This document shows, in pieces, positions 1 to 58,602 of a DNA stretch of 58,602 nucleotides (positions are counted from its first letter, which is position 1; every line of letters starts with the position of its first letter). The stretch is from Lachnospiraceae bacterium. Lineage in GTDB: Bacteria; Bacillota; Clostridia; Lachnospirales; Lachnospiraceae. Where the stretch lies: contig JAGAMY010000011.1 of assembly GCA_017624495.1 (NCBI GenBank), forward strand, positions 1 through 58,602, given 5' to 3'. A program made the position numbers and the translations under genes. The notes below the pieces were generated by a model. That model was not told the DNA's origin. It made no database searches and worked only from the letters and a program-made list of their open reading frames with translations.

Positions 1-324
1 ACATAATAAAAGTCCTTTTTATTTATAGTATATCACACTATTACAAACTAGTACATATAAAAACAAAAGAATTGACATAAAAAATGCAGGTTTCATGCGA
101 CCTGCAAGCGTTTTTTCTAATATTCAACTGTCAAACTCCCGATTGCAGCATTATTGTATGATAGAAAATTTGAAGTATAAAAGGCAAGGCGGAATCAGTG
201 TCAGAGAAATGCTGTGTATATGTACCTATTGTGGAATAAAATAAGGTGTGTTAAAATTAAAATATATGCCCAAATTTAACCGAATACAAAGGATGAAAAT
301 ATAAAAATCGATAAGGAGGAAAAT
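1..324. other. AT-rich intergenic region before arcC
   Basis: I see no gene here. It holds the hairpin terminator at 85-117 and an AT-rich stretch up to the AAGGAGG ribosome binding site just before the ATG at 325. I could not place a convincing -35/-10 pair for arcC. Confidence 0.5.
85..117. terminator. Rho-independent terminator of an upstream gene
   Basis: TGCAGGT (85-91) pairs with ACCTGCA (100-106), followed within a few bases by a run of six T. A-runs on the 5' side make it usable from the other strand too. It probably ends a gene lying left of the window. Confidence 0.6.
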
Positions 325-1257
325 ATGAGAAAGAAAAAGATTGTTATTGCGTTAGGACATGAAGCATTAGGCACAACTCTGCCGGAGCAGAAAACTGCCA
401 CACTAAAAACCGCAAAAGCAGTAGCAGATTTAATAGAAGCCGATTATCAGGTAGTCATTTCACACAGTAACGGACCACAGGTAGGGATGATTCATACGGC
501 AATGGCAGAATTTTGTAAAAATCACCCGGAATATACAGCAACACCAATGTCCGTGTGTTCTGCCATGAGTCAGGGCTATATTGGTTACGATTTGCAGAAT
601 GCGATTCGTACAGAATTGTTAGGCAGAGGAATTTATAAAACCGTATCCACCATACTGACACAGGTATGTGTAGATCCTTATGATGAGGCGTTTTATCATC
701 CCACAAAGTTAATTGGTCGTCTGATGAGCGCAGAAGAAGCGGAAGCAGAAGAAAAAAAGGGAAATCATGTGGTACAGACAGAAGGCGGATACCGCAGAAT
801 TGTGGCGGCACCAAAGCCGATGGATATTGTAGAGATAGATGCCATTCGTACCTTATGTGAAGCAGATCAGATAGTAATTGCCTGTGGCGGCGGTGGTATT
901 CCGGTGCTTGCGCAGGCAAATAAGTTAAAAGGCGCCAGTGCAGTGATTGAAAAGGATCTTGCAGCAGGGAAATTAGCAGAGCTTTTAGATGCGGATATGT
1001 TTGTTATTTTAACAGGAGAAGATAAGGTATGTCTGAATTTTAATACCGCAGAAGAAAAACCATTATCGGAAATCCGTGTGTCACAGGCAAAGGCATATAT
1101 AGAAGAAGGACAGTTTGAAGAAGGCACAATTTTGCCAAAAATTCAGGCAGCGGTAGATTTTATCGGTGATTCTGCTGTCAAAACAGCATTAATAACAAGA
1201 CTGGATAAAACAAGAGAAGCTATGGAAGGTACAACAGGTACGGTTATCCGTAAATAG
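325..1257 (+). CDS. arcC: Carbamate kinase
   Basis: The 310-residue product matches the usual length of carbamate kinase, an amino-acid-kinase-fold enzyme. It makes ATP and ammonium plus CO2 from carbamoyl phosphate, usually as the last step of the arginine deiminase pathway. Visible family signatures are the N-terminal IVIALGHEAL segment, SHSNGPQVG, and the glycine loop ACGGGGIPV at about residues 190-199. The ATG follows AAGGAGG. No arcA or arcB is present in the window, so the carbamoyl phosphate source is unknown; it could be arginine, agmatine or a purine route encoded elsewhere. The stop codon overlaps the first base of an alternative GTG for the next gene, so it may be cotranscribed with the wall hydrolases. 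Confidence 0.95.
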   Translation: MRKKKIVIALGHEALGTTLPEQKTATLKTAKAVADLIEADYQVVISHSNGPQVGMIHTAMAEFCKNHPEYTATPMSVCSAMSQGYIGYDLQNAIRTELLGRGIYKTVSTILTQVCVDPYDEAFYHPTKLIGRLMSAEEAEAEEKKGNHVVQTEGGYRRIVAAPKPMDIVEIDAIRTLCEADQIVIACGGGGIPVLAQANKLKGASAVIEKDLAAGKLAELLDADMFVILTGEDKVCLNFNTAEEKPLSEIRVSQAKAYIEEGQFEEGTILPKIQAAVDFIGDSAVKTALITRLDKTREAMEGTTGTVIRK

Positions 1258-1280
1258 TGTTGTGGAAGGATAAAAGTAAA

Positions 1281-4200
1281 ATGCGTAGAATCAAAAGATG
1301 GATGGCAATGCTGTTAGCAGTAATCATACTGCTTGGGACAGGGTATAGTGATGTGGCAGCGGCAGCTTTGCAGACAGATACAAAGGTGACAGAAGAAGCG
1401 GCAGAAGTATCGGGAAATGCGTTTATGCAGGAGGAAGAACAACCGCTGCAAAATGAAGCAGTTGAAGAGGAGACAGAATCGCTGCAGGAGGAAGTAACTG
1501 AAGCAGAAGCCGTTTTAGACACTATCCATGAATACAGAAAAGGCACAACCACATCCTCAAAAGCCGGTTTAATTATTGTATTAGACCCGGGACTTGGCGG
1601 TACGGATACAGGTGCACAGGTAAATGGCATTGTAGAAAAAACTCTGAATTTAAAAATAGCACAGTACTGCAAAGCTGAGTTAGAGCAGTATACAGGTGTT
1701 ACGGTATATCTGACAAGGGAAACGGATGAAGTCAATCCAACACTTACTGAACGGGCGCAGATGGCAGTGGATAAAAAAGCAGATTTGTTCATTGGCATCC
1801 ACAATAATTCCAGTACAAGTACAGCCCCCAGCGGAGTGAACGTATATTATCCGAATGAAAACTATAATGCGCAATGTAGTGCAGTCGGAAAATCTGTGGC
1901 ATCGGCGGTAGAGTCAAAACTGACAGATTTAGGGCTTTCCAGTGGTGGCATACATTACGAAAATTCACAAAACGGGACGAAATTTCCGGATGGAAGTATA
2001 GCCGATTATTATGGAGTAATCCGCCGCTGCAAGGAAAATTCTATCCCGGCAATTATCATTAAGCATGCTTTTGTAACCAATACAGAGGATGTAAAAAAAT
2101 ATTTAAGCAGTGATAAAAAACTAAAAAAATTAGGTGTGGCAGATGCCGCCGGTGTGGCTGAATACTATGGCATCAGTAAAGGTGTCGGTTTTACAAGCGT
2201 TGCGGCAAAGAGCAGCAGCAGTATAGAATTGCAGTGGCAGAAGCAGGAAGGCATTACCGGTTATTGTATTTACAGAAGCACAGCAAGTAACGGAGAGTTT
2301 ACAGAGGTTGCCACGATTGCATCCGCATCCACAACAAGCTGGACAGATACGGGACTTACGCCGGGAGCGACGTATTATTATAAAATATGTACCTATACTG
2401 TATCGGATACCGGCACAGTATATAGTGCCTATAGTCCGATAGTGGCAGGTGTTACCGGAGAACAGCCAAAGATTGCTTCAATAAAATCCAAAAACAGCAA
2501 GGCGTTAGTTATCAGCTGGGATATTATGACAAATGCGGCAGGATATGAAATTTATCGTTCAACAACAAAAGATGGTACATATTCACTTGTAGGAACGGTG
2601 AGTGGTACAACACGGCTGACCTATACGGATACAACGGTAAAAGCAGGAAAATTGTATTATTATAAAATTCGTTCATGGATGCAGGATGGCACTAATACGG
2701 TATATAGTGATTACAGTGAACCGGTGAGTGGCAGAACCGCCAAAATACCATCAAAGCTGAAAGTGAAATCAAAGGACAGCAATACATTGTCTATTTCATG
2801 GAAAGCAGTAAAAAATGTATCGGGATTTATTTTACAAAGAACAGATACGCCGGGTGGAAAATACAAAAAAATTGCCACTATCAATGATGGAACCGCAACA
2901 AGTTACGAAGATACCAAAATAAAAGCCGGTGTGACTTATTATTATAGAATACAAAGTTTCAATACGAACAACGATTTAAAAGGATATAGTGGCTATTCAG
3001 AGGCAGTCAGTGGAAAAACATTAGCCAAAACATCGATTACGCAGCTTTATGCTAAATCCGCTACCAAAATGGTAGTCAAATGGACGAAGACAGCGGATGC
3101 AGATGGTTATGTGATTTACCGCAGTACAGAAAAAAATGGTACATATACAAAGGTAAAGACGATTAAATCAGCAAATACCACAAGCTATACGGATAAAGAA
3201 CTGACACCGGGAACGAAATATTTTTACAAAATCCGTACAAGAAAAAAAGTGGATGGAGCTACGCATTATGGTTCAGATTCTAAAGTGCGTAAGGCATGGA
3301 CAGGAAAAAAAGCTGTAATAACAGAGGTTGTAGGTACAACCGGTACAAAAATCCGTATTACATGGGATGAAGTAGAAGGCGCAGACAGCTACATCGTATA
3401 CCGCAGCACATCCAAAAAGGGAAAATTCAAAAAAATCGCTTCTGTTTCCTTAGAAAAAGGAACCAGTTATCAGGATAAAAAGCTGAAAATGACAAAAAAA
3501 TATTTTTACAAAGTAGAAGCGAAAATGAAAGGGTACAAAGCTGTAGGTACAAGTGGAAAGAGCAGTACAGCCAGTGGCTATCCTATGCATGTAACCACAA
3601 TTACATCTGTAGCGGCAAATGCTGATAACCAGTTACAGATTAATTGGAATCCGGTAAAGAATGTTACAGGTTACCGATTGTATCGCAGTACGCAGGAAGA
3701 TGCAAATTATACATTGCTTGCCACCGTATCCGGCAGCAGTAAAAGCAGTTATGTGGATACAACAGCCACAGCAGGAACGGTATATTATTACAAAATTGTA
3801 CTGATAAACAGTTATAAGGGAAATACCATTTACGGTGGATATTCCACAGCTGCAGCAGGTGTGCTTTTAACAGCGCCGAAAGATGTCAGCGTAGTGTCCG
3901 CAGCAGAAAATCAGTTAGATATTACCTGGGCAGAGGTAACCGGGGCTTTAGGTTATACGGTTTACCGCAGTATGGAGTTTGCAGGAAACTATACACCGAT
4001 AGGAACGACTGTATCCGGCAGTGAAACCAGTTATTCAGATATGACAGTCACAAAGGATGTTACCTATTATTATAAAATAGCAGCAACAGGACCAAATAAC
4101 AGCAGTAGTCCATTTAGCGCAGTGGCAACCGGATGTGCAGTAGCAAAACCGATAATTACCGGAGCGGTATGGAATCCGGAGAAAACAGGGATAACGCTAA

Positions 4201-4946
4201 CATGGCAGCCATCAACGGTGGCATCAGGATATGAGGTGTATAGAAGTACATATTCGGCACCTTCTGTTCAGACGAAAATTGCCACAGTAAATAATGCGTT
4301 CCATTTGGATATGGATGTGAATACCGCAGAAGTATATTATTATCGTGTGCGGGCGTATACGATTGTAACAGAAGATGGTAAAAGTAAAATGGTATATGGG
4401 ACATTTTCTGATACTGTATCTACAAATTCAGCGGATTATCGGATTATGGGGTCACCGCAAGTTACCGTAGAACAGATGGCGACATTCTACCAGGCATCAG
4501 GCAAGACCTATCCGGCTGCAGTTTATGCAGATAAAGGTGCTGCAAATATTAGTGCTTTTTGTCAGATTGTATATGAAGAGTGCTGCATTGAAGGTGTTAA
4601 GCCGGAGGTGCTTTTTGCACAGATTTGTCATGAAACAGGATATTTACAGTTTGGCGGACAAATAAAAGCTGAGCAGTGCAATTTTGGTGGTTTAGGAGCA
4701 ACGGATGATGGTGCAAGTGGTGGTGTGTTTGCAGATGTAAGAACCGGTATACGCACACAGGTGCAGCATTTGAAAGCCTATGCATCCACAGATCCTTTGA
4801 AGGAAACATGCATTGACAGCAGATTTCATTATGTGACTCGTGGAAAAGCAGAATATGTGCAGCAGTTAGGAAAAGGAAACTGGGCAACAGATACATCCTA
4901 CGATATAAAGCTGATGAGTTATATCAATAAAATGGAGAAGAGGTAA
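1281..4946 (+). CDS. Secreted multidomain wall protein: degenerate amidase, eight FnIII repeats, glucosaminidase
   Basis: The product has about 1221 residues. I chose ATG 1281 because GGAAGGA (1264-1270) sits correctly before it and a hydrophobic signal peptide follows at once; a GTG at 1257 is possible but lacks a site. After an acidic spacer comes an N-acetylmuramoyl-L-alanine amidase (Amidase_3) fold at about 95-280, then about eight fibronectin-III modules (YRST...YYYKI pattern), then a FlgJ/LytD-like glucosaminidase at about 1060-1221 with catalytic-type Glu 1118 in the HETG motif. The amidase is odd: the zinc-ligand His of DPGHGG is Leu (residue 105) and the late catalytic Glu is Lys (261), although Glu 119 and His 174 remain. 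It is probably inactive as an amidase and may only bind peptidoglycan. Confidence 0.85.
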   Translation: MRRIKRWMAMLLAVIILLGTGYSDVAAAALQTDTKVTEEAAEVSGNAFMQEEEQPLQNEAVEEETESLQEEVTEAEAVLDTIHEYRKGTTTSSKAGLIIVLDPGLGGTDTGAQVNGIVEKTLNLKIAQYCKAELEQYTGVTVYLTRETDEVNPTLTERAQMAVDKKADLFIGIHNNSSTSTAPSGVNVYYPNENYNAQCSAVGKSVASAVESKLTDLGLSSGGIHYENSQNGTKFPDGSIADYYGVIRRCKENSIPAIIIKHAFVTNTEDVKKYLSSDKKLKKLGVADAAGVAEYYGISKGVGFTSVAAKSSSSIELQWQKQEGITGYCIYRSTASNGEFTEVATIASASTTSWTDTGLTPGATYYYKICTYTVSDTGTVYSAYSPIVAGVTGEQPKIASIKSKNSKALVISWDIMTNAAGYEIYRSTTKDGTYSLVGTVSGTTRLTYTDTTVKAGKLYYYKIRSWMQDGTNTVYSDYSEPVSGRTAKIPSKLKVKSKDSNTLSISWKAVKNVSGFILQRTDTPGGKYKKIATINDGTATSYEDTKIKAGVTYYYRIQSFNTNNDLKGYSGYSEAVSGKTLAKTSITQLYAKSATKMVVKWTKTADADGYVIYRSTEKNGTYTKVKTIKSANTTSYTDKELTPGTKYFYKIRTRKKVDGATHYGSDSKVRKAWTGKKAVITEVVGTTGTKIRITWDEVEGADSYIVYRSTSKKGKFKKIASVSLEKGTSYQDKKLKMTKKYFYKVEAKMKGYKAVGTSGKSSTASGYPMHVTTITSVAANADNQLQINWNPVKNVTGYRLYRSTQEDANYTLLATVSGSSKSSYVDTTATAGTVYYYKIVLINSYKGNTIYGGYSTAAAGVLLTAPKDVSVVSAAENQLDITWAEVTGALGYTVYRSMEFAGNYTPIGTTVSGSETSYSDMTVTKDVTYYYKIAATGPNNSSSPFSAVATGCAVAKPIITGAVWNPEKTGITLTWQPSTVASGYEVYRSTYSAPSVQTKIATVNNAFHLDMDVNTAEVYYYRVRAYTIVTEDGKSKMVYGTFSDTVSTNSADYRIMGSPQVTVEQMATFYQASGKTYPAAVYADKGAANISAFCQIVYEECCIEGVKPEVLFAQICHETGYLQFGGQIKAEQCNFGGLGATDDGASGGVFADVRTGIRTQVQHLKAYASTDPLKETCIDSRFHYVTRGKAEYVQQLGKGNWATDTSYDIKLMSYINKMEKR

Positions 4947-4952
4947 AGACAG

Positions 4953-6668
4953 ATGAAAAGATGGACAAAATATCTTCTGGCAGCAGTTGTGCTGTGCATG
5001 GTATTAGGCATGGGGGATTTTGTATATGGAGCAGATGCAAAAGCAACTGCCACTGCCGTAGCCAGCAACAAAATCGAAGTCAGATGGCAGGAAACAGCAG
5101 AAACATCTGCATATAAAGTTTACCGCAGCACAAGTAAAGAGGGCGGATATGAGCTGTTAGCTACAGTGAAAAAGACTGTGTACAGAGATAGAAAAGTTAA
5201 AGCAGGTGTGAATTATTATTATCGTATTTCACCTATTAGTTCAGAAAATCATGAAGAAATAAAATCCCTTCGTATGACCGTTAAGGTACGGGCACCACAG
5301 CAGGTAGAAATATCCAGACTGACAGTAAAAGCTTCAGACAAAATCAAACTTTACTGGAAACTGTCAAAGGGAGCAAATGGCTATCAGGTATATCGCTCCA
5401 CCGGTATAAAAGGTGAGTATACCATGATTGCTGAATTGAAGGGAAACAGCACAGTGGTATATACGGATGAAACGCTGATTCCGGGACAGACCTACTATTA
5501 CAAAATACGTCCTACCGTAAGCAATAATGGGCAGCAGGGCTATGGTTCCTATTCAAGTCCGATTAAAGGGAAAACCGTGCCAAAGACAGAAATTACATCT
5601 GTCAAATCCGTGAATTCCAATACCTTAAAGCTTACATGGGATAAGGTAAGTAATGCCGTTACATATGAAATATACCGCAGCGAAAAAAAGGCTGGCGGTT
5701 ATGAGAAAATTGCAGAATTAAGTAATTCTGTACAGAAATATTCCGATAAGAATATTAAAAGTGGTAAAAAATATTTTTACAAAATAGTTGTAACCGGAGT
5801 ACTGAATGGAAAAGACATCAATAGCGGATATTCCAAGCCGGTATCGAACCGTACATTAAAACAGGTAAAAATTGCATCCATTAAGACAACAATTACCGAT
5901 GGATTGAAGTTGAAATGGGGAAAAGTTACGGATGCTTCAAGATATAGCATTTTCCGTGCATCTTCCCAGAATGGAACATATAAAAAGGTAGCAACCGTAA
6001 AAGCGACCGATGCAAATGCCCAGTATTATACGGATTTAAAGGTTAAAGCAGGAAGAACCTATTATTATAAAATACAGGCATATTCCAATGAAAATGGCAT
6101 TATTGCTTCAGGCTGCAGCAGTCACTCAGCAGTAAAAAAAGCCTCCACATCCTATGCAATTATGGGGGAATCCACAGTTACGGCAGAACAGATGTCAAAG
6201 CTCTTTCTTGCATCCGGCAGAACCTATCCGGCAGAAATTTACAAAAGTAAGGGAGCAAAAAATCTTAAAAAATTCTGCCAGATTGTTTTAGAGGAGTCTG
6301 CCAAGGAAGGTGTGAAAGCAGAAGTGATTTTCGCACAGATTTGCTTGGAAACGGGCTATTTACGCTTTGGTGGACAGGTAAAAGCAGAACAGTGCAACTT
6401 TGCCGGACTTGGTGCGACGGATGACGGAGCTGCCGGTGCAACCTTTGAAAATGTAAGAATTGGTATTCGTGCGCAGGTGCAGCACATGAAAGGTTATGCA
6501 TCAAAAGACAGCTTGAATCTCGATTGTGTAGACCCAAGATTTAAGTATCTGGCATATCGCAGAGGTACAACACCATATGTACAGGATTTAGGCAATGGAA
6601 ACTGGGCAACAGACCCAAATTATGCATCAAAGCTCATGGGTTTAATCAAAATGATGAAAAGCTATTAA
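4953..6668 (+). CDS. Secreted FnIII-glucosaminidase (peptidoglycan hydrolase)
   Basis: The 571-residue protein has a signal peptide (about 1-27), four fibronectin-III modules (about 28-400) and a C-terminal glucosaminidase domain (about 410-571). That last domain is closely similar to the C-terminus of the protein encoded just upstream, including the LETGYLRFGGQ catalytic segment with its Glu. It starts six bases after the previous stop, behind GGAGAAGAGG. The two genes look like products of a tandem duplication in which one copy kept or gained the amidase fold and extra FnIII repeats. Its expected role is cleavage of glycan strands at the cell surface during growth or daughter separation. 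Confidence 0.85.
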   Translation: MKRWTKYLLAAVVLCMVLGMGDFVYGADAKATATAVASNKIEVRWQETAETSAYKVYRSTSKEGGYELLATVKKTVYRDRKVKAGVNYYYRISPISSENHEEIKSLRMTVKVRAPQQVEISRLTVKASDKIKLYWKLSKGANGYQVYRSTGIKGEYTMIAELKGNSTVVYTDETLIPGQTYYYKIRPTVSNNGQQGYGSYSSPIKGKTVPKTEITSVKSVNSNTLKLTWDKVSNAVTYEIYRSEKKAGGYEKIAELSNSVQKYSDKNIKSGKKYFYKIVVTGVLNGKDINSGYSKPVSNRTLKQVKIASIKTTITDGLKLKWGKVTDASRYSIFRASSQNGTYKKVATVKATDANAQYYTDLKVKAGRTYYYKIQAYSNENGIIASGCSSHSAVKKASTSYAIMGESTVTAEQMSKLFLASGRTYPAEIYKSKGAKNLKKFCQIVLEESAKEGVKAEVIFAQICLETGYLRFGGQVKAEQCNFAGLGATDDGAAGATFENVRIGIRAQVQHMKGYASKDSLNLDCVDPRFKYLAYRRGTTPYVQDLGNGNWATDPNYASKLMGLIKMMKSY

Positions 6669-6680
6669 TAGGAGATAAGA

Positions 6681-7700
6681 ATGAAAAGAAAACAGATATA
6701 TGGTCTGTTGGCAGGACTGCTTATGGCAGTCCTGTTTGTTACTTCCTGTGGGAAAAATACCACTACAGAAGATAGCCAGCAGACACTAGAAGCAGTAACA
6801 GAAGAAGCAGCAGAGAAAGCAGCAGAGGCAGTAACAGAAGAAGCAACGGAGAAAGCAGCAGAGACAGAACCGGAAGAAGCAGTAGAGGCAGTTACAGAGG
6901 CAGTAACAGAAACAGAGCAGGAAACAGAAAGCATAACCATAACGGCGACCTCATATATAGAGATTGAAACCACAGAAGAGGAAACGGTGTCAACAGAACA
7001 GGAAGAGGTATCAACAGAATTTGTATCTCCGGAACAAACCGCAGGTACAGGTATTTTACATCATATGGAAGCGGATAAAATCATTTGTATCGATGCAGGA
7101 CATCAGATAAAAGGAATCAGTGAAAAAGAACCGATTGGACCTGGCGCAGCCGAAATGAAAGCAAAGGTGACGGGCGGAACTACAGGTACGACGACAGGCC
7201 TGCCGGAATATGAATTAAATCTGCAGGTATCCTTAAAGCTTCGTGATGAACTTTTACAGCGTGGATATGGGGTAATCATGGTAAGGGAAACCAATGAGGT
7301 AAGTATCAGTAACAGTGAACGAGCAGCGATAGCTAACAGCCATGGTGCAGATGCTTTTCTTCGTATTCATGCCAACGGTGCAAATGACAGCAGTGCCAAT
7401 GGTATAATGACCATCTGTCCAACACCGTCAAATCCGTATTGCAGTAATATTTATGCCAAATCCAGAAGTTTGTCGGATAAAGTATTAGATCAGATGGCAG
7501 CAGCTACCGGAGCTGAAAAAGACTATGTATGGGAAACAGATACCATGAGTGGTATCAACTGGTGTCAGGTGCCTGTTACGATTATAGAAATGGGCTACAT
7601 GACGAATCCAACAGAAGATACCAACATGGCAAATGCAGACTATCAGATGTTAATGGTAAAAGGAATAGCAGATGGAGTAGATTTGTATTTTGCAGAGTAA
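6681..7700 (+). CDS. N-acetylmuramoyl-L-alanine amidase, lipoprotein
   Basis: The 339-residue product has a lipoprotein signal (VTSC, Cys 23), a long Thr/Glu/Ala-rich linker (about 30-120), and an Amidase_3 catalytic domain (about 130-338). The zinc and catalytic residues missing from the first gene of this cluster are intact here: DAGH, the Glu of PEYELN, the His of RIHANG and the Glu of IIEMGY. It should cut the lactyl-amide bond between MurNAc and the stem peptide at the outer face of the membrane. It lies 12 bases after the glucosaminidase gene, preceded by AGGAGAT, so the three wall genes form one operon. It ends only two bases from the convergent diguanylate cyclase gene. Confidence 0.9.
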
Positions 7701-7702
7701 TA

Positions 7703-9616
7703 TTATGCATGATACTCCATGAAAATTCCTTTATGATTCCGCTTAGATTCATAAAGTGCTTCATCCGCATTCTTTAGCAGTACATCAATATCCATATCGG
7801 AATGTGCTGTCCAGGCGAATCCGCCGGAAGCGCAAATTGGGCGAAGCGTGCCATCCGGGAAAACAAACGGGGTTTCTTCTAATAAAGTGAAGAAACTCTG
7901 TACCATTTTCCGAATGGAATCTCTGTCCGAATAATAATAAGTAAACATACAAAACTCATCCCCGGAACGTCGGGCAACAATACATTTCTTTTCCGGCATT
8001 TTTTGCATAATAGAAGCAAAATGTTGCAGATACTTATCACCGATATCATGTCCGTAAGTATCATTAATCTGTTTAAAAGAATCCAAATCTAACATGACAC
8101 AGGCACATAACTTACCGGGATGCATATTGGTAAGCAGGCGTGTACATTGCTCTTTAAAGTACTGGTAACGGTATAAGCCGGTTAACTGGTCATGTACATT
8201 TTCGTAAAGCATACGTTCTTTTTCGCTCATATCCTTGGTGGCATCGGTAATAACACCCAGATAACCGGAAGGCTCTAAGGAAAGGTGGATGCGTACATAT
8301 TTTCCTTCTGCGATTTTATAGGTATCTTTTTCACCGTGAACAGGTTCTTTCATTAATAGCTGAATCCGTTGATAAAAATGTGCCGGATCTGCAAAGAACT
8401 TTTGCATTTCTTCGTGAGAGAAATTCAACATTTTCCGCAAACCGGAGGTGACAAATAAATGGTCGTTCTGGTTCTGGTATTCAAATGCGGCAAGAGGAAT
8501 ATCACTCATTTTAATAATTTTCGTAATACGGTCAGAGGTATGAAGAATACTTTCTACCATAGTATTAATACCTTGACTAAGTTCTTCGAACTCAGGGTTG
8601 CCGCCTACGTCCACAGTTGCTTCTAAATTGCCGTTGGTAATTTTGGACAGGTTAAAAAGGATGTTGTGAATACCTTGTACAACTAGTCGATTTACCAGAT
8701 AATTCAGCAGTACAATAATAATGAGCTCCACGAGAATCAGACACAGGAAGGTTGGCAGCATAGTCAGCCAGAAGGTCTCTGTTAGTCTGTTTACCGGAAG
8801 GGCAGCGCATACAAGTACATTATCAGAAAGACAGGAAACTACAAATAATACCCTGCGGTCATCGGTGGTAATGACTTTTCCTTCATCACATTCCTTTAAT
8901 ATGGAAACAGGAACTGCGTGGGCAAAAGTTAAATCTTCATCCGTTGTGGAGTGACCTAAAACCATGTTGGTATTACAGTCTATAGCAAAAAATTCTTCAT
9001 CCACGTCTGTTGTAAGGGCAGAAAGAATATTGCTGTAAAAGCTTTCTCTTTGGGCTGCGAACAGATGGGTTGGTGTAATGCCTATCTGAATAATTCCTTT
9101 TTCATCAAGTCTTGCAACGCCCACATACTGCATAACTTTTCTTGTGAAATAATGCTGCTGTGCAGACTCAATGACATAAGCATCCTCATTTCCATCGAGA
9201 ATTTCTAAAAATTTTGCTGTTTGTGCATTGTCGTGAAAGTCCATACCGATATATTCCGGTGTGGAAGAATATTCGATAACACCCTCTGCGTTTGTGATAT
9301 TGATTTCATCAATATGATAGAGTGTTTTCATGCTTTGCAGTTCATCCTCAATTGCCAGCAGATGCGGAGCATTTTTTATGGTATAAGCAATGGATTTTGC
9401 ATAGGTTAAATACTCCTCGCCCATATCGTGATTAAGTGTATCTAATTCGGAGGAAGTCTGCTCCTGCGTAGCAATAATCTGATTGATTTTTGTCAAAAAA
9501 GTTTCACGTTTCTGTGCTTTCACCAGATAGGAGGTTAAAAAAGAATTAAATATCAGCAAAATAAAGATGGCTGATGTGATAATAAGTATTGTATATTTTC
9601 GAAAAATTTTCTGCAT
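7703..9616 (-). CDS. Membrane diguanylate cyclase (dCache-HAMP-PAS-GGDEF)
   Basis: The 637-residue receptor has an N-terminal membrane helix (about 8-32), an extracytoplasmic double-Cache-like sensor, a second helix (about 282-308), a HAMP-like segment, a PAS-like region (about 360-465) and a C-terminal GGDEF domain (about 470-632). The signature loop reads RRSGDEF, that is SGDEF, a variant often still active. No RxxD product-inhibition site is seen at the usual place five residues upstream. It is expected to make cyclic-di-GMP in response to an external ligand. It is one of only four minus-strand genes in the window and is convergent with the lipoprotein amidase gene. Confidence 0.88.
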   Translation of the reverse strand: MQKIFRKYTILIITSAIFILLIFNSFLTSYLVKAQKRETFLTKINQIIATQEQTSSELDTLNHDMGEEYLTYAKSIAYTIKNAPHLLAIEDELQSMKTLYHIDEINITNAEGVIEYSSTPEYIGMDFHDNAQTAKFLEILDGNEDAYVIESAQQHYFTRKVMQYVGVARLDEKGIIQIGITPTHLFAAQRESFYSNILSALTTDVDEEFFAIDCNTNMVLGHSTTDEDLTFAHAVPVSILKECDEGKVITTDDRRVLFVVSCLSDNVLVCAALPVNRLTETFWLTMLPTFLCLILVELIIIVLLNYLVNRLVVQGIHNILFNLSKITNGNLEATVDVGGNPEFEELSQGINTMVESILHTSDRITKIIKMSDIPLAAFEYQNQNDHLFVTSGLRKMLNFSHEEMQKFFADPAHFYQRIQLLMKEPVHGEKDTYKIAEGKYVRIHLSLEPSGYLGVITDATKDMSEKERMLYENVHDQLTGLYRYQYFKEQCTRLLTNMHPGKLCACVMLDLDSFKQINDTYGHDIGDKYLQHFASIMQKMPEKKCIVARRSGDEFCMFTYYYSDRDSIRKMVQSFFTLLEETPFVFPDGTLRPICASGGFAWTAHSDMDIDVLLKNADEALYESKRNHKGIFMEYHA

Positions 9617-9766
9617 ATAGTTTTCCCCTGTTCATTTGTGTAATTTCTACATACCCCACAAAGAAATTATACCATATATATAGAAAAATGTAAAAAAATA
9701 TAATGAAAAACGACAGAAATTTTATTTTTCTGTATAAAAAATAGTATATAAGTCACAAGATGGTGG

Positions 9767-9795
9767 TTGACGTATAAAGTATGGTTTGTTATAAT
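9767..9795 (+). promoter_or_regulatory. Sigma-A promoter of the NlpC/P60 gene
   Basis: TTGACG (9767-9772), a 17 bp spacer, and TATAAT (9790-9795). The predicted transcription start is near 9802, about 70 bases before the gene. Confidence 0.8.
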
Positions 9796-9809
9796 AAATG
9801 CGTAAAAAA

Positions 9810-9826
9810 TGTAACAAATTTGTAAT
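9810..9826 (+). promoter_or_regulatory. Candidate WalR (YycF) box
   Basis: TGTAAC-N5-TGTAAT fits the published WalR consensus TGTWAH-N5-TGTWAH exactly. It lies just downstream of the predicted transcription start, a position that would suit repression. It overlaps the dyad TTTGTAA-TAG-TTACAAA, which ends near 9835. The downstream gene is a peptidoglycan hydrolase, the usual class of WalR target. Confidence 0.5.
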
Positions 9827-9872
9827 AGTTACAAATCAATTAGCAGAAGATGATAGTGGAGGATAATATTTC

Positions 9873-11048
9873 ATGAATATGAATAGAAAGGCTCTTCGTT
9901 TTGTAGCATGTTGTATGACAGCGACTGTGATGCTTAGCAGCGCACCGTTAAAGACCAATGCAGCAACACCGGTGGCAGGAATTGCCGGGATTACAGCTTC
10001 CGCATTAGAAGAAGCAGCGAAGGGTTCTACATTGACAGCAGGTGTTTCACAGAAAGTAGCAGATTATGTATCCGTTGCAGCCGCAGAAGCGAGTGTTGAA
10101 GCGACAGCAATACAGAGTGTGGATTCTAAGTCCGCAGATGAAAAGCCTGAATATGCAGATATTGCTATTGCCCAGGTAGATAATTATGTAAACGTCAGAG
10201 ATGCAGCTACAGAAGAAGGCGAAGTAGTTGGTAAGCTTTATAATAATTCCGCAGCAACCGTACATGCAACAGAAAACGGCTGGTATCAGATTACTTCCGG
10301 AAATGTTACCGGATATGTAAAAAGTGAGTTTGTAGTCTGTGGTGACGAAGAACTGGCTAAGCAGGTAAGCCGTCGTGTGGCAACCGTACAGACAGAGACA
10401 TTATTTGTCCGCGCAGAGCCGACAACAGAATCGGATGTAGTAGGCATGGTGCCGCTTGAGGATGATTTGACAGTAGTTGATGAGTCTGTGGACGGATGGA
10501 AAAAGGTATCCGTTGAAGGTGGTGAAGGTTATGTATCCAATGATTACATTGCCATGTCCACAGAATTTGTAACCGCAGAGTCTAAAGCAGAAGAAGAAGC
10601 AAGATTAGCAAGAGAAGAAGCAGAACGTAAGGCGGCAGCAGCAGCGGCAGCTAAGGCGACAAAGAAGAGCACAGCCATTGCTGACAGCAGTGCACCGACA
10701 AGCTCCGGTGGCAGTGCAGTAGCCAATTATGCATGTCAGTTTGTGGGTAATCCATATGTATACGGCGGTACAAGCCTTACAAATGGAGCAGACTGTTCCG
10801 GTTTTGTTATGGCAGTATATGCAGCCTTTGGTGTAGGTCTTCCACATTCCTCCTCCGCAATGCGTGGTGTTGGATATGGAGTAAGTACTTCTGATTTACA
10901 GCCGGGTGATATTATTTGTTATAGTGGACATGTTGCTATTTATGTTGGCAATAATACAATCGTTCATGCCAGCACACCGGCGACCGGTATCAAATATACA
11001 TCACCGATTAATTACAAACCAATTCTTGCAGTAAGAAGAATTTTCTAA
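9873..11048 (+). CDS. Secreted SH3b-SH3b-NlpC/P60 endopeptidase
   Basis: The 391-residue protein has a signal peptide (about 1-31), two bacterial SH3 domains (about 95-150 and 165-225; both carry the VRA/VRD...VVG pattern), and an Ala/Glu/Lys-rich helical linker. A C-terminal NlpC/P60 cysteine peptidase follows (about 275-391) with the Cys of NGADCSGF, the His of SGHVAIY and a third polar His in IVHAST. It is expected to cleave stem peptides of peptidoglycan outside the cell. The ATG follows GGAGGAT. It is a single-gene unit with its own promoter, a possible WalR box and a terminator. Confidence 0.92.
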   Translation: MNMNRKALRFVACCMTATVMLSSAPLKTNAATPVAGIAGITASALEEAAKGSTLTAGVSQKVADYVSVAAAEASVEATAIQSVDSKSADEKPEYADIAIAQVDNYVNVRDAATEEGEVVGKLYNNSAATVHATENGWYQITSGNVTGYVKSEFVVCGDEELAKQVSRRVATVQTETLFVRAEPTTESDVVGMVPLEDDLTVVDESVDGWKKVSVEGGEGYVSNDYIAMSTEFVTAESKAEEEARLAREEAERKAAAAAAAKATKKSTAIADSSAPTSSGGSAVANYACQFVGNPYVYGGTSLTNGADCSGFVMAVYAAFGVGLPHSSSAMRGVGYGVSTSDLQPGDIICYSGHVAIYVGNNTIVHASTPATGIKYTSPINYKPILAVRRIF

Positions 11049-11060
11049 GAACAAAAGACA

Positions 11061-11100
11061 AAAGCTATTTTCCGTTGTGGGAGATAGCTTTTATTTTTTT
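11061..11100 (+). terminator. Terminator after the NlpC/P60 gene
   Basis: AAAGCTATTTTCC (11061-11073) pairs, with wobbles, with GGGAGATAGCTTT (11079-11091), followed by a T-rich run. Confidence 0.8.
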
Positions 11101-11444
11101 GCAAAGCAGATTTTTGAAAGATAGGAAAAAAATCCTGCAAAATAATATTTATACAAAATGCACAAAATATACAGAGGTTTTAAGGTGCAGGAATTGTCCT
11201 GTGGAATATTGTGGATAATTATCCACATTTTGCGGATGAAAAATGCCGAAAAAATAAGTTATACACGAAGTTATCCACGTTATCCACAAAATTGTGTGTA
11301 AAAAAAAGAACCTATGTTTTGTAAAATAATAATAAAAATTAATAAATTCTTAAAATATTCGATAAAAATATTGACATTTCAATAGTGAAAAAGCTGAATT
11401 TAAAAGCATGAAACTGTCAGATTATTTTAGTAAAAAAGCTATGG
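11101..11444. other. Non-coding AT-rich intergenic region
   Basis: No coding potential is seen. Apart from the DnaA-box cluster at 11200-11301, it consists of A/T-rich sequence up to the promoter at 11445. Confidence 0.6.
11200..11301. promoter_or_regulatory. DnaA-box cluster
   Basis: Three perfect TTATCCACA boxes are present: 11210-11218 on the minus strand, 11219-11227 and 11280-11288 on the plus strand. The first two form an 18 bp perfect palindrome. TTATCCACG (11271-11279) abuts the last one and TTATACACG lies at 11259-11267. Weaker matches with two mismatches lie at 11200-11208 and 11293-11301. A very AT-rich stretch follows. No dnaA or dnaN is nearby, and genes keep one direction across it. 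Confidence 0.75.
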
Positions 11445-11473
11445 TTGAAAAAAGGTCTTGTTTTTGCTATACT
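11445..11473 (+). promoter_or_regulatory. Sigma-A promoter of the glycosyltransferase-yitT unit
   Basis: TTGAAA (11445-11450), a 17 bp spacer, and TATACT (11468-11473), about 65 bases before the ATG at 11540. Confidence 0.8.
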
Positions 11474-11539
11474 AACTCAAGTAAATTTTTGGGGGTGGCT
11501 GGTTATATGCCATCACAATATTAGAGGGTAAGGGGAAGT

Positions 11540-12226
11540 ATGATTAAAAAAATAAATATTCTTGGTATGCAGGTAGATAATTATACTGTGCGGGAATCTA
11601 TGCTACAGTTAGAATCTTACATGAACAGTACCGTGTTGAATGTGATAGAAACAATTAGCATGAAACAGCTGATGTTAGCGACAGAAAATCCGGTAATTGC
11701 AGAATGTGTAGAAAAGTGTGATTTGTCCATTATAGGCGAAAAAGAAATATTAGCAGAGTCCGGACAGGTTTCCGTTCAGCGTTTGCGGGAAATTAAAGAT
11801 AAGGATTTTATGCATGAACTGATAAAGCGTATTGTACGCAACCAGAGGCGTGTGTATTTAATCGCAGAAACACGGGCAGATATTGAAACTATGCAGAATT
11901 TCTTTTTAGAGGTGAATCCTAAATTTTCTGTTACAGACAGCTATGCATTAGAGGAATGTGCAGGGGATGCGGATGATATTGTAAATGAAATCAATAGTGA
12001 AATGCCGGATATTGTGATTTCGGCATTGCCATCACCGGTGGAAGAAGGATTTGTTTTGGCGCATAAGGATAAAATTGGTGCGCATATCTGGTATGGTCTA
12101 GGAACCGACTATAATAAAAAGTCCGGTATCGGTCATGTGGGTAATGTCGTAAAAAATCTCACACTTCGTGGACGACTTCGCCATACCATGCAGAAATTTG
12201 AAAAAGAAAATAAAGACAGGAAATAG
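11540..12226 (+). CDS. WecG/TagA/CpsF-family glycosyltransferase
   Basis: The 228-residue product fits the WecG/TagA (GT26) family, which transfers N-acetylmannosaminuronate or N-acetylmannosamine to a lipid-linked GlcNAc in wall teichoic acid, enterobacterial common antigen or exopolysaccharide synthesis. Family-like features are the ILGMQVDNYT start, the MPDIVISALPSP segment and the late GHVGNVVKNLTLRGR segment. It is slightly shorter than typical members (about 240-260). There is no tag operon around it; it is paired with yitT two bases downstream, so its glycan substrate cannot be told from context. The ATG follows AAGGGGAAG. Confidence 0.75.
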   Translation: MIKKINILGMQVDNYTVRESMLQLESYMNSTVLNVIETISMKQLMLATENPVIAECVEKCDLSIIGEKEILAESGQVSVQRLREIKDKDFMHELIKRIVRNQRRVYLIAETRADIETMQNFFLEVNPKFSVTDSYALEECAGDADDIVNEINSEMPDIVISALPSPVEEGFVLAHKDKIGAHIWYGLGTDYNKKSGIGHVGNVVKNLTLRGRLRHTMQKFEKENKDRK

Positions 12227-12228
12227 AT

Positions 12229-13104
12229 ATGAAGTTATTGAATAAAAAACCAGTATATGTAGATTATCTTCTGATGAATATTGGAAGCGGACTGATTGCA
12301 GCCAGTGTACAGTGTCTGTATGATCCTTGTGGAATGGTTACCGGAGGATTTACCGGTATTGCAATTATTGTAAAAATGGCAACTGCTTCTATTATAGAAG
12401 GTGGTGTGCCATTGTGGCTGACGAATATTATGCTAAACGCCCCGGTATTTATCATCGCCTATTTTGTGAAGGGAAAACGTTTTATTGGCAGGACTACATT
12501 TGCCACAATCATGCTGTCCATATGGCTCTATATCATTCCGGCAGTGGATTTTGCACAGGGAGATTTTATGTTAGCCTCCATTTTTGGTGCAGTGATTTCC
12601 GGTGCAGGAATGGGATGTATTCTGCTTGCAAAGGCAACTACCGGTGGAACAGATATGGTGGCGGTTTTGCTTCATCACAAGCTCCGCCATTATTCCGTGG
12701 TACGTCTGCTGCTGTTAGTGGATGGTACAGTTGTAATTGCAGGTCTGTTTGCTTTTGGTCTGCAGGCGGGTCTGTATGCGATGATTGCTATTTACATCAC
12801 ATCTAAGGTATCGGATGCTTTGATGGAGGGTATGAAATACGCAAAAGCTGCCTTTATTATTACCGACCATCATGAGCAGGTTGCACAGGCATTGATGGAA
12901 AAGTTAGACAGAGGCGTAACCGGACTTTATGCAAAGGGCATGTATTCAGATACGGATAAGTGTATGCTTTACTGCGTGGTATCCAAAAAAGAGATTGTAG
13001 AATTAAAGGATATTGTAGTACAAATCGATAGAAATGCCTTTGTAATTGTGTCGGATGCCATTGAAGTTTTAGGTGAAGGATTTATCGAATATCACAAAAA
13101 ATAG
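12229..13104 (+). CDS. YitT-family membrane protein
   Basis: The 291-residue protein has five to six hydrophobic helices in residues 1-175, with the glycine-rich signatures GGFTGIAIIVKM and KATTGGTDMVAVLL of the YitT_membrane domain. A cytoplasmic DUF2179 domain follows (about 200-291; ITDHHEQVAQALMEKLDRGVTGL). YitT proteins are widespread in Firmicutes and have no settled biochemical function; a transport role is often supposed. It begins two bases after the preceding stop, so the two are translationally linked, and a strong terminator closes the unit. Confidence 0.88.
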   Translation: MKLLNKKPVYVDYLLMNIGSGLIAASVQCLYDPCGMVTGGFTGIAIIVKMATASIIEGGVPLWLTNIMLNAPVFIIAYFVKGKRFIGRTTFATIMLSIWLYIIPAVDFAQGDFMLASIFGAVISGAGMGCILLAKATTGGTDMVAVLLHHKLRHYSVVRLLLLVDGTVVIAGLFAFGLQAGLYAMIAIYITSKVSDALMEGMKYAKAAFIITDHHEQVAQALMEKLDRGVTGLYAKGMYSDTDKCMLYCVVSKKEIVELKDIVVQIDRNAFVIVSDAIEVLGEGFIEYHKK

Positions 13105-13156
13105 TGCTTTGTACACTTTGTCTACTGAAAAAAAGGGTGAAAAAATAAAAAAAGTT

Positions 13157-13199
13157 GAGGAAATGCATAAAAAAACTTGCATTTCCTCTTTATTTTTTT
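13157..13199 (+). terminator. Strong terminator after yitT
   Basis: GAGGAAATGCA (13157-13167) and TGCATTTCCTC (13178-13188) form a perfect 11 bp stem, followed by a T-rich run to 13199. Confidence 0.88.
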
Positions 13200-13343
13200 G
13201 TGATTTTGGCTTAAAATGTCTAATAGGTATTTTCACATTGAAAAGGAAGAGAGAAAATTCATTGTGAATATTGCTAGTACACTTTTGTTTGGGGGATAAG
13301 AGTAAAACTACCCATATGAGGGGTAAGAGAAGGAGAAAAAAGT

Positions 13344-14432
13344 ATGATATCAAACCAGATACTTCAGAACACAATTGATGGATTAAAAGGTATCACAAGA
13401 ATTGATTTGTGCATTATTGATATAGAAGGAAAAGTGCTTGCAGCGACATTTCCGGATGCAGACCGATACATTGAGTCTGCGGAAGCCTTTGCAGCATCAC
13501 CGGCAGATTCGCAGGTGGTTTCCGGCTGTCAGTTTTTTAAAGTATTTGATGACCACCAGTTAGAATATGTGCTTTTAGCTAATGGTGACAGTGATGATGT
13601 ATATATGGTAGGCAAAATTGCCAGCTTCCAGATACAAAATTTATTGGTGGCATATAAGGAACGTTTTGATAAGGATAATTTTATCAAGAATCTGTTACTG
13701 GATAACTTACTTTTGGTAGATATTTACAATCGTTCCAAAAAACTGCATATTGATACCGATGTGCGCAGAGTGGTATATATTATTGAAACCAACCGTGATA
13801 AAGAAGGCAATGACTTAGAAAAAGTCAGAAGTCTTTACGGTGGAAAATCCAAAGATTTTGTAACCGCAGTGGATGAAAAGAATATTATTTTAGTCAAAGA
13901 ATTAGCTGAAAATGAAAGCTATGAAGATTTGGACAAAACTGCGGAAGTGATTCTGGACTTATTCCGTGGAAATACCGAAAGAGAAGTCCATATTGCATAT
14001 GGTACGATTATCAATGAAATTAAAGAGGTGTCCCGTTCTTATAAAGAAGCAAGAATGGCATTGGATGTAGGCAGGATTTTCTTTGAAGAAAAGCATGTGG
14101 TGGCATATTCCACCCTTGGCATCGGTCGTTTGATTTACCAGCTGCCTATACCGTTATGTAAGATGTTTATTAAAGAGATTTTTGATGGAAAATCTCCGGA
14201 TGATTTTGACGAAGAAACATTGACTACCATCAATAAATTCTTCGAAAACAATCTGAATGTATCCGAAACCTCACGCCAGTTATATATTCACAGAAATACT
14301 CTGGTCTATCGTCTGGATAAATTACAGAAGAGTACCGGACTGGATTTGCGTGTGTTTGAGGATGCCATTACATTTAAAATTGCATTGATGGTTGTAAAAT
14401 ATATGAAATATATGGAGTCTTTGGATTATTAA
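13344..14432 (+). CDS. CdaR/PucR-type transcriptional regulator
   Basis: The 362-residue protein begins with a sugar-diacid-recognition-like sensor domain (about 5-125; RIDLCIIDIEGKVLA). It ends with a PucR/CdaR helix-turn-helix (about 295-355), including the family sequence NVSETSRQLYIHRNTLVYRLDKL. Members bind small carboxylates such as glucarate, or other ligands, and activate nearby genes. Here it sits 18 bases before ftsE with no terminator between, heading the division operon and not a sugar-acid locus. Its effector is unknown. The ATG follows AGAAGGAG. A short dyad, TACCC-N6-GGGTA-like, lies near 13311-13326 in the leader. Confidence 0.85.
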   Translation: MISNQILQNTIDGLKGITRIDLCIIDIEGKVLAATFPDADRYIESAEAFAASPADSQVVSGCQFFKVFDDHQLEYVLLANGDSDDVYMVGKIASFQIQNLLVAYKERFDKDNFIKNLLLDNLLLVDIYNRSKKLHIDTDVRRVVYIIETNRDKEGNDLEKVRSLYGGKSKDFVTAVDEKNIILVKELAENESYEDLDKTAEVILDLFRGNTEREVHIAYGTIINEIKEVSRSYKEARMALDVGRIFFEEKHVVAYSTLGIGRLIYQLPIPLCKMFIKEIFDGKSPDDFDEETLTTINKFFENNLNVSETSRQLYIHRNTLVYRLDKLQKSTGLDLRVFEDAITFKIALMVVKYMKYMESLDY

Positions 14433-14450
14433 TTGAGGAGGCACTCATAT

Positions 14451-15131
14451 ATGATTAAGTTAGAACATGTCAGCAAGGCATATTCTGCCGGAATTCCGGC
14501 ATTAAACGATATTAATCTTGAAATTGAAGAAGGCGAGTTTGTCTTTGTGGTAGGTGACAGTGGTTCAGGAAAATCTACATTGATAAAGCTCTTGTTAAAA
14601 GAATTAGAACCGACAGAGGGTACAATTATAGTGGATGGTAAAAAGTTAAATTCCATTCGCCGCAGACATGTGCCCAAATTTCGTAGAAATTTAGGCGTTG
14701 TATTTCAGGATTTCCGTCTGTTAAAGGACAGAAATGTATATGATAATGTGGCATTTGCCCAGAGAGTGATTGGTGCATCTGTAAGGGAATCCCGCAGAAA
14801 GGTGCCGGCAATGCTTTCCATGGTAGGACTGGCTGCAAAGTATAAGTCTTATCCTAAGCAGCTTTCCGGTGGAGAACAGCAGCGTGTGGCAATTGCAAGG
14901 GCATTGGTAAATCAGCCGAAGATTCTTCTTGCAGACGAACCGACGGGTAATCTGGATGCAAATAATGCATGGGAGATTATGAAGCTTTTGGAAGAAATCA
15001 ACGCCAGAGGAACTACAGTGGTGGTTGTTACCCATAATATGGAGATTGTAAAGGCGATGAACCGACGTGTCATCACTATACAGAAAGGTATCATCGTTTC
15101 CGATGAAAAGGGTGATGGCGATGAGGATTAG
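14451..15131 (+). CDS. ftsE: Cell-division ABC transporter ATP-binding protein FtsE
   Basis: The product has 226 residues. ATG 14451 is preferred over TTG 14433 because GAGGAGG (14435-14441) lies correctly before it. Walker A is GDSGSGKST, the ABC signature LSGGEQQR, and Walker B ILLADEPTGNLD. FtsE pairs with FtsX at the division site; in Firmicutes and proteobacteria FtsEX uses ATP cycling to switch on a periplasmic or extracellular murein hydrolase. The gene overlaps the start of ftsX, and a coiled-coil M23 peptidase follows, so the whole activation module is encoded together. Confidence 0.97.
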   Translation: MIKLEHVSKAYSAGIPALNDINLEIEEGEFVFVVGDSGSGKSTLIKLLLKELEPTEGTIIVDGKKLNSIRRRHVPKFRRNLGVVFQDFRLLKDRNVYDNVAFAQRVIGASVRESRRKVPAMLSMVGLAAKYKSYPKQLSGGEQQRVAIARALVNQPKILLADEPTGNLDANNAWEIMKLLEEINARGTTVVVVTHNMEIVKAMNRRVITIQKGIIVSDEKGDGDED

Positions 15132-16029
15132 TTCAATTGGTTATACCCTAAAACAGGGCATCAGTAATATCTGGCGTAATAAGATGTTTTCATTAGCATC
15201 GATGGCGACGATGTCTGCCTGTATTTTCTTATTCGGCTTGTTTTTTGCCATTGTGACGAATTTTCAGGCAATGGTAAAAGAGGCAGAAGCAGGTGTTGCC
15301 GTTACGGTATTTTTTAATGAAGGTATTACACAGGGAGAAATTGACCGGATTGGTGAGGAAATCGGTAAAAGAGTAGAGGTTTCTGAATATAATTTTATTT
15401 CAGCAGAGGAAGCATGGGAAGAATTTAAGACAGAATATTTTGGTGATGATGCGCAGGCGGCAGATGGATTTAAGGATGACAACCCTTTGGCAAACTCTGC
15501 CAGCTATGAAATTTATATGAATGATATTTCCATGCAGGCGACATTAGTGGATTATCTGACAAGCTTAGAGGGTGTCCGTGAAGTACGCCAGTCTGAAACC
15601 GTGGCAAACACATTATCCGATTTTAACAACCTGATAGGTTACATATCTGTAGGTATCATCCTGATTCTGCTTTTGGTGGCGGTATTTTTGATTAGTAATA
15701 CCGTAACTACCGGTATTGCAGTAAGAAAGGACGAAATCGGTATTATGAAACTGATTGGTGCTACAGATTATTTTGTACGCGCACCTTTTGTCATTGAAGG
15801 TGTGCTGATTGGTGTGATTGGTTCAGCACTGCCATTAGCATTGCTTTATTTCTTATACAACAAAGTGGTGGTTTATATTGGTGAAAAATTTGGATTTTTA
15901 AATACACTGATGAATTTCCTTCCGGCGAAGGAAGTATTTGAAACACTGGTGCCGGTGGCATTGATTTTAGGTGTAGGTATCGGCTTTTTGGGAAGTAAGA
16001 TTACGATTCGTAAACATTTGAAAGTATAA
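15121..16029 (+). CDS. ftsX: Cell-division protein FtsX
   Basis: The product has about 302 residues from ATG 15121; ATG 15115 is an equally possible start behind AAAAGGG. It has an N-terminal cytoplasmic stretch (GYTLKQGISNIWRNKM), a first membrane helix (about 25-48), a large extracytoplasmic loop (about 50-170) that in this family contacts the murein hydrolase, and three further helices (about 175-205, 225-250, 270-295) making up the FtsX permease domain. It overlaps ftsE by 11 bases. It does not transport a substrate; it passes the ATPase signal across the membrane. Confidence 0.96.
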   Translation: MRISSIGYTLKQGISNIWRNKMFSLASMATMSACIFLFGLFFAIVTNFQAMVKEAEAGVAVTVFFNEGITQGEIDRIGEEIGKRVEVSEYNFISAEEAWEEFKTEYFGDDAQAADGFKDDNPLANSASYEIYMNDISMQATLVDYLTSLEGVREVRQSETVANTLSDFNNLIGYISVGIILILLLVAVFLISNTVTTGIAVRKDEIGIMKLIGATDYFVRAPFVIEGVLIGVIGSALPLALLYFLYNKVVVYIGEKFGFLNTLMNFLPAKEVFETLVPVALILGVGIGFLGSKITIRKHLKV

Positions 16030-16031
16030 AA

Positions 16032-17405
16032 ATGCATATGTACAAGAAATTTTGGATAAAAAGAATGGGTCTGGTGCTGCTTGCCTGTGTGTTGGCGGCA
16101 GCACCGGTAAAACATACCTTTGCAAGCTCCTTAAAAGAAGCAGAGAAGGAAAAAACACAGCTTGAAAATTCCTTAAAAGAAGCGCAGGAGCTGATTGATA
16201 ATTTAAAGGGGTCAAAAGAGACAATTGAAAATAAAGTAACTGAATTAGACAGCAGACTGACACAGATTTCCGGCAATATTACGGATTTAGAGGCACAGTT
16301 AGAGGTTAAAAATGCAGAACTTTTAGATAATCAGACAATTTTAGAAGAAGCAAAGCAGGAAGAAAAAGAACAGTATGAGCGGATGAAAATCCGTATTCGT
16401 TATATGTACGAAAATGGACGGTATGCTTATATGGACAGCCTGTTAAATGCAGAAAGCTTTGCAGATTTTTTAAATTCTGTGGAATATATTCGTCAGATTA
16501 CCCGGTATGACAGGGATATGTTAGAACAGTATCAGCAGACGAAAACACTGATTGCAGATACACAGATACAGTTAGAGGCAGATAAGACAGCCCTTGAACA
16601 GATGCAGGCGCAGATGCAGACTGATGAAGAGGCTGTACAGGCACTTCTTACGGCAAAAGAAACGGAATTAGCTTCTGTAGATAAGAATTTAGATGAAGCG
16701 AATGCATTAGCAGATGTATTTGCAGCAGAGATTCAGGCGCAAAATGATATTATTGCGCAGATTCAACAGGCTGAGGCGGCGAAAAAAGCAGCACAGGAAG
16801 CTAAAAAGAAAGCGGCAGAAGAAGCAAAGAAAAAGGCAGAGGAAGAGGCAAAGCGAAAAGCTGAAGAGGAAGCGGCAAAAAAAGCAGAAGAAGAGGCAGC
16901 AGGAATAGAAGATAATACAGAATCGACAGGAGAGGATACGACAGAAGAAAATACGGAAACAGAAACACCGCAGGATACAGAAACAGAGGAAACGGAAGAT
17001 TCCTATACCGGAGGTGCGTTTGCATGGCCCTGTCCTAGCAGCAGAAGAATTACAAGCGATTATGGACTGCGTGAGTCACCGACAGCAGGTGCATCATCGG
17101 ATCATAAGGGTATTGATATCGGCGCAGCTTATGGCGCAGACATCGTGGCAGCGGCAGATGGGACGGTGATTTTTGCCGGATATAGCAGCGCAGCCGGAAA
17201 TTATGTTATGATAGATCATGGCGGCAGTCTTTATACGGTTTATATGCATGCATCTTCTCTTTGCGTTTCTAACGGAGATACGGTTGCAAGAGAACAGGTG
17301 ATTGCAAAGGTAGGAAGTACAGGGGTTTCCACAGGAAATCATTTGCACTTTGGTGTGTCGTTAAATGGAAGCTATGTGAGCCCATGGAATTATTTAAGTA
17401 GATAA
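16032..17405 (+). CDS. Coiled-coil M23 peptidase, EnvC/PcsB-like partner of FtsEX
   Basis: The 457-residue protein has a signal peptide (about 1-33) and long coiled coils (about 35-130 and 160-290) rich in Lys/Glu/Ala. A Thr/Glu linker follows, and then an LytM/M23 domain (about 335-457) with zinc ligands in DHKGIDIG and HLHFG, plus the active-site His of YMHAS. All catalytic residues are present, so it can itself be an endopeptidase, unlike activator-only EnvC of E. coli. It starts two bases after ftsX. By position and architecture it is the best candidate for the hydrolase controlled by FtsEX here, cutting cross-links at the septum. Confidence 0.88.
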   Translation: MHMYKKFWIKRMGLVLLACVLAAAPVKHTFASSLKEAEKEKTQLENSLKEAQELIDNLKGSKETIENKVTELDSRLTQISGNITDLEAQLEVKNAELLDNQTILEEAKQEEKEQYERMKIRIRYMYENGRYAYMDSLLNAESFADFLNSVEYIRQITRYDRDMLEQYQQTKTLIADTQIQLEADKTALEQMQAQMQTDEEAVQALLTAKETELASVDKNLDEANALADVFAAEIQAQNDIIAQIQQAEAAKKAAQEAKKKAAEEAKKKAEEEAKRKAEEEAAKKAEEEAAGIEDNTESTGEDTTEENTETETPQDTETEETEDSYTGGAFAWPCPSSRRITSDYGLRESPTAGASSDHKGIDIGAAYGADIVAAADGTVIFAGYSSAAGNYVMIDHGGSLYTVYMHASSLCVSNGDTVAREQVIAKVGSTGVSTGNHLHFGVSLNGSYVSPWNYLSR

Positions 17406-17425
17406 AGCGTATAGATAAATAGAGC

Positions 17426-17458
17426 TCCCTGCCAGAAGTGTTTTGGTAGGGAATTTCT
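17426..17458 (+). terminator. Possible attenuator hairpin between the M23 and S41 genes
   Basis: TCCCTGCCA (17426-17434) pairs with TGGTAGGGA (17444-17452), followed by only a weak T tract (ATTTCT). It may reduce transcription into the protease gene without ending it. Confidence 0.4.
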
Positions 17459-17494
17459 GATTATGTCGAAGGTGGCAGGGAAAGGATAGAAGAT

Positions 17495-18790
17495 ATGGAG
17501 TTTGAAAATGTAAATATGGACAATGATACCGAAATTGTGCAAAAAGAGAAAAAGCAAAAAAAAGGTGGATTTGCCAAGGGTGTTCTGACGGGAACATTAG
17601 GAACTTTAGCAGTTATAGTCCTTGTACTGACTGTGTTTATTAACGTTTTGGGAAACAGTCTTGTTATAGGACCAAAGGTAAGTGGAAAAGAGAAAAATGC
17701 CTCTGTATTAAACAGTGAAGTCATGGGAAAGATTAATGAACTGATGGGATATATTCATTTATATTTCTATGATGAAACAGAATCCGAAAAGTTAGCTAAT
17801 GGGCTGTATGCCGGTTTACTGGAAGGATTAGATGATGTTTACTCACAGTACTACACAGCACAGGAATATGCGGATATGCAGATTTCTGCTACACAAAATT
17901 ACTGTGGTATCGGAGCTGCGATGACACAGGACAGAGATACCATGCAGGTAACGGTCAGTCATGTGTATGAAGGTTCTCCGGCAGAAGCCGCAGGTATCCG
18001 GGATGGCGATATGTTAGTCATGGTGGAGGATATCGAAGCTACAAGCATGGAGTTGGATGAATTGGTAACGCACATCCGCGGGGATGAGGGAACAGTGGTG
18101 CATTTGCAGATTTACAGAGAGGGAGAAACCGATTTTCTGGATTTTGCCGTAACAAGGGCACATATTGATTTGCCGACAATTGAGCATAAGCTGTTAAATG
18201 GAAATATTGGATACATTCAGATTTTAGATTTTGGTGCACCGACCAGCGCACAGTTTGCATCTGCTGTGGAGGAATTAAAGCAGCAGGGTATGGAGGCTAT
18301 GATTATTGATGTAAGGGATAATCCGGGCGGAATGGTGACAGCCGTAACAGAGATTTTAGACAGTATTTTGCCGGAGGGACTTACTGTATATATTCAGGAT
18401 AAATATGGAAATAAGGATGAATATACTTCTGATGCGGAAAACTTTATGGATATGCCTATGGCGGTGCTGATTAATGGCAATAGTGCCAGTGCTTCGGAAA
18501 TTCTTGCCGGAGCTATACGAGATTATGAATATGGTACATTAATTGGCACAAAAACCTATGGGAAAGGCATTGTGCAGACGATATATCCATTAGGTGAGGG
18601 AGATGCCGTTAAGCTGACTACAGCAAAATATTTTACGCCAAATGGTGAAAATATTCATGGTACAGGAATTGAGCCGGATATTAAGCTGGAGTTTGAATAT
18701 CAGGGAGAAATTACGGATACCTATGATGAAATGCAGGATAATCAGATTTTGAAAGCACTTGAAGTATTAGAAAGTGAGCTGGCAAAGTAA
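17495..18790 (+). CDS. S41 C-terminal processing protease (CtpA/CtpB type)
   Basis: The 431-residue protein has one N-terminal membrane anchor (about 28-52), a tail-specific-protease N region, a PDZ domain (about 130-220; EGSPAEAAGIRDGD), and the S41 catalytic core. The catalytic Ser is in INGNSASASE and the Lys in GTKTYGKG. These proteases trim or degrade exported proteins from their C-termini; division-linked M23 hydrolases and their partners are known substrates in other bacteria. The start follows GGAAAGGATAG. Its place right after the FtsEX-M23 genes suggests control of septal hydrolase activity. Confidence 0.92.
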   Translation: MEFENVNMDNDTEIVQKEKKQKKGGFAKGVLTGTLGTLAVIVLVLTVFINVLGNSLVIGPKVSGKEKNASVLNSEVMGKINELMGYIHLYFYDETESEKLANGLYAGLLEGLDDVYSQYYTAQEYADMQISATQNYCGIGAAMTQDRDTMQVTVSHVYEGSPAEAAGIRDGDMLVMVEDIEATSMELDELVTHIRGDEGTVVHLQIYREGETDFLDFAVTRAHIDLPTIEHKLLNGNIGYIQILDFGAPTSAQFASAVEELKQQGMEAMIIDVRDNPGGMVTAVTEILDSILPEGLTVYIQDKYGNKDEYTSDAENFMDMPMAVLINGNSASASEILAGAIRDYEYGTLIGTKTYGKGIVQTIYPLGEGDAVKLTTAKYFTPNGENIHGTGIEPDIKLEFEYQGEITDTYDEMQDNQILKALEVLESELAK

Positions 18791-18800
18791 AGAGATGCAA

Positions 18801-19301
18801 ATGAAAATTATAAAAAGAAGTATCTGGTTGGTACTTGCAATATTGTGGATGGCATTGATTTTTAGTTTTTCCCATCAGAAAGCAGAGGCTTCCAGTGAAA
18901 TCAGTGGTTCACTGACTTACCGGATAACGGAAAAAGTGAATGAAGTGTTTGATTTTAACTGGGATGAAGAGCGAATGACTTTATATGCAGAAAAGTTAGA
19001 GCATCCTGTACGCAAAGCGGCTCATATGAGTGAGTATGCGGTTTTCGCATGGATATTGTTGGGAAATTTTATACAGTATCCGTTATTTGCCGCGCATGGG
19101 ATGTTATCTTATAAACCGTATATTTGTGCATTTCTTGGAGCTGCGTTTTATGCTGCAACGGATGAATTTCACCAGTTGTTTATTGAAGGGCGTTCCGGTG
19201 AAATTAAGGATGTTTGTATCGACAGTTTTGGCGCATTTTTAGGATTGTTGTTAGCATATGTTGTATTTTACTTATGGGAGAAGCAAAAAGATAAAAAGTA
19301 G
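18801..19301 (+). CDS. VanZ-family membrane protein
   Basis: The product has about 166 residues from ATG 18801; ATG 18795 is also possible, and neither has a strong binding site, so translational coupling to the protease gene is likely. It has an N-terminal helix (LVLAILWMALIFSFSHQ), then the conserved VanZ pattern: an HMSEYAVFAW-like helix, the TDEFHQLF motif and the GRSGEIKDVCIDSFGAFLG segment. VanZ-like proteins can raise teicoplanin tolerance when overproduced. Most housekeeping homologues have no assigned function. It closes the ftsEX operon. Confidence 0.88.
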   Translation: MKIIKRSIWLVLAILWMALIFSFSHQKAEASSEISGSLTYRITEKVNEVFDFNWDEERMTLYAEKLEHPVRKAAHMSEYAVFAWILLGNFIQYPLFAAHGMLSYKPYICAFLGAAFYAATDEFHQLFIEGRSGEIKDVCIDSFGAFLGLLLAYVVFYLWEKQKDKK

Positions 19302-19355
19302 AAAACTTCATAAAAAGAAGTTGGTATAGATTTTATAAGGAAAGAGGTGACGTTA

Positions 19356-20493
19356 ATGGTAGAATTAGACCAGTTCAAATTTAAGTTGAACACCTACAAA
19401 GAACCATTAGTGGAAGTGAGGGATTCACTTTGACTTAGCTGCAAAAGAACAGCGAATTCAGGAACTAGAGCGTGAGATGGAAGCACCGGATTTTTGGGAT
19501 AATGTGGAAGTTTCACAGCAGAAAATGAAGGAATTAAAAAGTTTAAAGGATGATGTAACTACTTTTGCAAAATTGCAGGAGCAGTTTGAAGACATTGAAA
19601 CCTTAATTGAAATGGCAAATGAAGAAAATGATACTTCATTAATTGGCGAGGTAGAAGCAGAGCTTGCAGAATTTGAAGCTGTCTTTGAAAGCATCCGTAT
19701 GAAGACACTTTTATCCGGCGAATACGATAAGGATAATGCGATTTTATCCCTCCATGCCGGAGCAGGTGGTACAGAGTCCTGTGACTGGGCAGCCATGCTT
19801 TATCGTATGTTTACCCGATGGGCATCAGACAAAGGATTTGAAGTAGAAGTTTTAGATTCCTTAGATGGTGATGAAGCAGGAATTAAATCCATTACCTTTC
19901 AGGTCAATGGAGAAAATGCTTACGGCTATTTAAAATCCGAAAAAGGCGTACATCGTCTTGTTCGTATATCGCCTTTTAATGCAGCAGGCAAACGACAGAC
20001 CTCCTTTGTATCCTGTGATGTTATGCCGGATATTGAGGAAGATATTGATATCGAAATCAATGATGATGATATTCGTGTGGATACCTACCGTTCCAGTGGA
20101 GCAGGTGGTCAGCACATCAATAAGACATCATCGGCTATTCGTATTACGCATTTTCCAACAGGCATTGTGGTACAGTGTCAGAATGAGCGTTCCCAGCACA
20201 TGAACAGGGATAAAGCCATGCAGATGTTAAAGGCAAAATTATATCTGTTAAAACAGCAGGAAAATGCCGAGAAAGCAGCGGGTATCCGTGGTGAAGTAAC
20301 AGATATTGGCTGGGGAAATCAGATTCGTTCTTATGTTATGCAGCCCTACACCATGGTAAAAGACCACCGTACCGGAGTGGAAACCGGAAATGTGGACAGC
20401 GTTATGGACGGAAAACTGGATTTGTTTATTAACGGCTACTTAAAATGGCTGTCCTTAGGTTGTCCGGCAAATATGGGAGGCAGTGAGGACTAA
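19356..20493 (+). CDS. prfB: Peptide chain release factor 2, with programmed +1 frameshift
   Basis: RF2 ends translation at UGA and UAA codons. The gene starts at ATG 19356 (AAAGAGGTGA before it). The first 25 codons run to CTT-TGA-C with the in-frame TGA at 19431-19433. Skipping one base after CTT continues as DLAAKEQRIQ into the main frame to 20493, giving about 378 residues. The Shine-Dalgarno-like AGGGAT sits at the same distance from CTT as in E. coli prfB. The GGQ hydrolysis motif (SGAGGQHINK) and the SPF stop-recognition tripeptide (RISPFNAAG) are present. Low RF2 favours the shift, so the factor regulates itself. An annotation starting at ATG 19477 would miss the first domain. Confidence 0.97.
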
Positions 20494-20543
20494 CATAACA
20501 GACAGAAAATACTGCTACACCAGATAATCGAAGGGAGAGTATT

Positions 20544-21305
20544 ATGGAAGGTTTATGGATAGGTGTGTTAGTTATTCTTGGAATGGTGGCTGTTGGAGGT
20601 GGAATTGCTTTTTTTAGCATCCGTAATAAGCTTCGTGAAGTTTCAAGGGCAGCATTTGGTACAGATTCTTTAGTGGAAGGCTGGAATCGTCAGGCAGACG
20701 AATTGGTGGCAACACCAAAATCCGTTTCCGGTATGACAAAAATTTATGCACCCCAAATTCAGAAGGATTTTCCGGACTTTAATATTGAAGAATTTAAAAA
20801 TATGGCAGAAAATATGCTGCTGTCTGCGTTGACAGCTATTTCTGCCGGGGATATTTCCCTTTTGGAAGAAAGTACAAAGGAAGTAAAACAGCAGGTAAAC
20901 ATTCGGATTACCAATAATAAACAGGCGGGTATCCGTGAGGTGTATGAACGTATGAAAGTACATCAGATGGAGATAACCTCTTATGTAAAAAAGCAGGGAA
21001 CCTGCATGATTACTTTCCAGTGTGCGGTGGAATATCTTTATTATAAAGAAAAAGATGGGGCATTATTAGATGGTGATAAAATGCGCTTAACCCAGACGAA
21101 GTACAATATAGAGCTTATGTATGTGCAAAATGTGGATTTGGCAGGAGAGGAAAATGCCAAAGGCACCACCTGTCCAAACTGTGGGGCTCCGGTGACAAAT
21201 TTAGGAGCAAAATTCTGCGAATACTGTGGGCTGGCAGTAACCGTTATCAATATAAAGGTCTGGAATCTGCATCAGTTTTATGAAGTGAAACAGCAAAAAT
21301 TGTAA
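20544..21305 (+). CDS. Membrane-anchored Tim44-like/zinc-ribbon protein
   Basis: The 253-residue protein has one N-terminal helix (about 4-26). A mixed alpha/beta domain follows (about 60-200; FNIEEFKNMAENMLLSALTAI...), which resembles the Tim44-like fold by its pattern. A C-terminal zinc ribbon with two CxxC pairs (CPNCG...CEYCG, about 212-232) completes it. I do not recognise a specific named family with certainty. It lies 75 bases before the SPFH protein gene, and the following two genes also carry zinc ribbons, so it probably belongs to the same membrane complex. The ATG follows AAGGGAGAG. Confidence 0.6.
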   Translation: MEGLWIGVLVILGMVAVGGGIAFFSIRNKLREVSRAAFGTDSLVEGWNRQADELVATPKSVSGMTKIYAPQIQKDFPDFNIEEFKNMAENMLLSALTAISAGDISLLEESTKEVKQQVNIRITNNKQAGIREVYERMKVHQMEITSYVKKQGTCMITFQCAVEYLYYKEKDGALLDGDKMRLTQTKYNIELMYVQNVDLAGEENAKGTTCPNCGAPVTNLGAKFCEYCGLAVTVINIKVWNLHQFYEVKQQKL

Positions 21306-21309
21306 TTTT

Positions 21310-21342
21310 GTAGTAATCGCAGATAACAATAGCGGTTACTAC
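21310..21342 (+). other. Intergenic hairpin without a T tract
   Basis: GTAGTAATCGC (21310-21320) pairs with GCGGTTACTAC (21332-21342), with one wobble. No U-run follows, so it is not a simple terminator; it may stabilise or process the transcript between the two genes. Confidence 0.5.
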
Positions 21343-21380
21343 ACGAAAATATATTATATAACGTACAGGAGGAAATACAT

Positions 21381-22697
21381 ATGGGAATTATTAAAGCAAT
21401 CGGACAGGCAATCGGTGGCTCATTTGCGGACCAATGGTTAGAGGTATATGAGCCGGATGATATGGGGGATCAGACCGTCTTTACTTCCGGTGTCAGAATC
21501 CGTAAAGGACAGAACACAAAGGGAAGTGACCAGACAGTATCGAATGGCTCGATTATCCATGTATATGACAATCAGTTCATGATGTTAGTGGATGGTGGAA
21601 AAATCGTAGATTACACCGCAGAGCCGGGCTATTACAAGGTGGACAATTCTGCGTTGCCATCCTTATTTAACGGTGAATTAAAAGAAACGGTAAAAGAAAC
21701 CTTTTCCCGTATTAAATATGGTGGACAGACACCTACTGCGCAGAAGGTTTTCTATGTCAACTTACAGGAAATTAAGGGCATTAAGTTTGGTACAAGAAAT
21801 CCAATTAATTATTTTGATAATTTCTATAATGCCGAATTGTTTTTACGCGCCCATGGTACATATTCCATTAAAATTACAGACCCATTGCGTTTTTATCAGG
21901 AAGCTATTCCAAGAAATAAAGAGCAGGTGGAAGTTTCGGATATTAATGAGCAGTATCTGTCAGAGTTTTTAGAGGCGCTGCAGTCTGCGATTAACCAGAT
22001 GTCTGCGGATGGTATCCGTATTTCCCATGTTTCCTCTAAGGGACGGGAATTAAGTAAATACATGGCAGATATCTTAGATGAAGACTGGAACGCCATGCGT
22101 GGTATGGAAGTACAGTCTGTAGGTATCGCAAGTATCTCTTATGACGAAGAATCCCAGAAGATGATTCAGATGCGTAATCAGGGTGCGATGCTTTCTGACC
22201 CGACCATTCGTGAAGGCTATGTACAGGGAGCTATGGCAAGAGGTTTAGAAGCAGCAGGCTCAAATGCTAATGGCAGTATGGCAGGATTTATGGGCATGGG
22301 TATCGGTATGCAGGCAGGAGGTGCCATGATGGGAAATGCTTCTCAGGTAAATCTTGCACAGATGCAGATGCAGCAGCAGGCACAGCAGAATGTTCAGGCG
22401 CAGGCTGCAGCACAGCAGAGTGCACCGGCACAGAATGTAAATGCATCTGCCGGCACAGGAAGCGGCGCAGGAGACTGGACTTGTGCCTGTGGAGCAGTGA
22501 ATACCGGAAAATTCTGTAGTGAATGTGGCACACCAAAACCAATGCCAAGTGGCTGGATTTGTGCCTGTGGAGCGGAGAATACCGGAAAATTCTGCAGCGA
22601 ATGTGGAAAACCCAAGCCAGCGGCTGACTGGACTTGTGACTGCGGAGCGGTAAATACCGGAAAATTCTGCAGTGAGTGTGGAAAGCCAAGAGCATAA
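21381..22697 (+). CDS. SPFH-domain protein with three tandem zinc ribbons (YdjI-like)
   Basis: The 438-residue protein opens with an SPFH/band-7-like domain (about 1-300; IIKAIGQAIGGSFADQW start) of the type annotated as virion core protein or YdjI. It continues with a Gly/Met/Gln/Ala-rich linker (about 295-365), then three near-identical zinc ribbons of about 23-25 residues, each W-C-x-C-GA-x-NTGKFCSECG. It has no signal peptide. In Bacillus subtilis YdjI works with YdjG and YdjH to hold PspA at the membrane under envelope stress. Here two related genes follow directly, but no pspA is in the window. The ATG follows CAGGAGG. Confidence 0.82.
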   Translation: MGIIKAIGQAIGGSFADQWLEVYEPDDMGDQTVFTSGVRIRKGQNTKGSDQTVSNGSIIHVYDNQFMMLVDGGKIVDYTAEPGYYKVDNSALPSLFNGELKETVKETFSRIKYGGQTPTAQKVFYVNLQEIKGIKFGTRNPINYFDNFYNAELFLRAHGTYSIKITDPLRFYQEAIPRNKEQVEVSDINEQYLSEFLEALQSAINQMSADGIRISHVSSKGRELSKYMADILDEDWNAMRGMEVQSVGIASISYDEESQKMIQMRNQGAMLSDPTIREGYVQGAMARGLEAAGSNANGSMAGFMGMGIGMQAGGAMMGNASQVNLAQMQMQQQAQQNVQAQAAAQQSAPAQNVNASAGTGSGAGDWTCACGAVNTGKFCSECGTPKPMPSGWICACGAENTGKFCSECGKPKPAADWTCDCGAVNTGKFCSECGKPRA

Positions 22698-22710
22698 TGG
22701 TAAAACCAGT

Positions 22711-22747
22711 GGATAACTTCCGTCAGCGTTTGTTTAGGGAGTTATCC
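22711..22747 (+). other. Intergenic hairpin without a T tract
   Basis: GGATAACTTCC (22711-22721) pairs with GGGAGTTATCC (22737-22747) over 11 bp with one G-U. Like the one at 21310-21342, it has no T-run and lies between genes of the same module. Confidence 0.55.
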
Positions 22748-22784
22748 TGCATGATAGAGAAAATAGTTACAACAGGAGGAGCGT

Positions 22785-23861
22785 ATGTCAGTTATTAGCT
22801 ATAAATGCCCGAACTGTGATGGGGAATTGATATTTGACCCGAAAACACAAAAGTATAAATGCGAATATTGTTTTTCAATGTTTGAACAGACAGAATTAGA
22901 TGCCATGCAGCCAGCCACACAGGAAGAGCAGACAGAAGAAGCAATGGATGAATTTTCGGCAGAATCTGCGGAAAATGGCGGGCAGGATGAAGAAGGTGTC
23001 ATTTACACCTGTCCAAGCTGCGGCGCAGAGATTGTAACCGATGCCACCACAGCAGCAACGTTCTGCTATTATTGTCATAATCCGGTGGTATTAGGCGGCA
23101 GATTAAGTGGAGAAAACATGCCAAATAAAATCATTCCATTTGCCATCGATAAGAAGGAAGCAGAAAAGAAGTTTTTAGAGTATGTAAACAGTAAAAAGTT
23201 TATACCAAGAGCGTTTTTTAATAAAAAGCAGATTGAACTTTTTTCCGGGGTATATTTTCCGTATTGGGTGTATAACACATCCATTCGTGGGCGCATGACG
23301 GCAGAAGCGCAGAAGGTGCGTGTATGGCGGCAGGGGGATACAGAGTTTACGGAAACACGTTTCTTTGAAGTGGAAAGAGAAGGAAAAATCGGCTTAAAGG
23401 ACATGACGGAAAATGCGTTAAAAAAGGCAAATCATGTGCTGGCTGATGGCGTTATGCCTTACCGCTTTGAAGAAGCAAAGCCCTTTAATTTTGGATTTTT
23501 GTCCGGTTTTTTGGCAGAAAAGAAAGATATTGAAAAGGAAGAAGTCAGCAACACGTTTCAGACAGAAGCAAAGGATTATGCCACAAAGCTGCTGCGGGAA
23601 TCTATAGATGGCTATTCTTCTGTGCAAAGTAAGCACAGCAGCTTTTCCGTGGCGGATGAAGATTATGCCTATACACTCTTACCGGTCTGGACCATTACCT
23701 ATCCGGGGAAAAATGGAAAGACCTATTACTATTCAATGAACGGGCAGACAGGAAAAATCTGCGGAGAACTTCCGGTAGATTACAAAAAGGTAGGCATGAC
23801 GGCATTAATTACAGGTATTATCGTGTTTGTTCTTGGAATTTTAGGAGGGCTGTTGATATGA
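22785..23861 (+). CDS. Zinc-ribbon membrane protein (YdjG-like)
   Basis: The 358-residue protein starts with two zinc ribbons (CPNC...CEYC at about 8-30, CPSC...CYYC at about 73-95) separated by an acidic linker. A conserved globular domain follows (about 105-330; NKIIPFAIDKKEA, FSGVYFPYWVYN), and one C-terminal membrane helix (about 335-357). This is the plan of TFIIB-type zinc-ribbon proteins such as YdjG. The ribbons probably mediate contacts with the SPFH partner and not DNA binding. It follows ACAGGAGG and overlaps the next gene by four bases. Confidence 0.8.
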   Translation: MSVISYKCPNCDGELIFDPKTQKYKCEYCFSMFEQTELDAMQPATQEEQTEEAMDEFSAESAENGGQDEEGVIYTCPSCGAEIVTDATTAATFCYYCHNPVVLGGRLSGENMPNKIIPFAIDKKEAEKKFLEYVNSKKFIPRAFFNKKQIELFSGVYFPYWVYNTSIRGRMTAEAQKVRVWRQGDTEFTETRFFEVEREGKIGLKDMTENALKKANHVLADGVMPYRFEEAKPFNFGFLSGFLAEKKDIEKEEVSNTFQTEAKDYATKLLRESIDGYSSVQSKHSSFSVADEDYAYTLLPVWTITYPGKNGKTYYYSMNGQTGKICGELPVDYKKVGMTALITGIIVFVLGILGGLLI

Positions 23862-24727
23862 TGAATGTGGGTAAAAATGTACATAAACTCTATGCGCTTA
23901 TGACAGCAGCTTTTCTGATGATTTTTACCGGAGGAATCTATTGCCCGGCAGCAGAAAGTGCACCTGCGGTTGTTTTAGAAGATAATGCGGCGCTGCTTGA
24001 TGAAGAGGAAAACGCATGGCTTATGGAAGAGGCACAGGCAGTTGCAGAGAAAAGTGGATTTAATATGATTCTTGGCACCTGTGATGATGCAGAGGGCAAA
24101 ACTGTACGAGAAATCTGCGATGTGTATTTCGATGCCTATACTCTTGGGGATGATGGTGTCTGCTGTATCATAGACATGGATAATCGTGAAATCAGTTTTC
24201 GTGCCTATGGAGATGCGATTTTGTATCTGCCACAGGAGGAAATTGATGATATTTTAGATACAGCCTACAACTATGTGGCAGAGGGTGCCTATGCAGATTG
24301 TTTATATGAGATGGTAAGCGGAACAGATGCAGGTTTTGCAAATGGAATACCGGATGGCATGCGCATCTATGATGAAGATACCGGGAAAGAGTATATCTAT
24401 GATGCCTCAACTGGAGAAGTCAGTGAAGTGCCGCCATTAGAAGCAATAGAAGTGGTATTTGCATTTATAATTGCATTAATTGTAGGATTAATTGTATATT
24501 TTGCAATTATTGGAAAATATAAATTAAAATGGGGTACATACCGTTATGATTTTCACGATTCGGGCAATTTAAAATTGACGAAAGAGGAAGACCGTTTTAT
24601 CAATCAGGTGGTAACACGCAGACATATTCCAAGAAATGATGGAAATTCTTCCGGTGGTGGCAGTAGTACAAGTGTAAGCCGTGGTTCAAGCGGCAGGGTT
24701 TCTAGTGGTGGAAGCAGAAAGTTTTAA
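23858..24727 (+). CDS. TPM-domain membrane protein (YdjH-like)
   Basis: The 289-residue protein has a signal peptide (about 1-33) and an extracytoplasmic TPM domain (about 35-150; VLEDNAALLDEEE, DDGVCCIIDMDNREISF). Then come a membrane helix (about 190-215) and a cytoplasmic tail ending in a Ser/Gly/Arg-rich low-complexity stretch. TPM domains occur in membrane proteins linked to photosystem repair and envelope stress, with weak phosphatase activity reported for some. It overlaps the zinc-ribbon gene by four bases, so the two are made together, and a bidirectional terminator follows. Confidence 0.8.
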   Translation: MMNVGKNVHKLYALMTAAFLMIFTGGIYCPAAESAPAVVLEDNAALLDEEENAWLMEEAQAVAEKSGFNMILGTCDDAEGKTVREICDVYFDAYTLGDDGVCCIIDMDNREISFRAYGDAILYLPQEEIDDILDTAYNYVAEGAYADCLYEMVSGTDAGFANGIPDGMRIYDEDTGKEYIYDASTGEVSEVPPLEAIEVVFAFIIALIVGLIVYFAIIGKYKLKWGTYRYDFHDSGNLKLTKEEDRFINQVVTRRHIPRNDGNSSGGGSSTSVSRGSSGRVSSGGSRKF

Positions 24728-24745
24728 AAAGATTAGTAGATGAAA

Positions 24746-24796
24746 AAAAAGGCTATTGCAAAAGCAGATATTTCTGCAATGCAATAGCCTTTTTGT
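24746..24796. terminator. Bidirectional terminator between convergent genes
   Basis: AAAAAGGCTATTGCA (24746-24760) and TGCAATAGCCTTTTT (24780-24794) form a 15 bp perfect stem with A- and T-runs at both ends. It serves both the TPM gene (+) and kduD (-). Confidence 0.9.
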
Positions 24797-24804
24797 TATA
24801 AAAC

Positions 24805-25605
24805 TTATGGCTGTTTTCCAATATAAGCTAAAATACCACCATCTACATAAAGCACATGACCGTTTACAAAGTCAGATGCATCAGATGCTAAGAATACAGC
24901 AGGTCCCTGTAAATCTTCCGGTGTTCCCCAACGTGCAGCAGGAGTTTTGGAAATGATAAACTGGTCGAATGGATGTCTTGATCCATCAGCCTGTTTCTCA
25001 CGAAGTGGAGCTGTCTGTGGTGTAGCAATATAACCAGGTCCGATACCGTTACACTGAATGTTTGCTTCACCGTATTCAGAACAGATATTTCTGGTAAGCA
25101 TTTTTAATCCACCCTTAGCTGCTGCATAAGCAGATACTGTTTCACGACCTAATTCAGACATCATGGAACAGATGTTGATGATTTTACCATGACCTTTTTT
25201 AATCATGCCAGGGATAACTGCTTTAGACATGATAAATGGTGCATTTAAGTCAACATCGATAACCTTGCGGAAGTCTTCTGCGCTCATTTCGATCATTGGG
25301 ATACGTTTGATGATACCGGCGTTGTTTACAAGAATATCGATGACACCAACTTCTGCTTCGATTTTCTTGATTAATTCCTGTACCTGTGCTTCATCTGTAA
25401 CGTCACATACATAACCGTGTGCTTTGATACCTTTTTCTTCGTAAGCAGCAAGTCCTTTGTCTACTAACTCCTGATTAATATCGTTAAATACGATGGTTGC
25501 GCCGGCTTCTGCGTATGCAGATGCGATTGCAAAACCGATACCATAGGATGCACCTGTTACTAATGCAATTTTACCTTCTAATGAAAACTTGTCAATAAAT
25601 GCCAT
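24805..25605 (-). CDS. kduD: 2-deoxy-D-gluconate / 2-dehydro-3-deoxy-D-gluconate 5-dehydrogenase (SDR)
   Basis: The 266-residue classical short-chain dehydrogenase has the cofactor motif TGASYGIG (about 18-25), NNAG, a Ser in INICSMMS and the YAAAK catalytic pair. Because kduI lies 23 bases upstream on the same strand, the likely reaction is NAD-dependent reduction of 2,5-diketo-3-deoxygluconate to KDG, in breakdown of unsaturated uronates from pectin or glycosaminoglycans. Sequence alone would also fit gluconate 5-dehydrogenase. AAGGAGGAT precedes the start. No kdgK or kdgA is in the window. Confidence 0.9.
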   Translation of the reverse strand: MAFIDKFSLEGKIALVTGASYGIGFAIASAYAEAGATIVFNDINQELVDKGLAAYEEKGIKAHGYVCDVTDEAQVQELIKKIEAEVGVIDILVNNAGIIKRIPMIEMSAEDFRKVIDVDLNAPFIMSKAVIPGMIKKGHGKIINICSMMSELGRETVSAYAAAKGGLKMLTRNICSEYGEANIQCNGIGPGYIATPQTAPLREKQADGSRHPFDQFIISKTPAARWGTPEDLQGPAVFLASDASDFVNGHVLYVDGGILAYIGKQP

Positions 25606-25628
25606 TTTTTTATCCTCCTTAAATTGTT

Positions 25629-26489
25629 TTATCTTAAATCTTTATTTGCTACGCCGTCCATATCGTCAAATGCCTGATTTTCACCACACATACCCCAGAT
25701 AAAGGTATATGCTCTTGAACCGCTGCCGGAATGAATTGACCAGCTTGGTGAAATCACAGCTTCTTCGTTACGCATAACGATGTGTCTTGTTTCTGTCGGT
25801 TCGCCCATATAATGCATAACAAAGGCATCTTCCGGCATATCAAAGTATAAATAAACTTCCATTCTTCTGTCGTGTGTATGACAAGGCATGGTGTTCCATA
25901 CACTTCCCGGTTTTAATGCGGTCATACCCATAACGAGCTGACAGCTTTCTACCTGTCCCGGAAGAATGTATTTGTTGATAACTCTGTGGTTAGATTCTTC
26001 TAAGCAGCCTAATTCTACTTTGTTTTCGTCTTTAATAATAACAACGCCTTCAGAAGCTTCTCCTTCAGGTTTGATAAGTACGGTAGGATATGTAGTGTGT
26101 GCCGGAACACTGTTGATATAGAATTTTGCAGGATTTGCTGCATCCACGCTCTTGAATACGATATCCTTTGCGCCCATTCCGATGTACATACCTTCTTTGT
26201 GTCCAACGGTATAATCTTTGCCGTCGATGGTAATAACTCCTGCCGGTCCGATATTGATGACACCCATTTCACGTCTCTGCAGGAAATAGTCTGCACGAAG
26301 TTCATCTCCGGCAGTTAATGTAATTGGTTCTACCGGAACTGCTGCACCTGTGATAATACGGTCAATATGACTGTATACAAGCTTAATTTCGCCCGGTACA
26401 AAAAGATTCTGAATCAAAAATTCTTCACGCAAACGGTCTGTTGTGTAGTGCTTCACATCTCTTGGTGAAGCGGCTGTTCTAAGTTCCAT
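25629..26489 (-). CDS. kduI: 5-dehydro-4-deoxy-D-glucuronate isomerase
   Basis: The product has about 286 residues from ATG at 26489, chosen because AAGGAGAAGG lies just before it and the sequence MELRTAASPRDVKHY is the usual family start; a longer reading would run into the leader. KduI is a zinc-dependent cupin isomerase turning 5-keto-4-deoxyuronate into 2,5-diketo-3-deoxygluconate. Zinc-site residues are visible in CHTHDRRMEVYLYF and the later SIHSGSG. With kduD it makes a two-gene operon for uronate use. Its predicted leader carries the hairpin repeat at 26523-26549. Confidence 0.95.
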   Translation of the reverse strand: MELRTAASPRDVKHYTTDRLREEFLIQNLFVPGEIKLVYSHIDRIITGAAVPVEPITLTAGDELRADYFLQRREMGVINIGPAGVITIDGKDYTVGHKEGMYIGMGAKDIVFKSVDAANPAKFYINSVPAHTTYPTVLIKPEGEASEGVVIIKDENKVELGCLEESNHRVINKYILPGQVESCQLVMGMTALKPGSVWNTMPCHTHDRRMEVYLYFDMPEDAFVMHYMGEPTETRHIVMRNEEAVISPSWSIHSGSGSRAYTFIWGMCGENQAFDDMDGVANKDLR

Positions 26490-26522
26490 ATTTGCACCTT
26501 CTCCTTTTTTGTTTTTTATTTT

Positions 26523-26549
26523 GTAACTATTCAGTACCTTCATAGTTAC
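26523..26549 (-). repeat. 27-bp hairpin repeat, copy 1 (kduI leader)
   Basis: Read towards kduI, this is GTAACTAT, an 11-base loop GAAGGTACTGA, then ATAGTTAC: a perfect 8 bp dyad. It matches 25 of 27 bases of 43970-43996, in the same orientation relative to the downstream gene, and the two differences are a compensatory pair. It lies about 34 bases before the kduI start. Confidence 0.7.
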
Positions 26550-26564
26550 TTGTATTCTACATTC

Positions 26565-26570
26565 AGTATA
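26565..26570 (-). promoter_or_regulatory. Possible -10 element for kduI-kduD
   Basis: On the minus strand TATACT is centred here, about 75 bases before the kduI ATG. No good -35 is seen at 17 bp, so a positive regulator may be needed. Transcription from it would place the 27-bp hairpin near the 5' end of the mRNA. Confidence 0.4.
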
Positions 26571-26617
26571 ACATACCAAATTTTCTTTTTCCTGTTATTT
26601 ATTTGCCGATTTTAGGA

Positions 26618-27775
26618 TTATTTTGAACTGTCATAAAAATAAAGTAAATTCTTAAGCTTTTTGGACACAGAAAGCCATCCGGAATCTGTGCGTTGTGTCA
26701 TAAACAATATCGTCATATTTTGCGCCGGACTGTTGCAAAAATACGTTCCAAGCCAGCCATCCCAGCCATAATCGCCATTGTATCCGGCTATGGAGGCCTT
26801 TTTTTCATCCTCCATAATTCGCATGAGATTGCCGTAGTTATAGCCTTCATGGCCAATGCCCCAGCCTAAGGTTTCGCACTGTCTGGCGGTAAGCTTGGGT
26901 GAGGTCATGAAATCTACAGTTTTTTCCTGAAGAATTTGTCTGCCTTTGTAATTTCCCTTTTGCAGAAGCATCTGTGCGAAGTGGCTGTAATCATCAATTG
27001 TTGACGCTAAACCTGCACCACCGGATTCAAATGCAGGATTTTTGTCCATGGCATTATTGATGCCAAGACGACAGCCCGTATAAGGGATAAAGGTATGCGT
27101 ATCCGTTTTTTGAAAACTGGTTACAAGACGGTTTCTTTTGTTTTCCGGGACAAAAAAACCTGTATCTTCCATCTCTAATGGTGTAAAAAATTCATCCTGC
27201 AAAAATTCGCCAAACCGTTTTCCGCTGACAATTTCTACAATGGCACCAAGTACATCTGCGGAAGAGCCATAATTCCATGTGGTTCCCGGTTGGAAAGCTA
27301 AGATTCCTTTGCCAAGGCGGTTAGCTGCTTCGATGGTTGTAACCGGATGCTTAGTGGAGAGCTTTTCTATAATGTCGTCAAAAACCATCCGGGTATTTTC
27401 CCCCGCAGGTCCTAAGTCATCCTCGTATACCAGACCGGATGTCATACACATCAAATCCCGAATGGCAACCTCACGTTTTACCGGTGTTATTTTCCCGTTT
27501 TCCATTGCCATTTGTCCGGCAAATCCCGGCAGATATTTAGAAACACTGTCGGTGTATTCGATTTTTCCCTGCTCCATCAGCTTCATAATAGCAGCAGAAG
27601 TTACCGGTTTAGTCATGGAGTACATACGAAAAATGGCATCTCTTGTTACGCCTTCTTCTAAATAGCAGAGTTCCTTTCCGTCTTTTTGTACCAAAAGACT
27701 GCCAAAGGGAATTTCTCCCTGTGCAATTTCATTTTTTAGTACATTTTGTAGTTTTTGCTTAAGTTCTATGTTCAT
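26618..27775 (-). CDS. Serine hydrolase of the beta-lactamase/class C (EstB) family
   Basis: The 385-residue protein has no signal peptide. The SxxK motif is YSMTKP (Ser 53, Lys 56) and the YxN-like position is in TWNYGSSADV; a late GWDGWLGT segment replaces the usual KTG region, as in many esterases of this fold. Such cytoplasmic members are carboxylesterases or amidohydrolases of unknown natural substrate; a true beta-lactamase role is unlikely. It lies behind kduI and is divergent from the AraC regulator, so it may deacetylate or de-esterify a sugar. The start is preceded by GGAAGG. Confidence 0.8.
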   Translation of the reverse strand: MNIELKQKLQNVLKNEIAQGEIPFGSLLVQKDGKELCYLEEGVTRDAIFRMYSMTKPVTSAAIMKLMEQGKIEYTDSVSKYLPGFAGQMAMENGKITPVKREVAIRDLMCMTSGLVYEDDLGPAGENTRMVFDDIIEKLSTKHPVTTIEAANRLGKGILAFQPGTTWNYGSSADVLGAIVEIVSGKRFGEFLQDEFFTPLEMEDTGFFVPENKRNRLVTSFQKTDTHTFIPYTGCRLGINNAMDKNPAFESGGAGLASTIDDYSHFAQMLLQKGNYKGRQILQEKTVDFMTSPKLTARQCETLGWGIGHEGYNYGNLMRIMEDEKKASIAGYNGDYGWDGWLGTYFCNSPAQNMTILFMTQRTDSGWLSVSKKLKNLLYFYDSSK

Positions 27776-27842
27776 GAGTGTTCGTTTCCTTCCCTATAAT
27801 GATTTATTTTATCAGATATTTTACGCATTTTCTACAATAATC

Positions 27843-27871
27843 TTGCAAATCTTGAACTTTTCACATATACT
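27843..27871 (+). promoter_or_regulatory. Sigma-A promoter of the AraC gene
   Basis: TTGCAA (27843-27848), 17 bp, TATACT (27866-27871), about 32 bases before the ATG. Confidence 0.7.
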
Positions 27872-27903
27872 AAGCACAAATATGAGAAGAAGGGAGAAAT
27901 TCC

Positions 27904-28764
27904 ATGAAAGAGCAAAATTCCTGTAAAGCAGCCATGCAAAATTGTATAGAACAGAAATATTTTTCTGTTGCACATTTATATAAAGAAGAAAAAGCCATGG
28001 ATATGCATATCCATGACTGTTATGAAGTATACTATTCTATTTCCGGTGGAAAACAGTTTTTGATAGATAATAAACTGTATCCTATAGAACCGGGAGATTT
28101 ATTTGTTATTAATCAGTATGAAAGTCATTATCTGACACAGATAGATCAGGCTTTACATGAAAGGATTGTGATTAGTGTTCACCCGGAATTTATTCGGCGT
28201 ATGTCTTCTGCGCAGACAAATTTAGATTATTGTTTTAGTGAAAGACCGGATGGATTTTCCCATCGATTGCAGCTTACCAAAGAGCAGCAGAAGCGTTTTT
28301 TGTATTTTATTAATAAATTGATTACTTCCAATGATTACGGAGCGGACTTAATTGAAAAAGCGGTATTTACAGAGCTTTTTATTATGATTAACGGTATCTG
28401 TATGACTATGCAGGAAAAGCCGGTGGAGGATTCGACGGTTACTTATAATGCGCAGGTAGACCAGATTCTTTCTTATATTAATCATAATATTCACCAGTCG
28501 ATTTCCATTGCGGATTTAGCGGCAAAATTTTTTATCAGTGAGTCCTATATCTGCCGGATTTTTAAATCCACGACAGGGACAACAATTAATAAGTATATTA
28601 CGGCAAGACGGATTTCCATTGCAAAGTCACTTTTGGCAGAAGGTATCGGGGTTACAGAGGTGTGTGAGCGTTGCGGATTTAATGATTATAGTAACTTTTT
28701 GAAAGCCTTTACAAAGTCCGTGGGCATATCACCAAAGAAGTATGCACAGGTATGCAACCAGTAA
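27904..28764 (+). CDS. AraC-family transcriptional regulator
   Basis: The 286-residue protein has an N-terminal cupin ligand-binding domain (about 20-120; HIHDCYEVYYSISGG, YPIEPGDLFVINQYESH) and a C-terminal pair of helix-turn-helix motifs (about 185-283; SIADLAAKFFISESYICRIF, and CERCGFNDYSNFLKAFTKSVG). It is transcribed away from the serine hydrolase and kduI-kduD, which are its likely targets. The effector would then be a uronate or its breakdown product; that is inferred from position only. The ATG follows AAGGGAGA. Confidence 0.9.
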   Translation: MKEQNSCKAAMQNCIEQKYFSVAHLYKEEKAMDMHIHDCYEVYYSISGGKQFLIDNKLYPIEPGDLFVINQYESHYLTQIDQALHERIVISVHPEFIRRMSSAQTNLDYCFSERPDGFSHRLQLTKEQQKRFLYFINKLITSNDYGADLIEKAVFTELFIMINGICMTMQEKPVEDSTVTYNAQVDQILSYINHNIHQSISIADLAAKFFISESYICRIFKSTTGTTINKYITARRISIAKSLLAEGIGVTEVCERCGFNDYSNFLKAFTKSVGISPKKYAQVCNQ

Positions 28765-28824
28765 AGTAAGTAATAATTACCAAAAACTGTAAAAATCCTT
28801 TGTGAAAATCAGATAAAAAAGCAG

Positions 28825-28853
28825 TTGCAACTCCAATTGAATTATGGTATTAT
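28825..28853 (+). promoter_or_regulatory. Sigma-A promoter of the pheB-hom-apgM-lysC operon
   Basis: TTGCAA (28825-28830), 17 bp, TATTAT (28848-28853), about 60 bases before the first start codon. Confidence 0.7.
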
Positions 28854-28912
28854 CTTTCAGGTGAGAACAAATGTAGTTGTGAGACAAACACATGAAGGGA
28901 GAAATCGAAAGT

Positions 28913-29356
28913 ATGGCAGATAAAACAAAATACTATGTCTTAAAGGAAAAAGCCGTACCTGAAGTGCTCTTAAAAGTGGTTGAAGCAAAGCGTCTGATAG
29001 AGTCGGGCAAAGCAGAGAGTGTGCAGGAGGCTACAGAAGTAGTAGGCATCAGCCGCAGTTCTTTTTACAAATACAAAGATGACATTTTCCCGTTCCATGA
29101 CAATGCGAAAGGGATGACGATTACCATGATTATTCAGATGGATGACGAACCGGGGCTTTTGTCTGCGGTTTTGAAATATGTAGCAGATTATCATGCCAAT
29201 ATTTTGACGATTCATCAGAGTATTCCGGTCAATGGAGTTGCGTCTTTAACCTTAAGTGTGGATGTGTTACCGGAAACCGGTGATATTTCCCAGATGGTAG
29301 AAGAAATCGAAAGTCAGTCGGGAATTCATTATTTAAAAATACTTGCAAGAGAGTAA
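28913..29356 (+). CDS. pheB: ACT-domain protein, PheB-like
   Basis: The product has 147 residues from ATG 28913, chosen because GGGAG lies before it. An N-terminal helical segment with a short helix-turn-helix-like stretch (SVQEATEVVGISRSSFYKYKD) precedes an ACT domain (about 70-145; DDEPGLLSAVLKYVADYHANI). PheB proteins are small ACT proteins commonly beside hom in Firmicutes. They probably sense an amino acid, and no catalytic role is settled. It heads the operon for threonine-branch synthesis. Confidence 0.85.
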   Translation: MADKTKYYVLKEKAVPEVLLKVVEAKRLIESGKAESVQEATEVVGISRSSFYKYKDDIFPFHDNAKGMTITMIIQMDDEPGLLSAVLKYVADYHANILTIHQSIPVNGVASLTLSVDVLPETGDISQMVEEIESQSGIHYLKILARE

Positions 29357-29397
29357 ATATTTTTTACATATGCGCTAAGCATAGAATGGAGGAAATT

Positions 29398-30609
29398 ATG
29401 ATAAAAGTAGCAGTAATGGGATACGGTACAATTGGTTCCGGTGTGGTAGAGGTATTAGATATCAACCGTGAAAGCATTGCAAAAAGAGCCGGTGAAGGCT
29501 TAGAAGTAAAATACGTTTTGGACTTAAGAGATTTTCCGGGAGATCCGATACAGGATAAAGTCGTACATGATTACAATGTAATTGCAAATGATCCGGAAGT
29601 ACAGATTGTCGTAGAAACCATGGGTGGTGTAGAACCGGCATATACATTTGTAAAAGCGATGTTAGAAGCCGGCAAGCATGTGACTACTTCAAACAAAGCG
29701 TTAGTAGCAGATAAAGGTGCAGAATTAATTGCCCTTGCAAAAGAGAAAAATGTAAACTTCTTATTTGAAGCTAGTGTTGGCGGTGGTATTCCAATTATTC
29801 GTTCTTTAAATACCTGTTTGGCAGCGGATGAAATCGAAGAGATTACAGGTATCTTAAACGGAACAACCAATTATATGATGACAAAAATGAGTGAAGAAGG
29901 ATCTGAATTTGCTGATGTATTAAAAGATGCACAGGATAAGGGTTATGCAGAAAAAGACCCGACAGCAGATATCGAAGGTCATGATGCATGCCGTAAAATT
30001 GCTATTTTAACATCCTTAGTATGCGGTCAGCAGGTAGATTTTAACGATATTTATACAGAAGGTATCACAAAGGTTTCAGCTACAGATATTAAATATGCAA
30101 AGAAAATGGGTCGTGCTATCAAGTTATTAGCATCCAGCAAAAAAACAGCAGAAGGATATTCTGCAATGGTAGCACCATTCATGCTTTCACCGGAGCATCC
30201 GTTATACAATGTCAATGATGTATTTAATGCAGTATTTGTACATGGTAATGTATTAGGTGACGGTATGTTCTATGGCAGCGGTGCAGGTAAACTGCCAACT
30301 GCTTCCGCAGTAGCAGCAGATATCGTAGATATCGCAAGAAACCTAACACCAAACAAGACTACACAGGTAGAGTGGAATCCGGAAAAATTAGCTTTAGTGG
30401 ATTACAAAAAAGCAGAAAATGTATTTTTTGTTCGTACTTCTGAAAGCAAAGAAAAAGTGGCAGAAGTATTTGGTAATGTAGAAATCGTAGAAGTGGCAGA
30501 AGTAGCCGGAGAATTTGGTTTTGTTACAGCAGTCATGACAGAAGCAGATTTTGCAGACAAAAAGGTTGCATTAGGAAATGTACTTTCCGCTATTCGTGTA
30601 GGTAAATAG
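29398..30609 (+). CDS. hom: Homoserine dehydrogenase
   Basis: The product has 403 residues from ATG 29398, which follows GGAGGAAATT; an ATG at 29386 overlaps that binding site and is rejected. The N-terminal NAD(P) fold has GYGTIGSGVVEVL, the middle has the family signature ASVGGGIPII and the NYMMTKM segment, and it ends with an ACT-like tail (about 345-403). It reduces aspartate semialdehyde to homoserine, feeding threonine and methionine. It lies between the ACT protein and the kinase-like gene. Confidence 0.97.
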   Translation: MIKVAVMGYGTIGSGVVEVLDINRESIAKRAGEGLEVKYVLDLRDFPGDPIQDKVVHDYNVIANDPEVQIVVETMGGVEPAYTFVKAMLEAGKHVTTSNKALVADKGAELIALAKEKNVNFLFEASVGGGIPIIRSLNTCLAADEIEEITGILNGTTNYMMTKMSEEGSEFADVLKDAQDKGYAEKDPTADIEGHDACRKIAILTSLVCGQQVDFNDIYTEGITKVSATDIKYAKKMGRAIKLLASSKKTAEGYSAMVAPFMLSPEHPLYNVNDVFNAVFVHGNVLGDGMFYGSGAGKLPTASAVAADIVDIARNLTPNKTTQVEWNPEKLALVDYKKAENVFFVRTSESKEKVAEVFGNVEIVEVAEVAGEFGFVTAVMTEADFADKKVALGNVLSAIRVGK

Positions 30610-30626
30610 GAAAGAAGGAAACGAAA

Positions 30627-31829
30627 ATGAAATATATTGTAGTATTAGGCGATGGCATGGCAGACCGTCCAATTGCTGAGTTGAATAACCAGACACCATT
30701 AGCATATGCCAAAACACCGATGATGGATGCACTTGCAGCAAAAAGTGAAATGGGTATGGTACATACTGTACCGGATGGCATGAGTCCGGGAAGTGATACA
30801 GCAAATCTTTCTGTATTAGGTTACAATCCAAGAAAATACTATTCCGGCCGTTCACCATTAGAGGCATTAAGCATTGGTGTGCCAATGAGTGATACAGATA
30901 TTGCGTTGCGATGCAATATTGTAACCCTATCTGAGGAAGAGGATACATACGAAGAACGTACCATCATTGACCATAGCTCCAGTGAGATTTCCACAGAGGA
31001 TGCGGCGGTACTTTTAGAAGCAGTGAGAAAAGAATTAGAAACGGATACATATAAATTTTATGTGGGCACAAGCTATCGCCATCTCTTAATCTGGGATAAA
31101 GGTGAAGTGGTGGATTTAGTACAGCCACATGATATCTTAGAACAGAAAATCGGGGATAAATTACCGGAAAATGCGGCTCTTCGTGAAATGATGAAGAAAA
31201 GCTACGATATTTTAGTCAATCATCCGATTAATATTGAGCGTAAAAAACAGGGCTTAAATCCGGCAAACTCCTGCTGGTTCTGGGGCGCAGGTACAAAACC
31301 GGCATTAGCTTCCTTTGAAGAAAAAACAGGAAAAAGCGGAGCCATGATTTCAGCGGTAGATTTGTTGAAGGGTATTGCCGTTGGTTCTTCCATGAAGGTC
31401 ATTACCGTAGATGGTGCAAATGGTGGTTTACATACCAATTATGAAGGAAAAGCACAGGCTGCCGTGGATGTATTGACAAAAGAAGGCTATGATTTTGTTT
31501 ATGTACATGTGGAAGCACCGGATGAAATGGGTCATCAGGGCAGCGTAGAGAGAAAAGTACAGGCAATTGAAAACCTTGACCAGAGAGTTATCCGTCCTAT
31601 CGTAGAGGGATTAGAGGCAGCAGGTGAGGACTTCCGTATGGTGATTTTACCGGATCATCCGACACCAATTTGCATCCGCACCCATACAGGCGACAGTGTG
31701 CCGTATATTTTGTATGACAGCACAGCGCAGCAGGAACATACATGGAAATACAATGAAGCTGAAGCGGAGCAGACAGGGAACTATATTGCAGAGGGTCATA
31801 CATTAGTAGACCATCTGTTAAGCAAGTAG
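30627..31829 (+). CDS. ApgM-type cofactor-independent phosphoglycerate mutase; putative homoserine kinase analogue
   Basis: The 400-residue protein belongs to the alkaline-phosphatase superfamily: metal-site start VVLGDGMADRPI, nucleophile Ser in SDTANLSVLGYNP, late HVEAPDEMGHQG and PDHPTP metal motifs. By sequence it is an archaeal-type 2,3-bisphosphoglycerate-independent mutase. Its place between hom and lysC, with no thrB in the window, is the context in which this family has been proposed to supply homoserine phosphorylation. Both activities remain possible. It starts 17 bases after hom, behind GGAAAGAAGG. Confidence 0.85.
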   Translation: MKYIVVLGDGMADRPIAELNNQTPLAYAKTPMMDALAAKSEMGMVHTVPDGMSPGSDTANLSVLGYNPRKYYSGRSPLEALSIGVPMSDTDIALRCNIVTLSEEEDTYEERTIIDHSSSEISTEDAAVLLEAVRKELETDTYKFYVGTSYRHLLIWDKGEVVDLVQPHDILEQKIGDKLPENAALREMMKKSYDILVNHPINIERKKQGLNPANSCWFWGAGTKPALASFEEKTGKSGAMISAVDLLKGIAVGSSMKVITVDGANGGLHTNYEGKAQAAVDVLTKEGYDFVYVHVEAPDEMGHQGSVERKVQAIENLDQRVIRPIVEGLEAAGEDFRMVILPDHPTPICIRTHTGDSVPYILYDSTAQQEHTWKYNEAEAEQTGNYIAEGHTLVDHLLSK

Positions 31830-31887
31830 TGCAGATAGCAGAAAACAGCATATATCATATATAGAGTAGAAATGAGGAATAGAAAAA

Positions 31888-33207
31888 ATGGTTAAAATAG
31901 TAAAATTCGGTGGCAGCTCATTAGCCAGCGCAACACAGTTTGCAAAAGTAGGCGATATCATTCGTGCGGATGAAAGCCGTAAGTATGTAGTGCCAAGCGC
32001 ACCGGGAAAACGTAATTCTAAGGATACAAAGGTTACAGATATGCTTTATGACTGTTATGCAACAGCAGAGGCAGGGGATGATTTTAAATTAAAATTAAAG
32101 AAAATTAAAGAAAGATATGATTCCATTATCAATGGATTGAATTTAAAACTTTCCTTAGAGGAAGAATTTAAAGTAATCGCAGAAAACTTTGAAAAGAAAG
32201 CCGGAAGTGACTATGCGGCTTCCCGTGGAGAATACTTAAATGGTATCATCATGGCAAATTATTTAGGCTACGATTTTATCGATGCAGCAGAAGTGATTTT
32301 CTTTAATGACAATGGCGATTTTGATGCAGATAAGACCAATGATGTATTATCTGCCCGCTTGAAAAAGAGTGAACGTGCAGTTATTCCTGGATTTTACGGT
32401 GCATATGCAAACGGTGTGGTAAAAACCTTCTCCCGTGGCGGTTCTGATGTAACCGGTTCTATCGTTGCAAAAGCAGCAGGCGCAGATATCTATGAGAACT
32501 GGACAGATGTATCCGGTTTCATGGTGGCTGACCCAAGAATTATTGACAATCCGGAAGTTATCAAAGTTATTACTTACCGTGAGCTTCGTGAGCTTTCCTA
32601 TATGGGTGCATCCGTATTGCATGAAGATGCTGTATTCCCGGTTCGTAAAGCCGGTATTCCAATCAATATCCGTAATACTAACGCACCGGAAGACGAAGGT
32701 ACATTAATCGTAGAAAGTACCTGTCATAAGCCGGAATATACCATTACAGGTATTGCCGGTAAAAAAGGCTTTGTAGCAGTAAATATTGATAAAGATATGA
32801 TGAACTCCGAAGTTGGTTTCGGCAGAAAAGTATTACAGGCATTCGAGCAGAACGATATTTCCTTTGAGCATGTACCATCCGGTATTGATACCATGACTGT
32901 ATTTGTACATCAGGAAGAGTTTGAAGGCAAAGAGCAGCAGGTATTATCCGCTATTCACCGTTTAGCTGAACCGGATACCATCGATTTAGAGGCTGATTTG
33001 GCATTAATCGCTGTTGTAGGTCGTGGTATGCGTTCGACAAGAGGTACAGCAGGCAGAATCTTCTCTGCTTTAGCACATGCAAATGTAAATGTTAAGATGA
33101 TTGACCAGGGTTCTTCCGAGCTTAACATTATCATTGGTGTGGCAAATAATGATTTTGAAACAGCTATTGATGCGATTTATGATATTTTTGTGAAGACGCA
33201 GTTGTAA
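31888..33207 (+). CDS. lysC: Aspartate kinase
   Basis: The 439-residue protein has the amino-acid-kinase start VKFGGSSLAS, the SRGGSDVTGS substrate segment and two C-terminal ACT domains (about 295-439) that would bind inhibitory amino acids. It phosphorylates aspartate, the first committed step to lysine, threonine and methionine. Grouping with hom and the kinase-like gene suggests a threonine-sensitive isoform. A terminator follows. Confidence 0.95.
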   Translation: MVKIVKFGGSSLASATQFAKVGDIIRADESRKYVVPSAPGKRNSKDTKVTDMLYDCYATAEAGDDFKLKLKKIKERYDSIINGLNLKLSLEEEFKVIAENFEKKAGSDYAASRGEYLNGIIMANYLGYDFIDAAEVIFFNDNGDFDADKTNDVLSARLKKSERAVIPGFYGAYANGVVKTFSRGGSDVTGSIVAKAAGADIYENWTDVSGFMVADPRIIDNPEVIKVITYRELRELSYMGASVLHEDAVFPVRKAGIPINIRNTNAPEDEGTLIVESTCHKPEYTITGIAGKKGFVAVNIDKDMMNSEVGFGRKVLQAFEQNDISFEHVPSGIDTMTVFVHQEEFEGKEQQVLSAIHRLAEPDTIDLEADLALIAVVGRGMRSTRGTAGRIFSALAHANVNVKMIDQGSSELNIIIGVANNDFETAIDAIYDIFVKTQL

Positions 33208-33212
33208 GAAAA

Positions 33213-33259
33213 AACAATCATACTAGAGTATTTGATACTTTGGTATGATTGTTTTTTTT
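33213..33259 (+). terminator. Terminator after aspartate kinase
   Basis: AACAATCATAC (33213-33223) pairs with GTATGATTGTT (33243-33253), followed by eight T. Confidence 0.85.
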
Positions 33260-33291
33260 GTTAGTTTATTAAAATTTTTCCGGTGCAGGAT

Positions 33292-33372
33292 ATGTTATAC
33301 GACAGTCAGTACGGTTTAAAAGATAAGCACGGAAACCTTACCAAAGTTAATTATGACAATGTAGAAGAATAG
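33292..33372 (+). pseudogene. Unidentified C-terminal coding remnant
   Basis: A 26-codon stretch (MLYDSQYGLKDKHGNLTKV..., stop at 33370) looks like the tail of a larger protein and stays open a little upstream, but it has no ribosome binding site. I do not recognise it. It lies at the border between the lysC terminator and the MNT/HEPN pair and may be debris of an insertion. Confidence 0.25.
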
Positions 33373-33390
33373 AGCGTATAAAATCTATTG

Positions 33391-33444
33391 CATACCCCGA
33401 AAATGTGTGCTAAATTAAGAAAAAGTACACATCTTCGGGGTATG
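33391..33444. promoter_or_regulatory. 18-bp inverted repeat upstream of the MNT/HEPN pair
   Basis: CATACCCCGAAAATGTGT (33391-33408) and ACACATCTTCGGGGTATG (33427-33444) match at 17 of 18 positions around an 18-base spacer. A weak promoter, TTGCAT (33388-33393), 17 bp, TAAATT (33411-33416), overlaps the left arm. The dyad could be an operator for autoregulation or a leader hairpin. Confidence 0.55.
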
Positions 33445-33486
33445 TTATATTGGGGAAAGATTTTAAAGAAAAGAGGTGGTTGAAAA

Positions 33487-33873
33487 ATGTGTAAGCTGGT
33501 TGCATTAAGTACAAATTATGGAGAAAAAGTAAAAGTTGCAGAAGTTAAAAAGAGTTCTATAGAGAACATTATACAATTAGCACCAATGTGTAATGCAATA
33601 ACAGAAATTATATTATTTGGTTCAGCCATTGAAGAAAGATGTCAGGAAAATTCTGATATTGATATAGCAATAATTAGTAGTAAATCAGTGCATGCGTTGT
33701 CAAAGATGAAAAGCTTTGATAAATTTATGAACGGAGTATATACATTTAATATACAGCAAGAATATGACAGACTTTATTTTAAAACAATAGAAGACGTGGA
33801 GAAAAAAAGAGATACTGTACCCATATGTAATGAGTTGATTACGAAAGGGAAGATAATTTATAGGAGGATGTAA
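33487..33873 (+). CDS. MNT-type minimal nucleotidyltransferase
   Basis: The 128-residue protein carries the exact GSX10DXD motif (GSAIEERCQENSDIDIAI) of minimal nucleotidyltransferases. In HEPN/MNT toxin-antitoxin pairs this protein is the antitoxin and in some cases adds AMP to the HEPN toxin. The HEPN gene follows two bases later. The A/T-rich, Ile/Lys-rich coding differs from the flanking operons and suggests horizontal acquisition. The ATG follows AAAGAGGTGG. Confidence 0.85.
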   Translation: MCKLVALSTNYGEKVKVAEVKKSSIENIIQLAPMCNAITEIILFGSAIEERCQENSDIDIAIISSKSVHALSKMKSFDKFMNGVYTFNIQQEYDRLYFKTIEDVEKKRDTVPICNELITKGKIIYRRM

Positions 33874-33875
33874 TA

Positions 33876-34256
33876 TTGGCAGAACCTACATTATTGTCAA
33901 TTGCAAAAGCAGATTTGCTTACAGCAGGGAATTTGGTGAATTCAGAAAATAAGTATATTAAGCATCAGGCAGCGTATTTTACGCAGCAGGCTATTGAAAA
34001 AACGATAAAATATTTAATTCAATTGAAGACAGGGAAGTTTCCCTGGGGGCATGATATTGATAAGCTTGTCCGTTTAGCAAAACAAAATGATATATTTGTG
34101 CCAGAAGAAATAGATAAACATAAAATGGTCTATACAGAGTGGGAATCTGTAGCAAGATATTATCCACAAAAAATAATCAGAAGAGATACAATATGCAGAG
34201 CCATTAATGAAACAAAAAGATGGCATATGGAATTAAGAAATAAAGGTATAAAATAA
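33876..34256 (+). CDS. HEPN-domain protein
   Basis: The 126-residue all-helical protein has the PF05168-like HEPN pattern (KADLLTAGNLV, AAYFTQQAIEKTIKYLI, WGHDIDKLVRLA). It starts at TTG 33876 behind GGAGG (33863-33867). I find no R-X4-6-H ribonuclease motif; the closest R...H spacing near the C-terminus is too long. It may therefore be a non-nucleolytic HEPN partner and not a classical HepT toxin. It is tightly coupled to the MNT gene upstream and overlaps the next start by one base. Confidence 0.78.
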   Translation: MAEPTLLSIAKADLLTAGNLVNSENKYIKHQAAYFTQQAIEKTIKYLIQLKTGKFPWGHDIDKLVRLAKQNDIFVPEEIDKHKMVYTEWESVARYYPQKIIRRDTICRAINETKRWHMELRNKGIK

Positions 34257-35215
34257 TGAACAATTCCTATCACATACAATATCAAAAACTAAATACCAGC
34301 GAAGCAAAGCTGCTTCGTATCCAAAGCACATCCAGCCACATAACTATTCCAAAATTCATAAATGGATATACATTTGTGGAAATAGCCCCCTATTGTTTTT
34401 GTGAAAATAACCGGATAAAATATACAGATATACAGGATGAAATCATAGGCAGCACCGCCGGATTGCAGGAAATCTGCGGAAATGCATTAGAAGAAATCGT
34501 TTTGCCGGATAGTATAAAAAATATCGGAAATTATGCTTTCTATAACTGCAAAAAACTAAGAAAAATTGAATTTGGTGCAGATACGACAGAAATCGGCAGT
34601 GATGCCTTTATGAATACCATTTCCTTACACCAATTGACTTTTCGCTGTGCACCTTCCAAAAAAAGCGGTATAAAGCAGATTTTAGCCCATTTTTCATCGG
34701 ATATCGAAGTGATTTTTTTAGAAAAAAACGAAATAAAAGCCCGTCTGCTGTACCCGGAATATTACGAATCCTATGATGAAATCGCTCCGGCGCATTTGTT
34801 TGGAAGAAATATTGAAGGGGAAGGTTTTCGGGCAAGACAGTGTATACAGGATGGCATTGTAGATTTTGCCGGTTATGATGGCATTTTTACACAGGCGTGT
34901 GTGGATGAATCAGAAAAAACACTGAATAGAATGGCATTATATCGTTTACAGTATCCTTATGCATTAAAGGAAAAGGATAAAAAGATGTATAGGGAATATT
35001 TAGAAGAACATATTCTTTTACATCCATTAATAGAAGAACGTGCGCTGGAATCTTTGCGTTTTTTGTGCCATGAGAAGATTTTGACCGGAGAAAAGCTGAC
35101 CCGCACCATTGCATTGGCTTCCGAAGCGGGATGGGCAGAGGGAGCAGCGGAATTGTTACAGTTTAAAGCAAAGCAGACGGATAAAAATAACCGTTACAGT
35201 TTTGATGAGTTTTGA
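34256..35215 (+). CDS. BspA-like leucine-rich-repeat protein, cytoplasmic
   Basis: The 319-residue protein has no signal peptide. Two LRR_5-type repeats (IGNYAFYNCKKLRKIEF, IGSDAFMNTISLHQLTF) occupy about 70-130, and an alpha-helical C-terminal region (about 190-310; AGWAEGAAELLQF) may form ankyrin-like helices. It overlaps both neighbours by a few bases and is followed by the VWA and MoxR genes, so it is probably the substrate-recognition or scaffold part of that trio. Its own activity is unknown. Confidence 0.7.
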   Translation: MNNSYHIQYQKLNTSEAKLLRIQSTSSHITIPKFINGYTFVEIAPYCFCENNRIKYTDIQDEIIGSTAGLQEICGNALEEIVLPDSIKNIGNYAFYNCKKLRKIEFGADTTEIGSDAFMNTISLHQLTFRCAPSKKSGIKQILAHFSSDIEVIFLEKNEIKARLLYPEYYESYDEIAPAHLFGRNIEGEGFRARQCIQDGIVDFAGYDGIFTQACVDESEKTLNRMALYRLQYPYALKEKDKKMYREYLEEHILLHPLIEERALESLRFLCHEKILTGEKLTRTIALASEAGWAEGAAELLQFKAKQTDKNNRYSFDEF

Positions 35216-35232
35216 CAGAAAGGAAGACATCC

Positions 35233-36612
35233 ATGTCACATATACAGACCCAGACTGAATGGGAAGAAGAGATGTCCATAAAGATATTACAGTTTATCCG
35301 CAATGAACTTTATCTGGATTTACGGTTTATGGAACAGGCATTAGCTGCATTAGAATACCGCAGAATAGACGGTTTATCCACGTTTGCAACAGACGGAACT
35401 TGTCTGTATTATGCAAATGAGCCTGTGCACCGGATTTTTAAAAGTAATGCGAAATTTTTGAACAGGGCGTATCTGCATAGCGTTTTTCACTGTATTTTCC
35501 GGCATTTATGGATGAAAGGGAAACGGGAAAAAAACAGATGGAATCTTGCCTGTGATATTGCGGTGGAATATACCATAGATGCATTGGAAAAACCATGCAC
35601 AAAGCGAATATTAAGCTGGAGCAGACAGCATATCTATGAGGAAATCAGACAGGAGAAATCCGGTCTTTCTGCAGCGGTGATTTATCGTCTGTTAGAAGAA
35701 AAAACAGAAGAAGAGCTGCAAAGCCTTGCCATGGAATTTTATACGGATGACCACCGTTTCTGGCAGGAAGAAGAGCAGAAAACGCCGATGTATCAGCAGG
35801 CAAAGGAAAACTGGGACAAAATAGCCAGACAGACTACCTTAGAGCAGAATCGTCGTGGGGAGGATACAGAGGATGGCGAAGAGGTTTTTGCGGCGCAGGT
35901 AAAGGCAGGAAAAAGTCGCCGCAGGTATAGTGATTTTTTGCGCAAATTTTCCGTTTTATCCGAGGAGCTGCATTGTGATTTGGACGAGTTTGAACTGGGA
36001 TTTTACAGCTATGGTCTGCGTTTGTATGGAAATCTGCCATTGATAGAACCGGTAGAAACAAAAGAAGTACATAAAATACGGGAATTTGTCATTGTATTAG
36101 ATACCAGCTACTCCACCAGTGGGGAGCTGATATCGGGATTTTTACAGGAAACATTACGGATTTTAACGGAGAAAAACAGTTTTTTTGTGAAGTCTAAGAT
36201 TCGTATATTGCAGTGTGATAATCAGGTAAGGCGGGAAGAAATATTGCAAAATGAAGCGGATATAAAACGATTGCTGCAAAGTCTTGCGGGAGAGCATGGT
36301 ATGTCACAGCAAAGTTTGGCAGGAAAGCGGGATATATCACAGCAAAAGTCTGCCGGTGTTTATGAAATTTCCGGCGGCGGCAGCACGGATTTTCGTCCTG
36401 CGTTTGCTTATGTGAACCAGCTTTTAGAACAGGGCGAATTGCAAAATTTAGGCGGTTTGCTGTATTTTACAGATGGAAAGGGGACATATCCCAAAAAACC
36501 GCCACAGTATAAAACCGCCTTTTTATTTTTGGATGATTATGATGAAACAGCAGTTCCGCCATGGGCGATGCGGCTGCAGTTAGAACCGGAGGAATGGATA
36601 CATGAACATTAA
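35233..36612 (+). CDS. VWA-like protein with DUF2201-type metallopeptidase-like N domain
   Basis: The product has 459 residues from ATG 35233, which follows GAAAGGAAG; TTG 35212 has no site. The N-terminal domain (about 20-150) has the His cluster YLHSVFHCIFRHLWM and ACDIAVEYTID of DUF2201 putative metallopeptidases. The C-terminal VWA-like domain (about 285-455) has the MIDAS-type start VIVLDTSYSTS. A Gln/Ser-rich insert with a 33-base imperfect tandem repeat (36277-36375) interrupts the VWA part. It overlaps the MoxR gene by 11 bases. VWA proteins of this kind act with MoxR ATPases in metal insertion or complex remodelling. Confidence 0.78.
   Translation: MSHIQTQTEWEEEMSIKILQFIRNELYLDLRFMEQALAALEYRRIDGLSTFATDGTCLYYANEPVHRIFKSNAKFLNRAYLHSVFHCIFRHLWMKGKREKNRWNLACDIAVEYTIDALEKPCTKRILSWSRQHIYEEIRQEKSGLSAAVIYRLLEEKTEEELQSLAMEFYTDDHRFWQEEEQKTPMYQQAKENWDKIARQTTLEQNRRGEDTEDGEEVFAAQVKAGKSRRRYSDFLRKFSVLSEELHCDLDEFELGFYSYGLRLYGNLPLIEPVETKEVHKIREFVIVLDTSYSTSGELISGFLQETLRILTEKNSFFVKSKIRILQCDNQVRREEILQNEADIKRLLQSLAGEHGMSQQSLAGKRDISQQKSAGVYEISGGGSTDFRPAFAYVNQLLEQGELQNLGGLLYFTDGKGTYPKKPPQYKTAFLFLDDYDETAVPPWAMRLQLEPEEWIHEH
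36277..36375 (+). repeat. 33-bp imperfect tandem repeat inside the VWA gene
   Basis: Units start at 36277, 36310 and 36343 with CAAAG; the first two are similar and the third is degenerate. They encode repeated SLAGxxxxSQQ-like peptides. The period keeps the reading frame. Confidence 0.65.
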
Positions 36613-38068
36613 AGAGGCAAAACAGGAGATTTTACATACAGTTGCAGCATATTTAGCCAAGGATGAAACCGGGGAATATAAGATTCCTGCGATACGGCAG
36701 CGACCAATACTTTTGATTGGTCCGCCGGGAATCGGAAAAACCCAGATTATGGAGCAGATTGCAGCAGAATGTAAAATTGGTTTAGTGGCATATACAATTA
36801 CCCATCATACCAGACAGAGTGCAGTGGGACTGCCATTTATCAAAGAGAAAATTTTTGACGGGAAAACCTGTTCCGTAACCGAATATACTATGAGTGAAAT
36901 TATTTCCAGTGTGTATCAGAAAATGGAAGAAACCGGCTGCCGGGAGGGCATACTGTTTATTGATGAAATTAACTGTGTATCGGAAACCCTAGCCCCTACC
37001 ATGCTGCAGTTTTTACAATGTAAAACCTTTGGCAATCAGGCAGTGCCAAAGGGCTGGATTATTGTAGCAGCCGGAAATCCACCGGAGTATAACAAATCTG
37101 TCCGGGAGTTTGATATGGTGACCTTAGACCGTGTCCGCTCTATTGAAGTGGAGGCTGAATATTCCGTCTGGAAAAGTTATGCAAGGGAAAATGGTGTGCA
37201 TGGGGCATTATTAAGCTATCTGGAATTGCGCCAGAAGAATTTTTACCGTATAGAAGCGGATGTGGATGGTATGCAGTATGTAACTGCCAGAGGCTGGGAA
37301 GATTTTTCCGGGCTGCTAAAAGCATATGAAGAGCTAAAACTGCCTGTTACGGAAGAAATCGTTTATGAATATCTGCATCACAAGGATGTGGCAGAGGATG
37401 TGGCTGCGTATATTGATTTGTATCGGAAATATCAGGATGATTATGGCATTGAAGATATTTTGCATGGAAAGGTAAAATCTGCGGTATATGCCCGTATTTA
37501 CGATGCAGCATTTGATGAGCGTCTTAGTGTGGTAAATCTTTTGACGGATGGTATTTTGGGTTATATGCAGAAGGCATATCAGGAAAAATATATAACGGAT
37601 GCATATTTTGCATTTTTAAAATCCTATCGAAGTGAAATGGAAAAAGCAGAAAATCTGCTGGAATTGTATGAGGAACGTCTTCGGTTTTTAGAAGAAGAGT
37701 TTGCGGAAAATGAAAAAACAGCATTATGGAACAGACAGCTTTTAAGGTTGCTAAAGGAAGGGAAACCGCTGAATGGAGGCACAGCAGAAGAGGTATTTGA
37801 GCAGGCGAAAAAGGGATTTGTTTGCCAGAGAGAACGCTTAGAGGAGGCAGAAAGTGCAGCAGGAAGTGCATTAGAGTATGCCTTTGATTTTATGGAGCAG
37901 GCATTTGAAAATGGTGAAGAAATGGTGGTCTTTGTCACAGAGCTTACGGTGAATAAGGTTTCGGCTGCATTTTTAGCGGAAAATATGTGTGAACGTTATA
38001 CTACCTATAATCAGCAGCTTCTAATTGGGAGCAGAAAAAGGGAAATTTTATCGGAATTAAATCGGTAA
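36602..38068 (+). CDS. MoxR-type AAA+ ATPase
   Basis: The 488-residue protein has Walker A IGPPGIGKTQ (about 38-47), Walker B GILFIDEINCV, and an AAA_5 lid region. A long C-terminal helical part (about 330-488) is rich in Glu. It belongs with the MoxR/AAA_5 class that partners VWA proteins. GGAGG at about 36590 lies inside the preceding gene, and the 11-base overlap makes coupled translation likely. The trio LRR-VWA-MoxR ends here; the DUF1703 gene after it has its own start context. Confidence 0.85.
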   Translation: MNIKEAKQEILHTVAAYLAKDETGEYKIPAIRQRPILLIGPPGIGKTQIMEQIAAECKIGLVAYTITHHTRQSAVGLPFIKEKIFDGKTCSVTEYTMSEIISSVYQKMEETGCREGILFIDEINCVSETLAPTMLQFLQCKTFGNQAVPKGWIIVAAGNPPEYNKSVREFDMVTLDRVRSIEVEAEYSVWKSYARENGVHGALLSYLELRQKNFYRIEADVDGMQYVTARGWEDFSGLLKAYEELKLPVTEEIVYEYLHHKDVAEDVAAYIDLYRKYQDDYGIEDILHGKVKSAVYARIYDAAFDERLSVVNLLTDGILGYMQKAYQEKYITDAYFAFLKSYRSEMEKAENLLELYEERLRFLEEEFAENEKTALWNRQLLRLLKEGKPLNGGTAEEVFEQAKKGFVCQRERLEEAESAAGSALEYAFDFMEQAFENGEEMVVFVTELTVNKVSAAFLAENMCERYTTYNQQLLIGSRKREILSELNR

Positions 38069-38117
38069 TCTGTTATACTGTATGAAAATGCAGGAAGGGA
38101 ATTTGATGGAGGTATGT

Positions 38118-39818
38118 ATGAGTAGAACGGTTGGGATTGGAATACAGGATTTTGAAGATATTTTAAAGGGAAATTATTTTTATGTGGATAAAACAGATTT
38201 CATCAGAGAATGGTGGGAAAATGGAGATAGTGTAACACTTATTACCCGTCCACGCCGTTTTGGAAAAACTTTGAATATGAGTATGCTAAACCGTTTTTTT
38301 TCCATAGAGTATGATGGAAAAGGTGAGATTTTTGAGGGACTTTCTATTTGGGAAGAGGAAAAATACAGACAATTGCAGGGAATCTATCCGGTAATAAACG
38401 TGTCCTTTGCCAGTATAAAAGAAACGAATTTTGAAATGACACAGTTAAGAATGATAGAGCTTTTGCAGTTGATATTTGAACGATTTTCATATCTGAATCA
38501 TAGTGAGAAATTATCAGAAAATGAATGGAACTATGTGAACAGAATGAGAACAGAGATGACTGCATTTGATGCAGCTTCGGCATTATACCGCTTGTCAGAA
38601 TTGTTATATAAGCATTATGGAAAGAAAGTGATTATTCTTCTGGACGAATATGATACACCTATGCAGGAAGCTTATGTGCACGGATTCTGGGAGGAAGCGG
38701 TGGCATTTACCAGAAGTATGTTTAATTCTACATTTAAAACCAATCCCTATCTGGAAAGAGGGATGATGACCGGAATTACAAGGGTGAGTAAGGAGTCGAT
38801 TTTTTCGGATTTAAATAATCTGGAAGTGGTTACCACCACATCGGATAAATATGCTACAGTTTTTGGATTTACTGAAGAAGAGGTGTTTGCCGGATTAGAT
38901 GAATGTGGTTTGACTTCCGAGAAGGAACAGGTAAAGGAATGGTATGATGGATTTATTTTTGGAAGTCATGCAGATATTTATAATCCATGGTCTATATTGA
39001 ATTTTTTGGATAAAAAGAAATATACCACCTATTGGGCAAATACCAGTTCTAACAGTTTGGCAGGAAAGCTTCTTAGAGAAGGTAATGGCGTTATAAAGGA
39101 ACAGTTTGAGGAATTATTGCAGGGAAAACGGTTGCGTGTTCCGGTGGATGAGCAGATAGTCTATAACCAGTTGGATGATAATGAAAATGCCATTTGGAGT
39201 CTGCTGCTTGCCAGTGGCTATCTAAAGGTATTGTCCTATGATGATATGGGTGTCATGGAATATGAGGAAGAAGCCTGTTATGAACTTGCCCTTACTAACC
39301 GTGAAGTAAGGATGATGTTTAGGAATATGATAAAGTCATGGTTTCGAAAGAAGAATACAGATTATAATGCCTTTATCAAGGCAATGCTGTTGCAGGATGT
39401 GGATGCTATGAATGAATATATGAACCAGATGAGTCTGGAATTGTTCAGCAGCTTTGATACAGGAAAACGGGTGTCCAAAAAAGCACAACCGGAGCGGTTT
39501 TACCATAGCTTTGTGCTAGGATTAATGGTAGATTTGCAGAGGGATTACATTGTAACATCCAATCGTGAAAGTGGCTTCGGTAGATATGATATAATGATTG
39601 AACCAAAAAATCCCGAAAAAAATCCGGCAGTTATCATTGAGTTCAAGGTGTTGAATGTAAGAAGAGAAAGTTCTTTAGAGGAAACGGTAAAAGCAGCCCT
39701 TGCCCAGATAGAAGAAAAACAATATGCGGCTACATTGCTTGCGAAAGGTATACCGGCAGACAAAATCTATAAATATGGTTTTGCTTTTGAAGGAAAGAAT
39801 GTATTGATTGAAAATTAG
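38118..39818 (+). CDS. AAA-ATPase/PD-(D/E)XK nuclease-like protein (DUF1703 family), copy 1
   Basis: The product has 566 residues from ATG 38118, behind GGAGGT. The AAA-ATPase-like N-terminus has VDKTDFI, Walker A-like [14 protein letters not shown] and Walker [17 protein letters not shown]. The C-terminus carries a PD-(D/E)XK-like signature: [13 protein letters not shown], then VIIEFKV. These proteins are numerous and multi-copy in gut Clostridia and Bacteroidetes; their function is unknown and a role in conflict or mobile elements is often guessed. A close paralogue starts at 57094, and the similarity extends upstream of the start codon. Confidence 0.85.
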
Positions 39819-39829
39819 CAATAGTTTTA

Positions 39830-39858
39830 TTGTCATCAGGAAAGAAATGTTATATAAT
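39830..39858 (+). promoter_or_regulatory. Sigma-A promoter of the chemoreceptor gene
   Basis: TTGTCA (39830-39835), 17 bp, TATAAT (39853-39858), about 30 bases before the ATG at 39889. Confidence 0.75.
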
Positions 39859-39888
39859 GAAACTATTCTATTACAAGGGGGAAAGCGA

Positions 39889-41400
39889 ATGAATCAGAGA
39901 ACGAATGAAAAATATAATGAATTAGCAAATGAACTTATTGCAGACCAGAAGCGAAACAAAATCGTTGTTATGGGTCTGACAATCATGAATGTGCTTATTG
40001 CCGGAGCGTATCTTTTGGAGGTATTTAAAGGGGAACGTTCACTGTTGCAATATTTGATTATTGCAATTCTTACGATTGCATCTATAGTATCTATAAATGT
40101 TATGTATGCAAGGACAAAAGAGGCTGGCAGTATACGTTATGTGGGTATGTGGTTTTTTATTGCACTTTATGCATATATCATGTTGACGACAGGTAAACTC
40201 ATTACATTTTGTTATATTATTTTGTTGCAGGTTTTACTTATTGTATATGAAGATGTAAAAATAGCATTGATGTGCAGTATTAGTGCGATATTTATTAATG
40301 TAGTTTCCATTATTAAGATATATGCTACAGGTAAAGGTGCAATTACAAATTCTTCTGAAGTGGAAGTTGCACTGGCATGTATTTTACTGCTGGCTTTATA
40401 TTCTACCATGTCTACACAGTTAAATGGAAGAATTAAAGATGCACAGTTGAATAAAATTGATGCAGATAAAGAAAAAAGCGAAGGTTTATTGCAGGTCGTA
40501 TTAGATGTGGCGGATTCCATGGAACAAAGTATTGGTGTACTGACAGAGGAGACCAGCCGTTTAGATACATCTGTAGGAAATACCAAAGAGTCCATGGAAG
40601 ATTTAGCTGCGGGAGCAAATACCACAGCAATAGCTGTACAGACTCAGCAGGAAAAGACGGCAGAAATCAATGAGCATATTTATACCTTAGAAGGTGTTGC
40701 AGACAGTATTGTTTCCCATGTAAAGACTTCTGAGCAGATTGTTACGGGTAGTCAGGAGTCCATGAGCCAGCTGTTAAATCAGGTAGAGAAGTCTGAGGAA
40801 GCAAGTGGTCAGGTAGCAAAAGAAATGGAAGAATTAAAATCCTATACAGACCAGATGCAGAGCATTATGGCATTGATTAACAATGTGGCATCCCAGACAG
40901 GTCTTTTAGCTTTAAATGCAAGCATTGAAGCAGCAAGAGCAGGTGAAGCCGGAAGAGGATTTGCCGTTGTTGCAACAGAGATTTCCAACCTTGCAGCCCA
41001 GACCAGCAAGGCAACAGGAGATATTGATGTGTTAATTGGCGGAATTGTCCGTTCCCTTGGCGAAGTGGTAGAATCTGTCAACCGCCTGATGGAAAGCAAT
41101 TCTGTTCAGACCGGATATGTGAATGAAACAGCCAAAGGTTTGTAGGATATTCACAGTGCAGTCGAAAACATTCTGACAGAATCTTCAAAATTAGATGAAA
41201 TGGTTACAACGGTTTCGAGTGCGAATACTGTGATTGTAGAAAGTATTCAGAATGTATCTGCGAGCACGGAGGAGATTACTGCAAAGGCAATGGAGACATT
41301 AGAAAGCAGTAATGAAGACATGCAGAGTGTGGAGAATGTTTTAAATATGGTAGAACAGCTAAAAGCATATGCGGATGAACTGAATAAAAACAGAGTATAA
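39889..41400 (+). pseudogene. Methyl-accepting chemotaxis protein interrupted by an in-frame amber codon
   Basis: The reading frame starts at ATG 39889 behind AAGGGGGAAAG. It encodes five to six membrane helices (about 25-200) and an MCP signalling domain with the conserved hairpin tip [24 protein letters not shown] split over two helices. A TAG at 41143-41145 stops it after 418 residues. The same frame continues without another stop through DIHSAVENIL to a natural end at 41400, so one base change (CAG to TAG fits) explains the break. The missing 84 residues are the last signalling helix, so the shorter product is unlikely to work normally. The alternatives are a sequencing error or a recent mutation. 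Confidence 0.85.
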
Positions 41401-41414
41401 TAAGAAAATATAGA

Positions 41415-41456
41415 CAGACAGTATCGGATGAAGGAAAGGGATACTGTCTGTTTTGT
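41415..41456 (+). terminator. Terminator after the chemoreceptor gene
   Basis: CAGACAGTATC (41415-41425) and GATACTGTCTG (41440-41450) form a perfect 11 bp stem followed by TTTTGT. Confidence 0.8.
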
Positions 41457-41476
41457 ATAAAAAGAGTAACAAAGAA

Positions 41477-41505
41477 TTGCATTTTCATATATAATTCATT
41501 ATAAT
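41477..41505 (+). promoter_or_regulatory. Sigma-A promoter of relA
   Basis: TTGCAT (41477-41482), 17 bp, TATAAT (41500-41505). The start site predicted near 41512 leaves too little leader for an ATG at 41520 and supports the start at 41562. Confidence 0.75.
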
Positions 41506-41561
41506 ATCTACTAAACAAAATGGAGAGTTTTCAAAAGATGATAAGAGTTGGTGGTGAGCGT

Positions 41562-43868
41562 ATGGCAGATTTATCGACAGAACAATTAGAACAGATCGAA
41601 CATGAAATGCATACAATGGATAGTAATATCCGTGAGACTGTTGATTTTGAAAAACCGGAGAAGCTTTATCAGGAATTGATAAAAAGTGTGCTGAAATATC
41701 ATCCGTCTACGGATATAGCCATGATTGATAAGGCATATAGAATTGCAAATGAAGCGCATAAAGAGCAGCGCCGCAAGTCCGGTGAGCCCTATATTATCCA
41801 CCCGCTGTATGTTGCAATTATCTTAGCAGAGTTAGAATTAGACAAAGAAACCATTGTAGCCGGACTTTTACATGATGTTGTAGAAGACACGGTAATGACA
41901 GATGAAGAAATTGCAATGGAATTTAGTGAAGAGGTGGCATTGTTAGTCGATGGTGTTACCAAGTTAGGACAGCTTTCCTATGATTTGGATAAAGTAGAAG
42001 TACAGGCAGAGAACCTGCGCAAGATGTTCCTTGCCATGGCAAAGGATATTCGTGTTATCCTGATTAAATTAGCTGACCGTCTGCATAATATGCGTACCTT
42101 AAAATTTATGAAGCCGGAAAAGCAGAAAGAAAAAGCCAGAGAAACCATGGACATCTATGCACCGATTGCCCAGCGTCTAGGAATATCTAAGATTAAAATT
42201 GAGTTAGATGACCTTTCTTTGAAATATTTAGAGCCGGCAGCCTACTATGATTTGGTAGAAAAGATTGCGGTGCGCAAAAACGTTCGTGACGGTTATGTGC
42301 AGCAGCTTGTGGACGAAGTCAGAGGACATATAGACGAAGCGGGAATCAAAGCCGAAATCTATGGTCGTGCAAAGCATTTTTTCAGTATATATAAGAAAAT
42401 GGTCAATCAGGATAAAACTATTGACCAGATTTATGATTTGTTTGCCATTCGTATTATCGTAGATTCTGTAAAAGACTGTTATGCGGCATTAGGTGTGATT
42501 CATGAAAAATACAAACCGATTTCAGGCAGGTTTAAGGATTATATTGCCATGCCAAAGCCGAATATGTACCAGTCTTTGCATACCACATTGATTGGACCTA
42601 CGGGTCAGCCTTTTGAAATTCAGATTCGTACCGCAGAAATGCATCGTACCGCAGAATTTGGTATTGCTGCCCATTGGAAATACAAAGAAGGAAATAGTGG
42701 AGTAAGTATTGCCAATCAGGAAGAGGAGAAGCTAAGCTGGCTGCGCCAGATTCTTGAATGGCAGAGGGATATGTCCGATAACAGGGAATTTATGAGTCTG
42801 TTAAAGAGTGACTTGGATTTGTTTTCGGATGCGGTATTTTGCTTTACACCATCCGGTGATGTAAAAAATCTTCCCAATGGTTCTACACCGATTGATTTTG
42901 CTTACAGTATCCATTCCGCAGTGGGTAATAAAATGATAGGTGCTAAGGTCAATGGAAGGTTAGTGACGATTGATTATGTGATTCAAAATGGTGACCGTAT
43001 TGAGATTATTACGTCGCAAAACTCAAAAGGACCAAGCCGTGACTGGCTAAATATTGTTAAGAGTGCGCAGGCAAGGAATAAGATTAATCAGTGGTTCCGC
43101 AGTGAGTTAAAGGAAGAAAATATTCTGCGTGGAAAGGAATTAATTGCCCAGTATGCAAAAGCAAAGGGTATTAATTTCAGTGATATTAATAAACCGGAAT
43201 ATCAGCATAAGATTATAAATAAATATGGATTCCATGACTGGAATTCTGCATTGGCAACGGTGGGACATGGTGGATTAAAGGAAAGCCAGATTGTCAACCG
43301 CATGTATGAAGAATACAAAAAGGACCATGTGACCCAGGTGACGGATCAGGATATTTTAGCAGCAGTTGCAGAGAGCAATAAAGAGAAAAATATTCTTGTG
43401 AAGTCCAAAAGTGGTATTATCGTTAAGGGATTGTATGATGTGGCAGTTCACTTTTCCAAATGCTGCAGTCCGATACCGGGAGACGAAATTGTTGGATTTG
43501 TTACCAGAGGTCGCGGAGTGTCCATTCATAGGACAGACTGTGTAAATATGATGCATCTTTCGGATATTGAGAGAGTGCGGTTAATTGATGCTGAATGGCA
43601 GCAGGGAGCAGATGAAGGAAACAATGGACTTTATCAGGCTGAAATTAAGATTTTTGGAAATAATCGTACAGGTCTTTTGATTGATATTACAAGGATTTTC
43701 ACAGAAAGAGAAATCGATATTACTTCCATTCATTCAAAGACCAGCAAACAGGGAATTGCTACTTTAGAAGTGGGATTTAATGTCAAAAGCAGAAATGAGC
43801 TGACAAGTCTGATTGATAAGATTCGTCAGGTCGAAAGTGTAATCGATATAGAAAGAACAACAGGATAA
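41562..43868 (+). CDS. relA: Bifunctional (p)ppGpp synthetase/hydrolase Rel
   Basis: The product has 768 residues from ATG 41562, preceded by GGTGGTGAG. The order is an HD hydrolase domain (about 45-150; GLLHDVVEDT), the synthetase domain (about 230-355; RFKDYIAMPKPN, EIQIRTAEMH), TGS (about 390-450), a zinc-finger/helical region with a CCSPIPGD motif, and a C-terminal ACT domain (about 690-768). The RFKD motif and intact HD residues mark a bifunctional Rel. It senses uncharged tRNA on the ribosome and makes the stringent-response alarmone. The order relA-MBL-hemZ-hisS-aspS is typical of Clostridia. Confidence 0.97.
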   Translation: MADLSTEQLEQIEHEMHTMDSNIRETVDFEKPEKLYQELIKSVLKYHPSTDIAMIDKAYRIANEAHKEQRRKSGEPYIIHPLYVAIILAELELDKETIVAGLLHDVVEDTVMTDEEIAMEFSEEVALLVDGVTKLGQLSYDLDKVEVQAENLRKMFLAMAKDIRVILIKLADRLHNMRTLKFMKPEKQKEKARETMDIYAPIAQRLGISKIKIELDDLSLKYLEPAAYYDLVEKIAVRKNVRDGYVQQLVDEVRGHIDEAGIKAEIYGRAKHFFSIYKKMVNQDKTIDQIYDLFAIRIIVDSVKDCYAALGVIHEKYKPISGRFKDYIAMPKPNMYQSLHTTLIGPTGQPFEIQIRTAEMHRTAEFGIAAHWKYKEGNSGVSIANQEEEKLSWLRQILEWQRDMSDNREFMSLLKSDLDLFSDAVFCFTPSGDVKNLPNGSTPIDFAYSIHSAVGNKMIGAKVNGRLVTIDYVIQNGDRIEIITSQNSKGPSRDWLNIVKSAQARNKINQWFRSELKEENILRGKELIAQYAKAKGINFSDINKPEYQHKIINKYGFHDWNSALATVGHGGLKESQIVNRMYEEYKKDHVTQVTDQDILAAVAESNKEKNILVKSKSGIIVKGLYDVAVHFSKCCSPIPGDEIVGFVTRGRGVSIHRTDCVNMMHLSDIERVRLIDAEWQQGADEGNNGLYQAEIKIFGNNRTGLLIDITRIFTEREIDITSIHSKTSKQGIATLEVGFNVKSRNELTSLIDKIRQVESVIDIERTTG

Positions 43869-43996
43869 CTATTCAGTAGGTCTGCGCATTTACTGCGCTG
43901 ACCGTAAGAAAATGATTCAGGTGTGCAAAAATCTCATCGCTGAAAGCGATTTTAAATAGATTTTTGCATGTAACTGTGAAGGTACTGAACAGTTAC
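43865..43996 (+). repeat. MITE-like structured intergenic repeat, containing copy 2 of the 27-bp hairpin
   Basis: Imperfect terminal inverted repeats ATAACTATTCAGTA (43865-43878) and TACTGAACAGTTAC (43983-43996) match at 12 of 14 positions. Inside are a perfect 11 bp stem, TGCAAAAATCT (43924-43934) with AGATTTTTGCA (43958-43968), and a nested ATCGCT-GAA-AGCGAT. The right end, 43970-43996, is the second copy of the hairpin seen at 26523-26549. No ORF is present. It fills the gap between relA and the MBL gene. Confidence 0.7.
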
Positions 43997-44025
43997 TCAA
44001 CAGGATAGAAAAGGAGTATAGACCA

Positions 44026-44655
44026 TTGGCAGGACTTAGAGTAGAGCAGTATGTGGTTGGACCGGTAATGACGAACTGCTATTTTGCAATTCATGAAGAT
44101 ACAAAGGAAATGCTTGTGATTGATCCGGGGGATGAAGCACTGCATCTGATTGAAAAGATAAAAGCTTGCGGTGCGAAACCGGTTGCAATACTTTTGACAC
44201 ATGGACATTTTGACCATGCATCAGCGGCGCAGGAAATAGCAGAGAATTTTGGCATACAGATTTATGCACATGAAGACGAAAAAGAAACATTGGAAAATCC
44301 CTCCATCAATCTTTGTGGTATGGTAGGTATAAAGGAAATTTATCATGCGGATTGTTATGTAAAAGATGGAGAAATTTTAAATTTAGCAGGTTTTGAAATC
44401 AAAGTACTGCATACACCGGGGCATACGAAGGGTGGATGTTGCTATTATATTGAAAAGGAACAGGCAGTTTTTTCAGGAGATACATTATTTAATTCTTCTG
44501 TAGGCAGAACTGATTTTCCGGGAGGAAGTGCTACAGTACTGCTTCGTTCTATTGAAGAAAAGTTAATGCCGATGCCGGGACAGACCAAGGTATATCCGGG
44601 GCATAATGATACGACCACCATCGGCTGGGAAAAACAGTACAATCCTTTTTTGTAG
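44026..44655 (+). CDS. MBL-fold metallo-hydrolase (glyoxalase II-like)
   Basis: The 209-residue protein has the zinc-site motif LTHGHFDHA (about 64-72), a later His in HTPGHTKGG and an Asp in FSGDTLF. It starts at TTG 44026 behind AAGGAG; no ATG is available in the right place. The family includes hydroxyacylglutathione hydrolases, but Clostridial members in this position have no proven substrate. It lies between relA and hemZ in the usual order, preceded by the structured repeat. Confidence 0.88.
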   Translation: MAGLRVEQYVVGPVMTNCYFAIHEDTKEMLVIDPGDEALHLIEKIKACGAKPVAILLTHGHFDHASAAQEIAENFGIQIYAHEDEKETLENPSINLCGMVGIKEIYHADCYVKDGEILNLAGFEIKVLHTPGHTKGGCCYYIEKEQAVFSGDTLFNSSVGRTDFPGGSATVLLRSIEEKLMPMPGQTKVYPGHNDTTTIGWEKQYNPFL

Positions 44656-44668
44656 AAAGAGAGAAAAC

Positions 44669-46165
44669 ATGATTACAGTTCAATTGAACAAGGCTGACTT
44701 TGAATACGATATTCACTCTTTGGTAAAGGCGTTTTATCCTGCAGAAAATGTGCAGGTGGGCGTGGAATTAAAACCGACCGAAGAGGAGATATCGTTTCGT
44801 GTTGTTACGAACTATTTTGAAAACTGCATAGAGATAGCATTTTATGAGGCTGCGGATACGCAGGCAATTGTAGATATTACAAATGTTACGCCGAAGCTGA
44901 AAAAAGAAATCGAGGTAGATTTTTCGGACAGAAAAGATACCAAAAACCGTTTAAAACAGGCATATTATCAAATGCTTTGCGAATTTACCGGGAAGACACT
45001 TCCCTGGGGAGATTTAACCGGTATTCGTCCGACAAAGATACCGATGGCTTTTTTAGAAGAGGGAAAAGACGAAGCATTTATCCGACAGTATATGAAAGAA
45101 ACGTATTTTGCTTCGGATGAAAAGATAGATTTAAGTATCGATATTGCCAAAAGGGAATTAGAGCTTTTAAAGAAAATAGATTATGAAAATGGATACAGCC
45201 TTTACATAGGGATTCCCTTTTGTCCAAGTACCTGTTTGTATTGCTCCTTTACATCCTACCCACTTGGAATGTGGAAAAAGCGCATAGACGAGTATTTAGA
45301 TGCATTGGAAAAGGAGATTGATTTTACAGCAGAGCGTTTTAAGGATAAACATTTGAATGCGGTTTATATTGGTGGAGGTACGCCGACCACATTAGAACCA
45401 CACCAGTTACAGAGGTTAATTCAAAAGGTGAAATCCTCCTTTGATTTGTCCCAGTGTCTGGAATTTACCGTAGAAGCCGGAAGACCTGACAGTATTACAA
45501 GGGAAAAATTAGAAGTCTTAAAGGCAGAGGGCATTGACCGCATTTCCATTAACCCACAGACCATGAAGGATGAAACGCTAAAAATTATTGGCAGACATCA
45601 TACGGTAGAACAGGCAGTGGAAAGCTTTAAATTGGCAAGGGAATTAGGCTTTGATAATATCAATATGGATTTGATTATCGGGCTTCCGAATGAGAATCTT
45701 GAGGATGTAAGAGCCACCATGGAAAAAGTGAAGGCATTAGATCCGGATAACTTAACGGTACACTCTTTAGCATTAAAGCGGGCAGCCCGTTTAAATATGT
45801 TCCGTGAAGAATATAAGGATTTAACCTTTGAAAATACATGGGAAACCGTGGAACTTACTGCGAATTATGCGAAACAGATGGGCTTAGAGCCATATTATTT
45901 GTATCGCCAGAAAAATATGGCAGGCAATTTTGAAAATGTCGGTTATGCGAAACCGGGAAAAGCCGGAATTTACAATATCTTGATTATGGAAGAGAAACAG
46001 ACTATCGTGGCATTAGGAGCAGGTGCATCCACCAAAAAGGTATACCCGGATAGAGTCATCGAAAGATGCGAAAATGTCAAGGATGTCGGGCATTATATAG
46101 CCAGAATCGATGAAATGATTGATAGAAAAAGGAAATTTTTTGAGGGCTACAATTGTGAAAAATAG
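44669..46165 (+). CDS. hemZ: Oxygen-independent coproporphyrinogen oxidase-like radical SAM protein HemZ
   Basis: The product has 498 residues from ATG 44669; longer readings overlap the MBL gene without a binding site. The radical-SAM cluster motif is CPSTCLYC (CX3CX2C), followed by YIGGGTPTTLEPHQL and the HemN-like HHTVEQAVESFKLARELGF segment. HemZ is a HemN relative; its role in haem synthesis in strict anaerobes is uncertain, and other radical-SAM chemistry is possible. It is normally followed directly by hisS; here about 2.7 kb of accessory DNA intervenes. Confidence 0.9.
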   Translation: MITVQLNKADFEYDIHSLVKAFYPAENVQVGVELKPTEEEISFRVVTNYFENCIEIAFYEAADTQAIVDITNVTPKLKKEIEVDFSDRKDTKNRLKQAYYQMLCEFTGKTLPWGDLTGIRPTKIPMAFLEEGKDEAFIRQYMKETYFASDEKIDLSIDIAKRELELLKKIDYENGYSLYIGIPFCPSTCLYCSFTSYPLGMWKKRIDEYLDALEKEIDFTAERFKDKHLNAVYIGGGTPTTLEPHQLQRLIQKVKSSFDLSQCLEFTVEAGRPDSITREKLEVLKAEGIDRISINPQTMKDETLKIIGRHHTVEQAVESFKLARELGFDNINMDLIIGLPNENLEDVRATMEKVKALDPDNLTVHSLALKRAARLNMFREEYKDLTFENTWETVELTANYAKQMGLEPYYLYRQKNMAGNFENVGYAKPGKAGIYNILIMEEKQTIVALGAGASTKKVYPDRVIERCENVKDVGHYIARIDEMIDRKRKFFEGYNCEK

Positions 46166-46204
46166 TACATCAAAATGGGCTTAGTACATCAATTGTACAT
46201 CAAA
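46163..46204 (+). repeat. Three short direct repeats GTACATCAA
   Basis: Copies lie at 46165-46173, 46184-46192 and 46196-46204, starting at the hemZ stop codon, and a partial reverse copy lies near 46232. They mark the left edge of the inserted accessory DNA and may be an integration scar or operator sites. Confidence 0.4.
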
Positions 46205-46270
46205 AAAATACGTGATAGTACCTAATAATATAGATTGATGTATTCAAATAACCTAATAACTACACCTTAG

Positions 46271-46309
46271 AGGACAGATTCATTATAAAAATGAGTTTGT
46301 CCTTTTTTT
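46271..46309 (+). terminator. Terminator downstream of hemZ
   Basis: AGGACAGATTCAT (46271-46283) pairs, with wobbles, with ATGAGTTTGTCCT (46291-46303), followed by a run of T. Confidence 0.8.
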
Positions 46310-46343
46310 GTTATAGTCAATTAAAATTATTAGGAGGAAACAC

Positions 46344-46691
46344 ATGAACACAGCGTTAAGAGCAGAAGAAGCAAAAGCAATAATTTTTATCAGCGAAGCA
46401 CATGAAAAATTAAAAGAAGTCAGATGTGAGGATGTGTACCATAAAGCATTGGTCTATTGCCTCGGTATCTGCAATGACACAAGAAATAATATTTACCAAA
46501 TTTATGATTTTAAGAGTGGACTCGTAAAACCGGAATGTCTGCGTGAAGGATGGCAGACCAGTGGAAGTGTAAGAGTGGTTCGTATGGCGTTTAATTTATA
46601 TTGTAACGGAATGCCGAGTGTATCAAGTTATAAAATTACGTGCATTTTTCGTTCCAATGCATATAGAACTGAAAAGACATCAAGAAATTAA
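46344..46691 (+). pseudogene. DUF6075-like protein, probably degenerate
   Basis: The 115-codon gene starts behind TTAGGAGG. Its centre (VRCEDVYHKALVYCLGICNDTRN and VKPECLREGWQTSGSV) matches the pattern I associate with DUF6075 proteins of Clostridial integrative elements. It appears to lack a few residues near the HEK-LKEV junction, and after NGMPSVSS it departs into an unrelated tail, so the last part is probably frameshifted or deleted. It is cargo of a mobile element and has no known function. Confidence 0.5.
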
Positions 46692-46981
46692 TCAATCGGT
46701 AAAAGTGAAGATTGGTTTTCGCTTTGATGGTTTGAGTGCATGGGAAATCAAACAAAAGGATTAGGTAATAGTTCAAATTTATTTTTATACAAGGCGGTTA
46801 AAAACTGTAATAAAAGAGTTTGTGACTGCCTTTTTGTACCTTAAATGCGTGAAACGCAGTAATTATTGTGTATCTAAAACTAATTTTAGGAGGTGTTAAA
46901 GGTTAACAATGAAGTTTCTATAAAACTATTTACGTGGGATTATCATTATGAGCGTGATAGTCTTTTTTTGATAAGTGGTTC
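46692..46981 (+). other. Non-coding mobile-element debris with leader-like signals
   Basis: No gene longer than a few codons is seen. AAGGC.../...GCCTTTTT near 46791-46836 makes a weak terminator. A good AGGAGGTG site near 46889 is followed by ATG and only three codons before TAA. A further hairpin, GATTATCA...TGATAGTC, ends in seven T near 46970. This looks like a leader or attenuator left from a lost gene. Confidence 0.4.
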
Positions 46982-47009
46982 TTGACAATCAGCTTTAAAG
47001 TTGTATAAT
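46982..47009 (+). promoter_or_regulatory. Near-consensus promoter of the abiF RNA/abiF locus
   Basis: TTGACA (46982-46987), 16 bp, TATAAT (47004-47009). Both hexamers are perfect. The transcript should start near 47016, just before the structured RNA. Confidence 0.85.
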
Positions 47010-47015
47010 AATAAT

Positions 47016-47067
47016 AACAGAACCCACCACGCCTCTGGTTTTCATGCGCAACCCGGTGGGACTTTTT
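47016..47067 (+). ncRNA. AbiF-type leader RNA (candidate abiF RNA motif)
   Basis: CCCACC (47023-47028) pairs with GGTGGG (47055-47060), followed by ACTTTTT, a terminator shape. Inside, CGC (47030-47032) can pair with GCG (47046-47048), and the loop GGTT (47037-47040) can pair with AACC (47050-47053), making a pseudoknot. The compact RNA, its own strong promoter and its place just upstream of an Abi_2 gene fit the abiF RNA motif known from comparative genomics. Whether it acts as antitoxin RNA here is inferred. Confidence 0.65.
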
Positions 47068-47084
47068 CATTTATGGGGTGTTTT

Positions 47085-47993
47085 ATGTATCAGTATCCAA
47101 AACAAATATTAACAATAACACAGCAAGTACAATCGTATATTGATGCTGGAATGACAATTACTTCTCGTGTTGATGTAGAAAAAGCGTTAAAATCCATAGG
47201 ATTTTATCGTTTACGAGGGTACTCATTTCATTTATATGATAATTTCACAAAAAAGTATGTTCCAGGAACTAAATTTGAAGATATTATAAAATTGTATCAG
47301 TTTGATCAGGAATTGTCTGTTTTGATTTTTTCAATGATTTCGAAGATTGAAGTGGCTTTGAGGGTACGCTTGGTGGAAGCATTACTTGTACATGGAGATG
47401 CACTGATTCTAAAAGATTCATCAATCTTTAAAGATAAAAAGATGTATTGGCAGAATATGTCTACCATAGCATCGGAAATTGCTCGTTCTAATGATGTATT
47501 TATTAAGCATAATTTTGATAAACACGAAGGTGAGGTGCCTGTATGGGCAACTGTTGAAGTGCTTTCTTTTGGGACTTTATCGAAAATAATTAAGAACTTG
47601 AAAACAGGTGCAGGAAGTGCATATGCTGTATTGGCAACTAATTACCAGTATACTTCAAAAAAAGGAAATCTGGCAAATCCATCACAAAAAATGTTTGCTT
47701 CATGGGTACAAGCTGTTTCTATATTACGGAATATGTGTGCTCATAATTCAAGAATATATAATCGGACAATACATACTACACCAGAAATTTTGGATGCAGA
47801 TAAAATTACACCGACACCAGCTCACAATGGGCTATATCAAATTTTACTGGCAATGAAATATCTGAGATCATCAGATGAGGAATGGACAAAATTTGTAGAC
47901 GAGTTAAATAATTTGTTCCAAAATTACAGCAATGTAATTAGTCTTACAGCAATGAATATGCCAGTTGACTGGAAGACTCATTTAAGTGTTTAA
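47085..47993 (+). CDS. AbiF/AbiD-type abortive-infection HEPN protein
   Basis: The 302-residue product belongs to the Abi_2 (AbiD/AbiF) family: IGFYRLRGYSFHLYD, IIKLYQFDQELSVLIFSMISKIEVALR, PVWATVEVLSFGTLSKI. The HEPN ribonuclease motif R-X4-H is present at Arg 215-His 220 (LRNMCAHNSR). I set the start at ATG 47085 behind GGGGTG; an upstream in-frame ATG at 47001 lies inside the promoter and its extension would overlap the structured RNA, so it is rejected. The family blocks phage growth, probably by RNA cleavage, and is proposed to be related to Cas13. Its A/T-rich codon use fits horizontal origin. Confidence 0.88.
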   Translation: MYQYPKQILTITQQVQSYIDAGMTITSRVDVEKALKSIGFYRLRGYSFHLYDNFTKKYVPGTKFEDIIKLYQFDQELSVLIFSMISKIEVALRVRLVEALLVHGDALILKDSSIFKDKKMYWQNMSTIASEIARSNDVFIKHNFDKHEGEVPVWATVEVLSFGTLSKIIKNLKTGAGSAYAVLATNYQYTSKKGNLANPSQKMFASWVQAVSILRNMCAHNSRIYNRTIHTTPEILDADKITPTPAHNGLYQILLAMKYLRSSDEEWTKFVDELNNLFQNYSNVISLTAMNMPVDWKTHLSV

Positions 47994-48290
47994 AATCAGT
48001 TATACTGCATAGAATAGTAGAACAGACCTAATCAAGCATATTATGCTCAAACCGATTAGGCTTTCGGCGAAGTGTTACGATAAGCACTTCGCCACTAAAA
48101 AATAGTTTTTTGCTTATGGGCGGGAACTACTTGGCTGATGAAGTTTGTGTGAGTGATACCAAATGCAAATGGAGGTATTCACGTTGGTTTATGCATTGAG
48201 CCAACAGTATCCTACTCTTTGGAGGAAAAGGCGAAAATGTTTATAAGTGTCTTCTAGGTTTTCTAGGAGACATTTATTATTTATGGAGAA
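47994..48290 (+). other. Intergenic stretch with two strong hairpins and a possible 27-codon ORF
   Basis: CCTAATC (48027-48033) pairs with GATTAGG (48054-48060), the likely end of the abiF transcript. GGCGAAGTG (48066-48074) pairs perfectly with CACTTCGCC (48085-48093). A 27-residue frame at 48163-48246 (start MQMEVFTLVYALSQQYPTLW) has no clear homologue known to me. A third hairpin, AGTGTCT...AGACATT, lies near 48246-48276. Confidence 0.45.
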
Positions 48291-48710
48291 ATGGATATTC
48301 AGGCAGGGCGTTGTGTAGGACATAATCAGGAGTTAAATGGAATTGAATACCATCAGGGAAGTGAGACAATCATTGCCTTGACAGATTTACTTTTAATACT
48401 TGGAAAACGCAGTAATATGAAACAAAATCATTATGATTTGAGCAAAACAGAATTATTTTATGTAGAAAAAGGCACTTGCATAGAATTGTATGCAACAACG
48501 TTGCATTATACGCCATGTCAAGTAAATGAAGACGGATTTGCAACAATATGTATTTTGCCTAAAGGCACGAATATGCCAGTTGATAAAACAGACTGTGAAA
48601 TATTAACGAAAAAAAATAAATTTTTCATTACACATCCTAGTATGACATCTAAGATAGAACAGGGGGCAAAACCATATTTATCAGGTGATATTGTAAAAAT
48701 TCGAATTTAG
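48291..48710 (+). pseudogene. DUF4867-family protein, 5'-truncated
   Basis: The 139-codon frame (VGHNQELNGIEYHQGSE, ELYATTLHYTPCQVNEDGFA, LPKGTNMPVD) fits the C-terminal two-thirds of DUF4867 proteins, which are usually about 200 residues. The first 60-80 residues are absent. Its first Met aligns with an internal position, and there is no ribosome binding site before it. DUF4867 genes usually sit in sugar-utilisation operons, so this is a stranded remnant at the right side of the inserted DNA. Confidence 0.6.
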
Positions 48711-48730
48711 CTGGAAATGGAGTAAAGCAG

Positions 48731-48760
48731 TGGACAATGTCTGCTGCTTTTTTAGTGGAC
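48731..48760 (+). terminator. Weak terminator after the DUF4867 remnant
   Basis: GCAG...CTGC arms around 48735-48748 are followed by a T-rich run. The stem is short. Confidence 0.4.
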
Positions 48761-48823
48761 ATTCAAAACCAAGGAGAAAAAAGAACAGAAGTGGGGAATA
48801 GAATAAAAAATTTTTGATAAATA

Positions 48824-48853
48824 TTGACGTAATGTGTTGCAAAAACGTATAAT
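48824..48853 (+). promoter_or_regulatory. Sigma-A promoter of hisS-aspS
   Basis: TTGACG (48824-48829), 18 bp, TATAAT (48848-48853), about 90 bases before the hisS start. I see no T-box signature in the short leader. Confidence 0.75.
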
Positions 48854-48944
48854 GTCATAAGTTGAAAGAGTTTTAATATCTGAATAGAAAAAGTTGTATT
48901 AAAAATATAAAGATATGAAAAATCAAAAAAATGGAGGAAATTTC

Positions 48945-50204
48945 ATGGCATTAGCAAAAAAACCCGTAACAGGGATGAAGGATATTTTACCGGAAGAAAT
49001 GCAGATTCGTGATTATGTCATCAGCGTAATCAAGGATACATACAGAAGCTTCGGTTTTACCCCAATTGAAACACCTTGTATGGAAAATATCGGCAACTTA
49101 AGCAGCAAGCAGGGTGGCGAAAACGAAAAGCTGATTTTTAAAGTTTTAAAAAGAGGCGAAAAGTTAAAATTAGAAACAGCGCAAAGTGAAGCAGATTTAG
49201 TGGATATGGGTATGCGTTATGATTTGACCCTTCCACTGGCAAGATTTTATTCCAACAATGCCAACAATCTGCCATCCCCATTCAAGGCATTACAGATTGG
49301 CAGTGTGTGGCGTGCAGACAGACCACAGAGAGGTCGTTACCGCCAGTTTACCCAGTGTGATATTGATATTTTAGGCGAGCCATCGGATTTGGCAGAAATC
49401 GAATTGATTCTTGCAACCACCACCACTCTTGGCAAATTAGGATTTAAGAATTTTGAAATCCGTATCAATGAGCGTCGGATTTTAAAGGCTATGGCAGCTT
49501 ACAGTGGATTTGCAGAGGATTCCTATGATGAAGTATTTATTACTTTGGATAAGATGGATAAAATTGGTTTAGATGGCGTTGCATCAGAATTAGAAGGCGC
49601 AGGCTATGAGAAATCCGCTATTGATAAATACTTAGATTTATTTATAGCAGTAGAAAACGAAACAGACAGCGTAAAGGCTATTGGTATTTTAGCAGATACC
49701 TTAGGCGATTTCTTAGAAGAGGATGTGAAAGCAAATCTTTCCGAAATTATTGCCAGCGTAGAAGCTACAAAGGCAGCAGATTTTAAGATGGTATTTGACC
49801 CGACTTTAGTTCGTGGTATGGGGTATTATACAGGCACAATTTTTGAAATTGCTATTCCTGAATTTGGCGGAAGCTGCGGAGGCGGCGGACGTTATGATAA
49901 GATGATTGGCAATTTTACCGGAAATGACGTTCCGGCATGTGGATTTTCCATTGGGTTTGAGAGAATTATTCTTTTGCTTATGGAGCAGGGCTTTAAAATT
50001 CCGGAACAGCCAAAGAAAATTGCGTATTTAATCGAAAAGAATTATCCGGCGGACAAGCTTTGTGAAGTGATAGGAAAAGCACAGGAAGCAAGAAAAAATG
50101 GACAGCATGTATTAGTAGTGCGTATGAATAAAAATAAGAAGTTCCAGAAGGAAAAATTAACAGCCGAAGGCTATGAGGAGTTCATGGAGTTCTTTAATAA
50201 TTAG
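48945..50204 (+). CDS. hisS: Histidyl-tRNA synthetase
   Basis: The product has 419 residues from ATG 48945, behind TGGAGG; ATG 48915 has no site. Class II motifs are visible: the motif 2 region RADRPQRGRYRQFTQCDIDI, the histidine-specific GGRYDKMIGNF stretch, and motif 3 in PACGFSIGFERI. The C-terminal anticodon-binding part (about 325-419) is somewhat short. It charges tRNA-His in the cytoplasm. aspS follows 12 bases later in the same operon. Confidence 0.97.
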   Translation: MALAKKPVTGMKDILPEEMQIRDYVISVIKDTYRSFGFTPIETPCMENIGNLSSKQGGENEKLIFKVLKRGEKLKLETAQSEADLVDMGMRYDLTLPLARFYSNNANNLPSPFKALQIGSVWRADRPQRGRYRQFTQCDIDILGEPSDLAEIELILATTTTLGKLGFKNFEIRINERRILKAMAAYSGFAEDSYDEVFITLDKMDKIGLDGVASELEGAGYEKSAIDKYLDLFIAVENETDSVKAIGILADTLGDFLEEDVKANLSEIIASVEATKAADFKMVFDPTLVRGMGYYTGTIFEIAIPEFGGSCGGGGRYDKMIGNFTGNDVPACGFSIGFERIILLLMEQGFKIPEQPKKIAYLIEKNYPADKLCEVIGKAQEARKNGQHVLVVRMNKNKKFQKEKLTAEGYEEFMEFFNN

Positions 50205-50216
50205 GAGGAAATTATA

Positions 50217-52010
50217 ATGGCAGAGTCAATGAAAGGCTTACATAGAAGCCACAGATGTACCGAAGTGTCCAACAAAAACATCGGCGAAACTGTAACCGTT
50301 ATGGGCTGGGTACAGAAAAGACGTAATTTAGGAGCATTAATTTTTATAGATTTAAGAGACCGTTCCGGTATCTTACAGATTGTATTTGATGAAGATACTG
50401 TTGGAGCAGAAGGTTTTGCAAAAGCAGGTACATTAAGAAGTGAATTTGTAGTTGCGGTTACCGGAAAAGTAGAAAAACGTTCCGCAGCAGTAAATGAAAA
50501 CTTAAAAACCGGAGATATTGAAATCATTGCTGAAGATATCCGTATTTTATCCGAAGCAGAAACACCGCCATTCCCAATCGAGGAAAACAGCCAGACAAAG
50601 GACGAGCTTCGTTTAAAATATCGTTATTTAGATTTAAGAAGACCGGATATTCAGCGTAATCTTATGCTTAGAAGTAAAGTAATTTACTTAATGCGTGAAT
50701 TCATGATGAAAGAAGGATTTTTAGAGATTGAAACACCGATTCTCTGCAAATCCACACCGGAAGGAGCAAGAGATTATCTTGTACCAAGCCGTGTACATCC
50801 GGGCAATTTTTATGCATTACCACAGTCACCGCAGATTTTTAAGCAGTTACTGATGTGCTCCGGTTATGACCGTTATTTCCAGATTGCAAAATGTTTCCGT
50901 GACGAGGACTTAAGAGCAGACCGTCAGCCGGAATTTACTCAGGCAGATATGGAATTATCCTTCGTGGATATTGATGATGTATTAGATGTCAACGAGAGAT
51001 TATTACAGTATGTATTTAAAGAGGCAATCGGTGTAGATGTACAGATTCCATTACAGAGAATGCCATGGCAGGAAGCAATGGATCGATTTGGTTCTGATAA
51101 GCCGGATACACGTTTTGGCATGGAATTACAGGATGTGTCTGAAATCGTAAAGGGCTGCGGCTTTGGTGTATTTACAGGTGCATTGGAAAATGGTGGTTCT
51201 GTTCGTGGTATCAATGCAAAAGGACAGGGCGCAATGCCAAGAAAGAAAATCGATAAATTAGTAGAGTTTGCAAAGGGTTATGGAGCAAAAGGTTTAGCTT
51301 ATTTATGCATCAATGAAGATGGCACATATAAGTCTTCCTTCTCAAAATTCATGACAGAAGACGAGTTAAAAGCCTTAGTAGATGCTATGGCAGGTCAGCC
51401 GGGAGATTTATTATTGTTTGCAGCAGATAAGAATAAAATTGTATGGAATGTACTTGGTGCACTCCGCCTTGAGCTTGCCAAAGAACTGGATTTATTAGAT
51501 GAAAACCAGTACAACTTCTTATGGGTAACCGATTTCCCATTATTAGAGTGGTCGGATGAAGAAGAAAGATATATGGCAATGCATCATCCATTTACTATGC
51601 CAATGGAAGAGGACTGGGCAAATGTAGATACTGACCCGGGTTCTGTTCGTGCAAAGGCTTATGATATCGTATTAAACGGTACAGAGCTTGGTGGTGGTTC
51701 CGTGCGTATCCATCAGGATGATATTCAGGAAAAAATGTTTGAAGTATTAGGATTCACCAAGGAAAGTGCCCATGAGCAGTTTGGCTTCTTAATCGATGCC
51801 TTCAAATATGGTGTTCCGCCACATGCAGGACTTGCCTATGGTGTAGACCGTATGGTGATGCATATGGTTCATGCAGATTCCATCCGTGACGTTATCGCAT
51901 TCCCGAAGGTAAAAGATGCTTCCTGTCTGATGACAGATGCACCGGGAACTGTTGATGCGAAGCAGTTAGAGGAATTACAGTTAGATATTGTGAAAACAGA
52001 AGAAGAATAA
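50217..52010 (+). CDS. aspS: Aspartyl-tRNA synthetase
   Basis: The 597-residue bacterial-type enzyme has an N-terminal OB anticodon-binding domain (about 15-105; MGWVQKRRNLGALIFIDLRD), the class II motif 2 FRDEDLRADRQPEFTQ, a GAD insert (about 290-410), and motif 3 in GLAYGVDRMVMHM. It charges tRNA-Asp, possibly also tRNA-Asn if the indirect asparagine route is used. It follows TAGGAGG right after hisS and ends at a strong terminator. Confidence 0.98.
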   Translation: MAESMKGLHRSHRCTEVSNKNIGETVTVMGWVQKRRNLGALIFIDLRDRSGILQIVFDEDTVGAEGFAKAGTLRSEFVVAVTGKVEKRSAAVNENLKTGDIEIIAEDIRILSEAETPPFPIEENSQTKDELRLKYRYLDLRRPDIQRNLMLRSKVIYLMREFMMKEGFLEIETPILCKSTPEGARDYLVPSRVHPGNFYALPQSPQIFKQLLMCSGYDRYFQIAKCFRDEDLRADRQPEFTQADMELSFVDIDDVLDVNERLLQYVFKEAIGVDVQIPLQRMPWQEAMDRFGSDKPDTRFGMELQDVSEIVKGCGFGVFTGALENGGSVRGINAKGQGAMPRKKIDKLVEFAKGYGAKGLAYLCINEDGTYKSSFSKFMTEDELKALVDAMAGQPGDLLLFAADKNKIVWNVLGALRLELAKELDLLDENQYNFLWVTDFPLLEWSDEEERYMAMHHPFTMPMEEDWANVDTDPGSVRAKAYDIVLNGTELGGGSVRIHQDDIQEKMFEVLGFTKESAHEQFGFLIDAFKYGVPPHAGLAYGVDRMVMHMVHADSIRDVIAFPKVKDASCLMTDAPGTVDAKQLEELQLDIVKTEEE

Positions 52011-52014
52011 ATGT

Positions 52015-52063
52015 AAAAACCCCCTGTTTCTGCCACAGAAGTGTAGAAATAGGGGGTTTTTGG
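52015..52063 (+). terminator. Terminator after aspS
   Basis: AAAAACCCCCT (52015-52025) and AGGGGGTTTTT (52051-52061) form a perfect outer stem around a partly paired inner loop. The A-run makes it potentially bidirectional. Confidence 0.9.
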
Positions 52064-52070
52064 GTAGAAT

Positions 52071-52100
52071 TTGGCTTATATTAGTTGTAATGAGTATAAA
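52071..52100 (+). promoter_or_regulatory. Possible promoter of the GT8 gene
   Basis: TTGGCT (52071-52076), 18 bp, TATAAA (52095-52100), about 70 bases before the start. Confidence 0.45.
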
Positions 52101-52170
52101 AATCGGATAAAATGAGAAAGTAAATAGGATTTCCGGTATTTATAAAATATACGGATAAGAGGTGATGAAG

Positions 52171-53070
52171 ATGTATATAGAACCAGCATATGCTCCTGTC
52201 TGTGTATGTTTTGCGTGTGATAATAATTATGCACCATATTTAGGGGTTACGATATATTCCATGCTGCATAATGCAAATACAGACAGATATTATGATATTC
52301 TTATTATGCATAATCGGATAAAAGAAGAACACCAGCATTATTTACAAAAGGTAGGTGCATTATTTTCCCATGCCACGTTGCGTCTTATAGACGTATCAGC
52401 ATTTGATAATCTGGTAAAAGACAGGGTGCTGACGTATATTACATCAGCAACGAACTATCGTCTCTTTTTATTGGGAGATATGTTTGCAAAATATCACAGG
52501 ATGTTATATTTAGACTGCGATATGGTAGTGACAGGTGATATAGCTCCGTTATATGACATGGATTTAGAGGGGAATGCCATCGGAGCAGTGGAAATGGCAG
52601 AGGCAAGATATTTTTGCTATGCCAAAAAAGCAATTATGTTTGATGGGATGCCGTACAATTTTACAAACTACAAAAATCAGGTACTGAAATTGGAAAATCC
52701 GGAATTTTATTTCAATGCGGGAATGGTACTCTTTGATTTAGACAGATGTCGGGAAATGACAAACGAAAAAGAGGCATTGCGTGTGTTGAATGAAGCAAAG
52801 TATCATTACAATGATCAGGATGTACTGAATATTTTGTTTAATACAAGTGTAAAACCCTTAGATTTTATTTGGAATTATGCAATAAACATTCCTATGTATC
52901 ATGAAATAAAAAATGAAGCTGTACAAAAGCTTTTTGCGAATACTCTCCGGGAAGATTTTGTGGTGATACATTATAACGGAGGGGAAAAACCATGGATGGG
53001 AGAGGTACCTATGGGGGAACATTATAATGTATACGCAGGGAAACTAAAAGCCCCTTTGTATAAAGTATAA
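52171..53070 (+). CDS. Glycosyltransferase family 8
   Basis: The product has 299 residues from ATG 52171, chosen for its spacing from AGAGG; GTG 52162 and ATG 52165 overlap the binding site. The GT8 (LgtC-like) core has VCFACDNNYAPYLGVTIYSML, the metal-binding DxD in LYLDCDMVV, FNAGMVLFDL, and the late VVIHYNGGEKPW segment. It transfers a sugar, often glucose or galactose, from a nucleotide sugar with retention. The acceptor is unknown. It lies 27 bases before the large surface-protein gene, so surface glycan or protein modification is possible. Confidence 0.88.
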   Translation: MYIEPAYAPVCVCFACDNNYAPYLGVTIYSMLHNANTDRYYDILIMHNRIKEEHQHYLQKVGALFSHATLRLIDVSAFDNLVKDRVLTYITSATNYRLFLLGDMFAKYHRMLYLDCDMVVTGDIAPLYDMDLEGNAIGAVEMAEARYFCYAKKAIMFDGMPYNFTNYKNQVLKLENPEFYFNAGMVLFDLDRCREMTNEKEALRVLNEAKYHYNDQDVLNILFNTSVKPLDFIWNYAINIPMYHEIKNEAVQKLFANTLREDFVVIHYNGGEKPWMGEVPMGEHYNVYAGKLKAPLYKV

Positions 53071-53097
53071 TAAAACAGGTGGATAAAAGGAGGAAGT

Positions 53098-56000
53098 ATG
53101 AAAAAATCAAAGAAAAATGTAAAAAAAATTGTACCTGCATATGCATGTATGGCAGCAACTTTAGCCAGCATGATTAGTCAGGGACTGATGACTCCCATGA
53201 CTATACACGCAGCGACAGGTGATGGTCAGGCAGATGAGACGAAAAATGAGAATGAAAATCAGATGAAACTGACATTTGCCGAGAAGAGCAGTGTAACTGT
53301 GGATATTGCAAATATCTACCAGCAGTTTGCGGAGGATTCGGGTATCGTATCGGAAGTAAATGTAGCGGATGCTGACCGTACAATTACAATTACAAAGGAT
53401 GGAACCTATACTTTTACAGGAAGTAATTATATCAATGAGGCGTATATTGATACAAGAATCTGCATTAAAAGTGGAGTAACAGCAAATCTGATTTGTGAAA
53501 ATTTAGAAATTAGAAATGTAGATATGTTCTATGGAAGTGGAGCAGAAGCCAAAGACTATTATAACCCTATATGTGTAGAAGAAAATGCGGTTTTGAATCT
53601 TTTAGGCGACGGCAGTTTCTGTCATTCAGTGAGTAGAAATGATGGAGAGGGAAAGATTCGTTCTATTACAGGTGGTGGAAAAGTAGAAATTTATGAGGGG
53701 AATTTTGTTTTTGATACGGATACGGATGTGAGTGAAGCAGTTGTACACACAGGAAATATTTATGGTGAGGGCAGTTTTTCTGATGCGGACAGCAGTATTC
53801 GTGATACAGAGGGAAATGTATTGTCAAAGTATACCTTTGATACCATTTCAAAAGACACTTTAATAGAAGAAATGTTTTATGGGGCAGGGGATAGTTGTAT
53901 GTATATGACACCGGAATATACTGCCACCGATGCAGATGCACAATTGCATCTATACTTAAATAGCGATAATACAGATACGGTGGAATTTGTCACAGATGGT
54001 GGAATGGTTTATGCATATACATGGTCTAAGGAAGAACAGAATTATGTGGAAAGTATGCCAAAATATAACGAGGTCTGCACCGTTACTTATGTAGAAGAAG
54101 ATGGGACAGAATTGTGTAAGTCATATTGCCAAAAAGGCGGAAGTGTGGTATTGCCATCCTTTGGGGAACGGGATGTTCTGTTTACTCAGGGAGAGCATGC
54201 ATTTGATGGAACTATGATCCTTAAAGATGAAACGGTTATGGTCAAAGATACGGTGTTAGAGCTGAATGTTTCGATAGATGGAAAAGCGTTTATCTACAAA
54301 AAAGATATTACAAAGCTGCCGGAACACCATTACTATGTGGATGAAGCCAATCAGAAATGCTATAAAGGTGGAGATGTACTTAAAGAGTCCTGTACACTAA
54401 AAAGTATAGCTTATACAGTTGTAGATGAAAAAGAAGTAATATCCATTGATTCAGATGCATCTATGGAAACCTATGTACTGTTTTCAGAATATGCCGAGGC
54501 ACAAGATATGGATGTGGAACTTTTAGCAGATGTAAGTCTGGATACAGTACTATTTGCTGATGGGGAGATGCCTTTTAAGGGCGTGTTTGACGGAAAGGGA
54601 CATACCCTAACAGTGGATATAGAAAGAAGAGAAGGTTATGCAGCGCCTTTTGGATGTTTAGGTGGAACAGTAAAGAATCTGGTAATAGATGGTACAATCC
54701 AAACGAAAGCATATTATATTGGTGGAGTCGCAGCCAGTGCGATAGGAGGGAGCAGCATTTTGAATTGCAACAGTGCTGTAGATATTGATTTTTCGTCGTC
54801 AGGTTATGTCGGAGGCATCGTTGGATGTGTGGGGAGTGATGAGAGTGTATACATAGAAGATTGTGCGTTTACCGGCTCCATGACAGGTGATGGCCGGAGT
54901 AATACTTCCGGAATTATTGGAAGCTGTTATGGAGAGGCTGAAATAAAAGATTCTTTTGTAGATGCCAAAATGGCTGTGGAGGCATATGAGATATACACTC
55001 TTGCAGCTAAAGAATATGCAGATGAATTCACGGCGGAAAACTGTTATTTTGTACAGAAATTTCCGGAAGAAACAGAAGTAACAGAGGGAAGTGAAGCGAT
55101 TTCTTCCATAGCGGTGATAAATGGAGAACTCTGTTATAGGCTGAATGGTTCTGACAGTGAGGATGTTACATGGCATCAAAAGATTGGTGCAGATGAAGTA
55201 CCTATGCCATTTGTAAAAGAGGGCGGCGTAGTATATCAGGTAACCGGGTGCAAAGAAGAAACCTTGGCATACAGTAATGTGAATGAAAAATTGGATACAC
55301 ATATGTATGCACCTGTTTTTGCGTGGAAGGAAGAACCGGATGAAAACGGTGATTATGATGCAGATGTGTCAATAAAATATGCTTTTTGTGATGCACCGGC
55401 AGAGGAGACAGAGGCTTTAGAGGTGCAGATTACAAAAGAGATAAAGAATCCAACCTGCGAGGAGAATGGGGAAGCGATATTTGCAGCTTCTGTTATGTAT
55501 GAAGGAAAAACCTATACAGATGAAAAGCGTACCGTAATACCCGCAGAGGGAATAGAACATGTGTATGAAAATATTGTGTTAGAAGATGGCTCGAATCTTT
55601 GTAGTGAAGCAAATTGTGAAATGCCTGCACAGTATTATCCGGTTTGTACAAATTGTCGAGAGTTAGATCTGTATGAGGTATTTTCACATGGTGAGACAGC
55701 CGGACACAAAGAGGAGATAAGTGTTATTGCATTTGAAAAAGCAGAGGATGGTTATACTGCAAATGCATATCTTGCATGTGAAGATTGTCATGAATTGATA
55801 AAGGTACAGCCAGTTGAAGTAAAAAAAGAAATTACAGAGCAGGCAGGCTGTTTGAAAAATGGAAAGGCAGTTTATACGGCAGCGATAACGATTGGTGATG
55901 TAGAATATACAAAGACAAAAGAAGTAATCCTTGCGAAAAGTGGTCATGTATCTGCCGAGGAAGCGGAAAAAGAAAATTGTATCGAAGCAAGTTGTACACA

Positions 56001-56958
56001 AGATGGTTCTCATGACGAGGTGTGGTATTGTACAGGGTGCCATTTGGAATTAAGCAGGGAAAATGTTAAAGATGAAGCAGCTGGTCATAAATTAAAAGAC
56101 ATTCCGGCTGCAGAATCTACCTGCGAAGTAAGTGGAAATATAGAATATTGGCAATGTGAAACTTGTGAAAAAGTCTTTGCTGATGCAGAAGGAACAAAGG
56201 AATTAGAGAAAACACAGACAGAATTGCCATTGGCAGATCATACTCCGAAAGCAGCAGTAAAAGAAAATGAAATTGCAGCAACCACGGCAGCAACGGGCTC
56301 TTATGAGGAAGTCGTATACTGTGAAAAATGTGGAGAAGAACTCAGCAGGGAAACAAAAATTACAGACATGCTTCCAAGCAATAATCAGGGTGGAACACCG
56401 GGTGGCAGCCAGAATACAACAGAACCGAATGGAACACCGGATGGCAGTCAGAGTACAACAGAACCGAATGAAACACCGGATGGCAGCCAGAATACGAAAA
56501 ATCCTGAGGAAATATCATATTCAACAATGATAGTAAAATCCGGTTGTATTTATAAAATTATTAATGAGAAGAAAAAAGAGGCAGAAATTGTTGGTCTGGC
56601 AGATACAAAGAAAAAAACAGTAACGATTCCGGCAACGGTTAAACTGGAAGGAAAAAAATATAAAGTAACATCGATTGGTGCAAAAGCATTCCATAATAAT
56701 AAAAAGGTTACTAAGATAGTAATTGGAAAAAATGTAAAGAAAATTGGAAAAGAAGCATTCAAAAACTGTACTGAGATGAAAAATATGGTATTTAAGACGA
56801 AACAGTTGAAAGCGAAAAATATAGGAAAGAATGCTTTTAAGGGAATGGGAAGCAAATACTATAAAAAGGTAGTTGTAAAAGTACCGGCTAAAAAACTGAA
56901 AAGCTATAAGAAAGTTTTTAAAGCAAAAGGTATGAGCAAAAAAATAAAAGTAAAATAG
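53098..56958 (+). CDS. Large secreted surface protein with GLUG-like, CxxC-module and C-terminal LRR regions
   Basis: The 1286-residue protein has a signal peptide (about 1-40). It continues with a beta-rich region with carbohydrate-binding-like stretches (about 60-420) and a GLUG-like repeat zone (about 480-650; GYVGGIVGCVGSDES). Then come about six modules of 55-75 residues, each with a CxxC pair (YPVCTNC, LACEDC, WYCTGC, QCETCE, VYCEKCG; about 770-1090). A Pro/Thr/Ser/Gln linker with 39-bp DNA repeats and a BspA-like LRR_5 domain (about 1170-1286; AFHNNKKVTKIVIGKNVKKI split across repeats) end it. There is no LPXTG anchor. It is probably an adhesin or polysaccharide-binding protein. The ATG follows AAAGGAGG. 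Confidence 0.75.
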   Translation: MKKSKKNVKKIVPAYACMAATLASMISQGLMTPMTIHAATGDGQADETKNENENQMKLTFAEKSSVTVDIANIYQQFAEDSGIVSEVNVADADRTITITKDGTYTFTGSNYINEAYIDTRICIKSGVTANLICENLEIRNVDMFYGSGAEAKDYYNPICVEENAVLNLLGDGSFCHSVSRNDGEGKIRSITGGGKVEIYEGNFVFDTDTDVSEAVVHTGNIYGEGSFSDADSSIRDTEGNVLSKYTFDTISKDTLIEEMFYGAGDSCMYMTPEYTATDADAQLHLYLNSDNTDTVEFVTDGGMVYAYTWSKEEQNYVESMPKYNEVCTVTYVEEDGTELCKSYCQKGGSVVLPSFGERDVLFTQGEHAFDGTMILKDETVMVKDTVLELNVSIDGKAFIYKKDITKLPEHHYYVDEANQKCYKGGDVLKESCTLKSIAYTVVDEKEVISIDSDASMETYVLFSEYAEAQDMDVELLADVSLDTVLFADGEMPFKGVFDGKGHTLTVDIERREGYAAPFGCLGGTVKNLVIDGTIQTKAYYIGGVAASAIGGSSILNCNSAVDIDFSSSGYVGGIVGCVGSDESVYIEDCAFTGSMTGDGRSNTSGIIGSCYGEAEIKDSFVDAKMAVEAYEIYTLAAKEYADEFTAENCYFVQKFPEETEVTEGSEAISSIAVINGELCYRLNGSDSEDVTWHQKIGADEVPMPFVKEGGVVYQVTGCKEETLAYSNVNEKLDTHMYAPVFAWKEEPDENGDYDADVSIKYAFCDAPAEETEALEVQITKEIKNPTCEENGEAIFAASVMYEGKTYTDEKRTVIPAEGIEHVYENIVLEDGSNLCSEANCEMPAQYYPVCTNCRELDLYEVFSHGETAGHKEEISVIAFEKAEDGYTANAYLACEDCHELIKVQPVEVKKEITEQAGCLKNGKAVYTAAITIGDVEYTKTKEVILAKSGHVSAEEAEKENCIEASCTQDGSHDEVWYCTGCHLELSRENVKDEAAGHKLKDIPAAESTCEVSGNIEYWQCETCEKVFADAEGTKELEKTQTELPLADHTPKAAVKENEIAATTAATGSYEEVVYCEKCGEELSRETKITDMLPSNNQGGTPGGSQNTTEPNGTPDGSQSTTEPNETPDGSQNTKNPEEISYSTMIVKSGCIYKIINEKKKEAEIVGLADTKKKTVTIPATVKLEGKKYKVTSIGAKAFHNNKKVTKIVIGKNVKKIGKEAFKNCTEMKNMVFKTKQLKAKNIGKNAFKGMGSKYYKKVVVKVPAKKLKSYKKVFKAKGMSKKIKVK
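56392..56500 (+). repeat. 39-bp tandem repeats encoding the linker
   Basis: Units at 56392-56430 and 56431-56469 are near-identical; a third, shorter and diverged, starts at 56470. They encode GTPxGSQxTTEPN-type units. Frame is preserved, so unit number can vary by slippage. Confidence 0.8.
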
Positions 56959-56972
56959 TATGTTTGCTGCAG

Positions 56973-57010
56973 AGATTTTCAGGTCAGAAATGACCTGAAA
57001 ATCTTTTTTT
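56973..57010 (+). terminator. Terminator after the surface-protein gene
   Basis: AGATTTTCAGGTCA (56973-56986), a GAAA tetraloop, and TGACCTGAAAATCT (56991-57004) form a perfect 14 bp stem followed by a T-run. Confidence 0.92.
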
Positions 57011-57026
57011 GGACGATGCAAATCTT

Positions 57027-57055
57027 TTGCAAATTGGGGTAAAATCTATTATACT
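57027..57055 (+). promoter_or_regulatory. Promoter of DUF1703 copy 2
   Basis: TTGCAA (57027-57032), 17 bp, TATACT (57050-57055). The same TTATACTGTA core occurs at the same place before copy 1 (38073-38081). Confidence 0.65.
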
Positions 57056-57093
57056 GTACTAAAATACAGACAGGAATTTTCGTGGAGGTATGT

Positions 57094-58602
57094 ATGGGAA
57101 GAATAGTGGGCATTGGTGTGCAGGATTTTTCAAAGCTGAGGGAAGAAAATCTTTTTTACATCGATAAAACATCTTTTATAAAAGAATGGTGGGAAAGTGG
57201 AGATGAAGTAACGTTAATCGCCCGTCCGCGACGTTTTGGAAAAACATTGAATATGAGTATGTTAGAGCAGTTTTTTTCCAACAAATATGCAGGAAGAAGC
57301 GATTTGTTTGAAGGTCTTTCCATCTGGCAGAATGAAAAATACAGAAAACTTCAGGGAACTTATCCAGTGTTGAATTTGTCCTTTGCTAATGTGAAAGAAA
57401 AGGATTTTGAAGCTGCAAAAGAGCGTATTTATCAGTTGATAATAAATCTGTATAGCAAATATGATTTTTTAAGAGAAAGCGATTTGCTGACGGCTAAGGA
57501 TAAAGAATTTTTTGACCGCATATCGGCAGATATGAGAGAAACCGATGCTACCATAGCACTTCATAACCTGTCTGATTATCTTTGCCGTTACTATGGACAG
57601 AAGGTAATTATTCTTCTGGATGAATACGATACGCCTATGCAGGAAGCCTATGTAAACGGATTCTGGGATGATTTGGCTGCATTTACAAGGAGTATGTTTA
57701 ATTCTACATTTAAGACCAACCCGTATCTTGCCAGAGGGATCATGACTGGAATTACAAGAGTAAGTAAGGAATCAATTTTTTCCGATTTAAACAATTTGAA
57801 AGTGGTGACTACCACCTCGGAGGAATATGCAACTTCGTTTGGTTTTACAGAAGAAGAAGTGTTTGCAGCATTAGATGAATGTGGACTTGGAGCAGAGAAA
57901 GTGAAGGTAAAGGAATGGTATGATGGATTTATATTTGGAAACCATACCGACATCTATAATCCATGGTCGATTTTAAATTTTCTGGATACTGGTATTATTA
58001 CAACTTACTGGGCAAATACCAGCTCTAACAGTCTGGTGGAAAAACTGATTCGTGAAGGTGGTTTGGGAGTAAAACAGTCTTTCGAGCTGCTTATGAAAGG
58101 AGAGCATCTGTTTTGTCCGATAGAGGAACAGATTGCCTATAATCAGTTGGAGAAGAAGGAATCTGCGATCTGGAGTCTGCTGCTTGCCAGCGGTTATCTG
58201 AAAGTGCTTGATTATGAGAAAATGGTGGATATGGAAACAGAAGAGAGGGTACGTTATAAGGTGACACTGACAAACCGTGAAGTACGGTGGATGTTTTCAA
58301 ATATGGTGAGTGATTGGTTTAGTCAGACGGAGGATGAATATCACGGATTTATAAAAGCGATGCTTTTACAGGATGTGGAGGCTATGAATGAATATATGAA
58401 TCAGATGAGTTTAGAATTGTTCAGCAGCTTCGATACAGGAAAGCGGGCATCAAAAAAAGCACAGCCGGAGCGTTTTTATCATGGATTTGTATTGGGCTTG
58501 TTAGTGGATTTACGCAGTCGGTATGTGCTTACCTCCAATCGAGAAAGTGGTTTTGGCAGATATGATATTATGCTAGAACCCAAAAATCCGCAGAAAGATG
58601 TG
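57094..58602 (+). CDS. AAA-ATPase/PD-(D/E)XK nuclease-like protein (DUF1703 family), copy 2, cut by the window end
   Basis: The frame is open from ATG 57094 (behind GTGGAGG) to the last base of the window, 503 codons without a stop. It matches copy 1 throughout: [73 protein letters not shown], and [15 protein letters not shown] at the end. The nuclease-like EFK step would lie just beyond the window. The segment before the ATG is also alike in the two copies, which suggests duplication as a unit with its promoter. Function unknown. Confidence 0.88.
   Translation, partial: MGRIVGIGVQDFSKLREENLFYIDKTSFIKEWWESGDEVTLIARPRRFGKTLNMSMLEQFFSNKYAGRSDLFEGLSIWQNEKYRKLQGTYPVLNLSFANVKEKDFEAAKERIYQLIINLYSKYDFLRESDLLTAKDKEFFDRISADMRETDATIALHNLSDYLCRYYGQKVIILLDEYDTPMQEAYVNGFWDDLAAFTRSMFNSTFKTNPYLARGIMTGITRVSKESIFSDLNNLKVVTTTSEEYATSFGFTEEEVFAALDECGLGAEKVKVKEWYDGFIFGNHTDIYNPWSILNFLDTGIITTYWANTSSNSLVEKLIREGGLGVKQSFELLMKGEHLFCPIEEQIAYNQLEKKESAIWSLLLASGYLKVLDYEKMVDMETEERVRYKVTLTNREVRWMFSNMVSDWFSQTEDEYHGFIKAMLLQDVEAMNEYMNQMSLELFSSFDTGKRASKKAQPERFYHGFVLGLLVDLRSRYVLTSNRESGFGRYDIMLEPKNPQKDV

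Follow-up and report, generated by a model that had tools for sequence, protein, structure and literature searches.

One of the closest described relatives of the locus presented here is the AbiFCd/RCd22 pair of the C. difficile prophage phi027. AbiFCd is toxic, and changes at R202/H207 abolish this toxicity. Its leader RNA, RCd22, lowers expression, cuts read-through and neutralises the protein in cis and in trans by direct binding (PMC12373285). As this pair is a published toxin with its RNA antitoxin, the kind of system is already known. For PbAbiF, the relevant passages of a review (PMC12737573) give one RNA per monomer, with two bulge bases inhibiting the RNase. The kinship between AbiF and Cas13 that a first-pass annotation of our locus had brought up has been published as well: according to passages of PMC12165695, the HEPN domains of Cas13an group with those of AbiD/F.

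The stretch of DNA analysed here, referred to as the window, covers 58,602 nucleotides (positions 1 to 58,602 of contig JAGAMY010000011.1) of Lachnospiraceae bacterium GCA_017624495.1, an assembly that is 54.67% complete. Its source is described as a gut bacterium. Between a hemZ-like gene and hisS, the chromosome carries a bounded stretch of 1.1 kb with a promoter, an RNA (RNA1), a toxin gene, a second RNA (RNA2) and a terminator in this order, and the same stretch is found in 25 of 39 related loci. It is very probably an AbiF-type toxin-antitoxin module with type III-like logic, in which two abiF-family RNAs, one on each side of the toxin gene, would bind and silence the AbiF RNase. The parts themselves, their conservation, the covariation in RNA2 and the boundaries of the module are shown by the sequences. 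The first-pass annotation had described a HEPN protein of the AbiF type, preceded by an abiF-family RNA that a promoter drives, and had taken it for a toxin probably restrained by RNA. This view is supported here and has its precedent in RCd22/AbiFCd (PMC12373285); the second abiF-like RNA, downstream of the toxin gene, had been missed. The features are as follows.

46982 to 47009, forward strand: promoter driving RNA1 and the toxin gene (TTGACA and TATAAT at a spacing of 16 nt)
47016 to 47067, forward strand: RNA1 (AACAGA leader, P1, P2, CUCU loop, CAACCC bulge at 47049-47054, U tract)
47085 to 47993, forward strand: abiF-type toxin gene, 302 aa, Abi_2 HEPN protein (profile and structure-chain matches)
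47727 to 47744, forward strand: HEPN motif RNMCAH, residues 215-220 (alignment of 26 sequences)
48010 to 48015, forward strand: candidate -10 box of RNA2, TAGAAT
48021 to 48060, forward strand: RNA2 (AACAGA leader, P1 48027-48033/48054-48060, P2 48035-48039/48043-48047, CAAACC bulge at 48048-48053)
48066 to 48093, forward strand: terminator-type hairpin GGCGAAGTG..CACTTCGCC, the last part of the shared module (fold -18.5 kcal/mol)

The toxin gene encodes residues 1-302 in positions 47085-47990, with the stop codon extending to 47993. The protein matches Pfam Abi_2 (PF07751; 2.2e-47, 162 bits), PADLOC AbiD (2.8e-92), PHROG 2158 (9.3e-51) and, over residues 5-298, the PbAbiF chain of PDB entry 8vz6 (E 5.2e-31); NCBIfam returned no family for it. 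The R-X4-H motif pointed out earlier in this Abi_2 gene held up, since R215, N216, C218 and H220 are all invariant in 26 aligned sequences. Both the Abi_2 gene and the abiF match occur once in the genome of the window, as far as its 54.67% complete assembly goes. Protein relatives at E up to 1e-10 were present in 57 of 299 genomes of the family sample (the genome of the window counted), a scan of genome contigs for relatives gave 31 loci, and a peptide-pattern scan of viral contigs found none. The near set used below comprises 39 loci (L004-L011 and L033-L063), among them loci from Lachnospiraceae, Holdemania, Holdemanella, Hornefia and Anaerotignum, with three genomes represented twice (L004/L033, L007/L045, L008/L048). 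One genome (G296, contig C1) has the toxin gene in two near copies, 12.5 kb apart. In seven loci (L056, L057, L059-L063) RNA1 remains, and the toxin gene looks broken or shortened.

It is worth noting how sharply the module is delimited. When the window is compared with the 39 loci by BLAST, there is a single unbroken match, which in 25 of them starts at 46958-46997 and ends at 48092-48096, so that its right edge is the end of the hairpin. The sequence flanking the module is mostly different between loci; the exception is L046 and L008 (L008 and L048 are one contig), which share some downstream sequence. In G143, a genome from the same genus, matches to the window at 45500-46035 and 48919-49300 are separated by 94 bases, meaning that the module-bearing stretch is absent there. 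In the neighbourhood, a DUF6075 frame at 46344-46691 (115 aa, match stopping at position 103 of 129) is possibly shortened, and a DUF4867 frame at 48291-48710 matches positions 63-199 of 201 only, its start seemingly absent.

RNA1 begins behind a promoter that had been called perfect, and it is: TTGACA (46982-46987) and TATAAT (47004-47009) agree with the consensus in 12/12 positions. A promoter scan at a threshold of 9/12 by itself says little, as it gave two sites versus 2.0 in shuffles. More telling is that a -10 box of at least 5/6 stands upstream in 44 of 44 Abi_2-linked abiF RNAs examined, a set that lies outside the window. The two stems named earlier, CCCACC/GGTGGG (P1, 47023-47028/47055-47060) and CGC/GCG (P2, 47030-47032/47046-47048), are also present, with 98.7% of cells paired over 25 RNAs, and RNA1 could be parsed in 38 of 38 near loci that have the gene start (the window and the three repeated loci counted). 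The proposed check with a covariance model of abiF gave a match under the cutoff. The Rfam abiF model (RF03085) aligns to 47023-47061, with E 2.3e-4 for the 401 bases of 46850-47250, but the 33.3 bits stay below the gathering score of 37, and for this reason a default Rfam scan of the whole window comes back empty. Structure, core and position next to an Abi_2 gene all agree with abiF. Covariation in RNA1 is thin, with one pair changed on both sides in five sequences (25 RNAs), because RNA1 varies little. Its folding energy is no better than that of shuffles (z -0.09), which makes the case for RNA1 a comparative one. At its end, a 6-bp stem followed by ACTTTTT has the shape of a terminator; this candidate is plausible and is absent from the listing of a terminator scan with a loop limit of 8 bases.

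The GGTT/AACC pairing, which had been read as a pseudoknot, was rejected. Of 25 RNAs, 21 cannot form its second pair, none of its pairs covaries, and GGTT itself occurs in 5 of 38 near loci (window counted) against GATT in 28 of 38. An alternative pairing between leader and loop, CAGA/UCUG, is 96.9% paired and has no covariation.

RNAs of this family are not always found beside an Abi_2 gene. Among bacterial abiF RNA loci, 10 of 25 lack Abi_2 in their 1.5-kb flanks (L065, L068, L069, L072, L076, L077, L078, L081, L085, L086), and the frame following the RNA in L085 is MazF-like by eye. In phages, such stand-alone or orphan RNAs were searched for on viral contigs with three sequence patterns that fix the RNA core, the first of which leaves P1 free, giving 35, 7 and 28 records (70 altogether). 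Searches of whole records found Abi_2 in 4 of 42 in the first two sets and in 0 of 32 in the third, where four chance matches are counted, so that 66 of the 70 records are without an Abi_2 seen. Any of these records may be a fragment; a length of 30 kb or more is reached by 36 of the 66, and in two (L113 and L155) the sequence stops within 300 bases 3' of the RNA. A further viral pattern derived from RNA2 of the window gave 4 records with unpaired flanks, which were taken as chance and kept outside the 70. Four viral records (L101, L116, L120 and L122; records G975, G990, G994 and G996) have two abiF RNA matches each.

Most of the orphans retain a paired stem. In the first two sets, which hold 27 distinct orphan forms, P1 cells are paired at 92.0%, compared to 62.6% in shuffles (maximum 74.7%), and all six P1 pairs are present in 21 of these 27 and in 22 of 28 in the third set. 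With look-alikes grouped, leaving 54, the unforced pairs are formed in 91.0%, 88.0% and 95.0% for the three sets, and none of 5,000 shuffles reaches the observed pairing in the first and third sets. For the CAACCC subtype of the window, seen in seven viral records (L124-L130, with L124/L127 and L129/L130 as look-alikes), 482 of 5,000 shuffles reach it, with five groups only. Rfam abiF, run against sets one and two (42 records), matches 30 at E up to 0.001, with 16 over the cutoff and 12 records unmatched. Two further models were trained, R1 only on downstream RNAs and R2 on upstream RNAs; with a limit of E 0.01, R2 recognises 43 of 67 sources, its training having included six such phage RNAs. 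The surroundings of the orphans differ from those of gene-linked RNAs. An upstream -10 of at least 5/6 is found in 13 of 38 orphans from the first two sets versus all 44 linked RNAs, and at least five T in the nine bases past P1 in 9 of 38 versus 42 of 44. A same-strand tRNA lies within 20 nt in 11 of these 38, compared to 4.1% of positions drawn at random from those loci, and in 4 of 28 third-set orphans, a figure without random control.

A phage search by blastn with RNA1 of the window returned 3 weak records, which are not used as evidence, and a composite query against annotated phages returned 107 at E up to 10, many of them weak. Among named phages, 17 regions were examined, one of them (MT835884) cut by the record end; those with a candidate RNA include SBSphiJ-group, Lactobacillus and Enterococcus phages. 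Abi_2 is absent from all 9 of the 9 records searched. Rfam abiF matches 5 of 16, all below the cutoff, and R2 matches 2 of 8, so the named-phage cases rest more on core and stem as read by eye. Between SBSphiJ and SBSphiJ5 three bulge bases differ, with loop and stem unchanged. In phage P59, a skipping-rope RNA (L138:1929-1998) lies in a tRNA array immediately ahead of an abiF-like RNA.

The presence of abiF RNA in phages was noted before, for S-CREM1 and three phages in Rfam, in passages of PMC9964418 that hold no counter-defence reading of it. We lean towards the view that the stand-alone abiF RNAs of phages, a part of them belonging to the CAACCC subtype, are antitoxin mimics that would disarm the AbiF of the host. 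They may be expressed from phage transcripts and often cut out beside tRNAs, with the bulge tuning them to the AbiF of the host. If this is true, the double-RNA module would stand on one side of an arms race fought with RNA against RNA. A serious though less probable alternative is that the orphans serve a phage function unrelated to AbiF, for instance in tRNA processing or regulation, and the 15 of 66 within 20 nt of a phage tRNA would fit this, as would the further ones adjoining structural genes; what speaks against this alternative is that the orphans keep core sequences also seen upstream of abiF genes, in subtypes matching gene-linked RNAs.

RNA2 lies within 100 conserved bases 3' of the stop codon and reads AACAGA-CCTAATC-A-AGCAT..ATGCT-CAAACC-GATTAGG. 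It was parsed in 29 of the 39 near loci, and model R1 adds L007 and L045; of the remaining eight, L047 has a degenerate copy, and in the others the gene is broken or cut. R1 finds two places in the window, namely RNA2 itself (48021-48060, 67.3 bits), which had been among the sequences used for training, and RNA1 (31.0 bits, E 1.2e-4 over 248,426 bases). Rfam abiF gives RNA2 of the window just 19.5 bits (E 0.38), R2 misses it even with an E limit of 1, and the kinship of RNA2 to abiF therefore rests on R1 and on intermediates, these being the downstream RNAs of L009 (42.0 bits with Rfam abiF), L064 (43.3 bits, like L009 above the cutoff) and L010 (28.6). The two-RNA form may be limited to this clade, since R1 has zero matches in the distant Abi_2 loci searched. 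In one distant relative (L015), a downstream hairpin has a bulge that by eye resembles that of its upstream RNA; no model finds it. Other distant Abi_2 genes (L022, L024-L031) have structured-looking leaders, some with AACAGA and GGACCA, which are listed neither by Rfam (E up to 0.5; L026 and L029 outside that search) nor by R2, apart from one weak R2 match in L029. In L024 a c-di-GMP-I riboswitch (2888-2978) lies about 470 bases 3' of the Abi_2 gene.

These properties bear on whether RNA1 is the sole antitoxin and RNA2 a decaying relic, or mainly a part of the terminator of the gene. RNA2 is AU-rich and lacks the CUCU loop; with its low Rfam score, the degeneration in L047 and the terminator hairpin directly 3' of it, such decay would be understandable. 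The T tract after this hairpin is present in most relatives and absent from the window. We nevertheless consider this reading of RNA2 unlikely, because its stems covary strongly: 94.0% of cells pair (29 sequences, 28 distinct), and both partners have changed in six pairs, a level that none of 500 shuffles attains. RNA2 also retains the AACAGA leader and the bulge, and a -10 of at least 5/6, mostly 4 to 7 bases ahead of the leader, is found in 31 of 33 loci (related to one another, with repeats among them) versus 10.7% of shuffles. A convincing -35 was not seen, with at least 9/12 in 4 of the 33 loci and 3.8% in shuffles.

The preferred reading, a toxin restrained by two RNAs, suggests the following course. 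Transcription would start at the strong promoter, and the stem and U tract of RNA1 would probably halt most of it, so that RNA1 would outnumber the toxin mRNA. By homology, RNA1 should be both antitoxin and attenuator. AbiF would be a HEPN RNase acting as a dimer and kept silent by abiF RNA bound via stem and bulge. Lying in the 3' flank of the toxin gene, where a -10 box of its own precedes it and a terminator hairpin follows, RNA2 could supply antitoxin from the 3' end of each toxin mRNA, separately from its own promoter, or both. During phage infection the RNA supply might fail or be displaced, AbiF would then cut RNA, and growth would stop. We infer toxicity, binding, neutralisation and attenuation from the relatives; what triggers the system and how RNA1 and RNA2 share the work is a guess. 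It is very unlikely that the leader RNA never contacts the protein and serves solely as a ligand-sensing switch or as an attenuator in cis. The stem and U tract of RNA1 and the control of read-through shown for RCd22 agree with attenuation, but RCd22 also binds AbiF and acts in trans (PMC12373285), RNA2, being downstream, cannot attenuate the gene, and the orphan RNAs without a gene retain their structure. Guidance of AbiF to chosen transcripts in the fashion of crRNA and Cas13 was rejected for RNA1 as highly improbable, for all the clustering of AbiD/F and Cas13an HEPN domains in the passages of PMC12165695, as nothing in RNA1 resembles a spacer (the loop, which varies, is a short one with mostly 11-15 bases in near loci, and the rest is conserved) and in C. 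difficile the tested mRNA partners bound weakly or failed to bind (PMC12373285).

Literature searches turned up no description of a toxin gene between two abiF-family RNAs and no RNA-mimic reading for AbiF; the most relevant papers, among them the key AbiFr (Cell 2025) and abiF-motif (NAR 2017) papers, lay outside their reach, and the arrangement may be in print. The module resembles AbiFCd/RCd22 in its Abi_2 HEPN protein with RNxCAH, a SigA promoter, an abiF RNA leader and the read-through design. In RCd22 the two abiF motifs both lie upstream and the terminator is separate, whereas the window has one upstream and one downstream; AbiFCd/RCd22 furthermore sits in a lysis module, not between hemZ-like and hisS genes (PMC12373285). 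With PbAbiF and its ncRNA (8vz6; Zilberzwige-Tal 2025, as given in citing papers), the likeness lies in protein homology over residues 5-298 and an RNA-bound HEPN toxin. Among Rfam families, RF03085 fits RNA1 best and is the only one to do so convincingly, sharing the P1/P2 plan and core; RNA1 differs in its score under the cutoff, its CAACCC bulge and a longer loop, and RNA2 is more diverged. ToxIN and classic type III systems likewise set an RNA antitoxin against an RNase, but the protein family is another one. The tandem antitoxin repeats of ToxIN, CptIN and TenpIN were not seen upstream of the gene, with one Rfam abiF match in 46850-47250 and, unlike an upstream tandem array, one R1 match upstream and one downstream of the gene; the pseudoknot of those antitoxins has no conserved counterpart here. 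Cas13 has two HEPN domains per protein, compared to one Abi_2 stretch and one RX4H in the 302 aa of the window protein. The phage orphans are the bolder part of the finding, drawn from sequence comparison. They make it testable whether phages block AbiF, a relative of the nuclease domain of Cas13, with RNA mimics, and laboratory phages of the SBSphiJ group are among the carriers of a candidate mimic RNA. Here the precedent is the pseudo-ToxI of PhiTE, a phage RNA mimicking an antitoxin according to PMC3475682; pseudo-ToxI concerns ToxIN, whereas the abiF orphans are single RNAs, sometimes two, and often lie by tRNAs.
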